DNA from: Microvirga solisilvae
Lineage (GTDB): Bacteria > Pseudomonadota > Alphaproteobacteria > Rhizobiales > Beijerinckiaceae
DNA: 64,000 nt
NCBI RefSeq assembly: GCF_022808595.1
Contig: NZ_JAKUCN010000010.1
Location: 1 to 64,000, forward strand
Direction of reading: 5' to 3'
Part shown: positions 1 to 64,000 of the stretch, one piece after another
Layout of the letters: the number at the start of each line of letters is the position of its first letter
Numbering within the stretch: the first letter of the stretch is position 1
Translations under genes and position numbers: made by a program
Notes under the pieces: model-generated
Databases searched by the model: none
Seen by the model: only the letters and a program-made list of their open reading frames with translations
Told to the model about the DNA's origin: nothing

Positions 1-248
1 AGGTGGAGGTGCGCTGGCACATTGCGCCGGGCGGGGAGCAGCCGATGCTGCATTTTTCCTGGATGGAGCATGGCGGTCCGCGGGTGACGGCGCCGGCGCG
101 GCAGGGCTTTGGTTCGCGGCTGCTGCAGCGGGTTCTGACCACGCAGCTCCAGGCCCAGGTGAACATGGAGTTCCAGGAGCATGGGCTGCATTTCTCGATG
201 CTCATGCCGCTCCAGGGCAGCCCGCCCCTCTTCAATCCTGACAAATAA
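1..248 (+). CDS. HWE-family sensor histidine kinase, C-terminal end (partial)
   Basis: Only the last ~82 residues are present; the gene begins upstream of the window. The segment matches the end of the ATP-binding domain of HWE histidine kinases: a W-x-I strand, an E-x-GGP turn (residues 21-26) and the G2-box-like GFGSRLLQRVL near residue 36, followed by a final strand with F-S-M-L-M-P. Such kinases autophosphorylate on His and in Rhizobiales often feed PhyR-type regulators. That functional link is family knowledge, not something visible here. The next gene, 150 bases on, codes for sensor domains without a kinase. Confidence 0.75.
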   Translation, partial: VEVRWHIAPGGEQPMLHFSWMEHGGPRVTAPARQGFGSRLLQRVLTTQLQAQVNMEFQEHGLHFSMLMPLQGSPPLFNPDK

Positions 249-397
249 GGCCGCCTTCCCTTGAGGACCAATAGTATTGGCTCATGCTCGAAGAGAGTTC
301 ACCTTGAGACGGCAAGCTATCTTCCCAAAAAGATACAAGGTGACGGGAGATCGGAAATACCTTAGGGATCAGCAATGCATCCTTAAGAGCACTAACA

Positions 398-1798
398 ATG
401 ACGAATGCAGCTGGGGCAACTACTCTGCGAGGCAGCGATCTTTCGCAACCTGCGGATGATAATCTTATTTCCGACACGGCGCTTTTCTTGAGCAACGGCA
501 AGCTCCGGATGGCGCTGGACATTGGTAGGCTTGGAGCATGGGAGCAGGATCTCACGACCGGTGAGATCATCGGCAACGAAGCCTTCAAAGCCATGTTCGG
601 CTTGTCGCTGGATACCTCCCTGACCAGGGATACGCTCAAGGGCATGATCCACCCGAACGATGTCGAGCGTGTGGAGCAGGCGATTGCTTTTTCTCTGCGC
701 ACGAAAACGGACTTCCAGGTGGAGCATCGTGTGCTCCGCGCCGACGGGCGCATCGGCAGCGTGCACGTCAGAGGCTGCGCCCTTTATGACAGGAGCAACA
801 AGCCTGTTCGGCTTCTGGGGGTCACTCAGGACATCGCCGAACGTGAGAAAGCAAAAGAGGAATCCAGACGGGTGCAGCACCGACAGGAATTCCTGTCGAG
901 GTTGAACGAGCAGATCGGGAGTCTGGATGATCCCTACGCGATCATGGAAGCATCGGCGCGCAGCCTTGCCCAATTCCTGAAGATCGACAACGCCGGCTAT
1001 GGCGAGATTTTCGAAGACAGGGACTTGGTCGTAGTAGAACGGGAATGGTCCAAAGGCCTCTTCAGCAATGATGGGCGGATCGAGAGAATAAGTGAGATCG
1101 GCGAGCCGGTGTTCGGGCCTTTGCGACAGGGGCAGGCCATTTTCACAGAGGACGTGCTCAACGATCCGTGGGTCCGCGACGACCCCGAAAAGGTGGCTCT
1201 ATATAAGAGTGCCAATGTGAGAACCATTCTCACCGCACCCCTCCTCAAGAACGGTAAGCTCGTCTCGGTCTATTACGTGAGTTCAGGCCAAGTTCGGCCC
1301 TGGCCTGTCGATGATATCTCGCTGGTTCAGGATGTTGCGGATCGCACATGGATGGCTGTCGAGAAAGCGCGCGCCCAGATCCGTGCCCGCGAAGCGGAAG
1401 AGCGTTTGCAAAAGGCGACGAATTCCTTCCCCGCCATCATCTGGACCATCGATGCCGATCTGCGCCTGACCTATGTGAGCGAAGGCTGGAATACGTTTCT
1501 CGGTCGCCCACTGGATCAGGCATCCATGTCCGAATGGAAGGCCCTTGTGCATCCGGACGATCTGACCGATGCTCTGAAGATTGAGGCGTTCCATCGGCAG
1601 CGCCGCTCCAGCATCACGGCTGAAATCCGCTGCCGTTCGAACGATGGCACTTATCGCTGGCATCTGGTGCGGGCCGTTCCTCATATCGATGAGCACGGTG
1701 CATTCAAGGGGTGGCATGGCACGACCCTCGACATTCACGACTACAAGCTGGCGAAGGAAGATGACGGCCGAGTCTTGGGCCTCCGTCAGACGGGATGA
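398..1798 (+). CDS. PAS-GAF-PAS sensor protein lacking a kinase domain
   Basis: This 466-residue soluble protein has a PAS domain with its PAC tail (about residues 33-150, ending in TQDIAEREKAKEE), a GAF domain (about 165-325) and a second PAS/PAC (about 335-455, ending in TLDIHDYKLAKED). In related HWE histidine kinases the kinase module follows such a PAC motif directly. Here only about ten residues follow before the stop, so no output domain is present. It may be a stand-alone sensor that pairs with another kinase, or a truncated kinase. The ATG at 398 is supported only by the frame. The isochorismatase-like gene starts 9 bases downstream, so the two may be co-transcribed. Confidence 0.8.
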   Translation: MTNAAGATTLRGSDLSQPADDNLISDTALFLSNGKLRMALDIGRLGAWEQDLTTGEIIGNEAFKAMFGLSLDTSLTRDTLKGMIHPNDVERVEQAIAFSLRTKTDFQVEHRVLRADGRIGSVHVRGCALYDRSNKPVRLLGVTQDIAEREKAKEESRRVQHRQEFLSRLNEQIGSLDDPYAIMEASARSLAQFLKIDNAGYGEIFEDRDLVVVEREWSKGLFSNDGRIERISEIGEPVFGPLRQGQAIFTEDVLNDPWVRDDPEKVALYKSANVRTILTAPLLKNGKLVSVYYVSSGQVRPWPVDDISLVQDVADRTWMAVEKARAQIRAREAEERLQKATNSFPAIIWTIDADLRLTYVSEGWNTFLGRPLDQASMSEWKALVHPDDLTDALKIEAFHRQRRSSITAEIRCRSNDGTYRWHLVRAVPHIDEHGAFKGWHGTTLDIHDYKLAKEDDGRVLGLRQTG

Positions 1799-1807
1799 GG
1801 AAACATC

Positions 1808-2362
1808 ATGCTCCTGAGCGCAAAGCGATCGCACCTGCTTGTCGTTGATATCCAAGCCAGGCTCACGCCGGCCATTCACGACGGCGATAATGTGCTCAGG
1901 AACGTGAAGATTCTTCTGCAGGCGGCGTCTCGCCTTGGCGTGCCCGTGACGGTCACGGAGCAATATCCCAACGGTCTTGGACCGACGGTCGAAGCCGTGA
2001 CGGAGCTTCTCCCCTCCGACGCACTCGTTCTTCCGAAGACGAGCTTCTCCGCTGCCGGCGACGCGGCAACCGCGGAACGTGTTGCGTCGCTACGCGGCGA
2101 AGGCCGCGATCAGCTCGTAATCTGTGGCGCCGAGGCGCATGTCTGCGTGCTTCAGAGCGCGCTCGGATTCAGGAATCAAGGACTCGAGGTGGCCGTGGTC
2201 GCTGATGCGGTCTCAAGCCGCTCGCCTCACAGCGTGAGCGCGGCATGTGCCCGCCTGCTCCATGCAGGCTGCCACTGGGTCACGACGGAGATGACGGTAT
2301 TCGAATGGATGGAGAGGGCAGCGACGGACGATTTCCGGGCCCTCTCTCCCCTGCTCAAGTAG
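1808..2362 (+). CDS. isochorismatase-family cysteine hydrolase
   Basis: A 184-residue alpha/beta hydrolase of the isochorismatase superfamily. The expected catalytic triad is visible: D14 in LLVVDIQ, K77 in VLPKTSFSA and C113 in CGAEAHVCVLQSA, the last with the usual preceding G-x-E-x-H-V-C pattern. It resembles the ISOC/YcaC-like group of unknown substrate more than true isochorismatases or nicotinamidases. A GAGGA ribosome site stands just upstream. Its stop overlaps the 3' end of the convergent membrane-protein gene by 8 bases. The substrate cannot be told from sequence. Confidence 0.85.
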   Translation: MLLSAKRSHLLVVDIQARLTPAIHDGDNVLRNVKILLQAASRLGVPVTVTEQYPNGLGPTVEAVTELLPSDALVLPKTSFSAAGDAATAERVASLRGEGRDQLVICGAEAHVCVLQSALGFRNQGLEVAVVADAVSSRSPHSVSAACARLLHAGCHWVTTEMTVFEWMERAATDDFRALSPLLK

Positions 2363-3368
2363 CGGATGTTCCGCCCTCGCCACCCGAGGCGATGAAGGCC
2401 TTGAGTTCGTCGAGGGACTTGAAGTGGAAGAGGCCTCCGGGGGTCTGCGCCTCGATGGAGCCGTCCGAGAACATCACATAGGTGTTGTCGCCCGAATTGT
2501 AGGTGCCGATGACGGTTGCGCCAGCGCCAGGGCGCTGCTCTTCCGCAATGCTCTCCTCGCGTGCCGGCTCTTCGGGAGCAACGGATTCCAATTCGGCAGC
2601 GGCCAACTCGGGCTCAGGCCCGCGCACGGGCTCAAGTTCCGGCTCAGGCTCCGGCTCGATGATCGGTGCGGGTTCGGGCAGCGGCGCAAGAATATCGTCG
2701 CGGTCGAGATTGTCCCGGCGCTCTTCTTCTACATCGTCCAGCCTGGGCTCGTCGGCGAAAAGAGAGTTCTCCGGCTCCGAACCGCGAGATTCCACGTACG
2801 TTTCCCGCAGACGCTCCGCGAGCAGGAAGTCGGGAACCTTGCTCTCGATGTCGTCCTCTTCATCCTCGCGGTGCTCTGGTTCGTCGGAAGCAGCCCTCGG
2901 CGGGAACGGCAGGAAGGGATCGCTGATCCTCGGCATCTCGGGCTCGTCGCCCGGCTCGAGGCTTTCATCGGCAGGCTCGCGCCGCTCGATATCGACGAGG
3001 GACGGCATGTCGACGGGCTTGTCCTGCGTCTTTTGCTGGGCCTTATCCTCGCCGCGGCCGAACATACGACCGCCGAGCAGACCGCCTGCGAGAGCCGCCA
3101 TGGACAGACCAGTCGAGGATTGGGGAGCCTCCTCTCGAACCTCTTCATCGAAGCCGAATTGAAGGCGCGCCAGTTCGGCCTGAATCCCTGAAAGCTTCGA
3201 CACCGCCGCCGTGATCCCGAGCAGGACCGCGCCGCAGGCCGCGCTGAAGCTTCCTGCGAGCACCATGGTCCAGCCACGTTCTATCAGAACGATGTCCCAG
3301 CCAAAGAATGCAGCCAGTAATCCACCTAAGATCATCGCAGAAGCGAGGGCCAAAAGGGCGATGATCAT
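2355..3368 (-). CDS. acidic two-helix membrane protein, uncharacterised
   Basis: The 337-residue product starts with two transmembrane helices (about residues 2-22 and 32-55). A short helical stretch and a Gly/Ala-rich segment with a GGLLGGRMFGRG motif follow. Then comes a long disordered tail very rich in Glu, Asp and Pro (about 110-280). The C-terminal 50 residues look folded, with a V-I-G-T-Y-N-S-G-D-N-T-Y-x-M-F-S-D-G-S-I core ending in a F-K-S-L-D-E-L helix. This arrangement recurs in hypothetical proteins of Rhizobiales. No function can be assigned. The charged cytoplasmic linker with a small terminal domain would fit a scaffold role, which is speculation. Confidence 0.7.
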   Translation of the reverse strand: MIIALLALASAMILGGLLAAFFGWDIVLIERGWTMVLAGSFSAACGAVLLGITAAVSKLSGIQAELARLQFGFDEEVREEAPQSSTGLSMAALAGGLLGGRMFGRGEDKAQQKTQDKPVDMPSLVDIERREPADESLEPGDEPEMPRISDPFLPFPPRAASDEPEHREDEEDDIESKVPDFLLAERLRETYVESRGSEPENSLFADEPRLDDVEEERRDNLDRDDILAPLPEPAPIIEPEPEPELEPVRGPEPELAAAELESVAPEEPAREESIAEEQRPGAGATVIGTYNSGDNTYVMFSDGSIEAQTPGGLFHFKSLDELKAFIASGGEGGTSAT

Positions 3369-3467
3369 GCCGTCTCCATCATACGCAAACCAAGATTTTC
3401 AAAGGCAAAGCTATGCTTCTATAGGCCAAAGGCAACCTCATGGAAAGATTGGGCAGAAAAAAGTCCG

Positions 3468-3496
3468 CCCCCGGGCCGTTGCTCTTGAGCCGGGGG
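3468..3496 (+). promoter_or_regulatory. GC-rich hairpin in the leader of the superoxide dismutase gene
   Basis: CCCCCGG (3468-3474) can pair perfectly with CCGGGGG (3490-3496) across a 15-base loop. It is followed by AGCTTT and lies about 50 bases before the sodB start. It could be an mRNA leader structure or a weak terminator. No promoter was identified with confidence in this 176-base gap. Confidence 0.3.
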
Positions 3497-3544
3497 AGCT
3501 TTAACTAACGCATCACAGGTCGCTCAAAATCCAAGGAGACGCCG

Positions 3545-4144
3545 ATGTCATTCACCCTGCCCGAACTGCCCTACGCCTATGATGCCCTCCAGCCCTACAT
3601 GTCGAAGGAAACCTTGGAGTTTCATCACGACAAGCATCATGCGGCCTACGTGAATACCGGCAACAACCTGCTGAAAGGCACGGAATTCGAAGGCAAGAGC
3701 GTCGAGGAGGTCGTGAAGGGCTCCTACGGCAAGAACCAGGCTCTCTTCAACAATGCCGGACAGCATTACAATCACATCCACTTCTGGATGTGGATGAAGC
3801 CCAATGGCGGCGGCGCGCTTCCCGGCAAGCTCGAGAAGAAGATCGTCGAGGACATCGGCTCCGTCGACAAGTTCAAGGAAGACTTCATCCAGGCCGGTGT
3901 CGGCCAGTTCGGCTCCGGCTGGGCCTGGCTCGCCGTGAAGGACGGCAAGCTCACGATCATGAAGACGCCGAACGGCGAGAACCCGCTGGTTCACGGTGCA
4001 CAGCCGATCCTCGGCTGCGACGTGTGGGAGCATTCCTACTACATCGACTACCGCAACCGCCGTCCCGATTACCTCAAGGCCTTCCTCGAAAACCTGGTGA
4101 ACTGGGAGCACGTGGAAGAGATGTTCGAAGCCGCCACGAAGTAA
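3545..4144 (+). CDS. sodB: superoxide dismutase, Fe-type
   Basis: This 199-residue enzyme converts superoxide to oxygen and hydrogen peroxide, probably in the cytoplasm because no signal peptide is present. The four metal ligands are visible: H27 (EFHHDKHH), H77 (AGQHYNHIHFW), D159 and H163 (LGCDVWEHSYYIDYRN). Q73, four residues before H77, corresponds to the active-site glutamine that iron enzymes carry at this position, which favours Fe (or cambialistic) over Mn. Length is normal for the family. A strong AAGGAGA ribosome site precedes the ATG. A leader hairpin lies upstream and a terminator follows directly. Confidence 0.97.
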   Translation: MSFTLPELPYAYDALQPYMSKETLEFHHDKHHAAYVNTGNNLLKGTEFEGKSVEEVVKGSYGKNQALFNNAGQHYNHIHFWMWMKPNGGGALPGKLEKKIVEDIGSVDKFKEDFIQAGVGQFGSGWAWLAVKDGKLTIMKTPNGENPLVHGAQPILGCDVWEHSYYIDYRNRRPDYLKAFLENLVNWEHVEEMFEAATK

Positions 4145-4167
4145 GCCGGCTTTCGACATTAAGTGAC

Positions 4168-4195
4168 ACGGGCCTCTTCGGAGGCCCGTTTTATT
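4168..4195 (+). terminator. intrinsic terminator of sodB
   Basis: A 9-bp stem ACGGGCCTC/GAGGCCCGT with a TTCG tetraloop is followed by TTTATTTT. It overlaps the stop codon of the convergent deacetylase gene. Confidence 0.85.
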
Positions 4196-5045
4196 TTGCC
4201 TGGGCGAGACCTGGAACGAGCCTGATCCCCCGCTCCTCCAGCATCGCCGCGAACGCATCAGACTTCAGATAGTCCAGCTCCGCCACACGGCTCTCGACAG
4301 CGGGGTCAAGGCTCCGCAACTCGTCGTCCACATAGCCGGGATGGCACATGACGAGGGGTGCGGATCCCAGGTGCGAGAAGGCCACGTCGAAGATGCGACC
4401 CGCAGACACCGAGAGGTCGAAGGGAGCAAAGCCCGAAAAGCCCTTGTTCACGGCAAAGCCCGCAGCCTGCGCCTCGCGGGCGAAGCCCCGCGCGAAACCC
4501 TTGACGAGCAAGGCCTTCCCTCGCCCGATGGGACGGCGCAGGATGGAGAACACGCTCTCGGCAGGGTCCCGCAGCCACAGGCGTCCCGCATAGCCTCTCT
4601 CCCGCAGCACCTGGAACAAGGCGGCTCTGACCGCCGGCAGCACATGTACATGCTGATGGCCGTCGATGAAGGATGGCGCCTCGCCGAAAGCGCCCTCGAA
4701 GGCGTCGAGCTGGCGGGCGATCTCGCCCGCGATCTCGGCCTGATCCAGCCGCCCCTTGAGGGACATACCCAGGAGCGCCTCCAGGAGCGGGAATTGTCCC
4801 GCCGGGGCGAGCCTTGCCATCGCGCCCAAGGGCGATCCTGTCGTGAGATTGAGATGCAGGCCGATGCTTATCCGCCCTTTCAGGGGCGTCAGAGCGGCCG
4901 CATTCCTTTGCCAGCCGGGCATATTGGTCATGGCGCCCGTGGCCGACAGGCGACCCATTTCCGCCAGCTCTACGATGCCTCGGCTCACGCTATCGCTAAG
5001 GCCGTAATCGTCGGCGCAAAGAATGACGTTGCGGGAGGCTAGCAT
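4191..5045 (-). CDS. ChbG/YdjC-family carbohydrate deacetylase
   Basis: A 284-residue protein of the YdjC/ChbG family, which removes acetyl groups from N-acetylated sugars. The metal-binding ADDYGLS motif (about residues 11-17) is present. So are the GLHLNL strand (about 62-67), the FIDGHQHVHVLP motif (about 126-137) and the MCHPGYVDDELR motif (about 232-243), together giving the expected His/Asp metal site. The gene is divergent from a polyprenyl-phosphate glycosyltransferase gene. In alphaproteobacteria YdjC proteins often sit beside such transferases in envelope glycan or hopanoid loci, so a role in modifying a lipid-linked sugar is likely but inferred. The ATG at 5045 is the only good start. 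Confidence 0.85.
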   Translation of the reverse strand: MLASRNVILCADDYGLSDSVSRGIVELAEMGRLSATGAMTNMPGWQRNAAALTPLKGRISIGLHLNLTTGSPLGAMARLAPAGQFPLLEALLGMSLKGRLDQAEIAGEIARQLDAFEGAFGEAPSFIDGHQHVHVLPAVRAALFQVLRERGYAGRLWLRDPAESVFSILRRPIGRGKALLVKGFARGFAREAQAAGFAVNKGFSGFAPFDLSVSAGRIFDVAFSHLGSAPLVMCHPGYVDDELRSLDPAVESRVAELDYLKSDAFAAMLEERGIRLVPGLAQAK

Positions 5046-5080
5046 GGATTTTCCCTAAATCGGCTTTGCCGCACCCTAAG

Positions 5081-5125
5081 GCATGATCCCGAAAAGTGGG
5101 AACCGGTTTTCGGATGAGATCATGC
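5081..5125. repeat. 45-base palindromic repeat of Rhizobiales type
   Basis: The arms GCATGATC (5081-5088) and GATCATGC (5118-5125) are perfect inverted repeats. An inner pair, CCGAAAA and TTTTCGG, surrounds a central AACCGGTT. This composition matches an abundant dispersed intergenic palindrome I know from many Rhizobiales genomes. It lies between the divergent deacetylase and glycosyltransferase genes. Its GGAAC is not followed by a correctly spaced CGTT, so it is not an EcfG promoter. Confidence 0.8.
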
Positions 5126-5239
5126 GGCAATAGGAGGCCGGCCCAACACGCCACATTCTAACGTGAAATTGAACTTAGGCCCTTGAGGAAAGGCGCAAAC
5201 TCGGCTCTTGATGCGACCGAACATCAGGGGTTTCAAGCC

Positions 5240-6226
5240 GTGGCGTCGCCAAAGATCAGCGTCATCATTCCCGTCCACAACGAGAGCGCCAATATCGGGC
5301 CGCTCTGCGAGCGCCTGTTCCCGGTGCTGGAGAAGATCGGCCTGAGCTGGGAAGTGGTGTTCGTGGATGATGGAAGTCGAGACAACACGCTCGATGTCAT
5401 TCGCGCCACGGCTCAACGCGAGGCGCGGGTCGGCGCGGTTTCCTTCAGCCGCAACTTCGGCAAGGAGATCGCCATCGCAGCTGGCCTCGATCATGCGCGG
5501 GGCGATGCGGTAGTGATCATGGATGCGGACCTGCAGCATCCGCCCGAGATGATCGAAGCCTTCGTGGAGCGCTGGCAGGCGGGCTACGATATGGTCTACG
5601 GCCAGCGCACCGACCGCTCGGACGAGACTCGCACCAAGCGCGGTTTCGCGCATCTGTTCTACCGCCTCTTCGCGCGCTTCGGCGAAATCAGCCTGCCCGA
5701 AGGCGCGGGCGATTTTCGTCTCATAGACCGCAAAGGTGTCGAAGTGCTGCGCACGCTCGGCGAAAAGGCGCGCTTCTCGAAAGGGCTTTATGCCTGGATC
5801 GGCTTCAAGGGCACGGGCGTGCCCTTCGTGGTGGAGGAGCGCCAGTTCGGTACGTCGAAATGGAGCTTCAGAAAGCTCTTCCGTTTCGCCTTCGATGGCA
5901 TTGCAGCTTTTTCCACGGTCCCCTTAAGGATCTGGACCTATCTCGGTTTCCTGATCTCGTTCCTCTCGATTGCGACCGCAATCTACTTCATGATCAGAAC
6001 GATTCTGTTCGGCACCGACCTGCCCGGCTTCCCGAGCCTCATCGTGTCGATCATGTTCTTCTCCGGCATCCAGCTCATGTCGCTCGGCATCATCGGTGAA
6101 TATGTGGGACGCATCTTCGCGGAGGTGAAGCGCAGGCCGCTCTATGTGGTGGCGGAACGCATCGGCGGTGCGGCAGAAGTCTCGTCCCACCTCGTTCCCG
6201 ATAACTACATGCTGCGTCAGGCCTAA
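5240..6226 (+). CDS. polyprenyl-phosphate glycosyltransferase, GT2 family
   Basis: This membrane-bound family 2 transferase (328 residues from the GTG at 5240) resembles GtrB/DPM1-like enzymes that move a sugar from a nucleotide onto undecaprenyl phosphate. The chain begins with the nucleotide-binding strand ISVIIPVHNES. It continues with VVFVDDGSRDNT, the metal-binding IMDADLQHPPE and the GDFRLIDRK motif. Two transmembrane helices close the protein (about residues 232-254 and 266-290). The frame stays open to a TTG at 5183, but the extra 19 residues look non-conserved and a CAGGGG site precedes the GTG. murJ begins 5 bases after the stop, so the two are probably co-transcribed. Confidence 0.85.
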   Translation: MASPKISVIIPVHNESANIGPLCERLFPVLEKIGLSWEVVFVDDGSRDNTLDVIRATAQREARVGAVSFSRNFGKEIAIAAGLDHARGDAVVIMDADLQHPPEMIEAFVERWQAGYDMVYGQRTDRSDETRTKRGFAHLFYRLFARFGEISLPEGAGDFRLIDRKGVEVLRTLGEKARFSKGLYAWIGFKGTGVPFVVEERQFGTSKWSFRKLFRFAFDGIAAFSTVPLRIWTYLGFLISFLSIATAIYFMIRTILFGTDLPGFPSLIVSIMFFSGIQLMSLGIIGEYVGRIFAEVKRRPLYVVAERIGGAAEVSSHLVPDNYMLRQA

Positions 6227-6231
6227 GACCG

Positions 6232-7758
6232 ATGTTCAAGAAGATCCTTTCCGTCGGCGGCTGGACGCTTGTTTCGCGTCTTACAGGCTTCATCCGCGAT
6301 GTGGTGATCGCTGCCGTGATGGGCGTCGGCCCGATTGCAGACGCCTTCTTCGTCGCCTTCCGCATCCCGAACCATTTCCGCGCCATCTTCGGTGAGGGGG
6401 CCTTCAACAACGCTTTCCTACCTACCTATGCTCAGGTGCTCGAAGCCGATGGAGAGAAGGCCGCAAAATCCTTTGCGAGCCGCATCACCACGCTGATGCT
6501 GATCGTGCAGATCGCACTTCTGATCGGCGCGTTCTTCGCCATGCCGGGCGTCGTGCGGCTGCTGGCTCCCGGCTTCGCGGACGATCCGGCGAAATTCGAT
6601 CTCGCGGTCTCGCTGACGCGGATCACATTTCCCTATCTCCTCTTGATCACCATCGTCACGATCTACTCGGCGGTCCTGAACGCGCACGACAAGTTCTGGG
6701 CCGCAGCAGCCGCGCCCGTTCTTCTGAACGTGTCGATGATCGCAGCGCTTGCGGTGACGTTCCTGTTTCCCAATGCAGGCTACGCGGCAGCCTGGGGCGT
6801 CACCGCCGCAGGCATTTTCGAATTGCTGCTGGTCTGGTCGTCGGCGCGCAGCCTGAATGCGTCTCCCAGCCTCGAGAAGCCGCGCAGCGACATGGCCATG
6901 AAGCGCTTCTTCAAGGCTCTCGGCCCTGCCATCATCGGCTCCGCCGGTGTTCAGCTCGCGATCTTCGCGGACACGATCATCGCCTCCTTCCTACCCACGG
7001 GCGCGGTTTCCTCGCTCTATTACGCAGACCGTCTCTATCAACTCCCCCTAGGCGTGATCGGCATTGCAGCAGGCACCGTGCTGCTGCCGGAAATGAGCCG
7101 CCGCATCGCCGCGGGCGACGAGGCGGGTGCCTATGCCGCGCAGAACCGAACCGTAGGTCTGACGCTCGCTCTCGCCGCGCCTTTCTTCGTGGCGTTTCTG
7201 GCGATGCCGGACCTGATCATGACCGCGCTCTTCCAGCGCGGCGCCTTCGATGCACAGGCCGCGCAGCGCGCAGGCGCGGTTCTCGCTGCTTACGGTCTGG
7301 GCCTTCCTGCAGCGGTTCTCATCCGTTCCGCGGTTTCGAGCTTCTATGCGCGCTCCGACACCACGACGCCGCTCATTGCCTCCCTCACGGCGGTCGGCGT
7401 GAACATCGTTGTGAAGCTCCTGCTGATGGACACTTACGGCGTCGTCGGTCTTGCTCTCGGCACGGCCATCGGCGTGTGGGTGAACCTGATCCTGCTCTTC
7501 GTGCTCGCCTATCGGCGCGGATGGACGGCACTGAGCCGCTCGCTCGGCAAGACCTGCCTCGCCATCGCGGCAGCAAGCATCCTGTTGGCTGCTTTCGCGT
7601 TGTTCGCCCCAACGCCTCTGGCGCAATGGATCGCCCTCCTCCCGATCTGGCGGAGCGAAATCCTGCTGGGTGTGCTCGGAGTTCTGGGCGCAGCGATTTA
7701 TGGCGGCGCGCTGCTCATCGGCATGAAGGCCATCAGCGTCAGGCTCGCGCGGCGCTGA
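6232..7758 (+). CDS. murJ: lipid II flippase MurJ
   Basis: A 508-residue integral membrane protein with about 14 hydrophobic helices, matching the MviN/MurJ family in length and layout. MurJ turns lipid II across the inner membrane for peptidoglycan synthesis. The N-terminus KKILSVGGWTLVSRLTGFIRD and the segments DAFFVAFRIPNHFRAIFGEG and FNNAFLPTYAQ are hallmark sequences. They carry the conserved Arg residues (in GFIRD and AFRIPN) of the central cavity. It follows the lipid-linked glycosyltransferase gene by 5 bases, which fits a shared role in envelope precursor handling. Confidence 0.97.
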   Translation: MFKKILSVGGWTLVSRLTGFIRDVVIAAVMGVGPIADAFFVAFRIPNHFRAIFGEGAFNNAFLPTYAQVLEADGEKAAKSFASRITTLMLIVQIALLIGAFFAMPGVVRLLAPGFADDPAKFDLAVSLTRITFPYLLLITIVTIYSAVLNAHDKFWAAAAAPVLLNVSMIAALAVTFLFPNAGYAAAWGVTAAGIFELLLVWSSARSLNASPSLEKPRSDMAMKRFFKALGPAIIGSAGVQLAIFADTIIASFLPTGAVSSLYYADRLYQLPLGVIGIAAGTVLLPEMSRRIAAGDEAGAYAAQNRTVGLTLALAAPFFVAFLAMPDLIMTALFQRGAFDAQAAQRAGAVLAAYGLGLPAAVLIRSAVSSFYARSDTTTPLIASLTAVGVNIVVKLLLMDTYGVVGLALGTAIGVWVNLILLFVLAYRRGWTALSRSLGKTCLAIAAASILLAAFALFAPTPLAQWIALLPIWRSEILLGVLGVLGAAIYGGALLIGMKAISVRLARR

Positions 7759-7761
7759 CCT

Positions 7762-8481
7762 CTAGCGCGCCGCGTGGCGCGTCGCGCCTCCGGTGCCTGC
7801 GATCTCCGTCAGAAGCTTGCGCCGTGCGGCGACCGCAAAGGGCTGCGTCTCGTCAGCGATCTCCACGAACGAGCCCGGACCGCCGATCACGTTCTGCGAA
7901 TAATAATCCTCGAGCGGCATGCCGCCCGGACCGCCGGGCCTTCCGCTGCCGGGGCGGCGGATCGCGAGCGCGTTGATCGTAAAACCCTTCGCCAGGGCAT
8001 CCGCGCGTGCGCTCTCGATGGAGCGTCCACCCATATTCGGCCCGTCGCCCGACACATCGATCACCTTACGCGTGCCGTCATGCGTATTCTGCTCCACGAG
8101 CCGCACGGAGAAATCGATGGCGTTGGAGATGGAGTTGTAACCGCTCGCCCCGCGCGGGGCGCTCATGAGCTTGTCGGCGAAAATCTTCGCGCTCGCCTCG
8201 TCACGGATCACGTGCCAATCGACGATGAGTACTTGCGAGCTAGGTCCACCCCATTCCATATAGGCCACCGCGATGGCCCCCACGGCACCATCCTTGATCC
8301 CGTTCAGCACTTCAGCGCTCATCATCGCATCGGCCCAGCCCTTGCGCTGCAGACGAAGCTCGTCGTTGTCGATGGAGCCCGAACCGTCGGCGGCGAAGAC
8401 GAGTTCGAGATCGACGCTTTCCGCGTGGGCGGAAGCCGTCAGCAGGCCGAGGGTGAAGAGGCTGTTCAGGATCAGGCGCAT
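7762..8481 (-). CDS. secreted DUF1194 protein with von Willebrand A fold
   Basis: From the ATG at 8481 the product has 239 residues, beginning with a signal peptide (about residues 1-20, ending ASAHA). A metal-ion-dependent adhesion motif D-G-S-G-S lies in the strand VFAADGSGSID. The family motif DVSGDGPNMGGR follows near residue 140. These match DUF1194, a von Willebrand factor A-like family of exported proteins in Rhizobiales. A Pro/Gly-rich loop interrupts the C-terminal part. An in-frame ATG ten residues upstream exists, but GGAG lies 8 bases before the chosen start. The function is unknown; adhesion or protein binding is the usual guess for this fold. Confidence 0.8.
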   Translation of the reverse strand: MRLILNSLFTLGLLTASAHAESVDLELVFAADGSGSIDNDELRLQRKGWADAMMSAEVLNGIKDGAVGAIAVAYMEWGGPSSQVLIVDWHVIRDEASAKIFADKLMSAPRGASGYNSISNAIDFSVRLVEQNTHDGTRKVIDVSGDGPNMGGRSIESARADALAKGFTINALAIRRPGSGRPGGPGGMPLEDYYSQNVIGGPGSFVEIADETQPFAVAARRKLLTEIAGTGGATRHAAR

Positions 8482-8520
8482 CGGGGGCTCCGCAAAGGAC
8501 ACCATGCGCATCTAGGGCAG

Positions 8521-8550
8521 CAAAAAACCGGGACCTCTCGGCCCCGGTTC
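8521..8550 (-). terminator. terminator of the aminotransferase gene
   Basis: Reading leftward, a stem of ten positions with one mismatch (AACCGGGGCC/GGTCCCGGTT) is followed by a T run (complement of the A run at 8522-8527). Confidence 0.75.
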
Positions 8551-8569
8551 ACAAGTCCTTGAAAGAGCC

Positions 8570-9445
8570 TTACGCCGCCTTGGTGACGGGCTGCGAATGG
8601 GCATAGGCCCAGTAGAGCTCGCGGGCGCGGCGATAGAACGGGCCGGGCTGGAGATCGCGACTGTCGATGCGCAGCACCGGCATCACCTTGGAATAATTGC
8701 CCGAGATGAAAATCTCGTCGGCGGCCGCGAAATCCTCATAGCGCAACGTGCCTTCGACCACCTGCACGCCATCGTCGCGCAAAAGCTGGATCACGCGCTG
8801 GCGGGTGATGCCATTGAGGAAGGTGCCATTCGGGAACGGCGTATAGACCACGCCGTCCTTCGCCATGAACACATTGGACGTGCCGGTCTCGGCCACGTTG
8901 CCCAGCGCATCGCAGACGAGTGCGTTGTCGAAGCCCTTCTCCTTCGCCTCGCGGATCACGCGGGCGTTGTTGGGATAGAGCGCGCCGGCCTTGGAATCGG
9001 TCGGCATGGATTCAAGCGTCGGGCGGCGGAAGCTCGACTTCATCACGGACAACCCGCCCGGCACCGGCATCGGCGCCTCGAAGAGCGAGAGGCAGAACTG
9101 GGTCGATTCCGGATCGGGCGCGATGGTGGCGAGACCCTCGGCCTCGCCCCAATACATGGGCTTCACGTAAAGCGCCGTACCGGGAGCGAATTTCTTTACG
9201 CCCTCACGCACCAGATCGACGATAGCCTTGGGATCCATGGTGGGCTTGAGGCCGATGGTGAGGGCCGAACGGTTCACGCGGGTGCAGTGCAGGTCCATGT
9301 CGGGCATCACGTTCTCGAACACACGCGCGCCGTCGAAAACGGAGGAACCCAGCCAGGAAACATGGGAGCGCGGTCCGATGAGCGGCGGATTGCCCTCATG
9401 CCATGCGCCGTTGAACCAGTTCCAGGTTTGCGAATACCAAGCCAC
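8570..9445 (-). CDS. branched-chain-type aminotransferase (class IV)
   Basis: A 291-residue pyridoxal-phosphate enzyme of fold type IV. K152 in DSKAGALYPNN is the expected Schiff-base lysine. E186 in NVAETGTSNVF holds the pyridine nitrogen, and the FDGARVFE segment (about 37-44) is the usual substrate-side motif. It most resembles branched-chain amino acid aminotransferases, which interconvert Leu/Ile/Val with their keto acids. A D-amino acid or related specificity cannot be excluded from sequence. The start is a GTG at 9445 with GAAGG close upstream. A terminator follows the gene. Confidence 0.88.
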   Translation of the reverse strand: MAWYSQTWNWFNGAWHEGNPPLIGPRSHVSWLGSSVFDGARVFENVMPDMDLHCTRVNRSALTIGLKPTMDPKAIVDLVREGVKKFAPGTALYVKPMYWGEAEGLATIAPDPESTQFCLSLFEAPMPVPGGLSVMKSSFRRPTLESMPTDSKAGALYPNNARVIREAKEKGFDNALVCDALGNVAETGTSNVFMAKDGVVYTPFPNGTFLNGITRQRVIQLLRDDGVQVVEGTLRYEDFAAADEIFISGNYSKVMPVLRIDSRDLQPGPFYRRARELYWAYAHSQPVTKAA

Positions 9446-9562
9446 TTGCCTTCATCCTTTGGGTCAGAATACCTGCCCTATCGAATCCCTTTAAGGGACA
9501 TCCGTCAATTGGTCATGCCGCCTGGACAAGATAAAGTCTTGTGATGGGATGCATGAAAGGGG

Positions 9563-10276
9563 ATGATTGATCCTTTCATTCCTGGTCCAGGAGCCACTGC
9601 GTTGCCCACCCTCATTCCGGCCAACACGAAGGCCGTCGTCTTCGACGCCTACGGAACATTGTTCGATGTGCATTCGGCCGTGGCCCGCCATGCGGCGCAG
9701 GTCGGGCCGGAGGCGACAAGGCTGTCGGAGATCTGGCGCGCCAAGCAGCTTGAATATTCCTGGGTGCTTTCCCTCGCGGGCCGGTACGAGTCGTTCTGGT
9801 CGCTCACGGAGAAGGCGCTCGACTTCGCCTTCGCCCGCTGCTCCACGGCGGATTACTCCGTCCGCCCTCTCCTACTCGATGCCTATCGCGGGCTCGACGC
9901 CTATCCCGAAGTGCGCATCACCCTGCAGGCGCTGCGCTCGAGAGGCCTGCGCACGGCGATCCTGTCCAACGGCGATCCCGCGATGCTCAGCGCCTCCGTC
10001 TCTGCCGCCGATCTCGGCAGCGTGCTCGACGCGGTTCTTTCCGTCGATGCGGCGAAAATTTTCAAGACCAGCCCAGACGCCTATCAGCTGGCGCTGGAAG
10101 AGTTGTCGTTGAACGTGGATGAGATCGTCTTCGTCTCCTCCAATCGCTGGGACGTGGCGGGCGCCGCCGTGTTCGGCTTCACGCCGGTTTGGGTCAACCG
10201 GCTCGGCATGCCGGACGAATACACCGACATCCCGCCGCACGCGGTCATCGATACGCTGTATGGGCTGGTGCAGTGA
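9563..10276 (+). CDS. haloacid dehalogenase, type II
   Basis: A HAD-superfamily hydrolase of the L-2-haloacid dehalogenase class. The nucleophile is D28 in VVFDAYGTLFD. The class-specific WRAKQLEYSW segment carries the halide-binding Arg. SNGDP, a Lys before TSPDAY and SSNRWDVAGA complete motifs II-IV. Family members hydrolyse 2-haloacids to 2-hydroxyacids; many chromosomal copies have no proven substrate. The ATG at 9563 has no spaced ribosome site. A TTG at 9602 preceded by AGGAG is an alternative that would remove 13 poorly conserved residues. Confidence 0.88.
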   Translation: MIDPFIPGPGATALPTLIPANTKAVVFDAYGTLFDVHSAVARHAAQVGPEATRLSEIWRAKQLEYSWVLSLAGRYESFWSLTEKALDFAFARCSTADYSVRPLLLDAYRGLDAYPEVRITLQALRSRGLRTAILSNGDPAMLSASVSAADLGSVLDAVLSVDAAKIFKTSPDAYQLALEELSLNVDEIVFVSSNRWDVAGAAVFGFTPVWVNRLGMPDEYTDIPPHAVIDTLYGLVQ

Positions 10277-10298
10277 TCCACCCAGCGTCTTGTGGGCG

Positions 10299-10424
10299 CA
10301 GCCCCACCTCTCCCCGGTGGGGAGAGGTCGAGCGCAGCGAGGGTGAGGGGGCGAGACCTTTCCGGATAAGGCTGTAACCCCTCACCCGGACCTAACGGTC
10401 CGACCTCTCCCTCAAGGAGAGGTG
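10299..10424. repeat. intergenic inverted-repeat element
   Basis: The element contains a hairpin-forming CCTCTCC...GGAGAGG unit at 10306-10327 and a similar unit at 10405-10422. They flank an inner pair of GGGTGAGGGG (10341-10350) and CCCCTCACCC (10378-10387). The GAGCGCAGCGAGGGTGAGG wording is a common dispersed intergenic repeat in Rhizobiales. It lies between two convergent genes, and the hairpins could also end transcription. Confidence 0.65.
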
Positions 10425-10433
10425 AAGGACGCG

Positions 10434-10796
10434 CTATACATGAGTGCGTATTTCCAACTCTGCCAGAACCGTTTCTAAGACACCTTCGATGTTGCCGTAG
10501 ATGTCTGCATTCTGCAGGCGTAGGACGTGATAGCCACAGGCTTCGAGAACACCTGTCCGTTCATTGTCCCATGCAATTTCTTGCGGCAGAGAGTGAGTTG
10601 CTCCGTCAATTTCAATCACCAGTCTGGCGTCCAGACACACCAGATCGACGATGTACTTGTCGATTTGGTGTTGGCGGCGAAATTTCCAACGTGCCAATTT
10701 GCGATTGCGTAATGCATACCAAAGCACAGCCTCCGCATTAGTCTGCTCCTTACGGAGCTGCCGGGCTCTTTGGATGAACCGTTGCATGTCCTTCAC
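10434..10796 (-). CDS. DUF559 endonuclease-fold protein
   Basis: The 120-residue protein belongs to DUF559, a PD-(D/E)XK-type fold related to very-short-patch repair endonucleases. An N-terminal helix (RARQLRKEQTNAEAVLW) leads into the core strands F-R-R-Q-H-Q-I-D-K-Y-I-V-D-L-V-C and L-V-I-E-I-D-G-A-T-H. These supply the acidic and glutamate residues of the predicted nuclease site. The start is a GTG at 10796, with an ATG at 10787 as an alternative. The substrate is unknown. The gene is isolated between a repeat and the dipeptidase gene, and this family is frequently found scattered as a single gene. Confidence 0.8.
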   Translation of the reverse strand: MKDMQRFIQRARQLRKEQTNAEAVLWYALRNRKLARWKFRRQHQIDKYIVDLVCLDARLVIEIDGATHSLPQEIAWDNERTGVLEACGYHVLRLQNADIYGNIEGVLETVLAELEIRTHV

Positions 10797-10825
10797 CGGA
10801 GAGAGCCATCATTGGTTTGCCTTGC

Positions 10826-12208
10826 CTACTTCGCGAGTGCGGCGAGGATGCGCACCCAGGAACGCATGCCCTTGTGGAAGCTCTTGAGATCGTATTTCTC
10901 GTTCGGCGAATGGATGCGGTCGTCGTCGAGACCGAAGCCGACGAAGAGCGTGTTGAGGCCGAGGATGCGCTTGAAGTCGCCGCCGACCGGGATCGAGCCG
11001 CCCGATCCGATCACGATGGTATCCTTCTTCCACTCGTCATAGAGCGCGGACTTCGCCACCGTCAGCGCCGGGAAATCATGCGGCAGCGAGACGGCGCGCG
11101 TGCCCTTGTGGCGAATGAACTCCACCGAGCAATCGGCGGGGATGCGCTCACGCACGAAGGCTTCGAAATTGTCCGCGATCTTGGCCGGGTCCTGATCGCC
11201 CACGAGGCGGAACGAAATCTTGCAGCTCGCCTGCGCGGCGATGACGGTCTTCGTGCCCTCGCCCGTATAGCCGCCGATGATGCCGTTCACGTCGCAGGTG
11301 GGGCGCGACTGGATCTGCTCGATGAGCATGCGGCCCTTCTCGCCGGCGGAATGCTTCAGTCCGATCTCGCCGAGGAAGGCCTCCTCCGTAAGGTTCAGGC
11401 TCCTCCACTGGTCGAGAACCTGCGAGGGCGTCTCATGCACGCCATCGTAGAAGCCCGGAATCGTGATGCGGCCGTTCGCATCGTGAATGTCGGCGATGAT
11501 CTTCGACAGCACGTGGATCGGGTTGCGCGCAGCGCCGCCGAACATGCCGGAATGCAGATCGCGATCCGCGCAGCGCACGATCACTTCCTCATAGACCATG
11601 CCGCGCAGAGACGAGTTGATGGCAGGCGTGTCCTGATCCCACAGGCCCGTATCGCAGACGAGCGCCACATCGGCCTTCAGCTCGTCCTTGTTGGCCTCGA
11701 TGAATTCGGGCAGGAACTTGGAGCCGTCCTCCTCCGCACCCTCGACCAGGAAGGTGATATTGATCGGAAGCGTGCCCGTCACCGCCTTCCAGGCGCGGCA
11801 GGCTTCCACGAAGGTCATCACCTGGCCCTTGTCGTCGGAGGAGCCGCGGGCGCTGATCGCCTTGCGTCCATCGGGCAGCGTGATGATGCGCGGCTCGAAG
11901 GGAGGCGTCTCCCACAATTCCAGCGGATCGACCGGCTGCACGTCGTAATGGCCATAGAACAGCACATGGGGCTTCGCCTCACCCTTGGCGTGGCCAACCA
12001 CGGCGGGATGCCCACCCGTCTCGCGCAATGATGCCTCGATCCCGATGCTCTTCAGATCGTCCACGAGCCACTGACCGGCCTTGCGGCAATCGTCCTTGTA
12101 GGCCGGATCGGTGGAGATCGAAGGCATCTTCAGCCACTGGAACAGGCGCTCCAGGGAGGCATCGAGATCGGCATCGATCTTGGAGAGAACTTGGTCGAGC
12201 TGGGACAT
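10826..12208 (-). CDS. M20-family dipeptidase
   Basis: A 460-residue metallopeptidase of family M20 that cleaves small peptides with a two-zinc centre. The sequence shows FYGHYDVQPVDP (first His and Asp), the bridging-Asp segment RGSSDDKGQ and the catalytic Glu pair in FLVEGAEEDGS. VCDTGLW and a late GSGGSIPVGG motif also match. Length and order fit the cytosolic nonspecific dipeptidase group. The frame extends 60 codons upstream of the ATG at 12208 without conserved sequence, so that ATG is chosen. A decayed copy of its 5' end lies at 14581-14661. Confidence 0.93.
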   Translation of the reverse strand: MSQLDQVLSKIDADLDASLERLFQWLKMPSISTDPAYKDDCRKAGQWLVDDLKSIGIEASLRETGGHPAVVGHAKGEAKPHVLFYGHYDVQPVDPLELWETPPFEPRIITLPDGRKAISARGSSDDKGQVMTFVEACRAWKAVTGTLPINITFLVEGAEEDGSKFLPEFIEANKDELKADVALVCDTGLWDQDTPAINSSLRGMVYEEVIVRCADRDLHSGMFGGAARNPIHVLSKIIADIHDANGRITIPGFYDGVHETPSQVLDQWRSLNLTEEAFLGEIGLKHSAGEKGRMLIEQIQSRPTCDVNGIIGGYTGEGTKTVIAAQASCKISFRLVGDQDPAKIADNFEAFVRERIPADCSVEFIRHKGTRAVSLPHDFPALTVAKSALYDEWKKDTIVIGSGGSIPVGGDFKRILGLNTLFVGFGLDDDRIHSPNEKYDLKSFHKGMRSWVRILAALAK

Positions 12209-12311
12209 GGCGTTTCTTTTGGTTGTGGAATCTATCCGATTGCGCGGCAAAGTGCTCCTAAGACGGACGTACCGCAAGAGGCTCGGGCCATAAATCCCAT
12301 CTCGAAGAGCA

Positions 12312-12338
12312 CGACCGGCGGAGTTTTCCGCCGGCCGC
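12312..12338 (-). terminator. hairpin downstream of the dehydrogenase-RTX gene
   Basis: A perfect 8-bp stem CCGGCGGA/TCCGCCGG with a 4-base loop lies about 40 bases beyond the stop of the leftward gene. No clear T run follows, so termination is likely but not certain. Confidence 0.45.
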
Positions 12339-12372
12339 TTGGGAAGAAATCCAATAAAATGCCGGTGCAAGG

Positions 12373-14394
12373 CTACAGGTCGAACCACCCGGCCTGCATG
12401 CTGTGGACCCCTTCAAGGCGGATAACGCCCTCTGCGGCACTGTCTGCATCGGTGTTGAGCAGGATGATCGTCTGCCCACCGCTCACCTCATAGCGAACCT
12501 GCGCGGCAGCCGTGAACGCGGCCGTGCCGATGAAGGCGAAAGCCTGCCCTCCGGACCTCCCCGTATTGGCATCGATATCGGAGATATCGAGTCGATCGCC
12601 GCCCGCTCCATTGAAGTCGAGCACCACATCGGCGGCGCTGAGCGTTGGGCTTGTTTCGGAGATATCATCCCAGATGAAGATGTCAGCTCCGCCTCCGCCG
12701 AGCATGACGTCAGTCCCTATGCCGCCCTCGATGTGGTCGGCGTCAAGGCCTCCCTCCAATCGGTCATTACCCTCCTCACCACGCAGGTCGTCTTCTCCAG
12801 CGCCGCCGATGAGCGTATCGTTGCCGTTGAGGCCCTTGATCAGATCATCGCCTCCGAGTCCCGACAGGATATTGCCCGCCGCGTTACCTGAGATTCGATT
12901 GTCATGGTTGTTGCCGGTGAAGTTGATCGCCGTCGTTCCGGATGTATTCTTGGTCCACAGAACCTCGACATGCATGGCATCGGTCAGCGTGTAGCTGACG
13001 GAAGAGCGAATAGTGTCGGTTCCCTCGGCGATGCCTTCCACAATCACATCCGCGGCGTTGTCGATAATGTACCGATCATCGCCCTGACCGCCGATCATGG
13101 TGTCGACGCCGGTTCCGCCATCGATGGTATCGTTGCCTGCACCGCCATAGACCATGTCGTCGCCGCCACGCGCGTTGATGGTGTCTCCTTGATCGATGCT
13201 CCCGCCGGGGGATGCCTGAGGATTGAGCCGGAAGATCTCGCCATCGTAATCGACGACATAGAGATTGCCGAGAGAATCCTCTCCGAAAGAGGTCGGACGA
13301 TTGATGGCTCCCGCATCGACGCCGACGCTATGCTGCGTCACCTTCCAGGTGCCGGTGGAATCGTCGAGCGTCCAGATACGGCCTGTGGCGTAGTCACCGA
13401 AAACGTAATGCCCTTGGAGAGCTTCGTTTTCACCGCGATAGACATACCCGCCCGTGATGGAGCGTCCTTCGGTTCGTCCATAAAAATGGATAGGCTGCGT
13501 ATAGTCCGGATGATCATCTGGATCGAAACCGCCCTCCGTTCCAGGCCAGCCGTAATTGGCTCCGGCACGACCGATATTGACCTCCTCAGCTGTGCTCTCG
13601 CCGACATCGGCGATATAAAGCTCATTCGTCAAACGATCGAAGCTGACGCGCCAGGGATTGCGCAATCCCGCAGCGTAGATTCCCGTCCCCGTCGCATCGC
13701 CGGCAATGCCGTCGATATGGCTTGGATTATCATCAGGCAGCGCATAATTCCGATTGGGATCGCTAGGGAACGCATCCCTCGACACATCAAGACGCAGGAT
13801 CTTTCCCATGGGATTGGAAAGATCCTGCGCGTTCGCAGAGCGTGTACCATCTCCGACTGCCACATAGAGATAGCCGTCCGGCCCGAATCCTATCCACCCG
13901 CCACGATGACGTTCCGTACCGGCCGCGAAGTCGATCGTTTTGATCAGCTTTGCGCTTGCCGGGTCCACTTCGAGAGAGCCGCTCATCGTGGAGTACTGAC
14001 GGATCTCGACGTCTCCCGCCTGATTGCTCATGTAGACGTAGACTTTTCGATTGGCTGCATAATTCGGATCGAACGCAAAGCCGAGCAAACCCTGCTCGCC
14101 CGAAGTGCTGACCTGGCTCGACACATCGAGGAAGGCTTTGCTTTGCACCTGCCCTGTCGTCAGATCGACAACCCGGATTTGCCCTGTCTTCTGAACAACG
14201 AAGAGCTGGTTGGGATCTGTCGGAGAAGACGTGGTGAACAAGGCCTGCGATAGGCCCGAGGCAACGCGGGAGGCCGTCAGCGATACTGTTTGGCTTGGCC
14301 CATCGGGATCAAAGCCATAGATCGTTTCTGCGGCATCGGTGCCTGTTAGAGTATCGGCGTCATTGCTTCCTTTGATGATGACCCGGTCAACCAT
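12373..14394 (-). CDS. secreted glucose/sorbosone-dehydrogenase-like beta-propeller fused to RTX repeats
   Basis: This 673-residue protein combines two modules. Residues about 38-395 form a beta-propeller of the glucose/sorbosone dehydrogenase family (soluble PQQ-dependent sugar dehydrogenases). Typical segments are GLLGFAFDP, ERHRGGWIGFGPDGYLYVAVGDG, AAGLRNPWRVSFD, ELYIADVGE and ANYGWPGTEGG. Residues about 405-600 carry RTX calcium-binding nonapeptides (GGAGNDTIDGG, LGGDDLIKG, GGAGEDDLRGEEGNDRLEGG). A short RTX-like stretch also opens the chain. There is no N-terminal signal peptide, so export by a type I system is expected; no such system is encoded in the window. The gene lies between an intact and a decayed copy of the dipeptidase 5' region. 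Confidence 0.88.
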   Translation of the reverse strand: MVDRVIIKGSNDADTLTGTDAAETIYGFDPDGPSQTVSLTASRVASGLSQALFTTSSPTDPNQLFVVQKTGQIRVVDLTTGQVQSKAFLDVSSQVSTSGEQGLLGFAFDPNYAANRKVYVYMSNQAGDVEIRQYSTMSGSLEVDPASAKLIKTIDFAAGTERHRGGWIGFGPDGYLYVAVGDGTRSANAQDLSNPMGKILRLDVSRDAFPSDPNRNYALPDDNPSHIDGIAGDATGTGIYAAGLRNPWRVSFDRLTNELYIADVGESTAEEVNIGRAGANYGWPGTEGGFDPDDHPDYTQPIHFYGRTEGRSITGGYVYRGENEALQGHYVFGDYATGRIWTLDDSTGTWKVTQHSVGVDAGAINRPTSFGEDSLGNLYVVDYDGEIFRLNPQASPGGSIDQGDTINARGGDDMVYGGAGNDTIDGGTGVDTMIGGQGDDRYIIDNAADVIVEGIAEGTDTIRSSVSYTLTDAMHVEVLWTKNTSGTTAINFTGNNHDNRISGNAAGNILSGLGGDDLIKGLNGNDTLIGGAGEDDLRGEEGNDRLEGGLDADHIEGGIGTDVMLGGGGADIFIWDDISETSPTLSAADVVLDFNGAGGDRLDISDIDANTGRSGGQAFAFIGTAAFTAAAQVRYEVSGGQTIILLNTDADSAAEGVIRLEGVHSMQAGWFDL

Positions 14395-14580
14395 GGAAAC
14401 CTCCTGGATATAGGAATCAACATCATTACGTTTCGCAATGTGATAATGCTCGTCAAATGCCCTTAATGGTTAGATTATAAAGATACTTTTGCCATAATTG
14501 CCGGGTATTTTCCCAATGCGGCGGATTTTACTCCAAGGCCGTATCAGTCTGTTCAACGTCCCGCGCGCGATGTGATGAAC

Positions 14581-14661
14581 TTCATATCGTCCACAAGTCA
14601 CGACCGACATTACGGCAATCATCATCCGCAGCGATCTTGGAGAGAGCTGGGACATGGCGTT
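14581..14661 (-). pseudogene. decayed remnant of the 5' end of an M20 dipeptidase gene
   Basis: Bases 14581-14623 match 12051-12094 of the intact dipeptidase gene at about 36 of 43 positions with one gap. Bases 14628-14645 match 12171-12188 at 17 of 18. Bases 14646-14661 match 12199-12214, which include the start codon, exactly. The remnant lacks the 10 bases 12189-12198 and about 76 bases between the two blocks, so the frame is broken. It still begins Met-Ser-Gln-Leu. The rest of the 372-base gap 14395-14766 shows nothing else I can name. Confidence 0.7.
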
Positions 14662-14766
14662 ATATTGCTTCGCAGGCGATGAATCAGGTCAAAAGAAATA
14701 TCGAGCCTGTTCTCAAATAACACTCAGCCAATTTCCTACTGTTGACGGCTTCGGGATCAGCAAGTC

Positions 14767-15402
14767 ATGAGCGCATTCTATCTGTATCTGCCCGGCATTC
14801 TTCTGGCGTACTCAGCCTTCATCCTGGCAACCCTCAGCCCCGGCCCGGCGCTCATGGCGACGATCGGCACCTCCATGGGTGCAGGCAGAAAGGCGGGAAT
14901 AATGCTCGGCCTCGGCGTGGTCACGGGATCAATGTCCTGGGCGCTCCTGGCCGCGGCAGGCCTCTCGGCTCTGCTCACCGCCTATGCCGAGGCCGTGAAC
15001 GTTCTCAAGATCGCGGGAGGGCTCTATCTGCTTTGGCTCGCGTACAAAGCCTTCCGCTCCGCGGCTTCAACGCGCGACCTCCTGACGCAAACTCCCGACA
15101 GCCCCTCACGAAGCGCCACAAGCTATTATTTGCGCGGCTGGGCCATCCACATGACCAATCCAAAAGCGATCTTCGCCTGGATCGCAATCATTTCCCTTGG
15201 GCTTCAACCCGGCGCACCCTTCTGGGTGGCGGCCGCCATCATCACCGGCACAGGCCTGTTCGCACTCGTTTTCTATTGCCTTTGCGCAATCGCGTTTTCC
15301 ACGCAGCCGATGATCCGCGCCTATGGAAAGGCGCGGCGCTGGATCGACGGAGTCCTCGGCGTCTTCTTTACCTTCGCGGCATATAAACTTCTCAGCCGCT
15401 GA
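14767..15402 (+). CDS. LysE/RhtB-family amino-acid exporter
   Basis: This 211-residue membrane protein has about six helices and the LysE-family signature near its start (LATLSPGPALMATIGTSMGAGRKAG). The central AGGLYLLWLAYKAFRS segment and the MTNPKAIFAWIAI motif are also typical. Members export amino acids or their analogues by proton exchange; the substrate cannot be read from sequence. The ATG at 14767 follows a weak ribosome site. It is convergent with the HerA-like ATPase gene, 27 bases apart. Confidence 0.9.
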   Translation: MSAFYLYLPGILLAYSAFILATLSPGPALMATIGTSMGAGRKAGIMLGLGVVTGSMSWALLAAAGLSALLTAYAEAVNVLKIAGGLYLLWLAYKAFRSAASTRDLLTQTPDSPSRSATSYYLRGWAIHMTNPKAIFAWIAIISLGLQPGAPFWVAAAIITGTGLFALVFYCLCAIAFSTQPMIRAYGKARRWIDGVLGVFFTFAAYKLLSR

Positions 15403-15429
15403 AGCGCTTCAACAGGCAGACAGCATCTT

Positions 15430-16971
15430 TTAGCGCTTCAACAGTCCACCCAGAGTCCCACGCACGATGGCGCGGCCGATGGAGCCGCCCTGGCGGCCGC
15501 CGATGGACTTACCGATCTCGGCGGCGATATTGCCCACCGTCTGGTTGACCACCGTGCGCGTGACCTCTCGTGCCACCTTCTGGCCTACCGTCATTGAGCC
15601 TTTGCGCTGCGTACCACCGGCGCCGAAGAGACCGCCCAGCATGTCGAGAATGCCGCCCCCGCCTTCCGCGGCCTTAGCATCGGCAGCAGCCTTCTCGGCG
15701 CGCTTCGCCAGCATCTCGTAAGCGGATTCAGGATCGATGGGCTGGTCGTATTTCCCCTTCATGGGGCTCGCGTTCAGGATCCGCTGGCGCTCCGACAATT
15801 CGATGGGACCGACCTGGGCCATGGGCGGCGCGATGAGCGTGCGCTCTACCATGGAGGGCGAGCCCTTGCCTTCGAGCGTTGAAACCAACGCTTCGCCGAC
15901 ACCGAGCTCGGTGATCGCCTTCTCCGTGTCGAAGGCCGGGTTCTGCCGGAAGGTTTGCGCCGCGACGCGCACCGCCTTCTGCTCGCGCGGCGTATAGGCG
16001 CGCAGAGCATGCTGCACGCGGTTGCCGAGCTGCGCGAGCACGCTCTCGGGCACATCGACCGGGTTCTGCGTGATGAAGTAAACGCCCACGCCCTTCGAGC
16101 GGATGAGGCGCACCACGCGCTCCACTGTCTCGACGAGCGCCTTCGGCGCATCGTTGAACAAGAGATGCGCCTCGTCGAAGAAGAAGACGAGCTTCGGCTG
16201 GTCGAGATCGCCCACTTCCGGCAGCTCCTCGAACAATTCGGACATGAGCCAAAGCAGGAAAGTGGCGTAGAGGCGCGGATTGCTCATGAGCTTGTCCGCG
16301 GCCAGGATGTTGACGACGCCGCGCCCGTCGCGGTCGGTCCGCATCAGGTCCTTGATGTCGAGGGCAGGCTCGCCGAGAAACTCGTCACCCTGCTGGTTTT
16401 CGAGAACGAGCAGCTGACGCTGGATCGTGCCGATGGTCGCCTTCGACACATTGCCGTAAGTGGTGGTGAGTTCGCTCGCATTGTCGGAGATGAGCTGCAG
16501 CAGCGCGCGCAGGTCCTTCAAGTCGAGCAGCAGCAATCCCTGCTCGTCCGCGATGCGGAAGGCGATGTTGAGCACGCCCTCCTGCGTATCATTGAGATCG
16601 AGCAGGCGCGACAGCAGCAGCGGCCCCATCTCGGAGATCGTGGCGCGCACGCGGTGCCCCTGCTCGCCGAAGATGTCCCAGAACACGACCGGGAATTGAT
16701 CCGGCTTGTATTCGATGCCGATGTCCTTCGCGCGTTTGACGAGCGGCTCCTTGGCATTGCCGGGGGCAGCAAGCCCCGAGAGATCGCCTTTGATGTCGGC
16801 GGCGAAGACCGGAACGCCCGCGTTGGAAAAACCTTCCGCCAGCACCTGCAATGAAACTGTCTTGCCTGTGCCCGTGGCGCCCGTCACGAGGCCGTGGCGA
16901 TTGGCAAGCCGCAAGTCCAGATATTCAGGCTTGGTGCTTTTGCCGATGAAGATCTTGCCGTCCTCGAGCAT
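15430..16971 (-). CDS. HerA-like ATPase, DUF853 family
   Basis: The 513-residue cytoplasmic ATPase belongs to the HerA/FtsK-like DUF853 group (E. coli YjgR). Walker A is GATGTGKT at about residues 31-38, followed by [14 protein letters not shown]. Walker B is [13 protein letters not shown] near residue 284, with [13 protein letters not shown] as a sensor strand. A Gly-rich tail with [14 protein letters not shown] closes the protein. Its cellular role is not established. The frame is open far upstream, but GGAGAG lies 8 bases before the ATG at 16971 and the conserved sequence begins there. Confidence 0.88.
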
Positions 16972-17160
16972 CGCGTCTCTCTCCATAACTCTTTCAAGGA
17001 TCTTAGAAGACCTGTTGCCAGTTTCCACTCCGGAGCATCGCCTATGAGGGGATATGCACTTCTGAAGCCTGTCCCCTACCTTAAGACTTTTCGTTTGAGC
17101 TTTCGTGACTAAATAGTTTACAGCTAAACCATCAAAACGGCTACGCTTTAGGAGAATCGT

Positions 17161-17544
17161 ATGGAAGAGCTTATCGCCCGCGTCACACAGAAGACGGGCC
17201 TCGACGCCGCCACGGCCCGCAAGGCTATTGGCCTCATCCTCGGCTACCTGCAGAAGGAAGGCCCCCAGGCCGAGGTGACCAAGCTTATCGAAGCCCTCCC
17301 CGGCGCTCAGGACGCCATCAGCGAGGGACAGTCCGGCGGCGGTGGCGGCGGTCTCATGGGCATGATGGGCTCGATGGGCGGCGGCGTGATGGCTCTCGGC
17401 GGCCAGCTCATGGGCATCGGCGTCTCCATGGGCCAGATGCAGCCGCTGGGCAAGGAACTCTTCGCCTATGGCCGCGAGAAGGCCGGCGAGGATACGATGG
17501 GCGCCATTATGGGCTCCATCCCCGGCCTGTCGCAGTTCGTTTAA
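17161..17544 (+). CDS. small DUF2267-like protein with a Gly/Met-rich middle
   Basis: The 127-residue product begins with a helical domain ([33 protein letters not shown]) that resembles DUF2267-type repeats. A flexible Gly/Met-rich segment (about residues 58-90) and a short helical end follow. No signal peptide or catalytic motif is evident. TTTAGGAGAA precedes the ATG. It is divergent from the HerA-like gene and lies upstream of an intergenic palindrome. The function is unknown. Confidence 0.7.
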
Positions 17545-17558
17545 GATTATTGAAAACG

Positions 17559-17659
17559 TCATCCCGGGGCTGCGGAGCAGAACCCGGGATCGCAAGACGA
17601 GAATAGCGCCTTATCCAGCACGCGATCCCGGATCTTCGCTACGCCGCGTCCGGGATGAC
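17559..17659. repeat. ~100-base dispersed palindromic repeat, copy 1
   Basis: The element opens with TCATCCCGGGGCTGCGGAGC and closes with GTCCGGGATGAC. Its ends are inverted and CCCGGGATCG and GCGATCCCGG lie inside. A second copy with the same ends and core lies at 51651-51747. It sits just after a small gene and before the mutase operon. Confidence 0.85.
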
Positions 17660-17758
17660 CATCTCTCAGGGGCCCATCCTTTAAGGGCATTCCCTCTCCC
17701 CCTTTCACCCGGTATGGTCCGGCGCAATTCACGTTGCCTCATCCAGTCGGGGACACCC

Positions 17759-19618
17759 ATGGACGATCTTTCTCTTGCCGCCGATTTCCCGCAAGCCACC
17801 CGCGAGCAATGGCTCAAGCTGGTGGAGGGCGTGCTGAAGGGAGCGGATTTCACCAAGAAGCTCGTGGGCCGCACCCATGACGGCATCGAGATTCAGCCGC
17901 TTTATCCGAAGGCCGAAGGCGCCGCGCGGATCGCCCGCGAGGAAGCCGGGCGCTGGCGCGTCTCGCAGCGGGTAGACCATCCCGATCCGGCCAAGGCCAA
18001 CGAGCTTGCGTTGATCGATCTTGAGAACGGCGCGGACGCGCTGACGCTTGTCACGCGCAAGGCTCCCGCCGCCCGCGGCTTCGGTGTCCGCGTGGACAAT
18101 GTGGATGATCTCGACAAGGCCTTGTCGGGCGTGATGCTCGACCTCATCCATCTGCGCCTCGATGCGGGCGGCAATGGCCGCGTCGTGGCAGAGCAGTTGA
18201 TCGAGCTGGCGGAAAAGCGCGGCCACAAGCTCGCCGACCTGTCCCTCGATCTCGGCATGGATCCCATCGGTGGGCTTGCCTCTCTCGGCATTCTTTCCGT
18301 TGAGTGGAGCGAAGTCTCGGCCCGTATGGGCGCGATGCTGAAGAGCCTGACCGAGAAAGGCTTCAACGGCCGCGCCTTCATGGCGGATGGACGCCCCTAT
18401 CACGAAGCCGGCGCGAGCGAGGCGCAGGAGCTTGCCGCCGTGCTCGCCACGGGCGTGAGCTATCTGCGCGCTCTCGAAGCGCAGGGTCATTCCCTCGATG
18501 CCGCACGCAACGCGCTGTCATTCCTGCTGGTGGCGGATGCGGACGAGTTCCTGACGGTCGCGAAATTCCGTGCGCTACGCCGCCTCTGGGCGCAAGTCGA
18601 ACAGGCTTGCGGCCTTGAACCGAAACCCATTCGCCTGCATGCGGAAACCGCGTGGCGCATGACCACGAAACGTGATCCGTGGGTGAACATGCTGCGTGCG
18701 ACGGTCGCCACCTTCTCCGCCGGCATCGGTGGCGCTGATGCGATCACAGTTCTGCCCTTCACCGCGGCGCTCGGCCTGCCCGATGCTTTCGCCCGTCGCG
18801 TGGCGCGCAACACGCAACACATCCTTCTCGAAGAATCCAATCTCTGGCGTGTGGCCGATCCGGCCGCAGGCGCAGGCGGTTTCGAAGCGCTGACCGATGC
18901 GCTCTGCGAGAAGGCGTGGAGCCTTTTCCAGGAGATCGAGCGCGAAGGCGGCATCATCGAGTGCCTGAAAGCAGGTACTCTCCAAAACCGCATCGCAACC
19001 GTGCGCGCACAGCGCGAGAAGGCTATCGCGACCCGCAAGGAGCCGATCACCGGCACGAGCGAGTTTCCGAACATTCATGAAGCCGACGTCACGGTTCTGA
19101 TGCCGCCTGCTGCTCCCGCAAGCGAAGATGCAGGCGCAGCCGCTGTGTCGATCACTCCCCTGCCCTCCATCCGCAATGCGGAAGCCTTCGAGCGCCTGCG
19201 TGATCTATCGGATGCTTATCATGCGAAGACCGGCGCGCGCCCGAAAGTGTTCCTCGCCAATCTCGGCCCCATCTCGGCCTTCACGGCCCGCGCGACATTC
19301 GCCAAGAATTTCTTCGAGGCTGGCGGCATCGAAGCCGTGATGAATGACGGCTTCTCCGACAACGAAAAGCTCAAGCAGGCTTTCATCGAGAGCAAAGCCA
19401 AGCTTTCCTGCATCTGCTCGTCAGATGAGATTTATGAAAGCCACGCCATCGATGCCGCAAAAACCCTGCGCGATGCGGGATCGCCCCCCATCTATCTGGC
19501 AGGCCGTCCGGGTGAACGCGAAGAACAGCTCATCGGTGTCGGAATCACAACTTACATCTTTGCCGGGTGCGACACCATCAAGGTTCTGAGCGAGGCCTTG
19601 GAGAAAGCCTGCGCCTGA
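17759..19618 (+). CDS. mutA: methylmalonyl-CoA mutase, small (beta) subunit
   Basis: A 619-residue subunit of the adenosylcobalamin-dependent mutase that turns (R)-methylmalonyl-CoA into succinyl-CoA at the end of propionyl-CoA catabolism. The barrel domain spans about residues 30-430, with MTTKRDPWVNMLRATVATFSAGIGGAD as a clear family segment. The C-terminal Rossmann-like domain (about 470-615) has KVFLANLGPISAF in place of the D-x-H-x-x-G cobalamin loop. That loss is normal for this non-catalytic subunit. The ATG at 17759 is chosen because upstream codons fall in the repeat. The catalytic subunit follows after two short unrelated genes. Confidence 0.95.
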   Translation: MDDLSLAADFPQATREQWLKLVEGVLKGADFTKKLVGRTHDGIEIQPLYPKAEGAARIAREEAGRWRVSQRVDHPDPAKANELALIDLENGADALTLVTRKAPAARGFGVRVDNVDDLDKALSGVMLDLIHLRLDAGGNGRVVAEQLIELAEKRGHKLADLSLDLGMDPIGGLASLGILSVEWSEVSARMGAMLKSLTEKGFNGRAFMADGRPYHEAGASEAQELAAVLATGVSYLRALEAQGHSLDAARNALSFLLVADADEFLTVAKFRALRRLWAQVEQACGLEPKPIRLHAETAWRMTTKRDPWVNMLRATVATFSAGIGGADAITVLPFTAALGLPDAFARRVARNTQHILLEESNLWRVADPAAGAGGFEALTDALCEKAWSLFQEIEREGGIIECLKAGTLQNRIATVRAQREKAIATRKEPITGTSEFPNIHEADVTVLMPPAAPASEDAGAAAVSITPLPSIRNAEAFERLRDLSDAYHAKTGARPKVFLANLGPISAFTARATFAKNFFEAGGIEAVMNDGFSDNEKLKQAFIESKAKLSCICSSDEIYESHAIDAAKTLRDAGSPPIYLAGRPGEREEQLIGVGITTYIFAGCDTIKVLSEALEKACA

Positions 19619-19837
19619 ACGGAAAGTCGGTTTCCGACACATGCCAATCAGGCATGCTCGCCGGTCCGGGCCACCTGAGCGCGCGGCCTATAAGTGGGTC
19701 TCGAATATTCTTATATTCTTAGCCGTCGTATCCCCGATGCGGCGGTTTCTTGCTGTCTGGCTTGTGATGTGCGCACCAGGAACTCGCTTTTGAGCCTCAC
19801 GTTATCCAGCCTCCCTTGGAGGGTATGGAGTTTTGTG

Positions 19838-20206
19838 ATGCGAGTGATGTCCTGGCTCGGCGCGATGGCGGTAGCAGCCGCCTTTCTTGCGCCTTCAGCC
19901 CAAGCACAAACCAATAAATTCGACGGCACCTGGAGCGTGGAAGTCGTCACCGAAAAGGGCGATTGCGATCGCGCCTATCGCTATTCGGTGATCGTGCAGA
20001 ACGGCCGCGCCCGCTATGGCGGGACTGAGCGGTTCGATGTGAACGGCCAGGTTCGACCGAACGGCTCCGTCTCGGCCAGCATCTCGCGTGGACAGGACCG
20101 CGCCAATGTCTCGGGCCAGCTCGTCGGAGCCACGGGTCGCGGCACGTGGACGACAGCGGGCGGGCGCTCCTGCTCCGGCTATTGGAACGCCGAGAAGCGG
20201 GGCTGA
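19838..20206 (+). CDS. small secreted protein, uncharacterised
   Basis: From the ATG at 19838 the product has 122 residues with a signal peptide (about 1-23, ending PSAQAQ). The mature part is a compact, beta-rich domain with F-D-G-T-W-S-V-E-V-V-T-E-K-G-D-C-D, G-R-A-R-Y-G-G and a final G-T-W-T-T-A-G-G-R-S-C-S-G-Y-W. Two cysteines could form a disulphide. Similar short exported proteins are common in Rhizobiales and have no known function. GGAG lies 7 bases upstream of the start. It separates the two mutase subunit genes. Confidence 0.7.
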   Translation: MRVMSWLGAMAVAAAFLAPSAQAQTNKFDGTWSVEVVTEKGDCDRAYRYSVIVQNGRARYGGTERFDVNGQVRPNGSVSASISRGQDRANVSGQLVGATGRGTWTTAGGRSCSGYWNAEKRG

Positions 20207-20289
20207 CGCAGGCCGCGGAAGCGTATTGCCTTTCCGCGTTGTGAAATTACATTACGCGCCAGTTTCCTCATTGAAAGACTGGCGCGGCC

Positions 20290-20844
20290 ATGACCTCGTT
20301 CGACATTCTCATCCGCGCCTATCTTGTTGCCCTGGCCTTTCCGATTCTGGCGTTTGTGCTGAGAGGGCGGCTGGGCTTTATCTCGTTGCTGGTGCTCTGG
20401 GCGCTCGGAGCTGCTGTCATCCTTCCCTATTACCTTTACAGCTACTTCACTTCAGGGCCGGAGGTGAGCGGAGAACTCATCGTCTCCTGGACGCTCGAGT
20501 CCCTTGTCACCTATCTGTACGGCGCCGCTTTCTCGGGCATCCTGCTCGTTCCTGCATCCAGCAGGCGCCATGACCGCCTCAATGTGGGCTGGGTCATGCT
20601 GGCAGGCTTCTTCCCCAGCCTGCTGATCAGCCCGTTCGGCTATATGGTCTGGGCTCTTGCGGAGGCTTTCTCCTCCGAGGCGACCTTCGCGGATACGAGC
20701 ACGTTCGAGCTTTATCTGGGCTCCTACATGTTCGTCTTCGTCAGCCCCTATCCCTGGGGCACGGCTTTGCTCGTGACGGCGGCCAGCGCCGCCAGCGTCT
20801 TCATCGTGAGGAAATTCTTCAATCCACGCCGCAAGGACGATTGA
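20290..20844 (+). CDS. integral membrane protein, uncharacterised
   Basis: I do not recognise this 184-residue protein. It has about five hydrophobic segments (roughly residues 8-25, 28-50, 68-88, 100-126 and 148-172). It ends with a positively charged tail (RKFFNPRRKDD), which suggests a cytoplasmic C-terminus. No conserved catalytic motif is visible. It lies 83 bases after the small secreted protein gene and 80 bases before scpA, in the same direction. Confidence 0.65.
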   Translation: MTSFDILIRAYLVALAFPILAFVLRGRLGFISLLVLWALGAAVILPYYLYSYFTSGPEVSGELIVSWTLESLVTYLYGAAFSGILLVPASSRRHDRLNVGWVMLAGFFPSLLISPFGYMVWALAEAFSSEATFADTSTFELYLGSYMFVFVSPYPWGTALLVTAASAASVFIVRKFFNPRRKDD

Positions 20845-20924
20845 AACAGCAGGTTCGCAAGGGCGGTCAATAGAACTATATGCAAGTTGAGCGACCTTGG
20901 ATTTGCTGAGAATATGCTGGCGTC

Positions 20925-23093
20925 ATGACACATATCCCGGATTTCGCGAGCCTCCCGTGGGCAGGCTCCTCCCATGCCTCGTCCGCCCCGCAGCCCGGCA
21001 GTGAACCCTGGCTCACGCCGGAAGGCATTGCCGTGAAGGGAGCCTATGGCCCCGAGGACCGCGCCGGGATCGACTTCCTCGACACGCTTCCGGGTGTTGC
21101 GCCTTACTTACGCGGCCCCTACCCCACCATGTACGTGAACCAGCCCTGGACCGTTCGCCAATATGCGGGCTTCTCCACGGCTGAGGATTCCAACGCCTTC
21201 TATCGCCGCAATCTCGCAGCCGGCCAGAAAGGCCTGTCGGTCGCCTTCGATCTCGCCACCCATCGCGGCTACGATTCCGATCATCCGCGCGTGGCGGGCG
21301 ATGTGGGCATGGCGGGTGTGGCCATCGACTCCATCTACGACATGCGCACGCTGTTTGCCGGCATCCCGCTCGATCAGATGAGCGTGTCGATGACCATGAA
21401 CGGCGCGGTGCTCCCCATTCTCGCGCTCTACATCGTGGCGGCGGAAGAACAGGGCGTTCCGGCATCGAAGCTCTCGGGCACGATCCAGAACGACATTCTC
21501 AAAGAATTCATGGTGCGCAACACCTATATCTACCCGCCGAAAGGGTCGATGCGCATCATCTCGGACATCTTCGCCTACACCTCCGCGAACATGCCGAAGT
21601 TCAACTCCATCTCGATTTCCGGCTACCACATGCAGGAAGCCGGAGCGACGCAGGATCTCGAACTCGCCTACACGCTCGCCGACGGCGTGGAATATATCCG
21701 CGCCGGCATTGCCGCAGGTTTGACCGTGGATCAGTTCGCGCCGCGCCTCTCGTTCTTCTGGGCGATCGGCATGAACTTCTTCATGGAAGTGGCCAAGATG
21801 CGCGCCGCGCGCCTCCTCTGGGCAAAGCTCGTGAAGGGCTTCAACCCGCAGAGTGAGAAATCGCTGCCGTTGCGCACGCACTCGCAGACCTCCGGCTGGT
21901 CGCTCACCGCGCAGGACGTATTCAACAACGTGATGCGCACCTGCGTCGAGGCCATGGCGGCAACGCAAGGGCACACGCAATCGTTGCACACCAACGCCCT
22001 CGACGAGGCGCTGGCGCTGCCCACCGATTTTTCCGCACGCATCGCGCGCAACACGCAGCTCTTCCTGCAGCAGGAAAGCGGCACCACGCGCATCATCGAT
22101 CCGTGGGGCGGCTCCTATTACGTCGAGCGCCTGACGAAGGAACTCGCGGAAAAAGCCTGGGGACACATTCAAGAGGTGGAAGCGCTCGGCGGCATGGCGA
22201 AGGCCATCGAGGCGGGCATTCCAAAACTGAAGATCGAGGAAGCCGCCGCCCGCACGCAGGCGCGCATCGATTCAGGTCACCAGAAGATCATCGGCGTGAA
22301 CGCCTTCAAGCCCACGGACGAAGCCTCCATCGACATCCTGAAGGTGGACAACGCTTCCGTGCGCGCGCAGCAGATCGAGAAGCTGAAGCGGCTGCGCGCC
22401 GAGCGCAACCAGGCGGATGTGGACGCCGCCATCGATGCGCTCGCGAAAGGCGCTTCAAGCGGCCAGGGCAATCTGCTCGATCTCGCCGTAAAGGCCGCTC
22501 GTGCGAAGGCGACGGTCGGTGAAATTTCGGACGCGCTCGAAAAGGTCTGGGGCCGTCACCGCGCCGAGATCAAGGCCATCTCGGGCGTCTACAAGCGGGA
22601 GGTCGGCATGGGATCGCCAGTGCTGGAAAAGGTGCGCCAGCTCGTCGAGCAGTTCGAGCATGACGACGGCCGCCGCCCGCGCATCCTCGTCGCCAAGATG
22701 GGTCAGGACGGACACGACCGCGGCCAGAAGGTGATCGCTTCCGCCTTCGCCGATCTCGGCTTCGACGTGGATATTGGCCCCCTTTTCGCCACCCCGGCGG
22801 AAGCCGCACGCCAGGCCATCGAGAACGACGTGCACATCATCGGCGTGTCGTCGCTTGCCGCAGGCCACCTGACGCTCGTGCCTGAACTGAAAGCCGAACT
22901 CGGCAAGTTCAACCGCGAAGACATCATGATCGTCGTCGGCGGCGTGATCCCGCCGCAGGATTTCGACGCGCTCACTCAAGCAGGCGCCTCCGCGATCTTC
23001 CCGCCGGGCACGGTGATCGCCGATGCTGCGGTCAACCTGATCGAGGAGCTGAACCGCCGCCTGGGCTACGGACCGAAGCAGGCTGCGGAATAA
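20925..23093 (+). CDS. scpA: methylmalonyl-CoA mutase, large catalytic subunit
   Basis: A 722-residue catalytic subunit with full family length. The N-terminal barrel shows [40 protein letters not shown] and [12 protein letters not shown]. The C-terminal cobalamin-binding domain has D595-G-H597-D-R-G600, the loop whose His coordinates the cobalt, followed by [14 protein letters not shown] and [11 protein letters not shown]. With the beta subunit it forms succinyl-CoA from methylmalonyl-CoA. MeaB, its GTPase chaperone, is encoded 3.7 kb downstream. The ATG at 20925 matches the family start. Confidence 0.97.
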
Positions 23094-23099
23094 TCCGCC

Positions 23100-24689
23100 T
23101 CAGCTCGCCTTCGCCGTTGGAGCCGATCCCTCCAAAGCCGCCAGCGCCTCGGAGAGACGCCGCCTCGCGCGCTCGATCTCATTCTGCTTGATCGCATCGA
23201 GATCGAGGAACAGGTCGAGGCCGGTCACGTGCTCGATGATGACCTGCGGCCTTTGCGCGAGTTCGCCCAACAGGCCCTCGACCGCATAGGGCACGACCTC
23301 GCGCTTGATGCCTTTCATCATGATGGGTTCGAGCGGCCTTGCCCGCACCATGTCGCGCACGAGCGCATAGGTCTCGTAGCTCAGGCAGATCCCGCCCGGC
23401 TCCGCAATGACCTGCAGACGCGCGGCAAGGTTCGCCTCCGCTCCGATGATCGTATAGGCCATGCGGTCGTCGCTGCCGAAATTGCCCACATTGCAGAAGC
23501 CCGTATTGATGCCCATCCGCACCTGCATGGGCATTTCGATGCCGCGCTTGTGCCATCTGGCGTTCAGGTGATCCATGTGCTGCTGCATGTCGACGGCCAT
23601 GCGCAGGCATGCGCGCGCATCCTCCTCCACACCCCTGGTCTCAGGATCACCGAAGAAGATGAGGATCGCGTCGCCGAAGAATTTGTCGATGGTCGCGCCA
23701 TGCCGAAGCGCGATCTCCGACATCTCGGTGAAGTAGTCGTTCAAGAGCTCCGTCAGATCCTCCGGCTGAAGCCTCTCCGAGATGGCGGTGAAATCCTTGA
23801 TGTCGGAAAAGAAGATCGTGAGCTTCTTGCGCTCGGTGGCGATCGCCACATCCTTCTGCCCGCTGAAGATGCTCTTGTAGACCTGCGGCGATAGATATTT
23901 CGCGAGCTTCATCGAAATACCCGCGAGAAAATCGTTCGCGTCGGTCAACTCCTGGTTCATGCCGTTGATGAGCCGCGCCTGACGTTTCTGCAGGATGATG
24001 ATGGCAAGACCCGCGAGCGAAGCGAGGATGAGATACGACAGCGAGTACTTGAATGAGAACATGTTTGCGAAGATCGGTTGCGTCACCGAGACTTCCTGAA
24101 TGCCGCGCACGTCTCCGACCTTCCAATCTGTCTTGGGACTCTCGGGATGCGTGTTGTGGCAGCTCACGCAGACCGGCCCCATGATGACGGGAGCGGCTGT
24201 CCTCACGCTCTGATTCAGCAGAGAACCCGATACATCCACGATCCGCTGATCGGGATGGGCCCGCAAGCTCTCGATCGCCTTGCGCTCGAAATCGTCGAGC
24301 TGATGCGGCGGGCGGCCCTTGAAGGTCATGTCGGACACGAAGCGATACTTGGCCGATCCGTCATGAGCGCTGATGCGCTGGCCGAGTTCGATGGAGAGCG
24401 TCGCGGGAATGGGGATCGCGCCCTTCACGTCCCGGTAATTGTGGGTAACGGTGACCGGGCCATCCGCATCCAGCACGCGCGCCACTACATCGCTGCCGTA
24501 GAAACCTCGCATGTCATCGACGATGCGGCTGATTTCGCTCGCCTGCATCCGCAATGTGCGCTCGGAGAGAATGCGCAGGTCGAGCCACACGGCAAGCGGC
24601 AGCCCGAGAAGACCGAGCACGACGGCCGCGATCAACAAGGGCCCTATGAGCCGTTGCGAATAAGAATGACGCTCACCCAGGATAGCCAT
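23100..24689 (-). CDS. membrane adenylate/guanylate cyclase with a c-type-haem DUF3365 sensor domain
   Basis: The 529-residue protein has two transmembrane helices (about 15-37 and 216-234) enclosing a periplasmic DUF3365 domain. That domain contains C174-V-S-C177-H178, a CxxCH motif for covalent haem. The cytoplasmic part is a class III nucleotide cyclase (about 285-465) with metal ligands D296 (FFSDIKDFT) and D340 (KFFGDAILIFFGDP). K336 is a base-recognition residue, and EANLAARL supplies the Asn and Arg needed for catalysis. It therefore probably makes cAMP in response to redox state or a gas ligand, which is inference. A cyclic-nucleotide-binding protein gene lies 10 kb away. Confidence 0.88.
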   Translation of the reverse strand: MAILGERHSYSQRLIGPLLIAAVVLGLLGLPLAVWLDLRILSERTLRMQASEISRIVDDMRGFYGSDVVARVLDADGPVTVTHNYRDVKGAIPIPATLSIELGQRISAHDGSAKYRFVSDMTFKGRPPHQLDDFERKAIESLRAHPDQRIVDVSGSLLNQSVRTAAPVIMGPVCVSCHNTHPESPKTDWKVGDVRGIQEVSVTQPIFANMFSFKYSLSYLILASLAGLAIIILQKRQARLINGMNQELTDANDFLAGISMKLAKYLSPQVYKSIFSGQKDVAIATERKKLTIFFSDIKDFTAISERLQPEDLTELLNDYFTEMSEIALRHGATIDKFFGDAILIFFGDPETRGVEEDARACLRMAVDMQQHMDHLNARWHKRGIEMPMQVRMGINTGFCNVGNFGSDDRMAYTIIGAEANLAARLQVIAEPGGICLSYETYALVRDMVRARPLEPIMMKGIKREVVPYAVEGLLGELAQRPQVIIEHVTGLDLFLDLDAIKQNEIERARRRLSEALAALEGSAPTAKAS

Positions 24690-24843
24690 GGATCGGCCTC
24701 ATCGTGGAACGAGGAGACCTGATCTTTTGCCTTTGAGGCTAAAGGATCAACCCTTTCCTGGGGTAAAAACGACATGTTGAAGAGCTGCATACCCGGCAAT
24801 GTGACCTGCATCACATTGCAGCGGCCAAGCTGTCGGCTCGCGA

Positions 24844-25821
24844 TCAGCGCGCCCGCTCGATGGCGCGTTTTACCACCTGCTGCACTTCCGGGTTCGACAG
24901 GAAGAGATCGTGGTTGATGATGCCGCCGCCGAACTCGGACGCATCGGCCACGCGAACGCCCAACGCCTCCAGCCTCTCGCGATCCGCAGCACCGGCGCGG
25001 ACAATGCCGCCAGCCAAGCGGCTCGACACGGCGAGCGCGCGATCATTCGTCGAGCTAATCACGGTGATCTTCTTCGCGTCGGTTCCCAGCCGCTCCAGGC
25101 CGCGCGCGAAAAGATCGATGTCGATGTCGGGGGCGGCCAGCACCACCGCGCCGATGCGCTCCATGGCGCTCTCGCCGCCGGAAGCGCGCAGCATGCGTAG
25201 CGTCTCCAGCGTCAGCAGCGTGCCCATGCTGTGCGCCACGATATTGATGCGCCCGCCGCTCGGCGTCTTGGCGATGGCGGTGAGCAGATCCTCCAGCGAG
25301 TCACGCGACCACATGGCGGCCTCGCGGTCGGCCACGTAGCTGAAGGTCGAAGCGGCGGAGGGCCATGTGAAGAGGCCCGTCGCACCTGGAAATTGGATGC
25401 CCTGCGAGAGATTGATGGTGGACGTCGCCGCCGTCTGGAAGCTCTCGCGATAGCCGTGAATATAGAGCAGCAGATCGCGTCCGAAGGCGGCCTGTGCGAA
25501 AGCCTGCGCCGCATTGGAGCGGTTCACGCCCTCGACCTTGGCGATGCTCCAGCCCGAACCGCCGATCAGGGATTCCGAGGGTGGTGTGAGGCGCGCTTCC
25601 GCATAGACGAGATCAGGCGAACGCTCGCCGCTGAACCAGGGCTTCTTCGGCGGATCGCCCACGGGCAGGCGGGTGGTCGCGACCAGCAGCTTCGGGTCCT
25701 TCTCCAGGCCGGGGGGAGGCGCGGAAAGCGGGCTCATCAGGGCATTATCGTCGCCCATGCACCCGGAAAGGGTGATTGCGGCAAGGCAGGCGATGATGAG
25801 GCGAGAAAGGGACAGCTGCAT
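24844..25821 (-). CDS. lipoprotein alpha/beta hydrolase, DUF900 type
   Basis: From the ATG at 25821 the product has 325 residues and a lipoprotein signal ending in the lipobox L-S-G-C (Cys about residue 20), so it should be anchored to a membrane. The rest resembles the DUF900 esterase family: DLLLYIHGYRESF (oxyanion region), the nucleophile elbow NIVAHSMGT and AAPDIDIDLFARG. The late NHDLFLS supplies the catalytic His. The substrate is unknown. It is divergent from the DUF3750 gene. Confidence 0.82.
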   Translation of the reverse strand: MQLSLSRLIIACLAAITLSGCMGDDNALMSPLSAPPPGLEKDPKLLVATTRLPVGDPPKKPWFSGERSPDLVYAEARLTPPSESLIGGSGWSIAKVEGVNRSNAAQAFAQAAFGRDLLLYIHGYRESFQTAATSTINLSQGIQFPGATGLFTWPSAASTFSYVADREAAMWSRDSLEDLLTAIAKTPSGGRINIVAHSMGTLLTLETLRMLRASGGESAMERIGAVVLAAPDIDIDLFARGLERLGTDAKKITVISSTNDRALAVSSRLAGGIVRAGAADRERLEALGVRVADASEFGGGIINHDLFLSNPEVQQVVKRAIERAR

Positions 25822-25997
25822 GAGGCCGGAGATCTGAACGAGGGAGGGGGTAATGCTGTGTTGCCCCCGATCATGGCATGCGCAAGGCAAAGCCGGGCGA
25901 TGCCCCCATTCCTTCCCATTCACGGTAAAGCATTGGTGAACGAGGGGCGGCAACCCGCGCCTTGATGGAAGGCCTTCATCCTCATACCTTCGCCGTG

Positions 25998-26753
25998 ATG
26001 GCTTTTCTTTCCCGTATTCTCCTCTTCATCATCGGATTGTTCATCCTGCCCCTTGGCGCCCACGCCCTCTGGTGGACCCTGCGGGAGGATGTCGCGCCCA
26101 ATTGGCGCTCCGCCGACTGGTCGAGCGCCAAGCTTCTGAAACCGCCCTCCGAGGTTCCTCAGGCGGTCGTGGCGGTCTATGCGGCCCGGGTCGGCCGCTG
26201 GCGCGGCATCGTCGCCCACCATACCTGGATCGTGGTGAAGGAAGCCGGAGCCGGGCAATATACCCGCTACGACAAGGTCGGCTGGGGCAGCCCGGTGCGC
26301 ACCAACGGCTGGGCGCCCGATGGGCGCTGGTTCGGCAATGCACCGCATCCCGTCGTGGTGATCGAGGGCGACGCGGCGGAGCGCCTGATCCCGCAGATCC
26401 GCAAGGCCGTCGCGAGCTATCCTTACGCGTCCTACGGCGCCTACAACGCCTGGCCGGGCCCCAACTCCAACACCTTCGTCGCCCATGTCCTGCGCTCCGT
26501 GCCGGAGCTGAACGCGGCCCTGCCGCCCACGGCCCTCGGCAAGGACTGGCGGCCCCTGCAGGACATCGTCGGCCTGACGCCGAGCCGCACCGGCATCCAG
26601 ATCTCGCTCGCAGGCTATGCGGGCCTCGCGCTCGGCTGGGTCGAGGGCGTCGAGATCGATTTCATGGGGCTCGTCGCCGGAATCGACATCCGCCGCCCGG
26701 CCCTGAAGATTCCTGCCTGGGGACGGATCGGGATGGACCCGATCACGTGGTGA
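25998..26753 (+). CDS. DUF3750 membrane-anchored protein
   Basis: The 251-residue protein begins with one hydrophobic anchor (about residues 4-24). The main domain has AARVGRWRGIVAHHTWIVVK, RYDKVGWGSPVRTN, PYASYGAYNAWPGPNSNTFV and late helices around AGYAGLALGWVEGVE. These match DUF3750, a proteobacterial family with an NlpC-like appearance and no defined activity. The frame opens earlier, but the hydrophobic anchor begins at the ATG at 25998. meaB starts 32 bases downstream. Confidence 0.8.
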   Translation: MAFLSRILLFIIGLFILPLGAHALWWTLREDVAPNWRSADWSSAKLLKPPSEVPQAVVAVYAARVGRWRGIVAHHTWIVVKEAGAGQYTRYDKVGWGSPVRTNGWAPDGRWFGNAPHPVVVIEGDAAERLIPQIRKAVASYPYASYGAYNAWPGPNSNTFVAHVLRSVPELNAALPPTALGKDWRPLQDIVGLTPSRTGIQISLAGYAGLALGWVEGVEIDFMGLVAGIDIRRPALKIPAWGRIGMDPITW

Positions 26754-26785
26754 AAGCCTGATCCGAATAGGGTAAGGCTATTCCC

Positions 26786-27772
26786 ATGACTGGGGGCTCC
26801 CACAGGAAAACGGATGTGACGGCCGAGGCCGTGGCGGCGGGTGACCGTGCCGCGCTCGCGCGCGCCATCACGCTCATGGAATCCCGCCGCGCCGATCATC
26901 GCGAGAAGGCCCGCTCGCTGCTTCAGGAGCTGATGCCCCGTACCGGCAAGGCCGTGCGCATCGGCATCACCGGCGTTCCTGGCGTCGGCAAGTCCACCAC
27001 CATCGACACGCTGGGCTCCATGCTCACGGAGAAGGGCCACAAGGTCGCCGTGCTCGCCGTCGATCCCAGCTCCACCCGCACGGGCGGCGCGATCCTCGGC
27101 GACAAGACCCGCATGGCGCGATTGTCATCCGACACGAACGCCTTCATCCGTCCTTCCCCCTCCTCCGGCACCCTCGGCGGCGTCGCTGCCAAGACCCGCG
27201 AGACGATGCTGCTGTGCGAGGCCGCCGGCTTCGACGTGATCCTCGTGGAGACGGTGGGCGTCGGGCAGTCGGAAACGGCCGTGGCCGATCTCACGGACTT
27301 TTTCCTCGTGCTCATGCTCCCCGGCGCGGGCGACGAATTGCAGGGCATCAAGAAGGGCATTCTTGAGCTTGCAGACATGATCGCGGTCAACAAGGCCGAC
27401 GATGCGGGCGTGAAGGCCAAGGCCGCCGCCGCCGAATACCAGGCCGCCCTTCACATCCTCAGTCCCGCCTCCCCCACCTGGACGCCGCCGGTGCTGACGG
27501 TTTCGGGACTGACCGGCCACGGGCTCGACGAATTGTGGGCAAAGGTGCTCGACCATCGCAAGCGCCTGGAAGCCACCGGGGAGCTTGCTGCGAAGCGGCG
27601 GGCCCAAGACACGAAATGGATGTGGGCCCTCGTCAACGAGCGCCTGCACGAGCGGCTCACCCATGATCCGGCGCTGAAGAAGCGCGTGCCGGAAATCGAG
27701 AAGGCGATTGCGAATGGCAGCCTGTCCCCCGACGCCGGAGCAAGCGAGATCGTGAGCCTGCTGAACCTCTAG
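26786..27772 (+). CDS. meaB: methylmalonyl-CoA mutase-associated GTPase MeaB
   Basis: This 328-residue G3E P-loop GTPase guards and reloads methylmalonyl-CoA mutase with adenosylcobalamin. Walker A is G-V-P-G-V-G-K-S-T at residues 63-71. Other GTPase motifs follow: VLAVDPSS, the Walker-B-like VILVETVGVGQSE and the guanine-specifying NKAD. A dimerisation arm with the LTHDPALKKRVPEIEKAI segment ends the protein. It lies downstream of mutA and scpA but is not adjacent to them; a cyclase, a lipoprotein and a DUF3750 gene intervene. Confidence 0.96.
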   Translation: MTGGSHRKTDVTAEAVAAGDRAALARAITLMESRRADHREKARSLLQELMPRTGKAVRIGITGVPGVGKSTTIDTLGSMLTEKGHKVAVLAVDPSSTRTGGAILGDKTRMARLSSDTNAFIRPSPSSGTLGGVAAKTRETMLLCEAAGFDVILVETVGVGQSETAVADLTDFFLVLMLPGAGDELQGIKKGILELADMIAVNKADDAGVKAKAAAAEYQAALHILSPASPTWTPPVLTVSGLTGHGLDELWAKVLDHRKRLEATGELAAKRRAQDTKWMWALVNERLHERLTHDPALKKRVPEIEKAIANGSLSPDAGASEIVSLLNL

Positions 27773-27911
27773 CGCAGCCCTCGTGGCTTGCAATTTAGCA
27801 AGCTGCCTATGGGCAAGCGCCTGATTGCTCTTGCCAGCGCTCCCTTCACATTGCCATAAAACGATACGTTATAAAGTAAGTCGCTAAGGGCGACTCATTG
27901 GGGGCATTGCG

Positions 27912-29981
27912 ATGGTTTTACCGGTTCTCTGGGGCGAGTTTCTGCTCAACACGACGAAGCAAGGCGTGCAGACGGAAGTGCAGCTGCACGCCCTCGACAA
28001 CGGCAAGTTCATGGCCGTCTGGCAGGATGTGGTGCCTGCCCATCACGTGTTGCCGGGTGACGACGCATCCGCATCCACAAAGATTTATGCACAGCGCTTC
28101 TATTCGGGCGCCGTTTCCCAGGGTGACCCTGTCCAAGTCAACACCACCACGAGCGGCACCCATTCGGCTCCGGTCGTGCAGGCGCTCGAGAACGGCAACT
28201 TCCTCTATGTGTGGGAACACCGGGAGATGATCGCGGGGGTCGAGACGTTCTCGATCCGGGCACGCATTCTCAAGGCCGACGGCACACCGGTCGATGCGAA
28301 TGGCGACCTCGAAGGCGGTACCGACGATTTCGTCGTCGCCTCCAGCATCACCGGCCCGTTGACGATGCCCCAGGTCAGCCTCGCTGCGGGTGGCCGCTTC
28401 GTCGTGACCTATACGGCTCAGAACGGCACTGCTTCGGGCGATCCGTCCGTGCCCACCGATCATGACGTGAAGGCTGTGATCTTCAATGCGGATTACACGA
28501 AGTCCGACAAGGATATCCAGACCGGCACCGGATCGCAGACGAACACCTCCGTCATCACCCTGAAGGATGGCAATCTCGTCTCCATCTACAACGATATCGG
28601 CTCGACCGAAGGCGACACCACGGAACGGGTCTCCATCAAGATCATGTCCCTGGCAGCCGATGGGACGCTGGGCATGGTGAGAACCATTCCTCTGCCCACA
28701 AACATCAAGGAAGGCACGCGTCCCCACGCAGTTGCTCTCAAGGACGGACGCTTCGTCGTCACCTGGACCGTCGACCAGGGCGACGCCGATGCTGACGGCA
28801 TCAGTGACGGTCTCAACGTGATGGCGCAGGTCTTCGAGGCCAATGGCGATCCGGCCAGCACCAAGCCTATTCTCGTCAACACGGTCACCACGCGCGATCA
28901 AACGAGCCCGAGCGTCACGGCGCTGGAGCAAGGTGGTTTCGCCATCACCTATCTCGACGGCAGCGAAGCGGGTGCCCGCAAGGTGAAGGTGGCGATTTTC
29001 AACGAGAACCAGACGCGCGTCGTGGCGGATATCGTTGTCAGCCGTGACTTCTCGGAAGGCGAGCGAACAGCGCCGAAGGTCGTCGAGCTGACGGATGGCC
29101 GTCTGATCATTGCCTGGAATGAAAACGTTCCAGGCCGCACCGATGATGCGGACGGCATCCGCGGTCAGGTCATCGATGCCCGCTTCAAGCCGATCAAGCT
29201 CTCCGGCACCGACGACAGCGATCAGGTGATCGGTACCGGCTACAACGACACGCTCAGCGGCGGTGCTTACGGTCACGACCATATTCTCGGTCGCGACGGA
29301 AACGACATTCTCTATGGCGGCTCGGGCACGGGTCTCGGCAATGATACGCTCGATGGCGGCAAAGGCGCCGACAGGATGGCCGGCGGCGTCGGCAACGATG
29401 TCTATGTCGTCGACAACGCGAAGGATGTGATCATCGAAACATCCACCGGCGGCACGGGCGATCTGATCAACACCTATGTGAGCTTCGCGCTGTCGAACTA
29501 TGTCGAGAAGCTCACCGCCCTTGGCACAAGCGCCATCAACCTGACGGGCAACACGCTCTCTAACACGATCACCGGCAATGCGGCCGCCAACAAAATCAAT
29601 GGCGGCGCCGGCAACGACATAATCTACGGCGGCCTCGGGAACGATTTGCTGACGGGGAGCACCGGCAAAGACTATTTTGTCTTCAATACGACGCGCAACG
29701 CCAAGTCCAATGTCGACACCATCACCGACTTCAGCGTGAAGGACGACACGATCCGCCTCGAGAACTCAATCTTCACGCGCCTGACCAAGACAGGGACGCT
29801 CAACAAGGCGTTCTTCAAGGTCGCCACCAAGGCCGGGGATAAGAACGACTACATCCTCTACAACAAGTCGAAGGGCCTGCTGTCTTACGATGCCGATGGC
29901 TCGGGCAAAGGGGCCGCCGTCCTCTTCGCAAAGGTGAAGCCGGGCCTCGCGCTCACTTATGCGGACTTCCAGATCATCTAA
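27912..29981 (+). CDS. large RTX calcium-binding secreted protein
   Basis: The 689-residue protein has no signal peptide. Its first ~425 residues consist of repeated beta units of the form x-A-L-x-x-G-x-F-V-V-T-W (for example HALDNGKFMAVWQD, VALKDGRFVVTWT, TALEQGGFAITYLDG). A block of RTX nonapeptides follows (about 435-600: GRDGNDILYGG, GLGNDTLDGGKGADRMAGG, GGAGNDIIYGGLGNDLLTG). The end is the usual F-x-V-x-T-K-A-G-D-x-N-D-Y secretion tail. It is probably exported by a type I system encoded elsewhere. Its RTX part is similar in wording to the dehydrogenase fusion at 12373-14394. GGGGG lies upstream of the ATG and a strong bidirectional terminator follows. Confidence 0.87.
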   Translation: MVLPVLWGEFLLNTTKQGVQTEVQLHALDNGKFMAVWQDVVPAHHVLPGDDASASTKIYAQRFYSGAVSQGDPVQVNTTTSGTHSAPVVQALENGNFLYVWEHREMIAGVETFSIRARILKADGTPVDANGDLEGGTDDFVVASSITGPLTMPQVSLAAGGRFVVTYTAQNGTASGDPSVPTDHDVKAVIFNADYTKSDKDIQTGTGSQTNTSVITLKDGNLVSIYNDIGSTEGDTTERVSIKIMSLAADGTLGMVRTIPLPTNIKEGTRPHAVALKDGRFVVTWTVDQGDADADGISDGLNVMAQVFEANGDPASTKPILVNTVTTRDQTSPSVTALEQGGFAITYLDGSEAGARKVKVAIFNENQTRVVADIVVSRDFSEGERTAPKVVELTDGRLIIAWNENVPGRTDDADGIRGQVIDARFKPIKLSGTDDSDQVIGTGYNDTLSGGAYGHDHILGRDGNDILYGGSGTGLGNDTLDGGKGADRMAGGVGNDVYVVDNAKDVIIETSTGGTGDLINTYVSFALSNYVEKLTALGTSAINLTGNTLSNTITGNAAANKINGGAGNDIIYGGLGNDLLTGSTGKDYFVFNTTRNAKSNVDTITDFSVKDDTIRLENSIFTRLTKTGTLNKAFFKVATKAGDKNDYILYNKSKGLLSYDADGSGKGAAVLFAKVKPGLALTYADFQII

Positions 29982-30002
29982 GACGCCTGCACCCCGATCA
30001 AT

Positions 30003-30039
30003 GAAAAAGGGCCGGAGAGATGATCTCCGGCCCTTTTTC
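30003..30039. terminator. bidirectional terminator
   Basis: A near-perfect inverted repeat, with AAAAAGGGCCGGAGA pairing with TCTCCGGCCCTTTTT, lies between the RTX gene and the convergent asparaginase gene. It gives a T run in both directions. Confidence 0.9.
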
Positions 30040-30060
30040 AATTCATCAATGCGTAAAAAC

Positions 30061-31068
30061 TTATCCGAGCAATTCGGGGGCGAGGCGAATGCCTCCGACC
30101 TCGATACCGTTCCAATTCTTGAACACGGGCTGCGCCAGCACCTCGACCGCTGCTCTCTCCTCGTCGCTGAGCGGCAGGAAGCGCAGGACGAGACCGGCCA
30201 TCATCGCTTCTGCGGCGCGGGCATTGCCGTCATCCGCCTTGAGGGCGATGCCGTATCCGAGTTCGGGGAAGGTCGCGCAATAGACGCCCTCGGCGCCGAC
30301 CTTCACGAAGGCGCGCTCCTTGAGAACCTCCATGAGCTTCGTATCGAAGCGCCCTGTCCCGGCCACCATGAAGGGATGGGCCGCCACCGCCTTGCGGATG
30401 CGCTCGGCCGCTGCCTTTGCATCGGCGGAAAGACCGCTGCCGGTGCCGAACCGGGCAAAGCCGAAGGCAAGGGAGGGCAGTCGGATGGCATAGGTCGGGA
30501 TGGAGCAGCCGTCGATGCCGCTCTTGTCCGGGGTATGGCAGGCGCCCGTCACGTCCTCCAGGGACTCACGCACCATGCGCTGCACCGGATGGTCGGCGCT
30601 CACATAGCCCTTCGGGTCCTCGCCCGTGCTGCAGGCGAGGCAGATGAAGCCCGCATGCTTGCCGGAGCAGTTATTGTGCAGGGCGTTCGGCTGGCCACCC
30701 TGAGCGGCCAGATCCCGGTTCGCCGCCTCGCCCATGGGCCAATGGGCGCCGCATTCCAGGCAGCCCGCATCCTGGCCCGCCTTGGCCAGCATGGATGCGG
30801 CCACGCGCACATGCTCGGGCTCCCCCGAATGGGAGGCGCAGGCCAGCGCGATCTCTTCGTCAGTCAGGCCGTATTTGTCGGCAGCACCGCTCTGGATCAG
30901 CGGCAGGGCCTGCAGGGCCTTGACCGCGGAGCGCGGGAACACGCGTCGATCCACGTCTCCTAAGGAGAGGACCGTGGCGCCGTCCGCATCCACCACCGAT
31001 ACGCTGCCCCGATGGCGCGATTCGACTAGGCGCCCGCGGGAGACCTCGACAAGAAAAGGGTTATCCAT
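30061..31068 (-). CDS. asparaginase, rhizobial AnsA/type II (PF06089) family
   Basis: A 335-residue enzyme that hydrolyses L-asparagine to aspartate and ammonia. It belongs to the Rhizobium etli-type family, unrelated to E. coli asparaginases. Recognisable residues are S47 and K50 (FPRSAVK) and S79 (ACASHSGE), which match the active-site Ser/Lys pattern. C134, K137 (NNCSGKHAG) and C188 (IDGCSIP) match the reported metal site; this assignment is from memory of the family. The start at 31068 gives MDNPFLVEVSRG, the usual N-terminus; the 27 upstream codons are not conserved. Confidence 0.9.
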   Translation of the reverse strand: MDNPFLVEVSRGRLVESRHRGSVSVVDADGATVLSLGDVDRRVFPRSAVKALQALPLIQSGAADKYGLTDEEIALACASHSGEPEHVRVAASMLAKAGQDAGCLECGAHWPMGEAANRDLAAQGGQPNALHNNCSGKHAGFICLACSTGEDPKGYVSADHPVQRMVRESLEDVTGACHTPDKSGIDGCSIPTYAIRLPSLAFGFARFGTGSGLSADAKAAAERIRKAVAAHPFMVAGTGRFDTKLMEVLKERAFVKVGAEGVYCATFPELGYGIALKADDGNARAAEAMMAGLVLRFLPLSDEERAAVEVLAQPVFKNWNGIEVGGIRLAPELLG

Positions 31069-31226
31069 GAATGCCCCGTTTGAGAACGGCGGTCTTTTGA
31101 GCGCCCTTTGGCCGGATGTCAAAGGGGTTATTGTTGCAGGGGGCAGCAAACCCTTTTGGGGGGTCGGCTTGCGGTCAAATCGCTGGCGCTCTAAACCCTC
31201 CGTCTTGAACCAAAGGGGAGATCCTG

Positions 31227-32531
31227 ATGCGCATTGCGATGATCGGGTCGGGTTATGTAGGACTGGTTTCCGGAGCCTGCTTCGCGGATTTCGGCCACGA
31301 CGTCTGCTGCGTGGACAAGGACCCGCGCAAGATCGAAGCCCTCAATCGCGGTGAGATCCCCATCTTCGAGCCCGGCCTCGCCGAGCTCGTTGCCAAGAAC
31401 GTGCGCGAAGGGCGCCTGACCTTCACCACCACCCTGCCCGAGGCTGTCAGGAGCGCGGAGGCCGTGTTCATCGCGGTCGGTACCCCCTCCCGGCGCGGCG
31501 ACGGCCATGCGGACCTTTCTTATGTCTATCAGGCCTCCCGCGAGATCGCCGAGGCCATGGACGGCTATACGGTGGTGGTCACGAAATCCACGGTTCCGGT
31601 GGGCACCGGCGACGATGTGGAGCGGATCATCCGCGAAACACGCCCCGATGCGGAATTCGCCGTGGTCTCGAACCCGGAATTCCTGCGTGAGGGCGCGGCC
31701 ATCACCGACTTCAAGAGGCCCGACCGCATCGTGATCGGCACCGACGATCCGCGCGCCCAGGGCGTGATGAACGATATTTATCGCCCGCTCTATCTCAATC
31801 ACTCGCCGGTGCTCGCCATGTCCCGGCGCACGGCGGAGCTGACGAAGTACGCAGCGAATGCCTTCCTCGCCACCAAGATCACCTTCATCAACGAGATCGC
31901 CGATCTCTGCGAGCATGTGGGGGCGAACGTGCAGGACGTGGCTCGCGGCATCGGCCTCGACAACCGCATCGGCGCCAAGTTCCTCCATGCCGGTCCCGGC
32001 TATGGCGGCTCCTGCTTCCCGAAAGATACGCTGGCGCTGATCAAGACCGCGCAGGATTTCGAAGCGCCCATGCGCATCGTGGAAACGGTGGCGGCGGTGA
32101 ACAGCCAACGCAAGCGCGCCATGGGCCGCAAGGTCATCACGGCCTGCGGCGGCTCCGTGCGCGGCAAGACCATCGCCGTGCTGGGTCTCACCTTCAAGCC
32201 CAATACCGACGACATGCGCGACGCCCCTTCCCTCGACGTCATCACGGCCCTGCAGGATGCGGGCGCCCAGGTGCGCGCCTATGATCCGGAAGGAATGGAA
32301 GCAGCGAGCGGAATGCTGACGGGCGTGGAATATGCGCGCGATCCTTACGATTGCGCACGCGGTGCGGATGCGATGGTGATCGTGACCGAATGGGATATCT
32401 TCCGCGCGCTCGACCTCAAGCGCCTGAAGGCAACTCTCGCGGAGCCCGTCGTGGTTGACTTGCGCAACGTCTATCGCCCCGACGAGATGCGCCGCAACGG
32501 CTTCACCTATGTGAGCATCGGACGGCCGTAA
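31227..32531 (+). CDS. ugd: UDP-glucose 6-dehydrogenase
   Basis: A 434-residue enzyme that oxidises UDP-glucose to UDP-glucuronate with two NAD molecules, supplying acidic sugar for surface polysaccharides. The NAD-binding G-S-G-Y-V-G opens the protein. The catalytic cysteine is C263 in GYGGSCFPKD, with FLATKITFINEIADLCE before it. A second Rossmann domain with VLGLTFKPNTDDMRDAPS closes it. AAAGGGGAG precedes the ATG. The glycosyltransferase cluster that may use its product begins 5.3 kb downstream. Confidence 0.95.
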   Translation: MRIAMIGSGYVGLVSGACFADFGHDVCCVDKDPRKIEALNRGEIPIFEPGLAELVAKNVREGRLTFTTTLPEAVRSAEAVFIAVGTPSRRGDGHADLSYVYQASREIAEAMDGYTVVVTKSTVPVGTGDDVERIIRETRPDAEFAVVSNPEFLREGAAITDFKRPDRIVIGTDDPRAQGVMNDIYRPLYLNHSPVLAMSRRTAELTKYAANAFLATKITFINEIADLCEHVGANVQDVARGIGLDNRIGAKFLHAGPGYGGSCFPKDTLALIKTAQDFEAPMRIVETVAAVNSQRKRAMGRKVITACGGSVRGKTIAVLGLTFKPNTDDMRDAPSLDVITALQDAGAQVRAYDPEGMEAASGMLTGVEYARDPYDCARGADAMVIVTEWDIFRALDLKRLKATLAEPVVVDLRNVYRPDEMRRNGFTYVSIGRP

Positions 32532-32625
32532 GGCATCGCAGCAAAGGACTGTTCAGCACACGCCATCCCGTGGCATACGTTCGCTGAACTCATATTTGCT
32601 GAAGTCACGTCTTCCGGAGCGTCCC

Positions 32626-32862
32626 ATGCAGACCTTCTTCGTCGAGATCAAATGCAAGCTCGGCAAGACCTATGCCGTCGCCAACGCCCTCGCCGACCGC
32701 GAGATCGCGTCCGAGATCTACTCGACCGCCGGCAATTACGACATTCTGGCCAAGTTCCACGTGGATGACGGCGTCGATATCGGCCACTTCATCGCCGAGA
32801 ACGTGCAGTCGATCCCCGAGATCGCCGACACGCACACGATCATCACGTTCAAGGCGTTCTGA
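32626..32862 (+). CDS. stand-alone Lrp/AsnC effector-binding (RAM) domain
   Basis: The 78-residue protein consists of a single RAM domain (beta-alpha-beta-beta-alpha-beta) as found at the C-terminus of Lrp/AsnC regulators. Segments include FVEIKCKLGKTYAVANALADRE, YSTAGNYDILAKFHVDD and SIPEIADTHTIITFKAF. There is no helix-turn-helix. Such short proteins occur on their own in many bacteria and may bind amino acids as oligomers. The ATG at 32626 is preferred to an in-frame upstream codon ten residues earlier. Confidence 0.85.
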   Translation: MQTFFVEIKCKLGKTYAVANALADREIASEIYSTAGNYDILAKFHVDDGVDIGHFIAENVQSIPEIADTHTIITFKAF

Positions 32863-32891
32863 CCAGCGCCGCGCCAAATGAGATTTACGTC

Positions 32892-33212
32892 ATGGAATTG
32901 ATGATCAGTCGTGCGCTGAGCTGGCTTCATGCACCCCGCTCCTGGGCCATCGGCTTGCTTGCGATGATTTTAGGGCCGCCCTTAGCATGCATCGCGGTGA
33001 TCGTTTTCATCTATGAGGCCCAGCTCTTTCCAGTGGGCAGGCTGGCCATGTGGGTTCCCACGGGAGTCGGAATAGCTGCTTGCCAGCTGCTCCCAACTCG
33101 GCACGTGCTCACGCGGATCGCTGTCGCAGTACCATATGCTTTTCTGGTGTATATGACGATCATCTATTTCGGCTTTATAGCCGTCTGCGCCCTATACAGC
33201 GATTGTGTATAA
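32892..33212 (+). CDS. small membrane protein, uncharacterised
   Basis: This 106-residue protein has three likely transmembrane helices (about residues 18-40, 51-65 and 75-98) and no recognised motif. It starts 29 bases after the RAM-domain gene and could share its transcript. Its base composition is lower in GC than that of its neighbours and it ends with a short Cys-containing tail. I cannot suggest a function. Confidence 0.55.
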   Translation: MELMISRALSWLHAPRSWAIGLLAMILGPPLACIAVIVFIYEAQLFPVGRLAMWVPTGVGIAACQLLPTRHVLTRIAVAVPYAFLVYMTIIYFGFIAVCALYSDCV

Positions 33213-33255
33213 TGACATCAAGGGGCCTACCGCTCTTCAAAGCCTCGCATTCTGA

Positions 33256-34344
33256 TTAGCGCGTCACCGCGCTCGTTTCCGTCACCTCGCTCGCCGGACG
33301 CGTGATCTCGGCGAGATAGGGACCGATGCCCTCGTAGCGGTCGAGACGGCGGACGATCTTCGAGTCGATCTTGTTGTAGAGCTCGGCCACCGTGACCGGG
33401 CGGCGCTTGCGGCCCTTGCCTTCCATGAAGAGACCGGCATTGGCCCTTGCCGCTGCCGGGAAGAGCTTCGAGGCCTTCATGTTCGGATCCTGGTCGAGCG
33501 TTTCGAGGAAGCGCACGGCGCTCTTCGCGCCGAGGAAATGCGCGAGGTAGAGTTCGGCTTCCGCCAACTCGCGCTCGCCCTGTGCGATCAGAGCACGCTC
33601 CACGTCCTTGATCAGCTCACCGGCCATCAGGGCTGAGAAATACGGATCGGTGCGCAGGTTCATGACCCATTCTCGATCCTTGTCGCTCACCACCGGATCG
33701 CCATTGACGAAGCGGATGGCCTCCGCTGCTGCGGTGAAGCCGTAATCGGCGGCGTGCATCGCGACGATCTCGAGCCAGGTGCGGTCGATGAACTGGAACA
33801 GGCCCTCCGCGGAAGAGGTCGGCGCCTTGGCTTCGGGTGAGAGGCTCGATTCCACGTCAGCCAGCGTCATCATGTAAACCGGGTCGACGCCCGTCACATG
33901 CGCCGCCTTGAGGATGGAGTGAACCAGCCAGCGCGGGATGTTGCGCCCGTTGAAGGGGATGATCTCGTCCGGGTTGCCGGAAGCCTCCGGGAGCGTTTCC
34001 ACATGCTCCTGCTTCTTCTTACGCTGCTTGGTGAGGGAGAAGGCGCCGTCGATGATCGCCTGGAAAAGACCCGGCTGCTTGCCGAGTTCAGGGACATAAG
34101 CGACGGAAGCCACCACCGGATTGGCCACCACAAGCGGCTTTGCGGTCGCCTCCCGGTTGGCTTCGATCAGGGCTGTCGGCAGGGTGGCGACGGCGGCTGG
34201 ACCCGCCGTCACCCCCTGAAGTCCGGCCAACAGGCCCAAAGCAAGGGTCACACGAACCGCTTGGCGGCGGCGACGGACGCCTCGACGAGTATCCGCAACA
34301 GGTTGCGGCACGGCGCACAGCAGCGTTCTTGCATTACTCGGCAT
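33256..34344 (-). CDS. lytic-transglycosylase-like exported protein
   Basis: From the ATG at 34344 the product has 362 residues. An Arg-rich N-terminus leads into a hydrophobic export segment (about 31-50). A basic linker follows, then an SLT-type domain (about 135-300) with the catalytic Glu E165 in TLADVESSLSP and the partner motif SSAEGLFQFIDRTWLE. Such enzymes cut the glycan strand of peptidoglycan. The C-terminal ~60 residues (VAELYNKIDSKIVRRLDRYE) are an extra helical region. The gene faces away from the stretch upstream of 34521, leaving a 176-base gap without a recognised element. Confidence 0.82.
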   Translation of the reverse strand: MPSNARTLLCAVPQPVADTRRGVRRRRQAVRVTLALGLLAGLQGVTAGPAAVATLPTALIEANREATAKPLVVANPVVASVAYVPELGKQPGLFQAIIDGAFSLTKQRKKKQEHVETLPEASGNPDEIIPFNGRNIPRWLVHSILKAAHVTGVDPVYMMTLADVESSLSPEAKAPTSSAEGLFQFIDRTWLEIVAMHAADYGFTAAAEAIRFVNGDPVVSDKDREWVMNLRTDPYFSALMAGELIKDVERALIAQGERELAEAELYLAHFLGAKSAVRFLETLDQDPNMKASKLFPAAARANAGLFMEGKGRKRRPVTVAELYNKIDSKIVRRLDRYEGIGPYLAEITRPASEVTETSAVTR

Positions 34345-34520
34345 CACACTTGTTCCCGCGAGGTCCGGTTTAGGGTCCGAACCACCCCTTATGTGTCATT
34401 CTGGGACAAGAGGTGACGGGTAGTTGTGTCGAGAATCGGTCAGCTTGACCGTAAGAATGTGTTTTTCAGGCCTTCCGGTAGGCGTTTTCCCCGGGAAAAT
34501 CCCCCTAAAAACCCTGAGAT

Positions 34521-34964
34521 TTAGGAAGATTGCGCCACAAGTTGCGCGTTCGTGCGTTCCAGGCGCTGCGCCAATTCGCGCATCACTGCCAGGGACATTT
34601 GCGGAAATTGGGCCAACAATTCCAGGAAAACGCGCTTGTCGATGCGAAGCGCCGTGGTCGGTTCCGCCGCCGTGATCGTCGCAGAACGGGGGCTATCGGA
34701 CAAAATGCCCATCTCCCCAAGCAGGGAGTTGCCGGCGAGCTGCGCCACCTGAATCTCGCCGTTCGGCGTATTCAGGAGCACGCTGGCCTTGCCGTCGAGA
34801 AGGACATAGGCCGCATCCGAGGGGTCGCCCTGGGAGAAGAAGCGCTGTCCGGCGGCGAACTGAACCCGCTCGCTGGTGAACGCCAGAAGCTTCAGCCTGG
34901 CCGGGTCGATATCCCGGAACATGGGCACCTGCCTCAGGGACTGAACCTCGGTTTCAAGGGTCAT
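34521..34964 (-). CDS. cyclic-nucleotide-binding domain protein
   Basis: This 147-residue protein is a single Crp/PKA-type cyclic-nucleotide-binding fold without a DNA-binding or enzymatic domain. The core reads QRFFSQGDPSDAAYVLLDGKASV, then a phosphate-binding-cassette-like GNSLLGEMGILSDSPRSATITAAEPTT with G-E and a following R, then an alpha-helical end (FPQMSLAVMRELAQRLER). Its ATG overlaps the stop of the ABC-exporter-like gene by four bases (ATGA), so the two are translationally coupled. It may regulate that membrane protein in answer to cAMP or cGMP; that is inference. Confidence 0.88.
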   Translation of the reverse strand: MTLETEVQSLRQVPMFRDIDPARLKLLAFTSERVQFAAGQRFFSQGDPSDAAYVLLDGKASVLLNTPNGEIQVAQLAGNSLLGEMGILSDSPRSATITAAEPTTALRIDKRVFLELLAQFPQMSLAVMRELAQRLERTNAQLVAQSS

Positions 34965-37678
34965 GCCACCTCTCCTGTTATGCTTCGGGCGGGCTCCGCC
35001 TCAGGTTTTCTTGTACGTCCCTGCGGGTCGGCCGTCTTTTCCGCGACGATACGACCATCGCTAAAGCGCATCTGAACATCGAAAGCCGCCGCCTGTCGAT
35101 CATTGGGCAGCACCATGAACAGGCTTTGTTGATCGAGAAGCTCGATCAGGGCCTGAAGGATTTTCTGGGCGCGCTCCTCGTCGAAGGGGGCAAGCGCCCC
35201 ATCGATGACCAGGATATCGGGGCGCTTCACGAGGCAGCGCACCAGATTGACGCTGGCGCGCTCCTGCGGCGAGAGGAGCCGGCCTGCGGTTCCCACCTCG
35301 TGGTCGAGGCCGATCCGTTCCACATCCTCCAGGAGGTCGAACTCCCGGATGACCGCCGCGACCGCCTCGGCAACCCGGTGCCGGGCATCCGCGACCTGAT
35401 AATTCACGCGGCCGAAGAGCAGGTTGTCCCGCAACGGCGCCGCTGCGCAGATCCTGTCGGGATCTAAGAACTCCACGCCGTTTGCGCCGGCTTTCTCAAG
35501 CGTCTCGCGCACGAAGCTGCGCGCCTCGACGATCCGCTCTTTAAGGCCATCGTCGAGCAATCCCAGGCGGTGCTTGGCTTCGATATAGGCCAATGGCAGG
35601 GAGATGAGGCGCGTGCGCTCCTCTCGTCTCAGGTCCTGTGCGCCCTTCGCCCTACGGCGCAGGATGGCCTGGAATTCAGGCAATTCCTCCGCCCCGATGA
35701 AGGAGAACTGCGCGAAGAGCGAATGACCGGGGGGCAGGCCCTGGAAGATTTCGGTCATGGTCTCCGCGATCTGCAAGCCCATCTCCGCGAGCACATCCGT
35801 GAGCCCTGCCTTGTCGATGGCCTCGCGGAAAAGAGGATTCTCCGCGAGATTGCGCCCCCTGAAATCGTCCGAGATCGCAACGCCGAACAAAAGGTTCTCG
35901 GCAATGCTGGCCTGATCGTTGTAGCGGTCGATATCGAACGGCGCGACGAGATCCGCCATGCCGTTGGCCTGAAAGTTCTCCCGCAGGCGGCAGCGTGCCT
36001 CGACCAGACGCTCGGCGAGCGCGGCATGGCGCTCCGGATCGATCCAGCCCGCGAGGCCGAAGAGGTAGATGGCCTCTCCCATCTCCACCCGCTCCAGAAG
36101 GTCCACGAGCACGCGGTCGAGTTCCTGCTCGTCCTTCAGGCCCAGCCGCCCGTAATCGATCCATTGGTCGGCGATGCTCTCGAAGGGGTTGCCCGTTCTT
36201 GCGGCCTCGGCGATCCGGCGCGCGTTCTCGCGCCGGTCTTCCTCGGTTCTACCCAAAGGCTTGAGGCGCAGGCCGTAAACGAGATTGTCGCGGATGCTGC
36301 CGGGGAAAAGAATGGGATCGACGCCGGCATAGGCGATCCGCCGGCCGGTGATGGAAGCGGGAAGCTGCGCCAGATTGTTATCCCCGATCGCGACATCTCC
36401 GGAATAGCCAGATACGCGACGGGCCAGCACGCGCGCCATCAGGCTGGCAGCGGGCCCGCCATTGGAGATCAGCGCCACCTTCGCCGGCAGATCGAGAGCA
36501 AAGGATGCATTCTCGACGACGAGGTCACCGTGAGGCCCGCTGAGGCTGAGGCCTTCGGCAGCAAGCTTTCCGGTGAGCCGGATGTCGTCCGCATCCACCT
36601 TGGAATCGATCATCGGCCCCAGCCGCTCTTCCGCGAAATGCTGCGTGACCTGATCGTATTTCACCTGCACGTCCAGGCGCTGCTGATCCCAATCGATCAG
36701 CTCCTTCAACGGCGGCGGCAATTCGCGATAGGCGCTGATGACGGCAACCAGCTGGCCGATGTCGAGCGTGCCGCGAAGCGCGAAATAACCGCCGACTGCG
36801 TAGAACAGGAACGGCGTGACCTGGGACAGGAAATTGTTGAGGAATTTGACCGCGAATTTCCGATTGTAGATTTTCAGACGGATCGAGAAGAGGCTGAAGA
36901 GACGGTTGCCGATCTCCGCCCTCTCCCACGCATAGGCGTTGTGCACATGCACGACCTCGATGCCGTCGAGCACTTCGCCGATGCGGCCCGCAAGCTCGCG
37001 CGATGCCAGCTGCCGTTCCTTGCCGAGGCGCAGGAGTTCACGGCGCAGGCGGGGAATGATCGTGAACTGAACCGCGATGACGCCAAGCGCCATGAGGCCC
37101 AGCCACACATTCTGCACCATGATGAAGAACAAGGCCGTGGACGCCTGAAGCCCGAGCAAGGCGGGCGTGATGAAGGCATCGCCGATGAAGCCGCCGATGG
37201 GCTCGACTTCGTCCTTGATGATGGTGGCGGTCTCGGATGACTTGATCGTGCGCAGGGCTTCCGGCGTGAAGCGCAGCACCATGGCGAAGAGATCGAAGCG
37301 CATGCGCCTCAACATGCGTTCGCCGAGGACGCCCTTGGCGATGTTGACCCAGTATTTGAAGCCGTTGTTCACGACCACGAAGAACAGGAAGAGGCACGAG
37401 AGCCCGATGAGCAGGCCGACGCGGCCCAACTGGAAACCCTCGAAGATCTGAACCGAACCGCCGCCGAGCCATTGAGGCCAGTCGAAACCCAATTGGAGGA
37501 AGGGTGCCGTAACGTTCCCATCCTTAAAGGCCTCGCCCTGGATGGCCTGGTTCACGATCTGGCGAGGGAGGTCGAGAGAAATAAAGTAAAAAGGCTGAGA
37601 CAGCAGCACCACGAAACATATGAAGAGCTGGTCCCGCTTCGAGTGGTTCCATATGTATCTGAAGAGGCTCTTTTCCAT
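34961..37678 (-). CDS. ABC-exporter-like membrane protein with degenerate nucleotide-binding region
   Basis: A 905-residue protein. Residues about 1-345 form a type I exporter membrane domain with six helices. The region after ~360 should be an ATPase but is altered. Walker A reads SNGGPAASLM, with no Lys-Ser/Thr. The signature reads LSPQERAS instead of LSGGQ. Walker B ILVIDGALAPFD has Gly where the catalytic Glu belongs. The segment that normally follows the Q-loop (I-R-D-N-L-x-x-G) occurs three times: SIRDNLVYGL, SIAENLLFGV and PLRDNLLFGR. The ATPase half is about 300 residues longer than usual. It is coupled to a cyclic-nucleotide-binding gene and divergent from four glycosyltransferase genes. 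Confidence 0.85.
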   Translation of the reverse strand: MEKSLFRYIWNHSKRDQLFICFVVLLSQPFYFISLDLPRQIVNQAIQGEAFKDGNVTAPFLQLGFDWPQWLGGGSVQIFEGFQLGRVGLLIGLSCLFLFFVVVNNGFKYWVNIAKGVLGERMLRRMRFDLFAMVLRFTPEALRTIKSSETATIIKDEVEPIGGFIGDAFITPALLGLQASTALFFIMVQNVWLGLMALGVIAVQFTIIPRLRRELLRLGKERQLASRELAGRIGEVLDGIEVVHVHNAYAWERAEIGNRLFSLFSIRLKIYNRKFAVKFLNNFLSQVTPFLFYAVGGYFALRGTLDIGQLVAVISAYRELPPPLKELIDWDQQRLDVQVKYDQVTQHFAEERLGPMIDSKVDADDIRLTGKLAAEGLSLSGPHGDLVVENASFALDLPAKVALISNGGPAASLMARVLARRVSGYSGDVAIGDNNLAQLPASITGRRIAYAGVDPILFPGSIRDNLVYGLRLKPLGRTEEDRRENARRIAEAARTGNPFESIADQWIDYGRLGLKDEQELDRVLVDLLERVEMGEAIYLFGLAGWIDPERHAALAERLVEARCRLRENFQANGMADLVAPFDIDRYNDQASIAENLLFGVAISDDFRGRNLAENPLFREAIDKAGLTDVLAEMGLQIAETMTEIFQGLPPGHSLFAQFSFIGAEELPEFQAILRRRAKGAQDLRREERTRLISLPLAYIEAKHRLGLLDDGLKERIVEARSFVRETLEKAGANGVEFLDPDRICAAAPLRDNLLFGRVNYQVADARHRVAEAVAAVIREFDLLEDVERIGLDHEVGTAGRLLSPQERASVNLVRCLVKRPDILVIDGALAPFDEERAQKILQALIELLDQQSLFMVLPNDRQAAAFDVQMRFSDGRIVAEKTADPQGRTRKPEAEPARSITGEVA

Positions 37679-37822
37679 TGACGTAAAGTTACACCTTTAA
37701 ACCTTGGAAGGAACCTCTTCCCCATTTCGACCGCCGCCTTATCTGATCGGTTGGGGTTTTAAAAGAGGTAGAGACGGAGGCTGCATCGTCAACCGATGCG
37801 CCTCCTGCCAGGGGGCACCCGC

Positions 37823-39100
37823 ATGGCGGATTTGGTCACCAGCCTGATGAATAATGCCGGCTCTTATGTGGCGCACCATGGACGCCCACAGGGGCCCCGC
37901 GTGCTCATCTACAGCCACGACACGTTCGGGCTCGGGCATCTGCGCCGATCCCGGGCCATCGCCAATGCCATCGTCGGCGAGCGGCCGGACGCCTCGGTCG
38001 TCATCATCTCGGGCTCGCCCGTGATCGGCAATTTCGAGTTCGGCAGCGGTGTCGACTACATCCGCATCCCCGGCGTCACGAAGCTGCCGGACGGCGATTA
38101 CCGCAGCCTCAACCTCAATGTGGAGCTGGACGAGGCCGTGGGCCTGCGCCAGGCGCTGATCCTCCAGACAGCGAAGGCTTTCCAGCCGGACGTGTTCATC
38201 GTGGACAAGGAGCCCGCAGGCTTCCGGGGCGAGGTCCTGCCCGCCCTCGACTACCTGCAGGCCGCAGGCTGCCACCTCGTGCTCGGCATCCGCGACGTCC
38301 TGGACGAGGCAGCCCTCCTCGTGCCCGAATGGGAGCGCAAGGGGGCGAAAGAGGCGCTCGTCCGCTATTACGACGAGATCTGGGTCTACGGGCTCAAGGA
38401 CGTCTACCAGCCCCTCCAGGCCCTCGGCCTGCCGCCGGAGGTGAACGAGCGCGTCACCTATACCGGCTATCTGCGCCGGGAGGTGCCGCCCACGCCGACG
38501 CTGACGAAATATCCGAAGATCACGAAGCAGCCCTTCATCCTCGTCACCACCGGCGGCGGGGGCGACGGCGACGATCTCATCGATTGGGTGATCTCGGCCT
38601 ACGAGGCCGATGCGACGCTGGAACAGCCGTCCCTGATCGTCTTCGGGCCCTTCATCGACCGCGACAAGCGCCGCGCCTTCATGGAGCGCATCGCGCAGCA
38701 TCCGAAGCTCGATGCGATCTCCTTCGACACCAAGATCGAAAGGCTGATGCGCAAGGCGGATGCCGTCGTGGCCATGGGCGGCTACAACACGTTCTGCGAG
38801 GTGCTTTCCTTCGACAAGCGCACGCTCATCGTGCCGCGCACCAAGCCGAGGCTCGAGCAGCATATCCGCGCCGTCGAGGCCGAGCGCCTCGGCCTCGTCA
38901 GCATGCTGAGCGACTACAACCAGCCGCGCACGCCGGAGCGCATGGCGCAGGCGCTGCGCGCCTTGTCCACGCAGCCACGTCCCTCACAGGTGACCATTCC
39001 AGGCCTGCTCGATGGGCTTGACCGGATTCAGGAGCGGCTTAAGGCTCTCAGCGAGCCCGCCATCCCGTTCACGCCAGCCTATCGTCAGGCGGCCGAGTAA
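37823..39100 (+). CDS. GT28/MurG-like glycosyltransferase
   Basis: The protein has about 425 residues in two Rossmann domains. The N-terminal half opens with VLIYSHDTFGLGHLRRSRAIA, a MurG-like acceptor motif. The C-terminal half has LVTTGGGGDG, KIERLMRKADAVVAMGGYNTFCEVL and KPRLEQHIRA, the nucleotide-sugar site of the GT28 fold. It is the first of four transferases in a row and is related in plan to the last one. The ATG at 37823 has AGGGGG upstream; an ATG at 37796 would add nine residues. The divergent ABC-like gene starts about 145 bases away. The sugar donor is unknown. Confidence 0.85.
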   Translation: MADLVTSLMNNAGSYVAHHGRPQGPRVLIYSHDTFGLGHLRRSRAIANAIVGERPDASVVIISGSPVIGNFEFGSGVDYIRIPGVTKLPDGDYRSLNLNVELDEAVGLRQALILQTAKAFQPDVFIVDKEPAGFRGEVLPALDYLQAAGCHLVLGIRDVLDEAALLVPEWERKGAKEALVRYYDEIWVYGLKDVYQPLQALGLPPEVNERVTYTGYLRREVPPTPTLTKYPKITKQPFILVTTGGGGDGDDLIDWVISAYEADATLEQPSLIVFGPFIDRDKRRAFMERIAQHPKLDAISFDTKIERLMRKADAVVAMGGYNTFCEVLSFDKRTLIVPRTKPRLEQHIRAVEAERLGLVSMLSDYNQPRTPERMAQALRALSTQPRPSQVTIPGLLDGLDRIQERLKALSEPAIPFTPAYRQAAE

Positions 39101-39109
39101 AACTCACCC

Positions 39110-40381
39110 ATGCTCCCTCAAGCCACAGCCCAGCGGATCGCCGTCGTCGTGAAAGGCTATCCGCGCCTCTCCGAAACGTTCATCGCACAGGAAATCCTCG
39201 CCCTCGAAGCACGCGGCCTCGATCTCGAAATCTGGTCACTCCGCCATCCCACGGAGCGCGCCGTGCATCCCATGAACAAGAAGATCAAGGCGCGCGTCAC
39301 CTATCTGCCGGAATATCTCTACGAAGAACCGCTGCGTGTTCTGAAGGGCCTGTTCTGGTGCCTGGGGCAGAAGGGTTTTAGCGCGACGTTCAAGGCCTTC
39401 TGGCGTGATCTCAAGCGCGACTTCACCGCCAACCGCGTGCGCCGTCTGGGCCAGGCTTTCGCCATGGCGCGCGAATTGCCGGCGGAGGTGAAGCATCTGC
39501 ACGTGCATTATCTCCACACGCCGGGATCTGTCGTTCGCTACGCGGCTCTTCTCACCGGACGCACCTGGAGCTTCTCGGCCCATGCGAAGGATATCTGGAC
39601 GACGCCTGATTGGGAGAAGCGCGAGAAGATGCAGGAAGCGCTCTGGGGCGTGACCTGCACCGCGCATGGTGCGGAAAACCTGCAGGCCTTGTCCGCACCC
39701 GGTCGCGTAAACCTCGTCTATCACGGCCTCGACCTGTCGCGTTTTCCCGCCCCGCCCGAAAAGCGCCCGATGCGCGACGGCAGTGACCCGATGGATCCGG
39801 TGCGCATCGTCTCGGTGGGGCGTGCGGTGGCGAAGAAAGGTTACGGCGATCTCATCCAGGCGCTCGCATCGTTGCCGGTCGATCTGCATTGGCGCTTCGC
39901 GCATGTGGGCGGCGGCGAGTTGCTGAGCAGCCTGAAGAAACAGGCGCAGCAGGCCGGCATCGGCGACAAGGTCGCCTTCCTCGGCGCGAAAGCCCAACCC
40001 GACATCATCGCGCTCTTGCGCGAAGCCGATGTTTTCGTGCTGCCGTCCAAGAGAGCCGCATCCGGCGATCAGGATGGTTTGCCGAATGTGATCATGGAAG
40101 CCGCAAGTCAAAGCCTTGCCGCCGTCGCCACGGATTTCGCGGGCATTCCAGAATTCATTCGCAGCGGCGTCGAGGGCGTTCTCGTTTCGCCCGGCGATTG
40201 GGAGGCTTTGTCGAACGCGCTCAATCTCATCGCGCGCGAGCCCGAACGGCGGAAGAGCATGGGCGAGGCAGCCTATCGCCGCCTGCGCCAGGACTTCTCC
40301 ATGGATGGAGGCATCGACAAGCTGGAAGCGCGCTTTCGCGCGCTTGTCGGCCTCCCGTTGAAAGAACCGGAGCCGGTGTGA
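39110..40381 (+). CDS. GT4-family glycosyltransferase
   Basis: This 423-residue retaining glycosyltransferase has the GT-B fold. The N-terminal domain shows VVKGYPRLSETFIAQEI, typical of exopolysaccharide transferases. The C-terminal domain has IVSVGRAVAKKGYGDLIQAL, FLGAKAQPDIIALLREADVFVLPS and NVIMEAASQSLAAVATDFAGIPE, with the E-x7-E-like donor site. It begins 9 bases after the preceding transferase gene. Its stop overlaps the start of the next gene, so the cluster is one operon. It probably extends a lipid-linked or surface glycan. Confidence 0.9.
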   Translation: MLPQATAQRIAVVVKGYPRLSETFIAQEILALEARGLDLEIWSLRHPTERAVHPMNKKIKARVTYLPEYLYEEPLRVLKGLFWCLGQKGFSATFKAFWRDLKRDFTANRVRRLGQAFAMARELPAEVKHLHVHYLHTPGSVVRYAALLTGRTWSFSAHAKDIWTTPDWEKREKMQEALWGVTCTAHGAENLQALSAPGRVNLVYHGLDLSRFPAPPEKRPMRDGSDPMDPVRIVSVGRAVAKKGYGDLIQALASLPVDLHWRFAHVGGGELLSSLKKQAQQAGIGDKVAFLGAKAQPDIIALLREADVFVLPSKRAASGDQDGLPNVIMEAASQSLAAVATDFAGIPEFIRSGVEGVLVSPGDWEALSNALNLIAREPERRKSMGEAAYRRLRQDFSMDGGIDKLEARFRALVGLPLKEPEPV

Positions 40382-41520
40382 GCGCAAAGCAGCCTGTCGC
40401 GTTCTATGCCCCCTTGAAGAGCCCGAACCATCCTCTTCCTTCGGGCGATCGCACCATGGCGCGCTTGCTCATGAAAGCGCTCGACACTGCCGGCTTCGCA
40501 CCGCATCTCGCCAGCGAGATCCGCACCTTCGACAGGCACGGCGACAGGCGTGTCCAGGAAAACCTGAAACAGCAATCCTTCGCGGAAGCCTCCCGCCTCA
40601 TCGCGCATTACCGCGCGCTGCCGGAGGAGCAGCAACCGGCGCTCTGGTTCACCTACCACGTCTATTACAAAGCGCCCGACTGGATCGGTCCTCTCGTCAG
40701 TAAGGCCCTGAACATTCCCTACGTGATCGCGGAAGGATCGCGCGCAGCCAAGCGCGCACACGGTCCATGGGCGTTCGCTCACGAAGGGGCGGAAGAAGCG
40801 CTCGATCAGGCCGATGCGATCTTCGTGATGACGGCCAAGGACCGGAAGGCGCTGGAAGCGTCGCGACCGCCTCATCAAGCCCTCATCGACCTGCCGCCCT
40901 TCATCGATGCGCAGGAATGGCCCGAGCCCGTTTCCCGGCGCAATCAGGACGCACCGAAGCTCCTGACCGTTGCGATGATGCGGGAAGGCGACAAGCTCGC
41001 TTCCTATCGCATCCTTAGCCAGGCGCTTGACCGGATCACAGACCTGTCATGGTCGCTCGATATCGTCGGCGACGGCGAGGCGAAGGCGGAGGTGGAGCGC
41101 TTTTTCTCGCCGCTCGGCAATCGCGTGCGCTTTGCAGGAAAGATCGAACGGAAAGCGGATCTGGCGGCCTATTACGAAGGAGCCGATCTTTTCGTCTGGC
41201 CCGCTGTGAACGAGGCCTATGGCATGGTGCTTCTGGAAGCCCAGTTCTTCGGCTGCCCTGTTCTGGCCGGCGATTTCGGCGGCGTGGCGAGCGTGGTGAA
41301 GCATGGCCAAACGGGAATGCTTACCGCGCCGGGCGATGCTGAGGCTTTCGCTCAAGCATTACGCAGATGCCTCAAGGACCGTGAGGAGCTTCGACGCTTG
41401 GGCCTGGAAGCAAAGCGCTTCATCGGCGAGGAACGCCTCCTGGACCGGGCCGCTGAACGCCTGCATTATGCCTTGTCGTCCCTCACATTGTCACGAGGAG
41501 CATGGGCTTGCGCGTTCTGA
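40378..41520 (+). CDS. GT4-like glycosyltransferase
   Basis: The 380-residue product starts at the GTG at 40378, which overlaps the previous stop (GTGA). The N-terminal half shows PVAFYAPLKSPNHPLPSGDRTMARLL, the usual opening of this group. The C-terminal half has LLTVAMMREGDKLASYRILSQAL, DIVGDGEAK, YYEGADLFVWPAVNEAYGMVLLEAQ and GCPVLAGDFGG. The acceptor is unknown. It overlaps the following transferase gene by 19 bases, evidence of tight coupling through all four genes. Confidence 0.88.
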   Translation: MSAKQPVAFYAPLKSPNHPLPSGDRTMARLLMKALDTAGFAPHLASEIRTFDRHGDRRVQENLKQQSFAEASRLIAHYRALPEEQQPALWFTYHVYYKAPDWIGPLVSKALNIPYVIAEGSRAAKRAHGPWAFAHEGAEEALDQADAIFVMTAKDRKALEASRPPHQALIDLPPFIDAQEWPEPVSRRNQDAPKLLTVAMMREGDKLASYRILSQALDRITDLSWSLDIVGDGEAKAEVERFFSPLGNRVRFAGKIERKADLAAYYEGADLFVWPAVNEAYGMVLLEAQFFGCPVLAGDFGGVASVVKHGQTGMLTAPGDAEAFAQALRRCLKDREELRRLGLEAKRFIGEERLLDRAAERLHYALSSLTLSRGAWACAF

Positions 41521-43439
41521 TCGCCGTCACCCACCTTCTCGGCGCAGGTCATCTCACGCGGGCAGCGGCGTTGGCGCGCGCCTTTGCGCAGGCAGGCCAT
41601 GAGACGACGCTGGTGTCGGGCGGCAGCGCAGCGAAACCTCAAGGTCTCGACCGCCTCACCTTCGTGCAATTGCCGCCCGTGCGCACCATCGGCACGGACT
41701 TCAAGACGCTGCTCGATGAGGATGGCCGCCCGGTCGACAATTTCCGCTTGGCGCATCGCAGAATCCTTCTGCTCGATACTTTGAGAGCGGCGCGCCCGGA
41801 CATCGTCATCACCGAGCTTTTTCCTTTCGGCCGCCGTGTGCTCGCGGACGAGTTCATGATGCTGATCGCGGACGCTCGCCGCATGAATCCGCGTCCCCGC
41901 ACTCTCTGCTCCATCCGCGATATCCTCGCATTGCCGAAGCCCGAGCGCATCGAGGAAGCGCATGCGCGCCTCGTCGAGAATTACGACGGCATCCTCGTAC
42001 ACGGCGATCCGGCCATCGTGCCGCTGGAGGCCACGTGGCCCGTCGACGAGCGCATCCGCCCGCTCATCCGCTACACGGGATATGTGGACGAAAATCCGGA
42101 GCCCATGCAGCCCGGAGAACGCAAAGGCATTCTCGTTTCCGGCGGATCGAGTACTGCCAGCCTGCCGCTCTATCGCGCAGCCATCGCCGCCGCGCGCGAG
42201 ATGGCCGACAAACAATGGCGCATCCTGGTCGGGCGCGGCGTCGAGGAGGCGGCGTTCCAAGAGCTCAAAGCCAATGCGCCCGCGCATGCCTTGGTCGAGC
42301 GTGCGCGGCCGGATTTCCGCAGCCTTCTGGCGCAAGCTGAACTCTCCATCAGCCAGGCCGGCTACAACACGGCGGTCGATCTTCTGCGCAGCAACGTCAA
42401 ATCGGTTCTCGTACCCTTCGAGGCAGGCCATGAGACCGAGCAGCGCCTGCGGGCGGAACGGCTGAAAGCTCTCGGCCTCGCCGAGATCGTGTTTGAGGAA
42501 ACGCTATCACCTCAGACTCTCGCTGATGCCGTGCGGCGCGGCCTCTCGCACGCATCGGTGACGTTGCCACCCGTCTCGCTCGACGGCGCGCGCGAAAGCG
42601 TCTCCATTGCGGAAAGCCTGCTCCTCGCCCGCCCTGCCCTCCAACGCTCCTTCGACTGGTCGCCGGTGAAGCAGGCGCTGGAGCGGGCGAAGGACAATGA
42701 TTGCCCGGTCGGGCTGTGGTGGCGGGACGACGATGCGGTGGCCGATACGCCCCAGCTTGATCGCCTGCTGTCGTTGGTGAGCCGCGCGAAAGCCGGGATC
42801 GCACTCGCCGTCATCCCCCGCAAGATCGAACCCTCGCTCGGCATGCGGCTCAAGGGAGAGCATACGGCCTTTGCCCTGGTCCACGGCTGGGCCCATGGCA
42901 ATCACGCTCCCCTCGATCAGAAAAAGGCGGAGTTCGGAGCGCACAGGCGCATCGATGTGATGGCGCGGGAAGCGGAGCGCGGCTTGCATCTGGCGAGGGA
43001 GAGGCTTGGGTCTCGGCTGCTTCCGGTCTTTGTCCCGCCCTGGAACCGGATCTCCCCCCAACTGGCGCAGCACCTGCCAGGCGCAGGATTCATCGGGCTC
43101 TCGACCTTCAATGACCGCAAGGCGGCCTCGCCTGCTCCAGGCCTTCTGCAGGTCAACACGCATATCGACCCCATCGACTGGCGCGGCACGCGAAGCCTGG
43201 CCGATCCGGCTCTTCTCATCGACAGCTTGGCCTCTGCCATCGACCGGCGGATCAAGGGCGAGGCCGACAGGGACGAGCCCATCGGGCTTCTGACCCATCA
43301 CCTGGTTCATGACGAGGCCATCTGGTCCTTCTGCGAGCAACTCTTGATGCAGCTTGCCCTTTTGGAGGTTCCTCTTCTGCGCCCCGACGAAGCGTTCTTA
43401 AGCGAGGCAGGATCACAGCCGAGGCTTGATGCGTTATGA
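41502..43439 (+). CDS. GT28-like glycosyltransferase fused to a polysaccharide-deacetylase-like domain
   Basis: A 645-residue two-domain protein. Residues 1 to about 385 form a MurG-like transferase (VLIAVTHLLGAGHLTRAAALA, LVSGGSSTAS, AELSISQAGYNTAVDLLR, FEAGHETEQRLRAERL). Residues about 400-640 resemble a NodB/polysaccharide-deacetylase-like fold. They carry D409-D410-D411 in LWWRDDDAV, an H461-x3-H465 pair in HGWAHGNH, PPWNRI and the late LLTHHLVHD. These residues could make the metal site, although the order is not that of classical NodB. Sugar transfer and deacetylation may thus be joined in one chain. GAGGAG precedes the ATG. Confidence 0.82.
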   Translation: MGLRVLIAVTHLLGAGHLTRAAALARAFAQAGHETTLVSGGSAAKPQGLDRLTFVQLPPVRTIGTDFKTLLDEDGRPVDNFRLAHRRILLLDTLRAARPDIVITELFPFGRRVLADEFMMLIADARRMNPRPRTLCSIRDILALPKPERIEEAHARLVENYDGILVHGDPAIVPLEATWPVDERIRPLIRYTGYVDENPEPMQPGERKGILVSGGSSTASLPLYRAAIAAAREMADKQWRILVGRGVEEAAFQELKANAPAHALVERARPDFRSLLAQAELSISQAGYNTAVDLLRSNVKSVLVPFEAGHETEQRLRAERLKALGLAEIVFEETLSPQTLADAVRRGLSHASVTLPPVSLDGARESVSIAESLLLARPALQRSFDWSPVKQALERAKDNDCPVGLWWRDDDAVADTPQLDRLLSLVSRAKAGIALAVIPRKIEPSLGMRLKGEHTAFALVHGWAHGNHAPLDQKKAEFGAHRRIDVMAREAERGLHLARERLGSRLLPVFVPPWNRISPQLAQHLPGAGFIGLSTFNDRKAASPAPGLLQVNTHIDPIDWRGTRSLADPALLIDSLASAIDRRIKGEADRDEPIGLLTHHLVHDEAIWSFCEQLLMQLALLEVPLLRPDEAFLSEAGSQPRLDAL

Positions 43440-43461
43440 TGAAGATCTGATGGAGACATTG

Positions 43462-45327
43462 ATGGAAGCGCCTCTCCTGTCGATCCGTCAGCTGACGGTC
43501 GATTTCCATACCGATACCGGGGATTTCCGGGCGGTCGATGGCCTGTCCTTCGATATTCCGAAGGGCAGGACGGTAGCGCTTGTCGGCGAATCCGGATCGG
43601 GCAAGTCGGTTACGGCGCAGGCCATTCTCCAGATCCTGTCGAAGAAGGCGCGGATCACCAGCGGCTCCATCATCTTCAACGATCCGACCCTGCAGGCGCC
43701 GGTCGACATCGCCGCCCTCAAGCCCGAGGGCGAGGCCATGCACCAGCTCCGGGGCGGGCGCATCGCCATGATCTTCCAGGAGCCGATGACCTCGCTCTCG
43801 CCGCTCCACACCATCGGCGACCAGATTTCGGAAGCGCTCCTCATCCATGCCGATGTGAGCAAGGCCGAGGCCCTCAGGCGCACCATGGAAGTGCTGGCCC
43901 GCGTGGGCTTTCCGGACCCGAAAAGGGCGCTGCGCAACTATCCCTTCGAGTTGTCCGGCGGCCTTCGCCAGCGCGCCATGATCGCCATGGCCCTGATCAC
44001 GCGGCCCTCTCTTCTCATCGCGGACGAGCCCACCACGGCTCTCGACGTGACGACACAGGCCCAGATCCTCGATCTCATCAAGGAGCTTCAGGCCGAGACC
44101 GGCATGTCCGTGCTGCTCATCACGCACGATCTCGGCGTGGTGGCCAATGTCGCCGACGACGTGGTGGTGATGTATCGCGGCCGCGTTATGGAGGCGGGCT
44201 CGCGCGAGGATATCTTCCGCAATCCGCAGCATGATTATTTGAAGGCCCTCATCCGCGCCGTGCCGCGTTTCGCCATGGCGGAGAACGAGCGGCTGACGCC
44301 GATCCGCGAGGTCAAAAGCGCAACCCTCTCCCGCGTCCATGCTCCCACGCGCACCGAGCCTCAAGGGCCCATTCTGAAGGCCGAGGGCCTGACGAAGTGC
44401 TTCACGCTCCGCTCGCGCCGCTTCTTCGGCAAGCCGCGCATGATCCGTGCCGTGAACGAGGTCGATCTCGCATTGCCCGTGGGCAAGACTCTTGGCCTCG
44501 TCGGCGAATCCGGCTGCGGCAAGACCACCGTCTCGAAGATGATCATGCGCGCGCTCGCCCCCGATGCGGGCCGCGTGCTGTTCGACGACGGCACGGGACC
44601 GAAGGACGTGCATCGCCTCGAAGGCGACGATCTGACCGCCTATCGCCGCTCGGTGCAGTTCATCTTCCAGGACCCGTTCTCGTCGCTCAATCCGCGCATG
44701 ACGGTCTACGAGCTTCTTACCGAGCCGCTTCGCATCCACGATATCGGCACGCCGGACGAGCGCTATCATCGGGTGAAACAACTGCTCGACATGGTGGGCC
44801 TCGACCAACGTTCGCTACGCCGCTATCCGCATTCCTTCTCGGGTGGACAGCGCCAGCGCCTCGGCATCGCACGGGCGCTCGCGCTGGAACCGCGCGTGCT
44901 CTTGTGCGACGAGCCCGTATCGGCTCTCGACGTCTCGGTGCAGGCGCAGGTTCTGAACCTCTTGAAGGATCTGCAATCGGCCCTCGGCCTGTCCTATCTC
45001 TTCGTGTCGCACAATCTCGCGGTGGTCGATTACATCGCCGACACCATCGCCGTGATGTGCCGGGGATACATCGTGGAGGAAGCGCCAAAATCCTCGCTCT
45101 TCCGCAACCCGGTTCATCCCTACACGCAGGCGCTGCTCGCCGCCGTGCCGGATCCGGATATCGACCGGCCTCTCGATTTCGCGAAGCTGCGGGCGGACCG
45201 CTTCTCCAATCCTTCCGAATGGCCAGAGCCTTTCCGCATCCCTGACGGCGAGTTCGGCATGATGCGGGAAATCGAGCCCGGCCACAAAGTCCGCTTCGGG
45301 CGGGCAATAGCGCAGGAGGCAGCATGA
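43462..45327 (+). CDS. peptide-type ABC importer, double ATPase (DppD-DppF fusion)
   Basis: The 621-residue protein has two ABC ATPase domains. The first contains Walker A GESGSGKS, signature [16 protein letters not shown] and Walker [13 protein letters not shown]. The second contains [25 protein letters not shown] and [12 protein letters not shown]. Both look intact, and each ends with the oligopeptide-family C-terminal extension (for example [15 protein letters not shown]). It powers an importer for peptides or a related solute. The start at 43462 has GGAGA at proper distance; frames open earlier overlap the preceding gene. The solute-binding protein gene follows with an ATGA overlap. Confidence 0.92.
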
Positions 45328-47225
45328 TGATGAGGCTTCGAATGAAATCCCTGGTCCTCGCATTCAGCCTTCTCGCCCTGCCGGCAGCAGCGCAGGATCT
45401 GCAGGAAACGCCCTTCTTCAAGGATCATGCGAAGAAGCTTCCACCGATCGCAGAGCGCGTCCCGTCGACTCCCCTCGTGGTCGAGGCGGCGGGCCAGCAG
45501 GGCGGCGAGGTCGTCACTCTCGTGCCGCGCGCCCGCGACATCCGTTACATCTCGACTTATTCCTACACGCGCCTCATCGGCTACGACAGAAACCTCCAGC
45601 TTCAGCCCGACCTGCTCGAAAAATTCGACAATCAGGACGATCAGGTTTTCACCTTCACGCTCCGTGCAGGCCATCGCTGGTCGGACGGCACGCCGTTCAC
45701 GGCCGAGGATTTCCGCTACTATTGGGAAGACATGGCGCTCAACAAGGACCTCTCTCCCGCAGGTCCTCCCGAGTTCATGCTGGTGGACGGAAAGCCGCCG
45801 CGCGTCGAGATCATTGACGAGCGCACCATTCGCTATTCGTGGGACAAGCCGAACCCGCGCTTCCTGCCGCAGCTTGCAGGGCCGCTCGATCCGGCGATCT
45901 ACCGGGCCTCGAAATACCTCAAGCAGTTTCATGCGAAATACGCGGACAAGGCCGCGCTCGAAGAGCAGGCGAAGAAGCAGAAGCTGAAATCCTGGGCAGC
46001 CCTTCACAACCGCATGGACGACATGAAGGAGCAGACGAACCCCGACCTGCCGGCCCTCACGCCCTGGCGCGTGACGAACGCAGCGCCCGCCAACCGCTTC
46101 GTGTTCGAGCGTAATCCGTACTACCACCGCATCGACAAGCAGGGACACCAGCTTCCCTATCTCGACCGCATCGTCATGGACGTGGCCAATAGCGGCCTTT
46201 TCGCCGCCAAGGCGAATGCGGGCGAAACGGACATCCTGTTCCGCGGCCTTTCCATGAGCGACATTCCGGTGCTGAAGGAGGGCGAGAAGATCCACGGCTA
46301 CAAGACGCTGATCTGGCCCTATGCGCGCGGCACCGAATTGGCGCTCTATCCCAACCTCAATGCGGTCGATCCCGTCTGGCGTCAGCTCAACCGCGATGTC
46401 CGCTTCCGCCGCGCCCTGTCGCTCGGCATCGACCGCAACACCTTGAACAATGCCCTGCTCTTCGGCCTCGGCACGGAAGGCAACAACACCGTTGTGCCTG
46501 AAAGCCCCCTCTTCTCGGAAGAGTTCCGCGACCTGAATGCGCAATACGATCCCGCAGAGGCCTCGCGCCTTCTCGACGAGATCGGTCTCACGAAGCGCAA
46601 TGGCGCGGGCTTCCGCCTGCTGCCGGATGGACGCGAGCTCGAGATCATCGTGGAGACGGATGGCGAGAGCAGTCTCGTGGTGGATGGGCTGACCCTGATC
46701 GGCGAATTCTGGCGCGAGATCGGCGTGCGGCTCTTCGTGAAGCCGCAGGACCGCACGGTCATGCGCAACCGCGCCTTCTCCGGACTGACGATCATGGTTG
46801 CCGCTCCCGGCTTCGACAACGCCGTTCCCACCGCCATCATGCCGCCGACGGAATTCGCGCCCATGCGACAGGACAACTACGCCTGGCCGAAATGGGGACA
46901 GTACATCGAGACCAAGGGCATGAACGGTGAGGCCATCGACCTGCCCGAGGCGAAGCGCCTTTCCGAGCTTTACGATGCATGGATGGCGACGGGCGACGAG
47001 GCGGCTCAGACGCAGGTCTGGAAGGAAATGCTGCGCAACCATGCCGAGAACCAATGGGTGATCGGCACCGTGGCAGGCGCGCTGCAGCCTATCGTCGTCC
47101 GCAACGGCCTGCAGGGCCTGCCCGCGAAAGCGCTCTATTCCTGGGAGCCCACGGCCATGCTCGGCATCTACCGCATCGATGAGGTGCATTGGAACAAGGC
47201 CGCAGGCAAAGAGGCAAGCCGATGA
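45324..47225 (+). CDS. extracellular solute-binding protein, family 5
   Basis: The 633-residue periplasmic protein has a signal peptide (about residues 1-23, ending LPAAAQ). FTLRAGHRWSDGTPFTAEDFRYYWED is the family 5 signature. FRRALSLGIDRNTLNNALLFG is the second conserved block. The protein is larger than classical DppA, like the group used by some Rhizobiales for larger or modified peptides. AGGAGG precedes the ATG, and its stop overlaps the next start (ATGA). The ligand cannot be told. Confidence 0.92.
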   Translation: MMMRLRMKSLVLAFSLLALPAAAQDLQETPFFKDHAKKLPPIAERVPSTPLVVEAAGQQGGEVVTLVPRARDIRYISTYSYTRLIGYDRNLQLQPDLLEKFDNQDDQVFTFTLRAGHRWSDGTPFTAEDFRYYWEDMALNKDLSPAGPPEFMLVDGKPPRVEIIDERTIRYSWDKPNPRFLPQLAGPLDPAIYRASKYLKQFHAKYADKAALEEQAKKQKLKSWAALHNRMDDMKEQTNPDLPALTPWRVTNAAPANRFVFERNPYYHRIDKQGHQLPYLDRIVMDVANSGLFAAKANAGETDILFRGLSMSDIPVLKEGEKIHGYKTLIWPYARGTELALYPNLNAVDPVWRQLNRDVRFRRALSLGIDRNTLNNALLFGLGTEGNNTVVPESPLFSEEFRDLNAQYDPAEASRLLDEIGLTKRNGAGFRLLPDGRELEIIVETDGESSLVVDGLTLIGEFWREIGVRLFVKPQDRTVMRNRAFSGLTIMVAAPGFDNAVPTAIMPPTEFAPMRQDNYAWPKWGQYIETKGMNGEAIDLPEAKRLSELYDAWMATGDEAAQTQVWKEMLRNHAENQWVIGTVAGALQPIVVRNGLQGLPAKALYSWEPTAMLGIYRIDEVHWNKAAGKEASR

Positions 47226-48241
47226 TCCGCTTTCTGTTGCGTCGCCTCGTCACCATGGCCGTGACCTTGCTCATCATCTCGGCCCTGGTCTTCTTCATCA
47301 TCAAGCTTCCGCCGGGCGACTACCTTTCGAACCTGATCTTCGAGCTGCGGGCGCAGAACGACAACGCGTCCATCGCCAAGGCGGAATTCCTGATGAAGCA
47401 ATACGCGCTCGACAGGCCCGCCTGGGAGCAGTACCTGATCTGGCTCGGCGTGATGCCCGGCCCCAACGGCTTCTCCGGCCTGCTTCAGGGCGATTGGGGA
47501 TGGTCGTTCGAATACGACAAGCCGGTGGTGGACGTGGTGGGCGATGCCTTGTGGCTGACGCTTCTCGTCAATCTCGCCGCCGTGATCTTCATCCACATCG
47601 TCGCGATCCCCATCGCGATCTATTCGGCGACGCGGCAATATTCTCTCGGCGATTATTTCGCGACCTTCATCGGCTATATCGGCCTTGCGACACCGAGCTT
47701 TCTGCTCGCGCTCATCCTGCTCTATTACCTGAACCGGTGGTTCGGCATTTCCATCGGTGGTCTCTACGACGCGCAATATGCAGGCGAGCCGTGGACATGG
47801 CCGAAGATCCAGTCCTTCCTGGCGCATCTCATCGTGCCGACCATCGTGATCGGATTGGCGGGAACAGCCGCCATGATCCGACGCATGCGCGCGAACCTGC
47901 TCGATGAACTCGGCAAGCAGTATTACGTGACGGCGAAGGCCAAGGGCCTCGGGCCGACCAAGGCGCTTCTGAAATATCCCTTCCGCATGTCATTGAACCC
48001 GTTCATCGCGGATATCGGCAACCTTCTGCCGCATCTGGTCTCCGGATCGGTGCTGGTCTCGCTGGTGCTGAGCCTGCCGACCGTGGGCCCGATCCTGCTC
48101 GGCGCGCTGAAGAACCAGGACCAGTTCCTCGCCGGCTTCATTCTGATGTTCGTCGCGGTGCTCACCGTGGTCGGCATGTTGATTTCCGACATCCTCCTGG
48201 CCTGGATCGATCCCCGCATCCGCATGGGAGGCGCACGATGA
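47222..48241 (+). CDS. peptide-type ABC importer, permease 1 (DppB-like)
   Basis: A 339-residue inner-membrane permease with about six helices. It begins with the family opening MIRFLLRRLVTMAVTLLIIS. The cytoplasmic coupling loop is RRMRANLLDELGKQYYVTAKAKGLGPTKAL, the EAA motif that contacts the ATPase. The ATG at 47222 overlaps the previous stop, and the stop overlaps the next start. Confidence 0.92.
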   Translation: MIRFLLRRLVTMAVTLLIISALVFFIIKLPPGDYLSNLIFELRAQNDNASIAKAEFLMKQYALDRPAWEQYLIWLGVMPGPNGFSGLLQGDWGWSFEYDKPVVDVVGDALWLTLLVNLAAVIFIHIVAIPIAIYSATRQYSLGDYFATFIGYIGLATPSFLLALILLYYLNRWFGISIGGLYDAQYAGEPWTWPKIQSFLAHLIVPTIVIGLAGTAAMIRRMRANLLDELGKQYYVTAKAKGLGPTKALLKYPFRMSLNPFIADIGNLLPHLVSGSVLVSLVLSLPTVGPILLGALKNQDQFLAGFILMFVAVLTVVGMLISDILLAWIDPRIRMGGAR

Positions 48242-49398
48242 ACACGCTGCTGCGCACGGGCCATTACGTCGATCCATCGCCCTTCGATCCGGGCACAACG
48301 GAGCCCATCGGAACGGAGAACGAGAACTTCTACCGCGCTTCGTCCTGGCAGCTCATGTGGTGGAAATTCCGCCGCCACAAGGTGGCTCTGGCTGCGGCCT
48401 TCGTGCTGCTCGCCTTCTACCTCATGGTGCCCTTCGTCGAGATGATCGCGCCCTACAACCAGACGAAACGGCACGGCGACTTTCTCTATGCGCCGCCGCA
48501 GGCGATCCACCTGATGCATGAGGGCCGCTTTGTCGGGCCTTATGTCTATCCCTACAAATTCAGCTTCGATCTCGAAACATTCCGGCGCGTCTATACCGTC
48601 GACAGGTCACAGCCGCAGCCGATCCGCTTTTTCTGCCGCGCGGACGATTACGAGTTCTGGGGCATGGTGCGCACGAACGTACATCTGTTCTGCCCGCCTG
48701 AGAACGGCACGATGTTCATCCTCGGCACCGACCGGCTCGGACGCGATCTCTTCTCGCGCATCATCTACGGCGCGCGCATCTCGCTCACCATCGGCATCAT
48801 CGGCATCGCGGTATCCTTCGCGCTGGGCCTGCTATTCGGCGGCCTTGCGGGCTATCTCGGTGGCTGGGTGGATCACGTGATCCAGCGCATGATCGAGATC
48901 CTGCGCTCTCTGCCGGAGCTACCCCTATGGCTTGCGCTCTCGGCGGCGCTGCCGGCGAATTGGAGCCCGGTCCTCGTGTTCTTCGGCATCACCATCATTC
49001 TCGGCCTGCTCGACTGGCCGGGTTTGGCGCGCGCCGTGCGCTCGAAACTTCTCGCCTTGCGCGAAGAGGATTTCGTGAAGGCGGCCGAACTGATGGGGGC
49101 ATCCAAGCAACGCATCATTGCGCGCCACCTCATCCCGAACTTCATGAGTCACCTCATCGCCTCCGCAACGCTCTCGATCCCATCGATGATCCTCGGCGAG
49201 ACCGCCCTCTCCTTCTTGGGCCTCGGCCTTCGCCCGCCCGTCACGAGCTGGGGCGTGCTGCTCAACGAAGCGCAGAATCTCGCTGCCGTGCAGCTGCATC
49301 CCTGGCTGCTCTTCCCCATGGTGCCGGTGATCATCGTGGTCCTCGCCTTCAACTTCATGGGCGACGGCTTGCGCGACGCGGCCGATCCTTATCACTGA
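48238..49398 (+). CDS. peptide-type ABC importer, permease 2 (DppC-like)
   Basis: The 386-residue permease has an N-terminal cytoplasmic stretch and a first helix (about 48-66). A ~110-residue periplasmic insert carries four Cys or aromatic-rich patches. The C-terminal permease core follows. The core includes LFILGTDRLGRDLFSRIIYGAR-like sequence and the EAA loop AELMGASKQRIIARHLIPN. It ends with the usual GDGLRDAADP. It is the last gene of the four-gene importer operon; the VOC gene begins 11 bases later. Confidence 0.92.
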   Translation: MNTLLRTGHYVDPSPFDPGTTEPIGTENENFYRASSWQLMWWKFRRHKVALAAAFVLLAFYLMVPFVEMIAPYNQTKRHGDFLYAPPQAIHLMHEGRFVGPYVYPYKFSFDLETFRRVYTVDRSQPQPIRFFCRADDYEFWGMVRTNVHLFCPPENGTMFILGTDRLGRDLFSRIIYGARISLTIGIIGIAVSFALGLLFGGLAGYLGGWVDHVIQRMIEILRSLPELPLWLALSAALPANWSPVLVFFGITIILGLLDWPGLARAVRSKLLALREEDFVKAAELMGASKQRIIARHLIPNFMSHLIASATLSIPSMILGETALSFLGLGLRPPVTSWGVLLNEAQNLAAVQLHPWLLFPMVPVIIVVLAFNFMGDGLRDAADPYH

Positions 49399-49409
49399 CG
49401 GAGAGTGAC

Positions 49410-49799
49410 GTGGCCACCTCAAAACTTGCGACCAAGGATGCCCTTGCAACCGTTCCGGTGAAGGATCTCGCCCGCGCGAGAACTTTCTACGAACAGAAAC
49501 TCGGCCTCGAACCCATCGAGACCGAGGAGAGCGGTGTGCAGGCCTACCGCGCAGGCTCTTCGACCATCATCGTCTATGAATCGGCTTTTGCAGGTACCAA
49601 CCAAGCGACCGCTGTCACATGGCCCGTCGGTGATGACCTCGACGCCATCGTCGCCGATCTCAAATCAAAGGGCGTCACCTTCGAGCATTACGACATGCCC
49701 GGCACCACGCTCGAAGGCGATATCCATGTCTCGGGCCGCATGCGCGTGACATGGTTCAAGGACCCCGATGGCAACATCATCAATGTCGGGAATTACTGA
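49410..49799 (+). CDS. VOC-superfamily (glyoxalase-like) protein
   Basis: The 129-residue protein from the GTG at 49410 has two beta-alpha-beta-beta-beta units of the vicinal-oxygen-chelate fold: ATVPVKDLARARTFYEQKLGLEP and the closing TWFKDPDGNIINVGNY. The last unit's D-P-D-G-N motif is typical. The expected metal-ligand Glu in that strand is replaced (N-I-I-N-V), so catalysis is uncertain. It follows the importer operon by 11 bases and may be co-transcribed. The substrate is unknown. Confidence 0.83.
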   Translation: MATSKLATKDALATVPVKDLARARTFYEQKLGLEPIETEESGVQAYRAGSSTIIVYESAFAGTNQATAVTWPVGDDLDAIVADLKSKGVTFEHYDMPGTTLEGDIHVSGRMRVTWFKDPDGNIINVGNY

Positions 49800-49826
49800 A
49801 CGCTTCGCATAATTGAAGCACGCAAC

Positions 49827-49855
49827 AAAAAAGGCGCCCTCTCGGGCGCCTTCTT
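49827..49855. terminator. bidirectional terminator
   Basis: AAAAGGCGCCC and GGGCGCCTTCTT form a GC-rich stem with A and T runs on both sides, between the VOC gene and the convergent rhlE gene. Confidence 0.85.
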
Positions 49856-49874
49856 CATTTCATGTCGTGCTCGA

Positions 49875-51367
49875 TCAGCGACGGCGCGGGCTCTTTTCGA
49901 GCCATGCCACCTGAGCGCCATCACCGCGACGTCCTTCCGAGCGCTGTGCGGGCTTGCCCTGTGCGGCGCGCTGAGGCTGCTGCTGGCGCTGGCCCTGTGC
50001 GGGCTTCTGGCCTTGCGCGGGACGCTGCTGATTGTTCGCGGACGGATGACCGCCCTGCTGCTGACCAGCACCCGGCTTTCCGCCGCGACCGCGACGACGC
50101 TTCGGGCCCTTCTCGGCATTCGGATCGCTGTTGCGCGGCTGGCCGTGGCCCTTGTGGCCACGCGCATGCGGCGCAGGACGACCACGCTGGTGCTCGCGAC
50201 GCTCGGCAGGCTCAGGAGCAGCGGAAGCAGCAGGCAGGCCTTCCGGCAGCGGCATGACCGGCACCTTCAGGCGCGTCAGCTTCTCGATGTCCTTCAGGTA
50301 CGCCTTTTCCTCGTCGTTGCAGAACGAGATCGCGAGACCCGTCGCACCGGCGCGAGCCGTGCGGCCGATGCGGTGGACGTAGGATTCCGGCACGTTCGGC
50401 AGGTCGTAGTTGATGACGTGGGTCACGCCTTCAACGTCGATGCCGCGCGCGGCGATATCGGTGGCGACGAGCACGCGGCACGAGCCGTCACGGAAGCCGG
50501 CAAGCGCACGCTCGCGCTGCGGCTGCGACTTGTTGCCGTGAATGGCGGCCCCCGAGATGCCGGCCTTGTCGAGGCCGCGCACGACCTTGTCTGCGCCATG
50601 CTTGGTGCGGGTGAAAACGAGCACGCGGTCGATGCTCGGATCGCGCAAAAGCGTTTCGAGCAGCACCTGCTTGCGGTTCGTCTGCACGAAGATCACGCTC
50701 TGCTCCACGCGCTCGGCGGTGGTGGCGACGGGTGTCACCGCCACATGCGCCGGATCGCGCAGGAACGAATCCGCGAGCGTCGAAATCGTCTTCGGCATGG
50801 TGGCCGAGAAGAACAGGCTCTGACGCTCCTTCGGCAGCAGCGTCACGATGCGCCTCAGCGCATGGATGAAGCCGAGATCGAGCATCTGGTCGGCTTCGTC
50901 GAGAACGAGGATCTCGATGTCGCGGAGCGACAGCGCCTTACGATCCACGAGATCGATGAGACGGCCCGGCGTAGCGACGAGAACGTCGACGCCGTTCGCC
51001 AGCGCCTTCTCCTGGCGGGAGATGGTAACGCCGCCGAACACCACTTCCGTGGTGAGACGCAGGTTGCGGCCATAGGCCTTGAAGCTGTCGGCGATCTGGC
51101 CGGACAATTCACGGGTCGGGCTCAGCACGAGAACGCGCGGGCTCTTGTGCTTGCGCGGCTTCGGGTTCGCGTTGAGGCGATGCAGGATCGGCAGCGCGAA
51201 GGCAGCGGTCTTGCCGGTGCCGGTCTGCGCGATGCCGCACACGTCGCGGCCTTCCATGGCATAGGGAATGGTCTGGGCCTGGATCGGCGTGGGCTTCTCA
51301 TAGCCCTCAGCGGACAAGGCCTTCAGGATCGGCTGGGCCAATCCGAAATCGGTAAAGAGTGTCAAAG
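49875..51367 (-). CDS. rhlE: DEAD-box RNA helicase RhlE-like
   Basis: A 497-residue ATP-dependent RNA helicase. The motifs occur in order: Q-motif (GYEKPTPIQAQTIP), I (AQTGTGKT), Ia (PTRELSGQ), Ib (TPGRLID), II (VLDEADQMLD), III (FFSATMP), V (ATDIAARGIDVEGV) and VI (HRIGRTARAG). A basic, Gln/Pro/Arg-rich tail of ~120 residues (GQQQGGHPSANNQQ...) is disordered and probably binds RNA. Family alignments begin at LFTDFGL, so I choose the TTG at 51367, with GAAAG upstream. A TTG at 51446 is the alternative, adding 26 residues; there is no ATG near the conserved start. Confidence 0.9.
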
Positions 51368-51650
51368 TGTATCTTTCGAACGGATGCGGTGAGCCGCAAA
51401 GCTGGTTCGGCTTGTTTGTAAAGCTAAGGCGCTTCAGGGCTCTCAAGGCGACAACCCGCGTGATGGGGTCGTCGTATGGGTCAAGCGATTGAAGAAGGGG
51501 ACCGGGCTTTCGCTTAGATGCGAATTTCCGTCACGCAGTCCCGCTCAAGCGGCTCTCAAGGAGCGCTGACGCCGTACGGGTCATATGAGGGTTGCGTGGC
51601 GTAATGTCAATGAAAACCGCTTGGGCTGAGGGCGCGTTCGCCTGTGGCAG

Positions 51651-51747
51651 TCATCCCGGGGCTGCGGAGCAGAACCCGGGATCGTTGGCAGAATAAGGCA
51701 CCCTTCTCGTCAAGCGATCCCGGCTCGCCTGCGCCGTCCGGGATGAC
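51651..51747. repeat. ~100-base dispersed palindromic repeat, copy 2
   Basis: It opens with TCATCCCGGGGCTGCGGAGC and AGAACCCGGGATCG, as copy 1 does at 17559-17659, and ends GTCCGGGATGAC. The middle portion differs between copies, while the ends and the GCGATCCCGG block are shared. Confidence 0.85.
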
Positions 51748-51776
51748 GCCATACGAGGTATGTTCCGCTTTTGTTC

Positions 51777-51805
51777 TTGACTTTGGTCCTAAGCTGGGCT
51801 ATATG
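51777..51805 (+). promoter_or_regulatory. sigma-70-like promoter in a gene-free stretch
   Basis: TTGACT (51777-51782), a 17-base spacer and TATATG (51800-51805) are close to the housekeeping consensus. Transcription would start near 51812 and run toward the HAD gene 370 bases away. It may drive a structured RNA or a long leader. Confidence 0.55.
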
Positions 51806-52181
51806 TGTTGGTGTCCTGGCTCGATGAGGGGCGCGCTCGCGAGGCGTCGTGATCGATGGAGCCGGGAACGGTCCTGGTTCGGTCTCGCAAGCCGGCCCGG
51901 GAGGCCCATCGTTGCAAGACACGATGAACGCCTAAAAGAACCGTACGCGAGGGGCCGTCAGGTTCTTCACACATTCCATAGCGAACCGGACGACCTCTCG
52001 CGTCTCCCTCACCCCATACCTCGGGCGATCCACGCCGCGAGGTCACTCCCCCATGCCTTTGCCCGCTCTTTGACAATAAATCCGCCATCCCTGTGCCGGC
52101 TAAAGACCTAGCCGCCGACCTCAAGGCCTGACATAAAGGGCCGCACGACACGAAACCCGGACCTGAGCCGGGAATAAGCAC

Positions 52182-52829
52182 ATGTGGGACGCCATGCGGG
52201 GCAAAGTTTTCCTGTTCGATATGGACGGCACCTTGATCGACTCCACGGAGGTGATCGAGGAGATCTGGCATCGTTGGGCCGCAAGGCACGGGATCGATGG
52301 CCATGCCGTCCTCGCCAAGTCGCATGGGCGGCAGGCGATCCAGACCGTCAAGCTCTTCGGCCCTGAAGGCATCGACCTTGAGGCAGAGACGGCCTGGTTC
52401 AACGAGCAGGCGGCCCTGGGCACGGACCGCATCAAGCCGGTCACGGGAGCAAAGGAATTCCTTTCCAAATTGGAGCCGCATGAATGGGCCATCGTCACCT
52501 CGGCGAACCGCCCCCTCGCGGAAAGTTGGCTGGCCGCCGCAGGCTTGCCGCAGCCCGAGACCTTCATTGCCGCCGAGGACGTGTCGCGCAGCAAGCCCGA
52601 TCCGGAAGGCTACCGGAAAGCTGCCGAAATCCTGGGCTTCGATCCCACCGACGCCATCGTCTTCGAGGATGCGCAGGCCGGCATGGAAGCCGGACGCGGA
52701 GCGGGCGCGAAGGTGGTGGGGATCGGCCCCTCGAACCACCTGGCTCATCTCGCCGATAGCTGGATCGCCGACTTCCGCCAGATCGAGGCATTCAGGGAAG
52801 CTTCAGGAGGCTTCAGGCTTCAATTCTAG
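52182..52829 (+). CDS. HAD-family phosphatase (subfamily IA)
   Basis: The 215-residue hydrolase has the nucleophile motif VFLFDMDGTLIDST (motif I), IVTSANRPLAE (motif II), a Lys in SRSKPDPEGY (motif III) and IVFEDAQAGMEAGRGAGAKVVGI (motif IV). The cap domain lies between residues ~20 and 85. It resembles small sugar-phosphate or glycerol-phosphate phosphatases; the substrate is not certain. Its position upstream of an MFS gene and glpD-glpK is suggestive only. An ATG four codons downstream (52194) is also possible. Confidence 0.87.
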   Translation: MWDAMRGKVFLFDMDGTLIDSTEVIEEIWHRWAARHGIDGHAVLAKSHGRQAIQTVKLFGPEGIDLEAETAWFNEQAALGTDRIKPVTGAKEFLSKLEPHEWAIVTSANRPLAESWLAAAGLPQPETFIAAEDVSRSKPDPEGYRKAAEILGFDPTDAIVFEDAQAGMEAGRGAGAKVVGIGPSNHLAHLADSWIADFRQIEAFREASGGFRLQF

Positions 52830-52849
52830 GAGCCGATTGAAAGGCCATC

Positions 52850-54082
52850 ATGTCCACTCCCGCCCGCATGCCCTGGGCTTTCGTTTCCGCCTTGTCCCTG
52901 ACCGTGCTGATTTCCTACGGCACGATCTTCTACGCTTTCGCCCTCTTCATCGAGCCGATGAGCCGGGACCTCGGCTGGGGCAAGTCCGAGCTGACAGCGG
53001 CCTATTCGCTGGCACTCGGCACCTCCGCCTTCTTCGCCGTTCCCGTGGGGCGGCTGATCGACCTCGGTTATGGCCGCTTGGTCATGACGGGCGGCTCGGT
53101 TCTCGCCGCCATCCTCCTGGTGCTCTGGTCGCGGGTCGAGAGCTATCCGCTCTTCGTCCTCATCTGGGCCGCCTTCGGCCTCTCCATGAGCTGCGTCTTC
53201 TACGAGCCGGGCTTCGCGGTTCTGGCGCGCAGGCTCGGCTTTCTCACCCGTCGGGGCATCACCTTCATGACCCTGGTCGGGGGCTTCGCCAGCACGCTCT
53301 TCATCCCCCTCACCCATCTGCTCATCGAATATCTCGGCTGGCGCGATGCGCTTCTGGTGCTCGCTGCCTTCAACCTCTTCATTTGCGCCGTCGTGCATGC
53401 AGTCTTCATTCCGCCGGCCCTGAAGCCGTCGCACCATCATGAGAGCGGAGAGGCCCGCCCTACCCCGGCCAATGCCCGGCGCGTGCTGCTGAAGGCGTCC
53501 TTCTGGTGCTTCGTAGCCTGCTCCGTTCTCCAGGGCCTGATCGCTGCGGGATTGCCGATCCATCTGATCCCGCTTCTCACAGAGCAGGGCTTTACTCTCG
53601 AGATGGCCGTGGTTGCGTTCTCGATCATCGGCCCGGCCCAGGTGGCAGGGCGGATGACCATGGCGCTCGGCGAGCGTGCCTTCGGTATGAAGGGAACGGG
53701 CATCGTGACCCTGGCCCTCGGCGTTCTCGCCTTCGGGCTCCTGCCCCTGCTCCCGCCCGGCTCCTGGCTGGTGGCGGCCTTCGCAATGCTGTTCGGAGCC
53801 TCCAACGGCATGATGACCATCGTCCGCGCCCTCCTGCCGCCCGAGCTGTTCGGGCGCGAGAGCTACGGCACGGTCCAGGGCATGATCGCCATGCCCGTCC
53901 GCCTGACCACGGCCGCAGCCCCCTTCCTGTTCGGGGCCCTCTGGGCGTGGTGGGGCAGTTACATGTCGGTCATGATCCTGTGCTTAGGCATGTCCTTCTG
54001 CGCGCTGGCTTTCTTCCTAGCCGTGCTTTTGTTGCAAAAGGGACGTGAAAACCCCGAAAATTCGCTTGCGTTAGGCGGCTAA
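52850..54082 (+). CDS. MFS transporter
   Basis: A 410-residue major-facilitator protein with 12 predicted helices. The loop after helix 2 reads GRLIDLGYGRLVMTGG, a variant of the family's G-x-x-x-D-R/K-x-G-R motif. It resembles the monocarboxylate/oxalate-like group (opening FVSALSLTVLISYGTIFYAFALFIEPM). It starts 20 bases after the HAD phosphatase gene and ends 54 bases before glpD. The substrate is unknown; a glycerol-derived or organic acid solute is only a guess from location. Confidence 0.88.
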   Translation: MSTPARMPWAFVSALSLTVLISYGTIFYAFALFIEPMSRDLGWGKSELTAAYSLALGTSAFFAVPVGRLIDLGYGRLVMTGGSVLAAILLVLWSRVESYPLFVLIWAAFGLSMSCVFYEPGFAVLARRLGFLTRRGITFMTLVGGFASTLFIPLTHLLIEYLGWRDALLVLAAFNLFICAVVHAVFIPPALKPSHHHESGEARPTPANARRVLLKASFWCFVACSVLQGLIAAGLPIHLIPLLTEQGFTLEMAVVAFSIIGPAQVAGRMTMALGERAFGMKGTGIVTLALGVLAFGLLPLLPPGSWLVAAFAMLFGASNGMMTIVRALLPPELFGRESYGTVQGMIAMPVRLTTAAAPFLFGALWAWWGSYMSVMILCLGMSFCALAFFLAVLLLQKGRENPENSLALGG

Positions 54083-54136
54083 AGAACTCATTTGCTCAGG
54101 GTCTCAATTGCTTGGTTTTGAAGAAAGACTCGTTCC

Positions 54137-55657
54137 GTGACGGCAGTAACTGATCTTCTCATCGTTGGCGGCGGCATCAATGGCGCGGGCATCGCGCGCG
54201 ATGCGGTGGGCCGGGGCCTCTCCGTGGTGCTCTGCGAGCAGGGCGATCTGGCGGGCTACACCTCCTCCGCCTCGACCAAGCTGATCCATGGCGGCCTGCG
54301 CTACCTGGAATATTACGAGTTCCGTCTGGTCCGCGAGGCCTTGTTCGAGCGCGAGCGCCTGCTCAATTCCGCGCCGCACATCATCTGGCCGCTGCGCTTC
54401 ATCCTGCCGCACGAGAAGGGCATCCGCCCGGCCTGGTTCGTACGCCTCGGCCTCTTCCTCTACGACCATCTCGCGCCGCGCAAGAAGCTGCCGGGCACGG
54501 AGACGATCAAGCTCACCAAGCACCCGGCCGGCGAAGGCCTGAAGCCCGGCTTCGACACCGCCTTCGTCTATTCCGATTGCTGGGTCGAGGACAGCCGCAT
54601 GGTGGCGCTGAACGCTCTCGACGCCTTCGAGAAGGGCGCCGACATCCGCGTGCGCACCAAGCTGACGTCCGCCCGCCGCGAAGGCAAGATCTGGGTCGCG
54701 ACGCTTCAGAACACCGAGACCGGCGAGACGCAGGACGTGCGCGCCAAGGTGATCGTCAATGCGGGCGGCCCCTTCGTGGCCGACGTTCTCAATGCCAAGC
54801 TCGGCCTCAACACCACGAAGAACGTGCGCCTCGTGAAGGGCAGCCACATCGTCGTGCCGAAGCTCTTCGACACGGAGCAGGCCTTCATCCTGCAGAACAC
54901 GGACAAGCGCATCGTGTTCGCGATCCCCTACCAGGAGAAGTTCACGCTTATCGGCACCACCGACATCCCGGTCGAGTCCGTGCCGGACAAGAAGGTGGAG
55001 ATCAGCGCCGACGAGGTGCAGTACCTCTGCAACATCGTGAACCACTTCTTCAAGAAGCAGGTCACGCCGGCGGAAGTGGTGTGGAGCTACTCGGGCGTGC
55101 GCCCGCTCTTCGACGACGGCTCGTCGAACGCCTCCGCCGTGACCCGCGACTACGTGTTCGACATGGACGCGCCGGAAGGACAGGCGCCGGTCCTGTCGAT
55201 CTTCGGCGGCAAGATCACCACCTTCCGCAAGCTCTCGGAGCACGCGCTCGAAGAGCTGAAGGCCTATTTCCCGGACATGAAAGGCTCTTGGACGGAAGCC
55301 GCCAAGATGCCGGGCGGCGACATCATCGACGCTGACTTCGACAAATTCCTCAAGACCGTGCGCCAGCGCTGGGCGTTCCTGCCCGAGCAGATGTCCTACC
55401 GTCTGTCGCGCGCCTATGGCACGCGCATCCTGGAACTGCTGGGCGATGCCAAGTCGATGGCCGATCTCGGAGAGGATTTTGGCGCGGGCCTGACGGCTGC
55501 GGAGATCAACTATCTCATGCGCCACGAATGGGCGCGCACGGCGGAAGACGTCCTGTGGCGCCGCTCCAAGCTCGGCCTCCACGTTCCGGCTGGCGCTGCG
55601 GCCAAGATTGATGCTTACATGGCCACGCAAAAGGCAGCATCGATCGCAGCACAATAA
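54137..55657 (+). CDS. glpD: glycerol-3-phosphate dehydrogenase (FAD, aerobic)
   Basis: A 506-residue membrane-associated flavoenzyme that oxidises glycerol-3-phosphate to dihydroxyacetone phosphate and feeds electrons to the quinone pool. The FAD-binding LLIVGGGINGAGIARDAVGRG (dinucleotide fold) is at residues ~7-27. It is followed by TSSASTKLIHGGLRYLEYYEFRLVREAL. A later YSGVRPLFDDG block and a C-terminal helical cap (about 390-500) complete the fold. The start is a GTG at 54137. glpK follows after 18 bases, so they form an operon for glycerol use. No glpF or glpR is present in the window. Confidence 0.96.
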   Translation: MTAVTDLLIVGGGINGAGIARDAVGRGLSVVLCEQGDLAGYTSSASTKLIHGGLRYLEYYEFRLVREALFERERLLNSAPHIIWPLRFILPHEKGIRPAWFVRLGLFLYDHLAPRKKLPGTETIKLTKHPAGEGLKPGFDTAFVYSDCWVEDSRMVALNALDAFEKGADIRVRTKLTSARREGKIWVATLQNTETGETQDVRAKVIVNAGGPFVADVLNAKLGLNTTKNVRLVKGSHIVVPKLFDTEQAFILQNTDKRIVFAIPYQEKFTLIGTTDIPVESVPDKKVEISADEVQYLCNIVNHFFKKQVTPAEVVWSYSGVRPLFDDGSSNASAVTRDYVFDMDAPEGQAPVLSIFGGKITTFRKLSEHALEELKAYFPDMKGSWTEAAKMPGGDIIDADFDKFLKTVRQRWAFLPEQMSYRLSRAYGTRILELLGDAKSMADLGEDFGAGLTAAEINYLMRHEWARTAEDVLWRRSKLGLHVPAGAAAKIDAYMATQKAASIAAQ

Positions 55658-55675
55658 GAACGTCAGGGAGAGATC

Positions 55676-57172
55676 ATGGCCACCTATGTCGGCGCTATCG
55701 ACCAGGGCACGACGAGCTCGCGCTTCATCGTATTCGACAAGGCGGGCAACATCGTCTCCGTCGGACAGAAAGAGCACGAACAGATCTATCCCAAGCCCGG
55801 CTATGTGGAGCACGATCCGCTCGAGATCTGGGCCAACACGCAAAGCGTGATCCAGGACGCGCTGGCGAAGAAGGGCCTGAAGCCTCAGGACCTCGCCGCC
55901 ATCGGCATCACCAACCAGCGTGAAACCACGCTGATCTGGGACCGTCGCACCGGCAAACCGCTCCACAACGCGCTCGTCTGGCAGGACACCCGCGTCGACG
56001 CCATCGTGGACGAGTTCGCGAAGGACGGCGGCCATGATCGCCTTCGTGCCAAGACGGGTCTTCCGCTCGCGAGCTACTTCTCCGGCCTGAAGCTGCGTTG
56101 GCTGCTCGACAACGTCCCCGGCGCCCGCGAAAAGGCGGAAGCCGGCGACGTGCTGTTCGGCAATATCGACACCTGGCTCGTCTGGAACCTGACGGGCGGC
56201 GTCAACGACGGTTGCCACATCACCGATGTGACCAATGCCAGTCGCACGCAGCTCATGAATCTGGGCACCCTCGATTGGGACGATGAAATCCTTCGTCTCT
56301 TCGACATCCCCCGCGCCTGCCTGCCGGCGATCAAGTCGTCGAGCGAGGTCTACGGCATCGCCAAGGGCAATCTGGCGGGAGTGCCGATCGCCGGCATTCT
56401 CGGCGACCAGCAGGCAGCCCTCGTCGGCCAGGCCTGCTTCCATCCGGGCGAGGCCAAGAACACCTATGGCACCGGCTGCTTCATGCTCATGAACACCGGC
56501 GAGACGCCCTACCCGTCCAAGTGCGGCCTGCTCACGACCATGGGCTACAAGTTCGGCGATGCGAAACCGGTCTATGCACTCGAAGGCTCCATCGCGATCG
56601 CAGGCGCTCTCGTGCAATGGATGCGCGACAATCTCGGGATCATCCAGGCAAGCCACAAGATCGAGACCCTGGCGCGCAGCGTCGAGGACAATGGCGGCGT
56701 CACCATCGTGCCGGCCTTCTCAGGACTCTATGCGCCACACTGGAACTCTCATGCCCGCGGTCTGATCGGCGGTCTCACGCGCTATGCCACCAAGGCCCAC
56801 ATCGCCCGCGCGGCGCTCGAGGCCACGGCCTTCCAGACCCGCGAAGTGCTGCAGGCCATGGCGAAGGACACTGGCATTGCGGTCAAGGAGCTGCGCACCG
56901 ATGGCGGCATGGTGGTCAACGAACTGCTCATGCAGTTTCAGGCCGACATTCTCGACGTGCCCGTGGTGCGCCCGAAGGTGATCGAGACGACAGCTCTCGG
57001 CGCCGCCTATGCGGCGGGCCTCGCCGTCGGCTTCTGGGCGAACACGGACGAACTCGTGCGCAACTGGTCCATCGACAAGCGCTGGACCCCCGCCATGGAA
57101 GCAAGCCGCCGCAGCAGCCTCAACGCGGAATGGGACAAGGCCGTCTCACGCTCCCTCGACTGGGCGGACTAA
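55676..57172 (+). CDS. glpK: glycerol kinase
   Basis: A 498-residue FGGY-family kinase that phosphorylates glycerol to glycerol-3-phosphate. It opens with [18 protein letters not shown] (phosphate-binding loop). The sequence shows [22 protein letters not shown], the [15 protein letters not shown] and [15 protein letters not shown] blocks, and [22 protein letters not shown]. Length is standard. CAGGGAGAG lies before the ATG. Transcription ends at a hairpin 7 bases past the stop. Confidence 0.97.
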
Positions 57173-57178
57173 AAGAAG

Positions 57179-57204
57179 AAAGGCGGCTCAGGGCCGCCTT
57201 TTCT
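57179..57204. terminator. bidirectional terminator of glpK and the HIT gene
   Basis: A 9-bp stem AAAGGCGGC/GCCGCCTTT with a 5-base loop has T runs in both orientations. Confidence 0.88.
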
Positions 57205-57213
57205 CAATCCCGA

Positions 57214-57636
57214 TCAGACTTTGAAGGCCGCTCGGATCTTCTCGGCGAACCCCGCCAAAGCGTCATTGGGCGCCATCTCGCCCGTATGGGGCTTGAGCGG
57301 CACGCCCTCGAAACGCGGAATGACATGGAAATGCAGGTGGAACACCACCTGCCCGCCCGCGCTCTCGTTGAACTGCTGGATCGTGAGACCATCGGCAGAG
57401 AACGCATCCTTCGCAGCCCGCGCCACCACCTGAACCGCCTTCGAGAGTTCAGCGAGATCCTCGGGCTTCACATCCAGGATATTGCGGGCCTTCGCCTTGG
57501 GGATGACCAGCACATGGCCGTCGCCACGGGGCATGATGTCCATGAAGGCCAGGGCATGCTCGGTCTCATAGACCTTGTGGCACGGCAACTCGCCTTTCAG
57601 GATTTTTGCGAACACATTGTTGTCGTCGTAGGTCAT
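57214..57636 (-). CDS. HIT-family nucleotide-binding hydrolase
   Basis: The 140-residue protein has the HIT signature with H100-x-H102-x-H104 in VVFHLHFHVIPRF; the middle or last His is the nucleophile in this family. The N-terminal part (NVFAKILKGELPCHKVYETE) and HVLVIPKAKARNI are typical of the Hint/PKCI branch. That branch cleaves nucleoside phosphoramidates or dinucleotides. GAGGG lies upstream of the ATG. It converges on glpK. Confidence 0.92.
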   Translation of the reverse strand: MTYDDNNVFAKILKGELPCHKVYETEHALAFMDIMPRGDGHVLVIPKAKARNILDVKPEDLAELSKAVQVVARAAKDAFSADGLTIQQFNESAGGQVVFHLHFHVIPRFEGVPLKPHTGEMAPNDALAGFAEKIRAAFKV

Positions 57637-58202
57637 TCCGCCCTCTCATGAACATGGCTCGGGGCATTCATACACCGGCTCATCCAGGCAATCACTCCCG
57701 CGCGGCATGTCTGTGCAGCCTGAGCTCATGATTTCACAGGAAGAGCATCCGTCAGGGGCAATTTCAGGTTTCAGTCAATCACGAGAGCGGCAATGCAATT
57801 ACCGAGTCTAACCTGAACCGGCTTATTGTCGCATCATGTCGTTCTCTGAATATTGCGGCTGCATCATTCTTATTTATGCGATGCCATAGACAGTCGAGAG
57901 ACTTGCGGAAAGCCCCTCAAGACTCAGGCGACGCTCAATAAGACGCCTGTAAACATGCTAACTTCTTAAATATAATCATCCATACCTTCCGATTTCCAAC
58001 GCGTCTGATGCCGCCATTATTCACGTTTCTAAGGAGCAAGTCTTGGCCATTATTTGGCCACGGATGCCAAAGCTGAGACGGCCTCTTATCTTCGTCATCT
58101 TTTTCATGGATTTTTTTGCAAAGGTTCCCACCTCCCCTTCGGAACCATCGAATTTGCGAGCGGTTGTTCAAGCACGAACATCATTGATCAAGGAGGCATA
58201 AG
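57637..58202. other. 566-base gap, relatively AT-rich
   Basis: This stretch between the HIT gene and the KGG-protein gene has a visibly lower GC content than its surroundings. It contains one EcfG-type promoter near its right end (58141-58165). I see no convincing gene, RNA or repeat in the rest. Open frames here lack ribosome sites and plausible composition. Confidence 0.5.
58141..58165 (+). promoter_or_regulatory. EcfG-type stress promoter of the KGG-protein gene
   Basis: GGAAC (58141-58145), 16 bases, then GGTT (58162-58165). The -10 element differs from CGTT at one base. The gene starts 37 bases downstream. Confidence 0.6.
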
Positions 58203-58397
58203 ATGGCGCCAAGTAGTTCCACTTCTAAGCGCGGTTTCGCGTCCATGGATTCGGATCGCCAACGCGAAATTGCAAGCAAAGGCGGCAAGAGTGTTCCCGC
58301 AGAGAAGCGTTCTTTCTCGCAGGATCGAGAACTCGCCTCCGAAGCCGGCCGCAAGGGCGGACAGGCCTCAGGCAATACTCGCGGCAATCAGGAATAA
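58203..58397 (+). CDS. KGG-repeat stress-induced small protein
   Basis: This 64-residue hydrophilic protein has the KGG stress-protein motif twice (ASKGGKS and EAGRKGGQASGN), with SMDSDRQREIASKGG as its core. It resembles conidiation-10 and GsiB-like proteins that accumulate under desiccation or starvation. No catalytic site is expected; it is probably disordered. An EcfG-type promoter upstream and an intrinsic terminator downstream make it a single-gene unit of the general stress response. AAGGAGG is present 8 bases before the ATG. Confidence 0.87.
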   Translation: MAPSSSTSKRGFASMDSDRQREIASKGGKSVPAEKRSFSQDRELASEAGRKGGQASGNTRGNQE

Positions 58398-58419
58398 TCG
58401 GGCATTCCCCGATTTGGGA

Positions 58420-58446
58420 AAAGGGGCCGTTCGACGGCCCCTTTCT
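58420..58446 (+). terminator. terminator of the KGG-protein gene
   Basis: A perfect 11-bp stem AAAGGGGCCGT/ACGGCCCCTTT with a 3-base loop is followed by CTTCT. It could also act for the convergent gene. Confidence 0.8.
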
Positions 58447-58469
58447 TCTGTCTGGTAGAGAGAGAAGTA

Positions 58470-59018
58470 TCAGAAGCTGAAATGCCGCTCCGGCCCGTTG
58501 AAGGCCTCGACAATGGCATCCATCGAACCACCCCTGATCCCAGTCACAGCCCGGAATTCCAACAAATCGGGCACTGGGAAGACGATAGTGCCGAGTTCCA
58601 TCTGCCGCCCTAGTTCCCCAGCCAGGGCCGACAGAAGATCGAGCGGTGAGATGCAGAGGATAGCGGAGGCTTCTCGTGCTACCTCTATGTCGTTCCGGCG
58701 CGTCGCCCCGACCAGGGCCATCAGGCAATATTCATCGAGGCTCCCTTGCCGGGACCGCAGCGGCCGATGGCCGAAAGCCCTTCCCCGTTGCCGCGTGAGA
58801 GCAAAGGCCAGAAGCAGCACATCCGACACGATGCCCTTGGCCGCGGTTGGAGCCACATAGGAAGACAAGCTTTGCTCAGGACCATCCAGGAGAGCGAGAT
58901 CATATTGATCGTCGAGGCTTCCGATCGAGCGGAACACATCGATGACCGGCACGGCACTGGGATGGAAAAGAACGGCAACGGGATCGTGCGCAATCGGGAT
59001 TAAGGATAGTTCGGTCAT
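58470..59018 (-). CDS. uncharacterised protein downstream of an EcfG promoter
   Basis: I do not recognise this 182-residue protein. It begins MTELSLIPIAHDPVAVLFHP and has several hydrophobic but short strands (VLLLAFALTRQRG, AILCISPLDLLSAL). No signal peptide or clear catalytic motif is visible. It starts 31 bases after the 78-residue gene at 59050-59286 and probably shares its EcfG-dependent transcript. The codon before the ATG is a TTG, which does not change the picture. The ribosome site is weak, which fits coupling to the upstream gene. Confidence 0.6.
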   Translation of the reverse strand: MTELSLIPIAHDPVAVLFHPSAVPVIDVFRSIGSLDDQYDLALLDGPEQSLSSYVAPTAAKGIVSDVLLLAFALTRQRGRAFGHRPLRSRQGSLDEYCLMALVGATRRNDIEVAREASAILCISPLDLLSALAGELGRQMELGTIVFPVPDLLEFRAVTGIRGGSMDAIVEAFNGPERHFSF

Positions 59019-59049
59019 CAATCAAACAAACCTGAAATGATAGGAACTC

Positions 59050-59286
59050 TTACAGATTCCGTTGAACGGGAGCGCTGACGCCACGCGACCAAGCCTGCAC
59101 TACCAGATGCCGCCGCAGCATCAGAGGGCATGTCACCTCGTCCTGCTGGCAGGTCGAGACGATCCCACTCAGCATCCAAGCCATATTCTGCTTCTCATGC
59201 GGCGAAGAACTCGAAGCGAGCCGCGAAAACTCGTCCGGCAACTCCTCCTGGCACAGGGCCGCATCCAATTCGTTCGTGGCAGTCAT
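59050..59286 (-). CDS. small EcfG-controlled protein, uncharacterised
   Basis: The 78-residue protein (MTATNELDAALCQEELPDEF...) is soluble and mostly helical. It has a central SPHEKQNMAWMLSGIVSTCQQ segment and three cysteines. I recognise no family. It is judged real because the ATG at 59286 has an excellent GCGGAGGCGA site and a perfect EcfG promoter ends 30 bases upstream. It leads into the uncharacterised 182-residue gene. Confidence 0.6.
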   Translation of the reverse strand: MTATNELDAALCQEELPDEFSRLASSSSPHEKQNMAWMLSGIVSTCQQDEVTCPLMLRRHLVVQAWSRGVSAPVQRNL

Positions 59287-59315
59287 CGTCGCCTCCGCAT
59301 CATTCTTGGCTTGGC

Positions 59316-59340
59316 AACGTGCCCAGAACGGCCCGGTTCC
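59316..59340 (-). promoter_or_regulatory. EcfG-type stress promoter of the 78-residue gene
   Basis: On the minus strand GGAAC (complement of 59336-59340), 16 bases, then CGTT (complement of 59316-59319). It exactly fits the consensus. Confidence 0.72.
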
Positions 59341-59406
59341 TCCACTTGGGGAAACTTCGTCCACATCTACCCAGGAAACGCTTTCGAATTTCGATGAAAA
59401 TATTTT

Positions 59407-59431
59407 GGAACCCCCTCCTGCGCTGGGCGTT
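59407..59431 (+). promoter_or_regulatory. EcfG-type stress promoter of small RNA B
   Basis: GGAAC (59407-59411), 16 bases, then CGTT (59428-59431). No open reading frame follows; a hairpin terminator ends the stretch about 80 bases later. Confidence 0.68.
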
Positions 59432-59437
59432 ATGTCA

Positions 59438-59510
59438 GCAACCGGTTCGAATGCCCCCTTGAGCCGGCACCTTACAGGGCGCAGTCATTCGTGGCTGCGC
59501 CTTTTGTTTT
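59438..59510 (+). ncRNA. candidate stress-induced small RNA B (GsrN-like)
   Basis: The predicted transcript is about 73 nt and runs from an EcfG promoter to an intrinsic terminator. The 5' hairpin pairs CCGGTTC (59442-59448) with GAGCCGG (59461-59467) and exposes a C-rich loop holding GCCCCC. The terminator stem is GGCGCAG/CTGCGCC (59478-59484 and 59495-59501), followed by TTTTGTTTT. It shares CCCCTTG and GCCGGCACCTT with small RNA A, 1.8 kb away. The role is inferred: base pairing of the C-rich loop with G-rich mRNA leaders, as known for sigma-T-dependent GsrN in Caulobacter. The exact 5' end is estimated. Confidence 0.6.
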
Positions 59511-59588
59511 GGCTATCCCCTCTTGCCCATGAAAAACGGCGCCCCGGCAGAACCGGGACGCCGCAGATCGGCAGATAAAGTGTGCCTC

Positions 59589-60314
59589 TTACTGCTTGGG
59601 AGCAGTCGTCGTGGTGCCGGTCGTGCCGGCATTAGAACGATTTGCGTTGTCATCGCCGTTCTGCCTGAAAGCGGGAGCCGCCTGCAGTTCAGCCTTGGTC
59701 ATGCGAAGAACCACACGCTCCGGCTGATTATCCGAAGCCGAGGCGGCGGTGTTGCCAGCCGACATGTTCGTGGAACCGGCGGTCGTATTGCCTGTGGCAG
59801 TCGAGCCGGTGGTCGTTACATTGCTATTGCTGTTGCCGCTATTGCTGCGATCCATGGCATTCGCCTGCTGGGCAGTGGCAAATTCCAGGGAGTTGAACGG
59901 AACGGCCACGTCCTTTTCGCCGATACCAAGGAAGCCGCCGACGCCAACTACGGCGGCCATGACCTGACCGTTGCGATCCACGATAACATCGTTGATGTCA
60001 CCGATGGATTCATTGTTCGTGCTGACGACGCGGGTGCCGATGAGATCGGAAGCCATCATCTGGCCCTGCTGCATCTGGGTCATGAACTGGCCCTGAGTAC
60101 CGCCGCTCTGGCTCATAGTCGTCGAACTTGAGGAAGAACCCATCGACGGAGCGCTGGAAGCACCGGGCTGCATGGCTGGCGAACCCGAGGTAGCGGCCCC
60201 CGAGCCCGATGCCGTCGGGCGGTCGGTGGGAGCGGAAGGCGAGGTTTGAGCGAGGGCGGGCGCAGCCGCGAAAGCCGTCACGACAAGGCAAGCCGCCATA
60301 TGCTTCTTCAGCAT
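59589..60314 (-). CDS. secreted PRC-barrel protein with Ser/Gly/Thr-rich linkers
   Basis: The 241-residue protein has a signal peptide (about 1-22, ending APALAQ) and a low-complexity Ser/Gly/Met linker. One PRC-barrel domain follows (about residues 86-145: MASDLIGTRVVSTNNESIGD, DVIVDRNGQVMAAVVGVGGF). A second low-complexity Asn/Thr/Ser linker follows. The final segment resembles the closing part of PRC proteins (RVVLRMTKAELQAAPAF). Such proteins are common stress-induced envelope proteins in Rhizobiales, with unknown ligand. AAGGAG precedes the ATG, and a perfect EcfG promoter lies 59 bases upstream. Confidence 0.85.
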   Translation of the reverse strand: MLKKHMAACLVVTAFAAAPALAQTSPSAPTDRPTASGSGAATSGSPAMQPGASSAPSMGSSSSSTTMSQSGGTQGQFMTQMQQGQMMASDLIGTRVVSTNNESIGDINDVIVDRNGQVMAAVVGVGGFLGIGEKDVAVPFNSLEFATAQQANAMDRSNSGNSNSNVTTTGSTATGNTTAGSTNMSAGNTAASASDNQPERVVLRMTKAELQAAPAFRQNGDDNANRSNAGTTGTTTTAPKQ

Positions 60315-60372
60315 CGGATTTTCTCCTTCATGTCTTTAGAATCGCGAAGTGCGCCAAATCGCGCTGAGATTA

Positions 60373-60397
60373 AACGCGCCAAACAATTGGACGTTCC
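60373..60397 (-). promoter_or_regulatory. EcfG-type stress promoter of the PRC-barrel gene
   Basis: On the minus strand GGAAC (complement of 60393-60397), 16 bases, then CGTT (complement of 60373-60376). The start codon lies 58 bases downstream. Confidence 0.75.
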
Positions 60398-60564
60398 AGT
60401 TTTTCAGGCCACTTCATAGATTAGTGATGATGCGCTTAAAAAATACATCTAGGATGAATACTTATTCATATACGCTCAAACGAGCACTCCAATCATGGAT
60501 TAGACACATCACACTAAGCATAAACCTATAGCCCTCTCATCAACTCTGAGACGTGAGGCACTCT

Positions 60565-61086
60565 CTACGAAACAGAATGCCCTAAAGAAGCAAGACACAT
60601 GCTCGGCATCCTGCCTTTGGCGGCACTTGCCAAGGGGCTGACGTCGTCAAGACAACCTACCGGGGGCTGGCGCTTGATCTTCCGCGGCTCCTCACTGCCT
60701 TCGCGCGTAATCACGGGAGGATGCTGAACGGCAGGGCTGTAGGCATCTTCCTTCACCGTCAGGACAGGAAGCTCCGTATTCTTGGAGATCGTCGTCACGC
60801 CAGAGCCCGGATCAGCCCGGTAGAGGACCTCGCCATTGCTGTCCCGAAGGATGACTGTGGCGCGGGAAAGACCGACGATCTCGACGATGGAAATGCTGGC
60901 CGGATGCTCGGCCGGCTTCGAAACTGCCAGACGGTCCCCTTTGGATGCGATACGATCCTGCAGCAAAGCATTCTTGAAGGCCTGGGAAAGCTGCGAAGCA
61001 TCAATCCCCGAATCCGCGAAAGCGATGCCCCCGGCAAGCAGGGCGGCCCCGGTCAAAACACACAATCTGGTGGCACTGAGGAGCAT
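60565..61086 (-). CDS. secreted stress-regulated protein, uncharacterised
   Basis: The 173-residue product has a signal peptide (about 1-24, ending GIAFA). A small beta-rich region (SISIVEIVGLSRATVILRDSNGEVLYRADP, then NTELPVLTV) and a Pro/Lys/Arg-rich tail with two cysteines follow. Similar proteins occur in Methylobacteriaceae-like genomes as hypothetical proteins. AGGAGG lies 7 bases before the ATG, and a perfect EcfG promoter ends 40 bases upstream. The function is unknown; a periplasmic stress role is inferred from the promoter only. Confidence 0.75.
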   Translation of the reverse strand: MLLSATRLCVLTGAALLAGGIAFADSGIDASQLSQAFKNALLQDRIASKGDRLAVSKPAEHPASISIVEIVGLSRATVILRDSNGEVLYRADPGSGVTTISKNTELPVLTVKEDAYSPAVQHPPVITREGSEEPRKIKRQPPVGCLDDVSPLASAAKGRMPSMCLASLGHSVS

Positions 61087-61125
61087 CGCCGCCTCCTGGA
61101 TCCTAGCTGAACCATTCGAGACAAC

Positions 61126-61150
61126 AACGCGACCCTATCTGTGAGGTTCC
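61126..61150 (-). promoter_or_regulatory. EcfG-type stress promoter of the 173-residue secreted-protein gene
   Basis: On the minus strand GGAAC (complement of 61146-61150), 16 bases, then CGTT (complement of 61126-61129). Confidence 0.75.
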
Positions 61151-61187
61151 TGGCCTCCCACGAGAGGATATTCCAAGAAAAAAGGTG

Positions 61188-61213
61188 GGAACCTTTATTT
61201 TCCAAGCGGCGTT
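61188..61213 (+). promoter_or_regulatory. EcfG-type stress promoter of small RNA A
   Basis: GGAAC (61188-61192), 17 bases, then CGTT (61210-61213). It points into a gene-free stretch that ends in a strong terminator. Confidence 0.7.
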
Positions 61214-61219
61214 CTAAAA

Positions 61220-61302
61220 GCACCGGCCTCCTGGTCCTCCCCGCATTCCCCTTGTGCATTGGCCGGCACCTTTAGACGGGCTTCGAGAGCCCGTCTTTTT
61301 TT
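61220..61302 (+). ncRNA. candidate stress-induced small RNA A (GsrN-like)
   Basis: The predicted transcript is about 83 nt and lies between an EcfG promoter and an intrinsic terminator. CCGGCC (61223-61228) pairs with GGCCGG (61261-61266) around a 32-base loop. The loop is rich in C and contains CCTCCCC and TTCCCC, which could bind Shine-Dalgarno-like GGGG/GGAG sites. The terminator is an 8-bp stem GACGGGCT/AGCCCGTC (61275-61282 and 61288-61295) with seven Ts. CCCCTTG and GCCGGCACCTT recur in small RNA B. Promoter class, C-rich loop and nearness to phyR-nepR-ecfG recall Caulobacter GsrN; homology is not proven. The exact ends are estimated. Confidence 0.65.
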
Positions 61303-61321
61303 ATGCCGATTACGATGTGAC

Positions 61322-61352
61322 AAAAGAAAAGCCCGGCTCGAAAGCCGGGCGA
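61322..61352 (-). terminator. terminator of phyR
   Basis: Reading leftward, the stem GCCCGGCTTT/AAAGCCGGGC-type hairpin (61331-61350) is followed by a TTTTCTTTTG run. It lies 45 bases past the phyR stop. Confidence 0.85.
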
Positions 61353-61396
61353 TTACTTAGCCATATTGGATTAGTTGACTAGGCTGTCGATGTGCA

Positions 61397-62203
61397 TCAC
61401 GCCGTGGCAGCGCGTGCCTCGCGGCGCTTGGCGCTCTGTTGGAAGAACAGGGCTTGGCTGATCACGGCCGAGACGTTGGCCGGCTGGAACGGCTTGGCGA
61501 TGAGGAAGGCCGGCTCGGGCCGCTCACCGGTGAGGAAGCGCTCCGGATAGGCGGTGATGAAGATCACCGGTACCTCGAAAGACTTCAGCAGGTCATTGAC
61601 CGCGTCGAGACCCGAGCTGCCGTCGGCAAGCTGGATGTCGGCCAGGATCAGGCCGGGCTGCTTCGTGGTAGCGAGCTTCACGGCCTCGGTGCGCGTACGG
61701 GCGACACCCGTCACGTTGTGGCCGAGACCTTCAACAAGCGCCTCGAGATCCATGGCGATGAGCGGCTCGTCCTCAATGATGAGGATGTCGGTGGCCATGT
61801 CAGCCGCCAACTCACGGCCAGCTTCGTCCACGAGCTCGCGCACCGTCTTGGCGTCGACGTCGAGAATCTGGCCGACCTCCTCCTCCCCGAAGCCTTCAAG
61901 GCAGGAGAGCAGGAATGCTTGGCGCGGCAGCGGAGTGATCTGCCCGAGGCGAACTTCCGCCGGCAGATCGCGCTGGATCTGCTCGCTGCGTCCGTTGACG
62001 GAAAGCGAATTCCAAATGCGCGTGAAAACCTGGAAAAGCTCGACCTTGACGTTGCCGGAGGGCCCAATGGTCTCGGGCTCGCTCACGAGCGTCTCAAGGG
62101 TTGCAGCCACATAGGCGTCGCCAGCCATCTGGCTGCCTGTAAGTGCGCGTGCGTAGCGGCGAAGATACGGTAAGTGCTGGACGACAAGCTGAGCTGTCGA
62201 CAT
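61397..62203 (-). CDS. phyR: general stress response regulator PhyR
   Basis: The 268-residue anti-anti-sigma factor has an N-terminal sigma-like domain (about 1-135: QHLPYLRRYARALTGSQMAGDAYV, LPRQAFLLSCLEGFGEEEVGQIL). A C-terminal receiver domain follows (about 138-262) with the acidic pair in IIEDEP, the phospho-acceptor D189 in LILADIQL and a Lys in FLIAKPFQP. On phosphorylation the sigma-like part binds NepR and frees EcfG. The ATG at 62203 follows GGGGAAG. An EcfG promoter stands upstream, so PhyR is under feedback control. It is divergent from nepR-ecfG. Confidence 0.97.
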   Translation of the reverse strand: MSTAQLVVQHLPYLRRYARALTGSQMAGDAYVAATLETLVSEPETIGPSGNVKVELFQVFTRIWNSLSVNGRSEQIQRDLPAEVRLGQITPLPRQAFLLSCLEGFGEEEVGQILDVDAKTVRELVDEAGRELAADMATDILIIEDEPLIAMDLEALVEGLGHNVTGVARTRTEAVKLATTKQPGLILADIQLADGSSGLDAVNDLLKSFEVPVIFITAYPERFLTGERPEPAFLIAKPFQPANVSAVISQALFFQQSAKRREARAATA

Positions 62204-62252
62204 TCGCTTCCCCTTATATGTGCTTATGACTCGTTGTACCGATGGTCCGTTC

Positions 62253-62277
62253 AACGCGGCAAAGCTGCAAAAGTTCC
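62253..62277 (-). promoter_or_regulatory. EcfG-type promoter of phyR
   Basis: On the minus strand GGAAC (complement of 62273-62277), 16 bases, then CGTT (complement of 62253-62256). Confidence 0.8.
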
Positions 62278-62282
62278 ATGCT

Positions 62283-62307
62283 GGAACCGTGTCTAACCAC
62301 AAGCGTT
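62283..62307 (+). promoter_or_regulatory. EcfG-type promoter of nepR-ecfG
   Basis: GGAAC (62283-62287), 16 bases, then CGTT (62304-62307). It lies back-to-back with the phyR promoter, with only 5 bases between them, and gives autoregulation. Confidence 0.82.
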
Positions 62308-62385
62308 ATTGCTCGAAAATGAGTATAGAGCTACTGCCAAGGTTGGCTATCCCTTAATAATAGCTGGGATGGCAAGGGGAATCAG

Positions 62386-62601
62386 ATGACAGGTGATAAG
62401 GGGAACAAGCTGCCTCGGGCGCTCCCGAGAACGTCTCTCGACGGCACGCTTGGAACCAGGGCCAAACTCGACGATGGCAGTCAGAAGCGAATCGGCGATC
62501 AATTGCGCGCCATGTACGATGAATTGATGCAGCAGCCGGTCCCGGACCGTTTCAAGGATCTGCTGGATCAGCTCGACAAGAAGAAGGCAGGGTCGCAATG
62601 A
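62386..62601 (+). CDS. nepR: anti-sigma factor NepR
   Basis: This 71-residue protein is the anti-sigma factor that holds EcfG inactive until phosphorylated PhyR binds it. The conserved core runs KRIGDQLRAMYDELMQQPVP plus DRFKDLLDQLD, the two helices that contact sigma or PhyR. The N-terminal third is disordered. AAGGGGA precedes the ATG. Its stop overlaps the ecfG start by four bases (ATGA), ensuring balanced synthesis. Confidence 0.95.
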   Translation: MTGDKGNKLPRALPRTSLDGTLGTRAKLDDGSQKRIGDQLRAMYDELMQQPVPDRFKDLLDQLDKKKAGSQ

Positions 62602-63137
62602 CCCAGGAGCCTGACCTGAGAGAGGCCTTGCTTGCCGCAGTCCCAGGCCTTCGCGCCTTCGCCATCTCTCTCGCGGGTCAGGTCGACAGGGCAGATGACC
62701 TTGTCCAAGATACTCTCCTCCGGGCTCTATCAAATCTCCATCGCTTCGAGAGAGGCACGAACCTGAACGCCTGGCTCTTTACGATCCTGCGCAATCTCTT
62801 TCATTCCGAGTATCGCAAGCGCCGCCGCGAGGTCGAGGACCCGGATGGCGTATTTGCTGGTCGCCTGAAGGTGCATCCCGAACAAGGCTCGCATTTGGAT
62901 TTCGAGGATTTCCGCTCTGCCCTCTTCGAGCTTCCCTCGGACCAGCGCGAGGCCCTGCTTCTGGTCGGTGCATCCGGCTTCTCCTACGAGGAAGCTGCCA
63001 GCATCTGTGGCTGCGCTGTCGGCACCATCAAAAGCCGGGTGAACCGTGCTCGGATCCGCCTTGCAGCCATGCTTAATGTGGAGGACGTGGACGATCTGGG
63101 CCCCGATACCATGACCCGCGCCGCCCTGCAGGGCTGA
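62598..63137 (+). CDS. ecfG: ECF sigma factor EcfG (ECF15 group)
   Basis: The 179-residue alternative sigma factor directs the general stress regulon. Region 2 includes LAGQVDRADDLVQDTLLRALSNLHRFERGTNLNAWLFTILRN, with the DDLVQDT and W-L-F-T-I-L-R-N hallmarks. Region 4 includes LPSDQREALLLVGASGFSYEEAASICGCAVGTIKSRVNRAR, with the -35-binding helix. It is translationally coupled to nepR and followed by a terminator. The cognate promoter pattern occurs ten times in the surrounding 5.4 kb. Confidence 0.96.
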   Translation: MTQEPDLREALLAAVPGLRAFAISLAGQVDRADDLVQDTLLRALSNLHRFERGTNLNAWLFTILRNLFHSEYRKRRREVEDPDGVFAGRLKVHPEQGSHLDFEDFRSALFELPSDQREALLLVGASGFSYEEAASICGCAVGTIKSRVNRARIRLAAMLNVEDVDDLGPDTMTRAALQG

Positions 63138-63146
63138 CACCCTCAT

Positions 63147-63174
63147 GAAAAACGCCGCCCGAAGGCGGCGTTTT
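63147..63174. terminator. bidirectional terminator of ecfG and the DUF1328 gene
   Basis: AAAAACGCCGCC and GGCGGCGTTTT form a perfect stem with a 4-base loop; T runs exist on both strands. Confidence 0.88.
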
Positions 63175-63196
63175 CGATTCATCCGGGATAGCCCCG

Positions 63197-63370
63197 TCAC
63201 ATGGGGCTACGTCCGCGCAGAAGACCGATCACGGCCGAGATGGCGAAGAGCACGATCGCAACAAAGAAGATCAGCTTTGCGATCTCGACAGCGGTGCCGG
63301 CGATGCCGCCGAAACCGAACAGAGCCGCGACCAGCGCGATAATGAGAAAAGTGACAGCCCAACCGAGCAT
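63197..63370 (-). CDS. DUF1328 small membrane protein
   Basis: The 57-residue protein has two transmembrane helices: about residues 5-20 ([17 protein letters not shown]) and 30-50 ([21 protein letters not shown]). The central [12 protein letters not shown] matches DUF1328 (YtjA-like), a family of tiny membrane proteins often under stress control in proteobacteria. GAGGT lies before the ATG. An EcfG promoter with a 17-base spacer stands 53 bases upstream. The function is unknown. Confidence 0.9.
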
Positions 63371-63422
63371 GGTGTTACCTCGCTTAGATTAATGATCAGC
63401 CCGAAGCTGATGACGCTCAATC

Positions 63423-63448
63423 AACGCGAAGCGCGACTGTGAGGTTCC
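63423..63448 (-). promoter_or_regulatory. EcfG-type stress promoter of the DUF1328 gene
   Basis: On the minus strand GGAAC (complement of 63444-63448), 17 bases, then CGTT (complement of 63423-63426). Confidence 0.7.
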
Positions 63449-63517
63449 GCCAGAAAAAGTTAAGCCTGCTGTTCTTAGGTCTGCGGTGTAAGTATTTCAC
63501 GGGCTCATGAGCAGTAT

Positions 63518-63542
63518 GGAACTCCGCTCTTCCAGGTACGTT
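63518..63542 (+). promoter_or_regulatory. EcfG-type stress promoter of the small membrane-protein gene
   Basis: GGAAC (63518-63522), 16 bases, then CGTT (63539-63542); the start codon lies 26 bases downstream. Confidence 0.74.
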
Positions 63543-63568
63543 TTTCAGAACACTTGGGAGATATGTCG

Positions 63569-63772
63569 ATGACCCGTTCCGTTGCCCTACGTGCATTTTT
63601 TCTCTTCACGATTTTGTCTATTCTCGCGGCTGCCACAGGTATGGCATCGCATTCCGATATTGCCGAAGCCATGTTCGTGATCGCTGCGTCCCTGTCGGCG
63701 GTCCTGCTGTTCTTCGCCATGACGGTTCAGACTCCGGCTCCTATTCCCGTGCGTGTGCAGCGTCGTCGCTAA
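63569..63772 (+). CDS. small stress-regulated membrane protein, uncharacterised
   Basis: The 67-residue protein has two hydrophobic helices (about residues 6-24 and 31-51) and a basic C-terminus (VRVQRRR). I recognise no family. GGGAG lies 8 bases before the ATG at 63569; an ATG at 63563 is too close to that site. A perfect EcfG promoter upstream and a hairpin terminator downstream frame it as a single-gene unit of the stress response. Confidence 0.68.
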   Translation: MTRSVALRAFFLFTILSILAAATGMASHSDIAEAMFVIAASLSAVLLFFAMTVQTPAPIPVRVQRRR

Positions 63773-63787
63773 GCATCTTCGGCTTTC

Positions 63788-63818
63788 GAAAAAGGCGGCT
63801 CACTGAGCCGCCTTTTTT
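63788..63818. terminator. bidirectional terminator
   Basis: AAAGGCGGCTC and GAGCCGCCTTTTTT form a stem of about 11 bp with a 3-base loop, between the small membrane-protein gene and the convergent SDR gene. Confidence 0.88.
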
Positions 63819-63822
63819 GCTG

Positions 63823-64000
63823 TCACGACTCCGTCGCGTCACCACCATTCGGATGCAGGACTGATCCGGTGATGTAGGAGGAATCTTCGCAGGCCAGAAA
63901 GAGGAAAGACGGCGCGACCTCGTTCGGTTGGCCTGGGCGCTTGAGGGGCGTATTCGCACCGAAGCTCTTCACCTTCTCAGCCGGGAATGTCGAAGGGATC
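63823..64000 (-). CDS. short-chain dehydrogenase/reductase, C-terminal end (partial)
   Basis: Only the last ~58 residues are inside the window; the gene continues past the right edge. The segment reads like the end of a classical SDR: PLKRPGQPNEVAPSFLFLAC, then SSYITGSVLHPNGG and a short tail. The GANTPLKRPGQPNE wording matches the YhdF/glucose-dehydrogenase-like stress-associated group (NAD(P)H-dependent oxidoreductases). Whether it belongs to the EcfG regulon cannot be seen because its promoter is outside. Confidence 0.85.
   Translation of the reverse strand, partial: IPSTFPAEKVKSFGANTPLKRPGQPNEVAPSFLFLACEDSSYITGSVLHPNGGDATES

Follow-up and report, generated by a model that had tools for sequence, protein, structure and literature searches.

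Introduction

In alphaproteobacteria, few small RNAs (sRNAs) of the general stress response (GSR) have been characterised, and outside Caulobacter some predictions were made solely from position and promoter. Judged by plan and published description, the known systems that appear closest to the locus studied here are GsrN and ReC64. The sRNA GsrN of Caulobacter crescentus depends on SigT and uses its 5' C-loop to pair with katG (Tien et al. 2018; PMC5869019); nepR-sigT mRNA was co-purified with it (PMC5869019). Rhizobiales are predicted to have GsrN-related RNAs on the grounds of position and promoter, and in some cases also of expression; for Bradyrhizobium and Rhodopseudomonas, the prediction used an EcfG promoter and closeness to the GSR locus (PMC5869019). 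ReC64 of Rhizobium etli is an EcfG1-dependent noncoding RNA of 88 nt, located downstream of phyR-tcrY (Jans et al. 2013; PMC3892343). In Methylobacterium extorquens, post-transcriptional control of EcfG3 via an sRNA is suspected (PMC4814048). For the GSR of Microvirga, we found no published sRNA in the open-access literature.

In this study, we analysed a stretch of 64,000 nt from Microvirga solisilvae (hereafter the window; genome of 3.7 Mb), which represents the EcfG GSR locus of Microvirga, with the GSR genes at its right end (table 1). The candidate sRNA gene B spans 59407-59510 (+), from promoter through terminator. It displays three published hallmarks of GsrN-like GSR sRNAs: a near-consensus EcfG promoter, an exposed C-rich loop in the 5' part, and closeness to ecfG/nepR/phyR (approximately 2 kb from the 3' end of phyR, in a conserved order). 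The likeness is one of plan. GsrN and B both combine an EcfG/SigT-type promoter, a C-rich 5' loop and a 3' terminator, GsrN homologues usually lie near GSR genes, as B does, and the G-rich targets of GsrN, including a nepR site, resemble the G-rich pairing proposed below (PMC5869019). Unlike B, GsrN is about 100 nt long and processed (PMC5869019); further differences are that its target katG is absent here and that at least three siblings occur per genome. By BLASTn, GsrN homologues were limited to Caulobacteraceae (PMC5869019), our own covariance models having been searched within the order. ReC64, compared by description, is likewise an EcfG-dependent noncoding RNA of the phyR region, but it adjoins tcrY and a single copy is reported in the region (PMC3892343). 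AbcR1 and AbcR2 offer a parallel of another kind, as homologous sRNAs of one genome with possibly overlapping targets (PMC5461406, PMC8844928); they differ from the present pair in control, sequence and targets, and no family relation is claimed.

Table 1. Features of the GSR locus in the window
Feature	Coordinates	Strand	Basis and remarks
EcfG-type promoter of B, GGAAC-N16-CGTT	59407..59431	+	boxes kept in 35 copies, spacer drifts
Predicted sRNA B transcript	59438..59508	+	start and end predicted
5' hairpin of B, loop AUGCCCCC	59442..59467	+	fold, covariation, loop accessibility
Conserved unpaired CACCUU 3' of hairpin, common to A and B	59468..59473	+	alignments
Intrinsic terminator of B with U-run	59476..59510	+	fold; four pairs with double changes
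EcfG-type promoter of sibling sRNA A	61188..61213	+	
Predicted sibling sRNA A, loop CCCCGCAUUCCCCUUGUGC	61220..61302	+	47/48 genomes; matched by B-only model
phyR	61397..62203	-	convergent with A and B; leader UAAGGGGAAGCGA-AUG; named from sequence and order
nepR	62386..62601	+	leader GCAAGGGGAAUCAG-AUG; named from sequence and order
ecfG sigma factor	62598..63137	+	named from sequence, family and locus order

A Conserved Small RNA Gene in the GSR Locus

The original prediction described B as an EcfG promoter followed by a short hairpin with a C-rich loop and a terminator, and all three elements are present. The hairpin comprises 9 bp (CCGGUUCGA-AUGCCCCC-UUGAGCCGG) and is followed by CACCUU and then the terminator; the fold has a predicted energy of -33.4 kcal/mol (z -4.4), better than 200 of 200 shuffles. 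Its C-rich loop AUGCCCCC, in the 5' part of the RNA, is predicted to be unpaired and is invariant in 17 diverse copies, the invariant element being UGCCCCC. A search of Rfam 15 with B returned no family, the best match, suhB, reaching 15.3 bits against a gathering threshold of 41.

In a profile search of 46 Microvirga GSR loci, B was recovered from 35 and missing from 11; in all 35 it lies on the strand of A, 1.7-3.8 kb upstream of A. The -35 box reads GGAAC in 34 of the 35 copies and the -10 box CGTT in 28, at a spacing of 16-17 nt, whereas identity within the promoter spacer is only 32%. Over 38 nt centred on the hairpin, mean pairwise identity amounts to 76%, falling to 30-34% in the promoter spacer, in the first 7 bases after the -10 box and in the 40 nt on either side. 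Such islands of conservation point to a selected promoter and a selected RNA. EcfG-pattern sites number 10 in the window versus 1.6 expected, nine of them within 59.3-63.6 kb; genome-wide, the pattern is not enriched (128 matches vs. 197 for the reversed control), and thus it is conservation that provides real evidence for the B promoter. Further EcfG-type promoters, all on the minus strand, precede a small divergent ORF adjoining B (59316-59340), the PRC-barrel gene (60373-60397) and an ORF ending at 60565 (61126-61150), which makes the region an island of GSR genes.

The stems of B covary. Across 34 aligned copies, standard pairs make up 98.3% of the cells, and 8 of the 19 pairs, four in each stem (hairpin and terminator), have changed on both sides. 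Double-change cells total 36, compared with 12.9 in shuffles, and none of 500 shuffles was as good, in a control that ignores sequence kinship; sliding the pairing partners abolishes the signal, and the hairpin tested alone also passes. The occurrence in 35 of 46 loci together with this covariation confirms B as a real, evolutionarily conserved small-RNA gene, separate from A and with an EcfG-type promoter of its own.

Relationship with A and Other Siblings

Within the genus, 47 of 48 genomes contain A, and its exact 19-nt loop, CCCCGCATTCCCCTTGTGC, also occurs in Methylobacterium and Methylorubrum; A is convergent with phyR, usually at a distance of 120-580 nt, and its conservation across the three genera is striking. 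The two covariance models used for comparison exclude A: R1 contains B copies only, and R2 adds B-type copies from other genera. With R1, A is the second match in the window (27.9 bits, E 3.6e-6), the third scoring 16.5 bits; with R2, A scores 31.1 bits in the window (E 8e-8) and 19-34 bits across the loci tested. The proposed relationship between A and B is thus borne out at the profile level, beyond chance and independently of A itself, and the two indeed have different terminators, as had been noted. The short identities on which kinship was originally argued fared less well. The identical 11-mer GCCGGCACCTT is present (59463-59473), but occurs 13 times in the genome versus 3 in the reversed control, and the shared CCCCTTG becomes CCCCTCG in the closest relatives; of the AGCA-CCGG block, AGCA is not conserved, whereas ACCGG is kept in both RNAs, within the common arrangement ACCGG...CCGGCACCUU. 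The invariant loops differ, UGCCCCC in B and CCCCGCAUUCCCCUUGUGC in A. A direct alignment of A and B with MAFFT was poor, misaligned and uninformative.

R1 also revealed a third sibling in this genome, D (C1:420857-420930), which has the loop UUCUGCCCCCACG and, directly upstream, an EcfG-type promoter of its own, so the genome holds at least three sibling sRNAs: A, B and the distant D. D-like copies are seen in several Microvirga. B-type hairpins extend to further genera of the family, more genera than A. Genus g170 shows the gene order of the Microvirga window, B - PRC-barrel gene - A - phyR. In genus g175, A is absent and a B-type hairpin adjoins phyR convergently, in A's slot. In g43, a genus with large genomes from another family, R2 matches a conserved hairpin in eight genomes, preceded by a GGAAC box and an imperfect -10, and approximately 750 nt from phyR and convergent with it in the four loci with phyR within reach; it resembles, by description, the RNAs predicted in Bradyrhizobium and Rhodopseudomonas. 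An order-wide search for the pattern CGTT-ACCGG-TGCCCC returned exactly B and D in this genome, and control levels outside the family. Duplication followed by divergence, as first envisaged, is consequently upheld as kinship but not as a simple copying of A into B, given the B-type in A's slot, its presence in more genera, and D. A, B and D most likely belong together as siblings in one old family, of which the B-type is the more widespread.

Alternative Explanations

The likeness of A and B might instead reflect convergence, each having arisen independently beside the GSR locus under the same need for an EcfG promoter, a GC-rich stem and a C-rich loop. The poor pairwise alignment and the differing loops and terminators agree with such an origin; yet models built without A recover it (E 4e-6 and 8e-8), ACCGG...CCGGCACCUU is retained in both, and another genus carries a B-type where A would stand. 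On this evidence we hold that A and B are unlikely to be anything other than paralogues.

The nature and mode of action of B may also be questioned. Open frames overlap it (e.g. 59276-59578), and the locus could in principle encode a small protein or form the terminator or leader of a neighbour, the hairpin being incidental. Indels in the linker and in the terminator loop are, however, not divisible by three, the stem changes are compensatory, the terminator follows the promoter after some 70 nt, and the neighbouring genes lie on the other strand, oriented away from or towards B, all of which makes this explanation scarcely credible. Very unlikely, though less so, is that a genuine B RNA, instead of pairing with mRNAs, titrates A or some other sRNA as a sponge or decoy, or serves as a binding partner of a protein, CsrA-like or otherwise. 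A GC-rich, accessible 5' hairpin loop would suit such a role; against it, the loops of A and B are both C-rich and cannot pair with each other, and the invariant C-run suits G-rich leaders as partners, as for GsrN (PMC5869019).

Proposed Mechanism and Candidate Targets

We consider it likely that B is a trans-acting GSR sRNA of about 70 nt, transcribed by EcfG, pairing through its C-loop with G-rich leaders, and a sibling of A and D. In the known pathway, PhyR captures NepR under stress and EcfG is released. As judged from its promoter, B is probably switched on by this stress sigma factor, released EcfG being expected to transcribe it. The transcript would fold into a 5' hairpin displaying UGCCCCC in its loop, followed by the terminator, an architecture supported by covariation. 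B then probably acts through its C-rich loop on G-rich message starts, at GGGGGCA-like sites in mRNA leaders, and pairing could alter translation or stability of the mRNA, as the C-loop of GsrN does in Caulobacter. Since the siblings have the promoter class and the hairpin frame in common and only their loops vary, A, B and D probably have overlapping or distinct targets; for A and B, the two target ranges first suggested are plausible because their invariant loops differ.

For A, the best candidates are its neighbours, with CAAGGGGA spanning the start of nepR and UAAGGGGAA that of phyR, both near-invariant with drifting flanks; the A loop complements CAAGGGGA at the nepR start and AAGGGGAA at the phyR start. 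Sites related to these are also present in Methylobacterium, and g175, the genus without A, mostly lacks them. AAGGGG is rare, occurring in 2 of 149 ORF leaders of the window (a list that includes spurious ORFs), and CAAGGGGA stands before ATG 17 times in the genome. The nepR and phyR SDs are a plausible target of A, although the AAGGGG/CAAGGGGA site may simply be an SD.

For B, a scan for AGGGGGCA before ATG in four genomes gave 65 places, most of them translated, and csaA was the only gene with such a leader common to three of the four. Over 30 species the csaA leader site, mostly GGGGCA, is loosely but not strictly kept, and csaA is at best a weak candidate; neither the four-genome scan nor the csaA leaders of 30 species yielded a convincing conserved B target. 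katG was rejected as a B target, the gene being absent from this genome and present in one of five Microvirga; activation of katG by loop pairing, which has no counterpart here, concerns a species-specific target and does not define the family. Unrestricted duplex energies, which ignore target folding, were left out of the evidence.

A broader reading, tentative and on balance doubtful, is that the GSR of Microvirga and Methylobacterium relatives runs a duplicated sRNA family (A, B, D and the C-types described below) with diversified loops. A would then feed back on nepR-ecfG and on phyR, the targets of B and D would form a separate GGGGGCA set, and some of the C-type copies would accompany ecfG paralogues. 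A could also be the sRNA suggested for post-transcriptional control of EcfG3 in M. extorquens. The covariance models provide a definition in sequence and structure, recovering phyR-linked sRNAs across genera and several siblings in a single genome, and they make both sRNA feedback on phyR and nepR-ecfG and an sRNA behind EcfG3 control in M. extorquens testable.

Additional Copies

Several further copies were observed. The g170 genome (MAG C_No_T20_C_bin.82) carries a second B-type hairpin with an EcfG-type promoter, approximately 7.4 kb upstream of B. Extra C-type copies bear the loop CCCCGCATTCCCCTTGTGC unaltered, on a stem whose sequence is quite different yet still complementary; in most of them GGAAC is accompanied by a GRATTA-like -10 replacing CGTT. 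For at least two of these copies, an ecfG paralogue is situated 1.4-2 kb away. A MAG contig labelled 'Rhizobiaceae bacterium' contains Microvirga-type A, phyR, nepR and ecfG at 75-98% identity, and is probably misbinned or mislabelled.

Follow-up and report, generated by a model that had tools for sequence, protein, structure and literature searches.

Several small RNAs of alphaproteobacteria bear on the gene described here. GsrN of Caulobacter crescentus is about 100 nt long, has a C-rich loop in its 5′ hairpin and an intrinsic terminator, and is usually encoded near the phyR/nepR/sigma locus; its target in Caulobacter is katG, and the nepR and sigT mRNAs were co-purified with it, although their regulation was not demonstrated (PMC5869019). 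BLASTn matches to GsrN are confined to Caulobacteraceae, and GsrN-like RNAs have been predicted near the stress locus of R. etli, S. meliloti, Brucella, Bradyrhizobium and Rhodopseudomonas (PMC5869019). In R. etli, 5′ RACE has mapped the start of ReC64, an EcfG1-dependent RNA of 88 nt encoded downstream of the phyR locus (PMC3892343). EcpR1 (SmelC291), a stress-induced small RNA of Rhizobiales, represses mRNAs by base pairing and possesses an invariant GC-rich loop, UCCGCCGCAUCU (PMC4414408). The CCUCCUCCC-loop RNAs SmelA075 and SmelA099 (PMC3927594) and the alpha-r8/SisA-D RNAs (PMC12559287) carry a C-rich anti-Shine-Dalgarno motif, common to several siblings that are otherwise different molecules; the promoters of SisA-D are mutually unrelated.

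The window analyzed here, a 64-kb stretch of Microvirga solisilvae DNA, contains 10 EcfG-type promoter sites against 0.7 expected by chance, and these cluster at the stress locus, which comprises phyR, nepR-ecfG, the PRC-barrel, DUF1328 and 173-aa protein genes and two RNA genes (Table 1). An hfq gene is present as well. Relatives of the 173-aa protein are encoded near phyR in several related genomes. The first of the RNA genes, sRNA A, is followed by phyR, which is convergent with it at a distance of 95 bp, in agreement with the placement beside phyR in the initial annotation. The other features claimed there for this unit were also recovered, namely an EcfG-type stress promoter, 83 bases without a convincing reading frame preceded by a ribosome-binding site, a predicted hairpin with a 32-base C-rich loop, and a terminator. 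There is no ATG in the 83 nt, and indels are not multiples of three. Judged from sequence, sRNA A is almost certainly a genuine RNA gene; its transcription and its targets we infer.

Table 1. Features of the stress locus in the window and plasmid or extra-copy siblings of sRNA A (folds are predicted)
Feature	Position	Strand	Details
EcfG-type promoter of ORF 59050-59364	59316-59340	-	
EcfG-type promoter of sRNA B	59407-59431	+	
sRNA B	59438-59511	+	hairpin with C-rich loop GAAUGCCCCCUUG, terminator
EcfG-type promoter of PRC-barrel gene	60373-60397	-	
173-aa protein	60565-61086	-	no Pfam match
EcfG-type promoter of 173-aa ORF	61126-61150	-	divergent from sRNA A
EcfG-type promoter of sRNA A	61188-61213	+	GGAAC-N17-CGTT; GGAAC 61188-61192, CGTT 61210-61213
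sRNA A, predicted 83-nt transcript	61220-61302	+	start ~7 nt past CGTT
sRNA A 5′ hairpin	61223-61266	+	6-bp stem CCGGCC/GGCCGG, arms 61223-61228/61261-61266; 32-nt C-rich loop 61229-61260 with 14 C
Proposed seed AUUCCCCUUG in sRNA A loop	61245-61254	+	complementary to phyR and nepR ribosome-binding sites
sRNA A intrinsic terminator	61274-61302	+	hairpin 61274-61283/61287-61296, then U-run; stem kept, loop variable
phyR, response regulator with sigma-like domain	61397-62203	-	convergent with sRNA A
phyR Shine-Dalgarno AAGGGGAA	62208-62215	-	proposed pairing site
EcfG-type promoter of phyR	62253-62277	-	
EcfG-type promoter of nepR-ecfG	62283-62307	+	
nepR Shine-Dalgarno CAAGGGGAAU	62373-62382	+	proposed pairing site
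nepR (anti-sigma) and ecfG (sigma)	62386-63137	+	overlapping reading frames
EcfG-type promoter of DUF1328 gene	63423-63448	-	
EcfG-type promoter of small membrane-like ORF 63563-63772	63518-63542	+	
C2 siblings (L308, L309, L310, L311, L312, L313, L317, L318, L319)	NZ_CP141050.1 and other Microvirga contigs		

Compared with shuffled sequences, the whole of sRNA A folds with a z-score of -3.4, to which the terminator contributes most; because the 5′ hairpin alone reaches just -1.1, folding energy by itself is no proof of this hairpin. The decisive evidence for the predicted 5′ hairpin is its conservation. Among 36 aligned Microvirga sequences, the stem arms are 100% and the loop 99.6% conserved, and the promoter boxes 98.9% (-35) and 97.2% (-10), with GGAAC present in all 36 and CGTT in nearly all; the values are lower for the drifting promoter spacer (72%), the upstream (57%) and downstream (67%) flanks and the terminator loop (50%), and the third codon positions of phyR, taken as a yardstick, are 70% conserved and 2.6% invariant. 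Promoter, RNA and terminator thus appear to form one unit under selection, with a loop that seems to tolerate hardly any change. A covariation test within sRNA A of Microvirga and Methylobacterium is uninformative because the stem is invariant, and since the loop never varies, covariation between loop and target is invisible.

Of 37 Microvirga genomes, 36 contain sRNA A, and the one without a match is a fragmented assembly of 780 contigs. A 20-nt stretch of the loop has 37 exact matches in a collection of 84,980 species, 36 of them in Microvirga and the last in a metagenome bin that is labelled Rhizobiaceae but is Microvirga-like in sequence. The initial annotation had suggested a covariance model as a check in relatives, and such a model of the 5′ domain (R1) detects sRNA A in all eight genomes of the genus g28 and in two more genera of the same family, g157 and g170, each time with its own EcfG-type promoter and terminator. 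We take g28 to be Methylobacterium because a M. bullatum record (NZ_LR743510.1) shares a near-identical sRNA A unit together with its neighbors phyR (85% identical), nepR and DUF1328. In the checked loci of g28, g157, g170 and Microvirga, sRNA A lies directly downstream of phyR, and the stem and C-rich loop, on whose conservation the initial annotation had staked its reading beforehand, are both kept in the relatives that retain the locus. An inner hairpin (GCAU/GUGC) divides the loop in Microvirga and is not kept in g157, so the conserved feature is an open loop. A contig catalogued as viral (L332, IMGVR_UViG_3300036407_000020) bears an A-type small RNA with an EcfG promoter; this copy is probably host DNA beside a prophage. 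In a scan of 397 genomes across the order, none of the relatives proposed by R1 from outside Beijerinckiaceae was convincing; the weak matches elsewhere in the order were rejected as coding-like sequence without an EcfG promoter, and an order-wide search for an EcfG site combined with CCCCTTG gave no clear signal above the reversed control outside the family.

The unit has several siblings. sRNA B, flanked by an ORF without known function and by the PRC-barrel gene, was detected by BLAST in 15 of 25 Microvirga genomes, and a B-like RNA is linked to sRNA A in g170 as well; among 12 B stem-loops, five pairs are changed on both sides and the loop GAAUGCCCCCUUG is kept. We regard B as a looser sibling of sRNA A. 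Type C1 (L248, L314, L315 and L239), from one 9.2-Mb Microvirga genome and from g170, has the stem CGGCCC/GGGCCG and, in the majority of copies, a CGTT -10 box. Type C2 has the stem GGACCC/GGGUCC, its own terminator, a GGAAC -35 box and an ATTA-like -10 box; it is a plasmid or extra-copy type found in at least seven Microvirga genomes, including the M. lotononidis megaplasmid NZ_CP141050.1, and an EcfG-like sigma factor encoded on a plasmid may recognize its promoters. A, C1 and C2 have CCCCGCAUUCCCCUUGUGC in common and differ in stems and terminators, and CCCCGCAUUCCCCUUG is the core of the seed region common to sRNA A and the C-type siblings. In a hand alignment anchored on the loop, the 6-bp stems CCGGCC, CUGGCC (as CUGGCC/GGCCAG in g157 and in siblings), CGGCCC and GGACCC differ by compensated changes, each listed element pairing in all six positions. 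A shared loop core on differing compensated stems implies that the stem is a scaffold and the loop the working part.

The initial annotation had proposed that this RNA is the Rhizobiales counterpart of GsrN. The resemblance holds for the general-stress sigma promoter, the exposed C-rich 5′ loop, the intrinsic terminator and the location next to phyR, and it does not extend to identity with GsrN. The latter has six tandem Cs, whereas the longest C run in sRNA A, whose loop is UCCUCCCCGCAUUCCCCUUG, is 4; as judged from Rfam and the published description, there is no detectable homology between the two RNAs; and Rfam searches at gathering and relaxed thresholds gave only chance matches for sRNA A and sRNA B. 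GsrN is processed to a stable 5′ isoform and its full-length form is stabilized by Hfq; the genome with sRNA A has hfq. This genome lacks a katG-type peroxidase, as do 33 of 38 Microvirga genomes, and katG was rejected as a target because it is mostly missing and the existing leaders lack excess pairing, so the GsrN mechanism does not carry over as such. sRNA A fits the ReC64 kind (an independent EcfG-type promoter, a length below ~100 nt, a position beside phyR), in a comparison with its published description. EcpR1, in contrast, belongs to the divK-pleD locus and has a sigma-70 promoter, whereas sRNA A has an EcfG-type promoter at the phyR locus and lacks UCCGCCGCAUCU. In its C-rich anti-Shine-Dalgarno motif and its motif-sharing siblings, the A family is similar to the CCUCCUCCC-loop and alpha-r8 RNAs; however, CCUCCUCCC is absent from A and B, as is the UUUCCUCCCU of alpha-r8/SisA-D, and, unlike SisA-D with their unrelated promoters, A, B and most C1 copies have the EcfG type of promoter in common. 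The alpha-r8/suhB-mmgR covariance model (RF00519) scores B at 15.3 bits against a cut-off of 41 and does not match A. A search of the GSR loci of other orders for terminator units under EcfG control yielded one unrelated candidate: on contig L214, from another alphaproteobacterial order, a C-rich RNA (~5701, minus strand) with CCCCCC and a strong terminator follows an EcfG site close to nepR and is possibly GsrN-like. Given that ReC64 is known and GsrN-like RNAs have been predicted, sRNA A represents a new family within an established kind; neither Rfam nor the literature searched contained the family, its loop, its siblings or the targets proposed for it.

As to function, we propose, at somewhat less than an even chance, that sRNA A is a trans-acting member of the EcfG regulon that provides negative feedback by pairing with phyR and nepR. 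Under stress, freed EcfG would drive synthesis of sRNA A, which, presumably together with Hfq, would pair through the loop segment AUUCCCCUUG with the Shine-Dalgarno sites of the phyR and nepR(-ecfG) mRNAs and block their translation, thereby limiting or resetting the response; other mRNAs with G-rich leaders would probably be further targets. The phyR and nepR mRNAs also have EcfG-type promoters and would hence be made together with sRNA A.

The leaders in question are AUAAGGGGAAGCGAAUG (phyR) and GGCAAGGGGAAUCAGAUG (nepR), in which AAGGGGAA of phyR is the exact complement of the loop segment UUCCCCUU and CAAGGGGAAU of nepR that of AUUCCCCUUG; both sites are predicted to be unpaired. All 34 of 34 phyR leaders contain AAGGGGA, compared with 6 (~1%) among a sample of 503 other genes, nepR being one of those 6. 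Most Microvirga and some g28 genomes have CAAGGGGA, extending up to CAAGGGGAAU, in the nepR leader, and AAGGGGA is found in most Microvirga nepR leaders and in several leaders of the other genera that possess sRNA A; it is absent from 22 of 23 phyR leaders from other alphaproteobacterial orders, L228 being the sole one examined there with CAAGGGGAAU. Among 148 sampled genes of this genome, a background that is part of the genome, one matches phyR and five match nepR in duplex strength with the loop core. Against shuffles of the longer leaders, the ranks of phyR (0.20) and nepR (0.17) are unremarkable and not significant. The pairing is short (8-11 bp) and involves ordinary functional ribosome-binding sites, the G-rich sequence of which pairs with any C-rich loop, and this counts against the proposed feedback; moreover, attention fell on these sites once tests of several other leaders had been made, and phyR leaders from orthologous genes do not count as independent evidence. 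The leaders of ecfG paralogues in Microvirga and Methylobacterium show no excess pairing with the loop, and no convincing long antisense target of the loop was found in this genome. Feedback nonetheless appears, tentatively, to be the best single mechanism for sRNA A.

An unlikely but serious alternative is a positive regulator in the manner of GsrN, which would stabilize or activate stress-defense mRNAs other than katG, with phyR and nepR as minor targets or none. Promoter class, locus and architecture are those of GsrN, which itself has many G-rich partners (PMC5869019). Yet the distribution of katG and the unexceptional pairing of its existing leaders, described above, speak against a transfer of this role, and the 29 sites inspected among 50 in the genome that lie within three mismatches of the 16-nt loop complement resemble ordinary coding sequence. 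Distinctly unlikely, in our estimate, is a broad anti-Shine-Dalgarno repressor of many mRNAs with G-rich sites, similar to the CCUCCUCCC or alpha-r8 RNAs, for which phyR and nepR would be nothing special. The A loop region does contain CCUCCUGG and UCCUCCCC, and the complement of CCAGGAGG is matched over 8 nt in several unrelated genes; however, what A and the C siblings have in common is CCCCGCAUUCCCCUUG, AAGGGGA seldom occurs at start codons, and a generic C-rich stretch would need less than an invariant loop of 32 nt. A sponge or decoy, titrating an RNA-binding protein or a second RNA instead of acting on mRNAs, would accord with several copies of the same invariant loop, some of them on plasmids, but is improbable, given that the loop lacks a GGA-type protein-binding motif and that no partner small RNA is known to us. 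Finally, the extreme sequence invariance might suggest that the unit is no RNA gene but a conserved element of the DNA or a gene for a small peptide, which is very improbable in view of the retained promoter, compensated stem and terminator amid drifting loops and spacers, the missing ATG and the indel pattern.

The feedback reading extends to the family as a whole. Microvirga, Methylobacterium and related genera may possess a set of EcfG-induced sibling RNAs in which one invariant loop is carried on interchangeable stems and feeds back on the Shine-Dalgarno sites of phyR and nepR, with extra copies and an altered -10 box on some megaplasmids, a proposition that is possible although we hold it with some doubt. 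In Methylobacterium extorquens, a main model of the PhyR stress switch, stress raises the level of the sigma-EcfG3 protein, an increase that depends on PhyR/EcfG and in which, the authors thought, a small RNA might be involved (PMC4814048). sRNA A, for which a promoter and a seed are defined, is a concrete, conserved candidate for this RNA. Should it truly pair with phyR and nepR, the locus of the alphaproteobacterial stress switch would itself encode a post-transcriptional brake on the switch.
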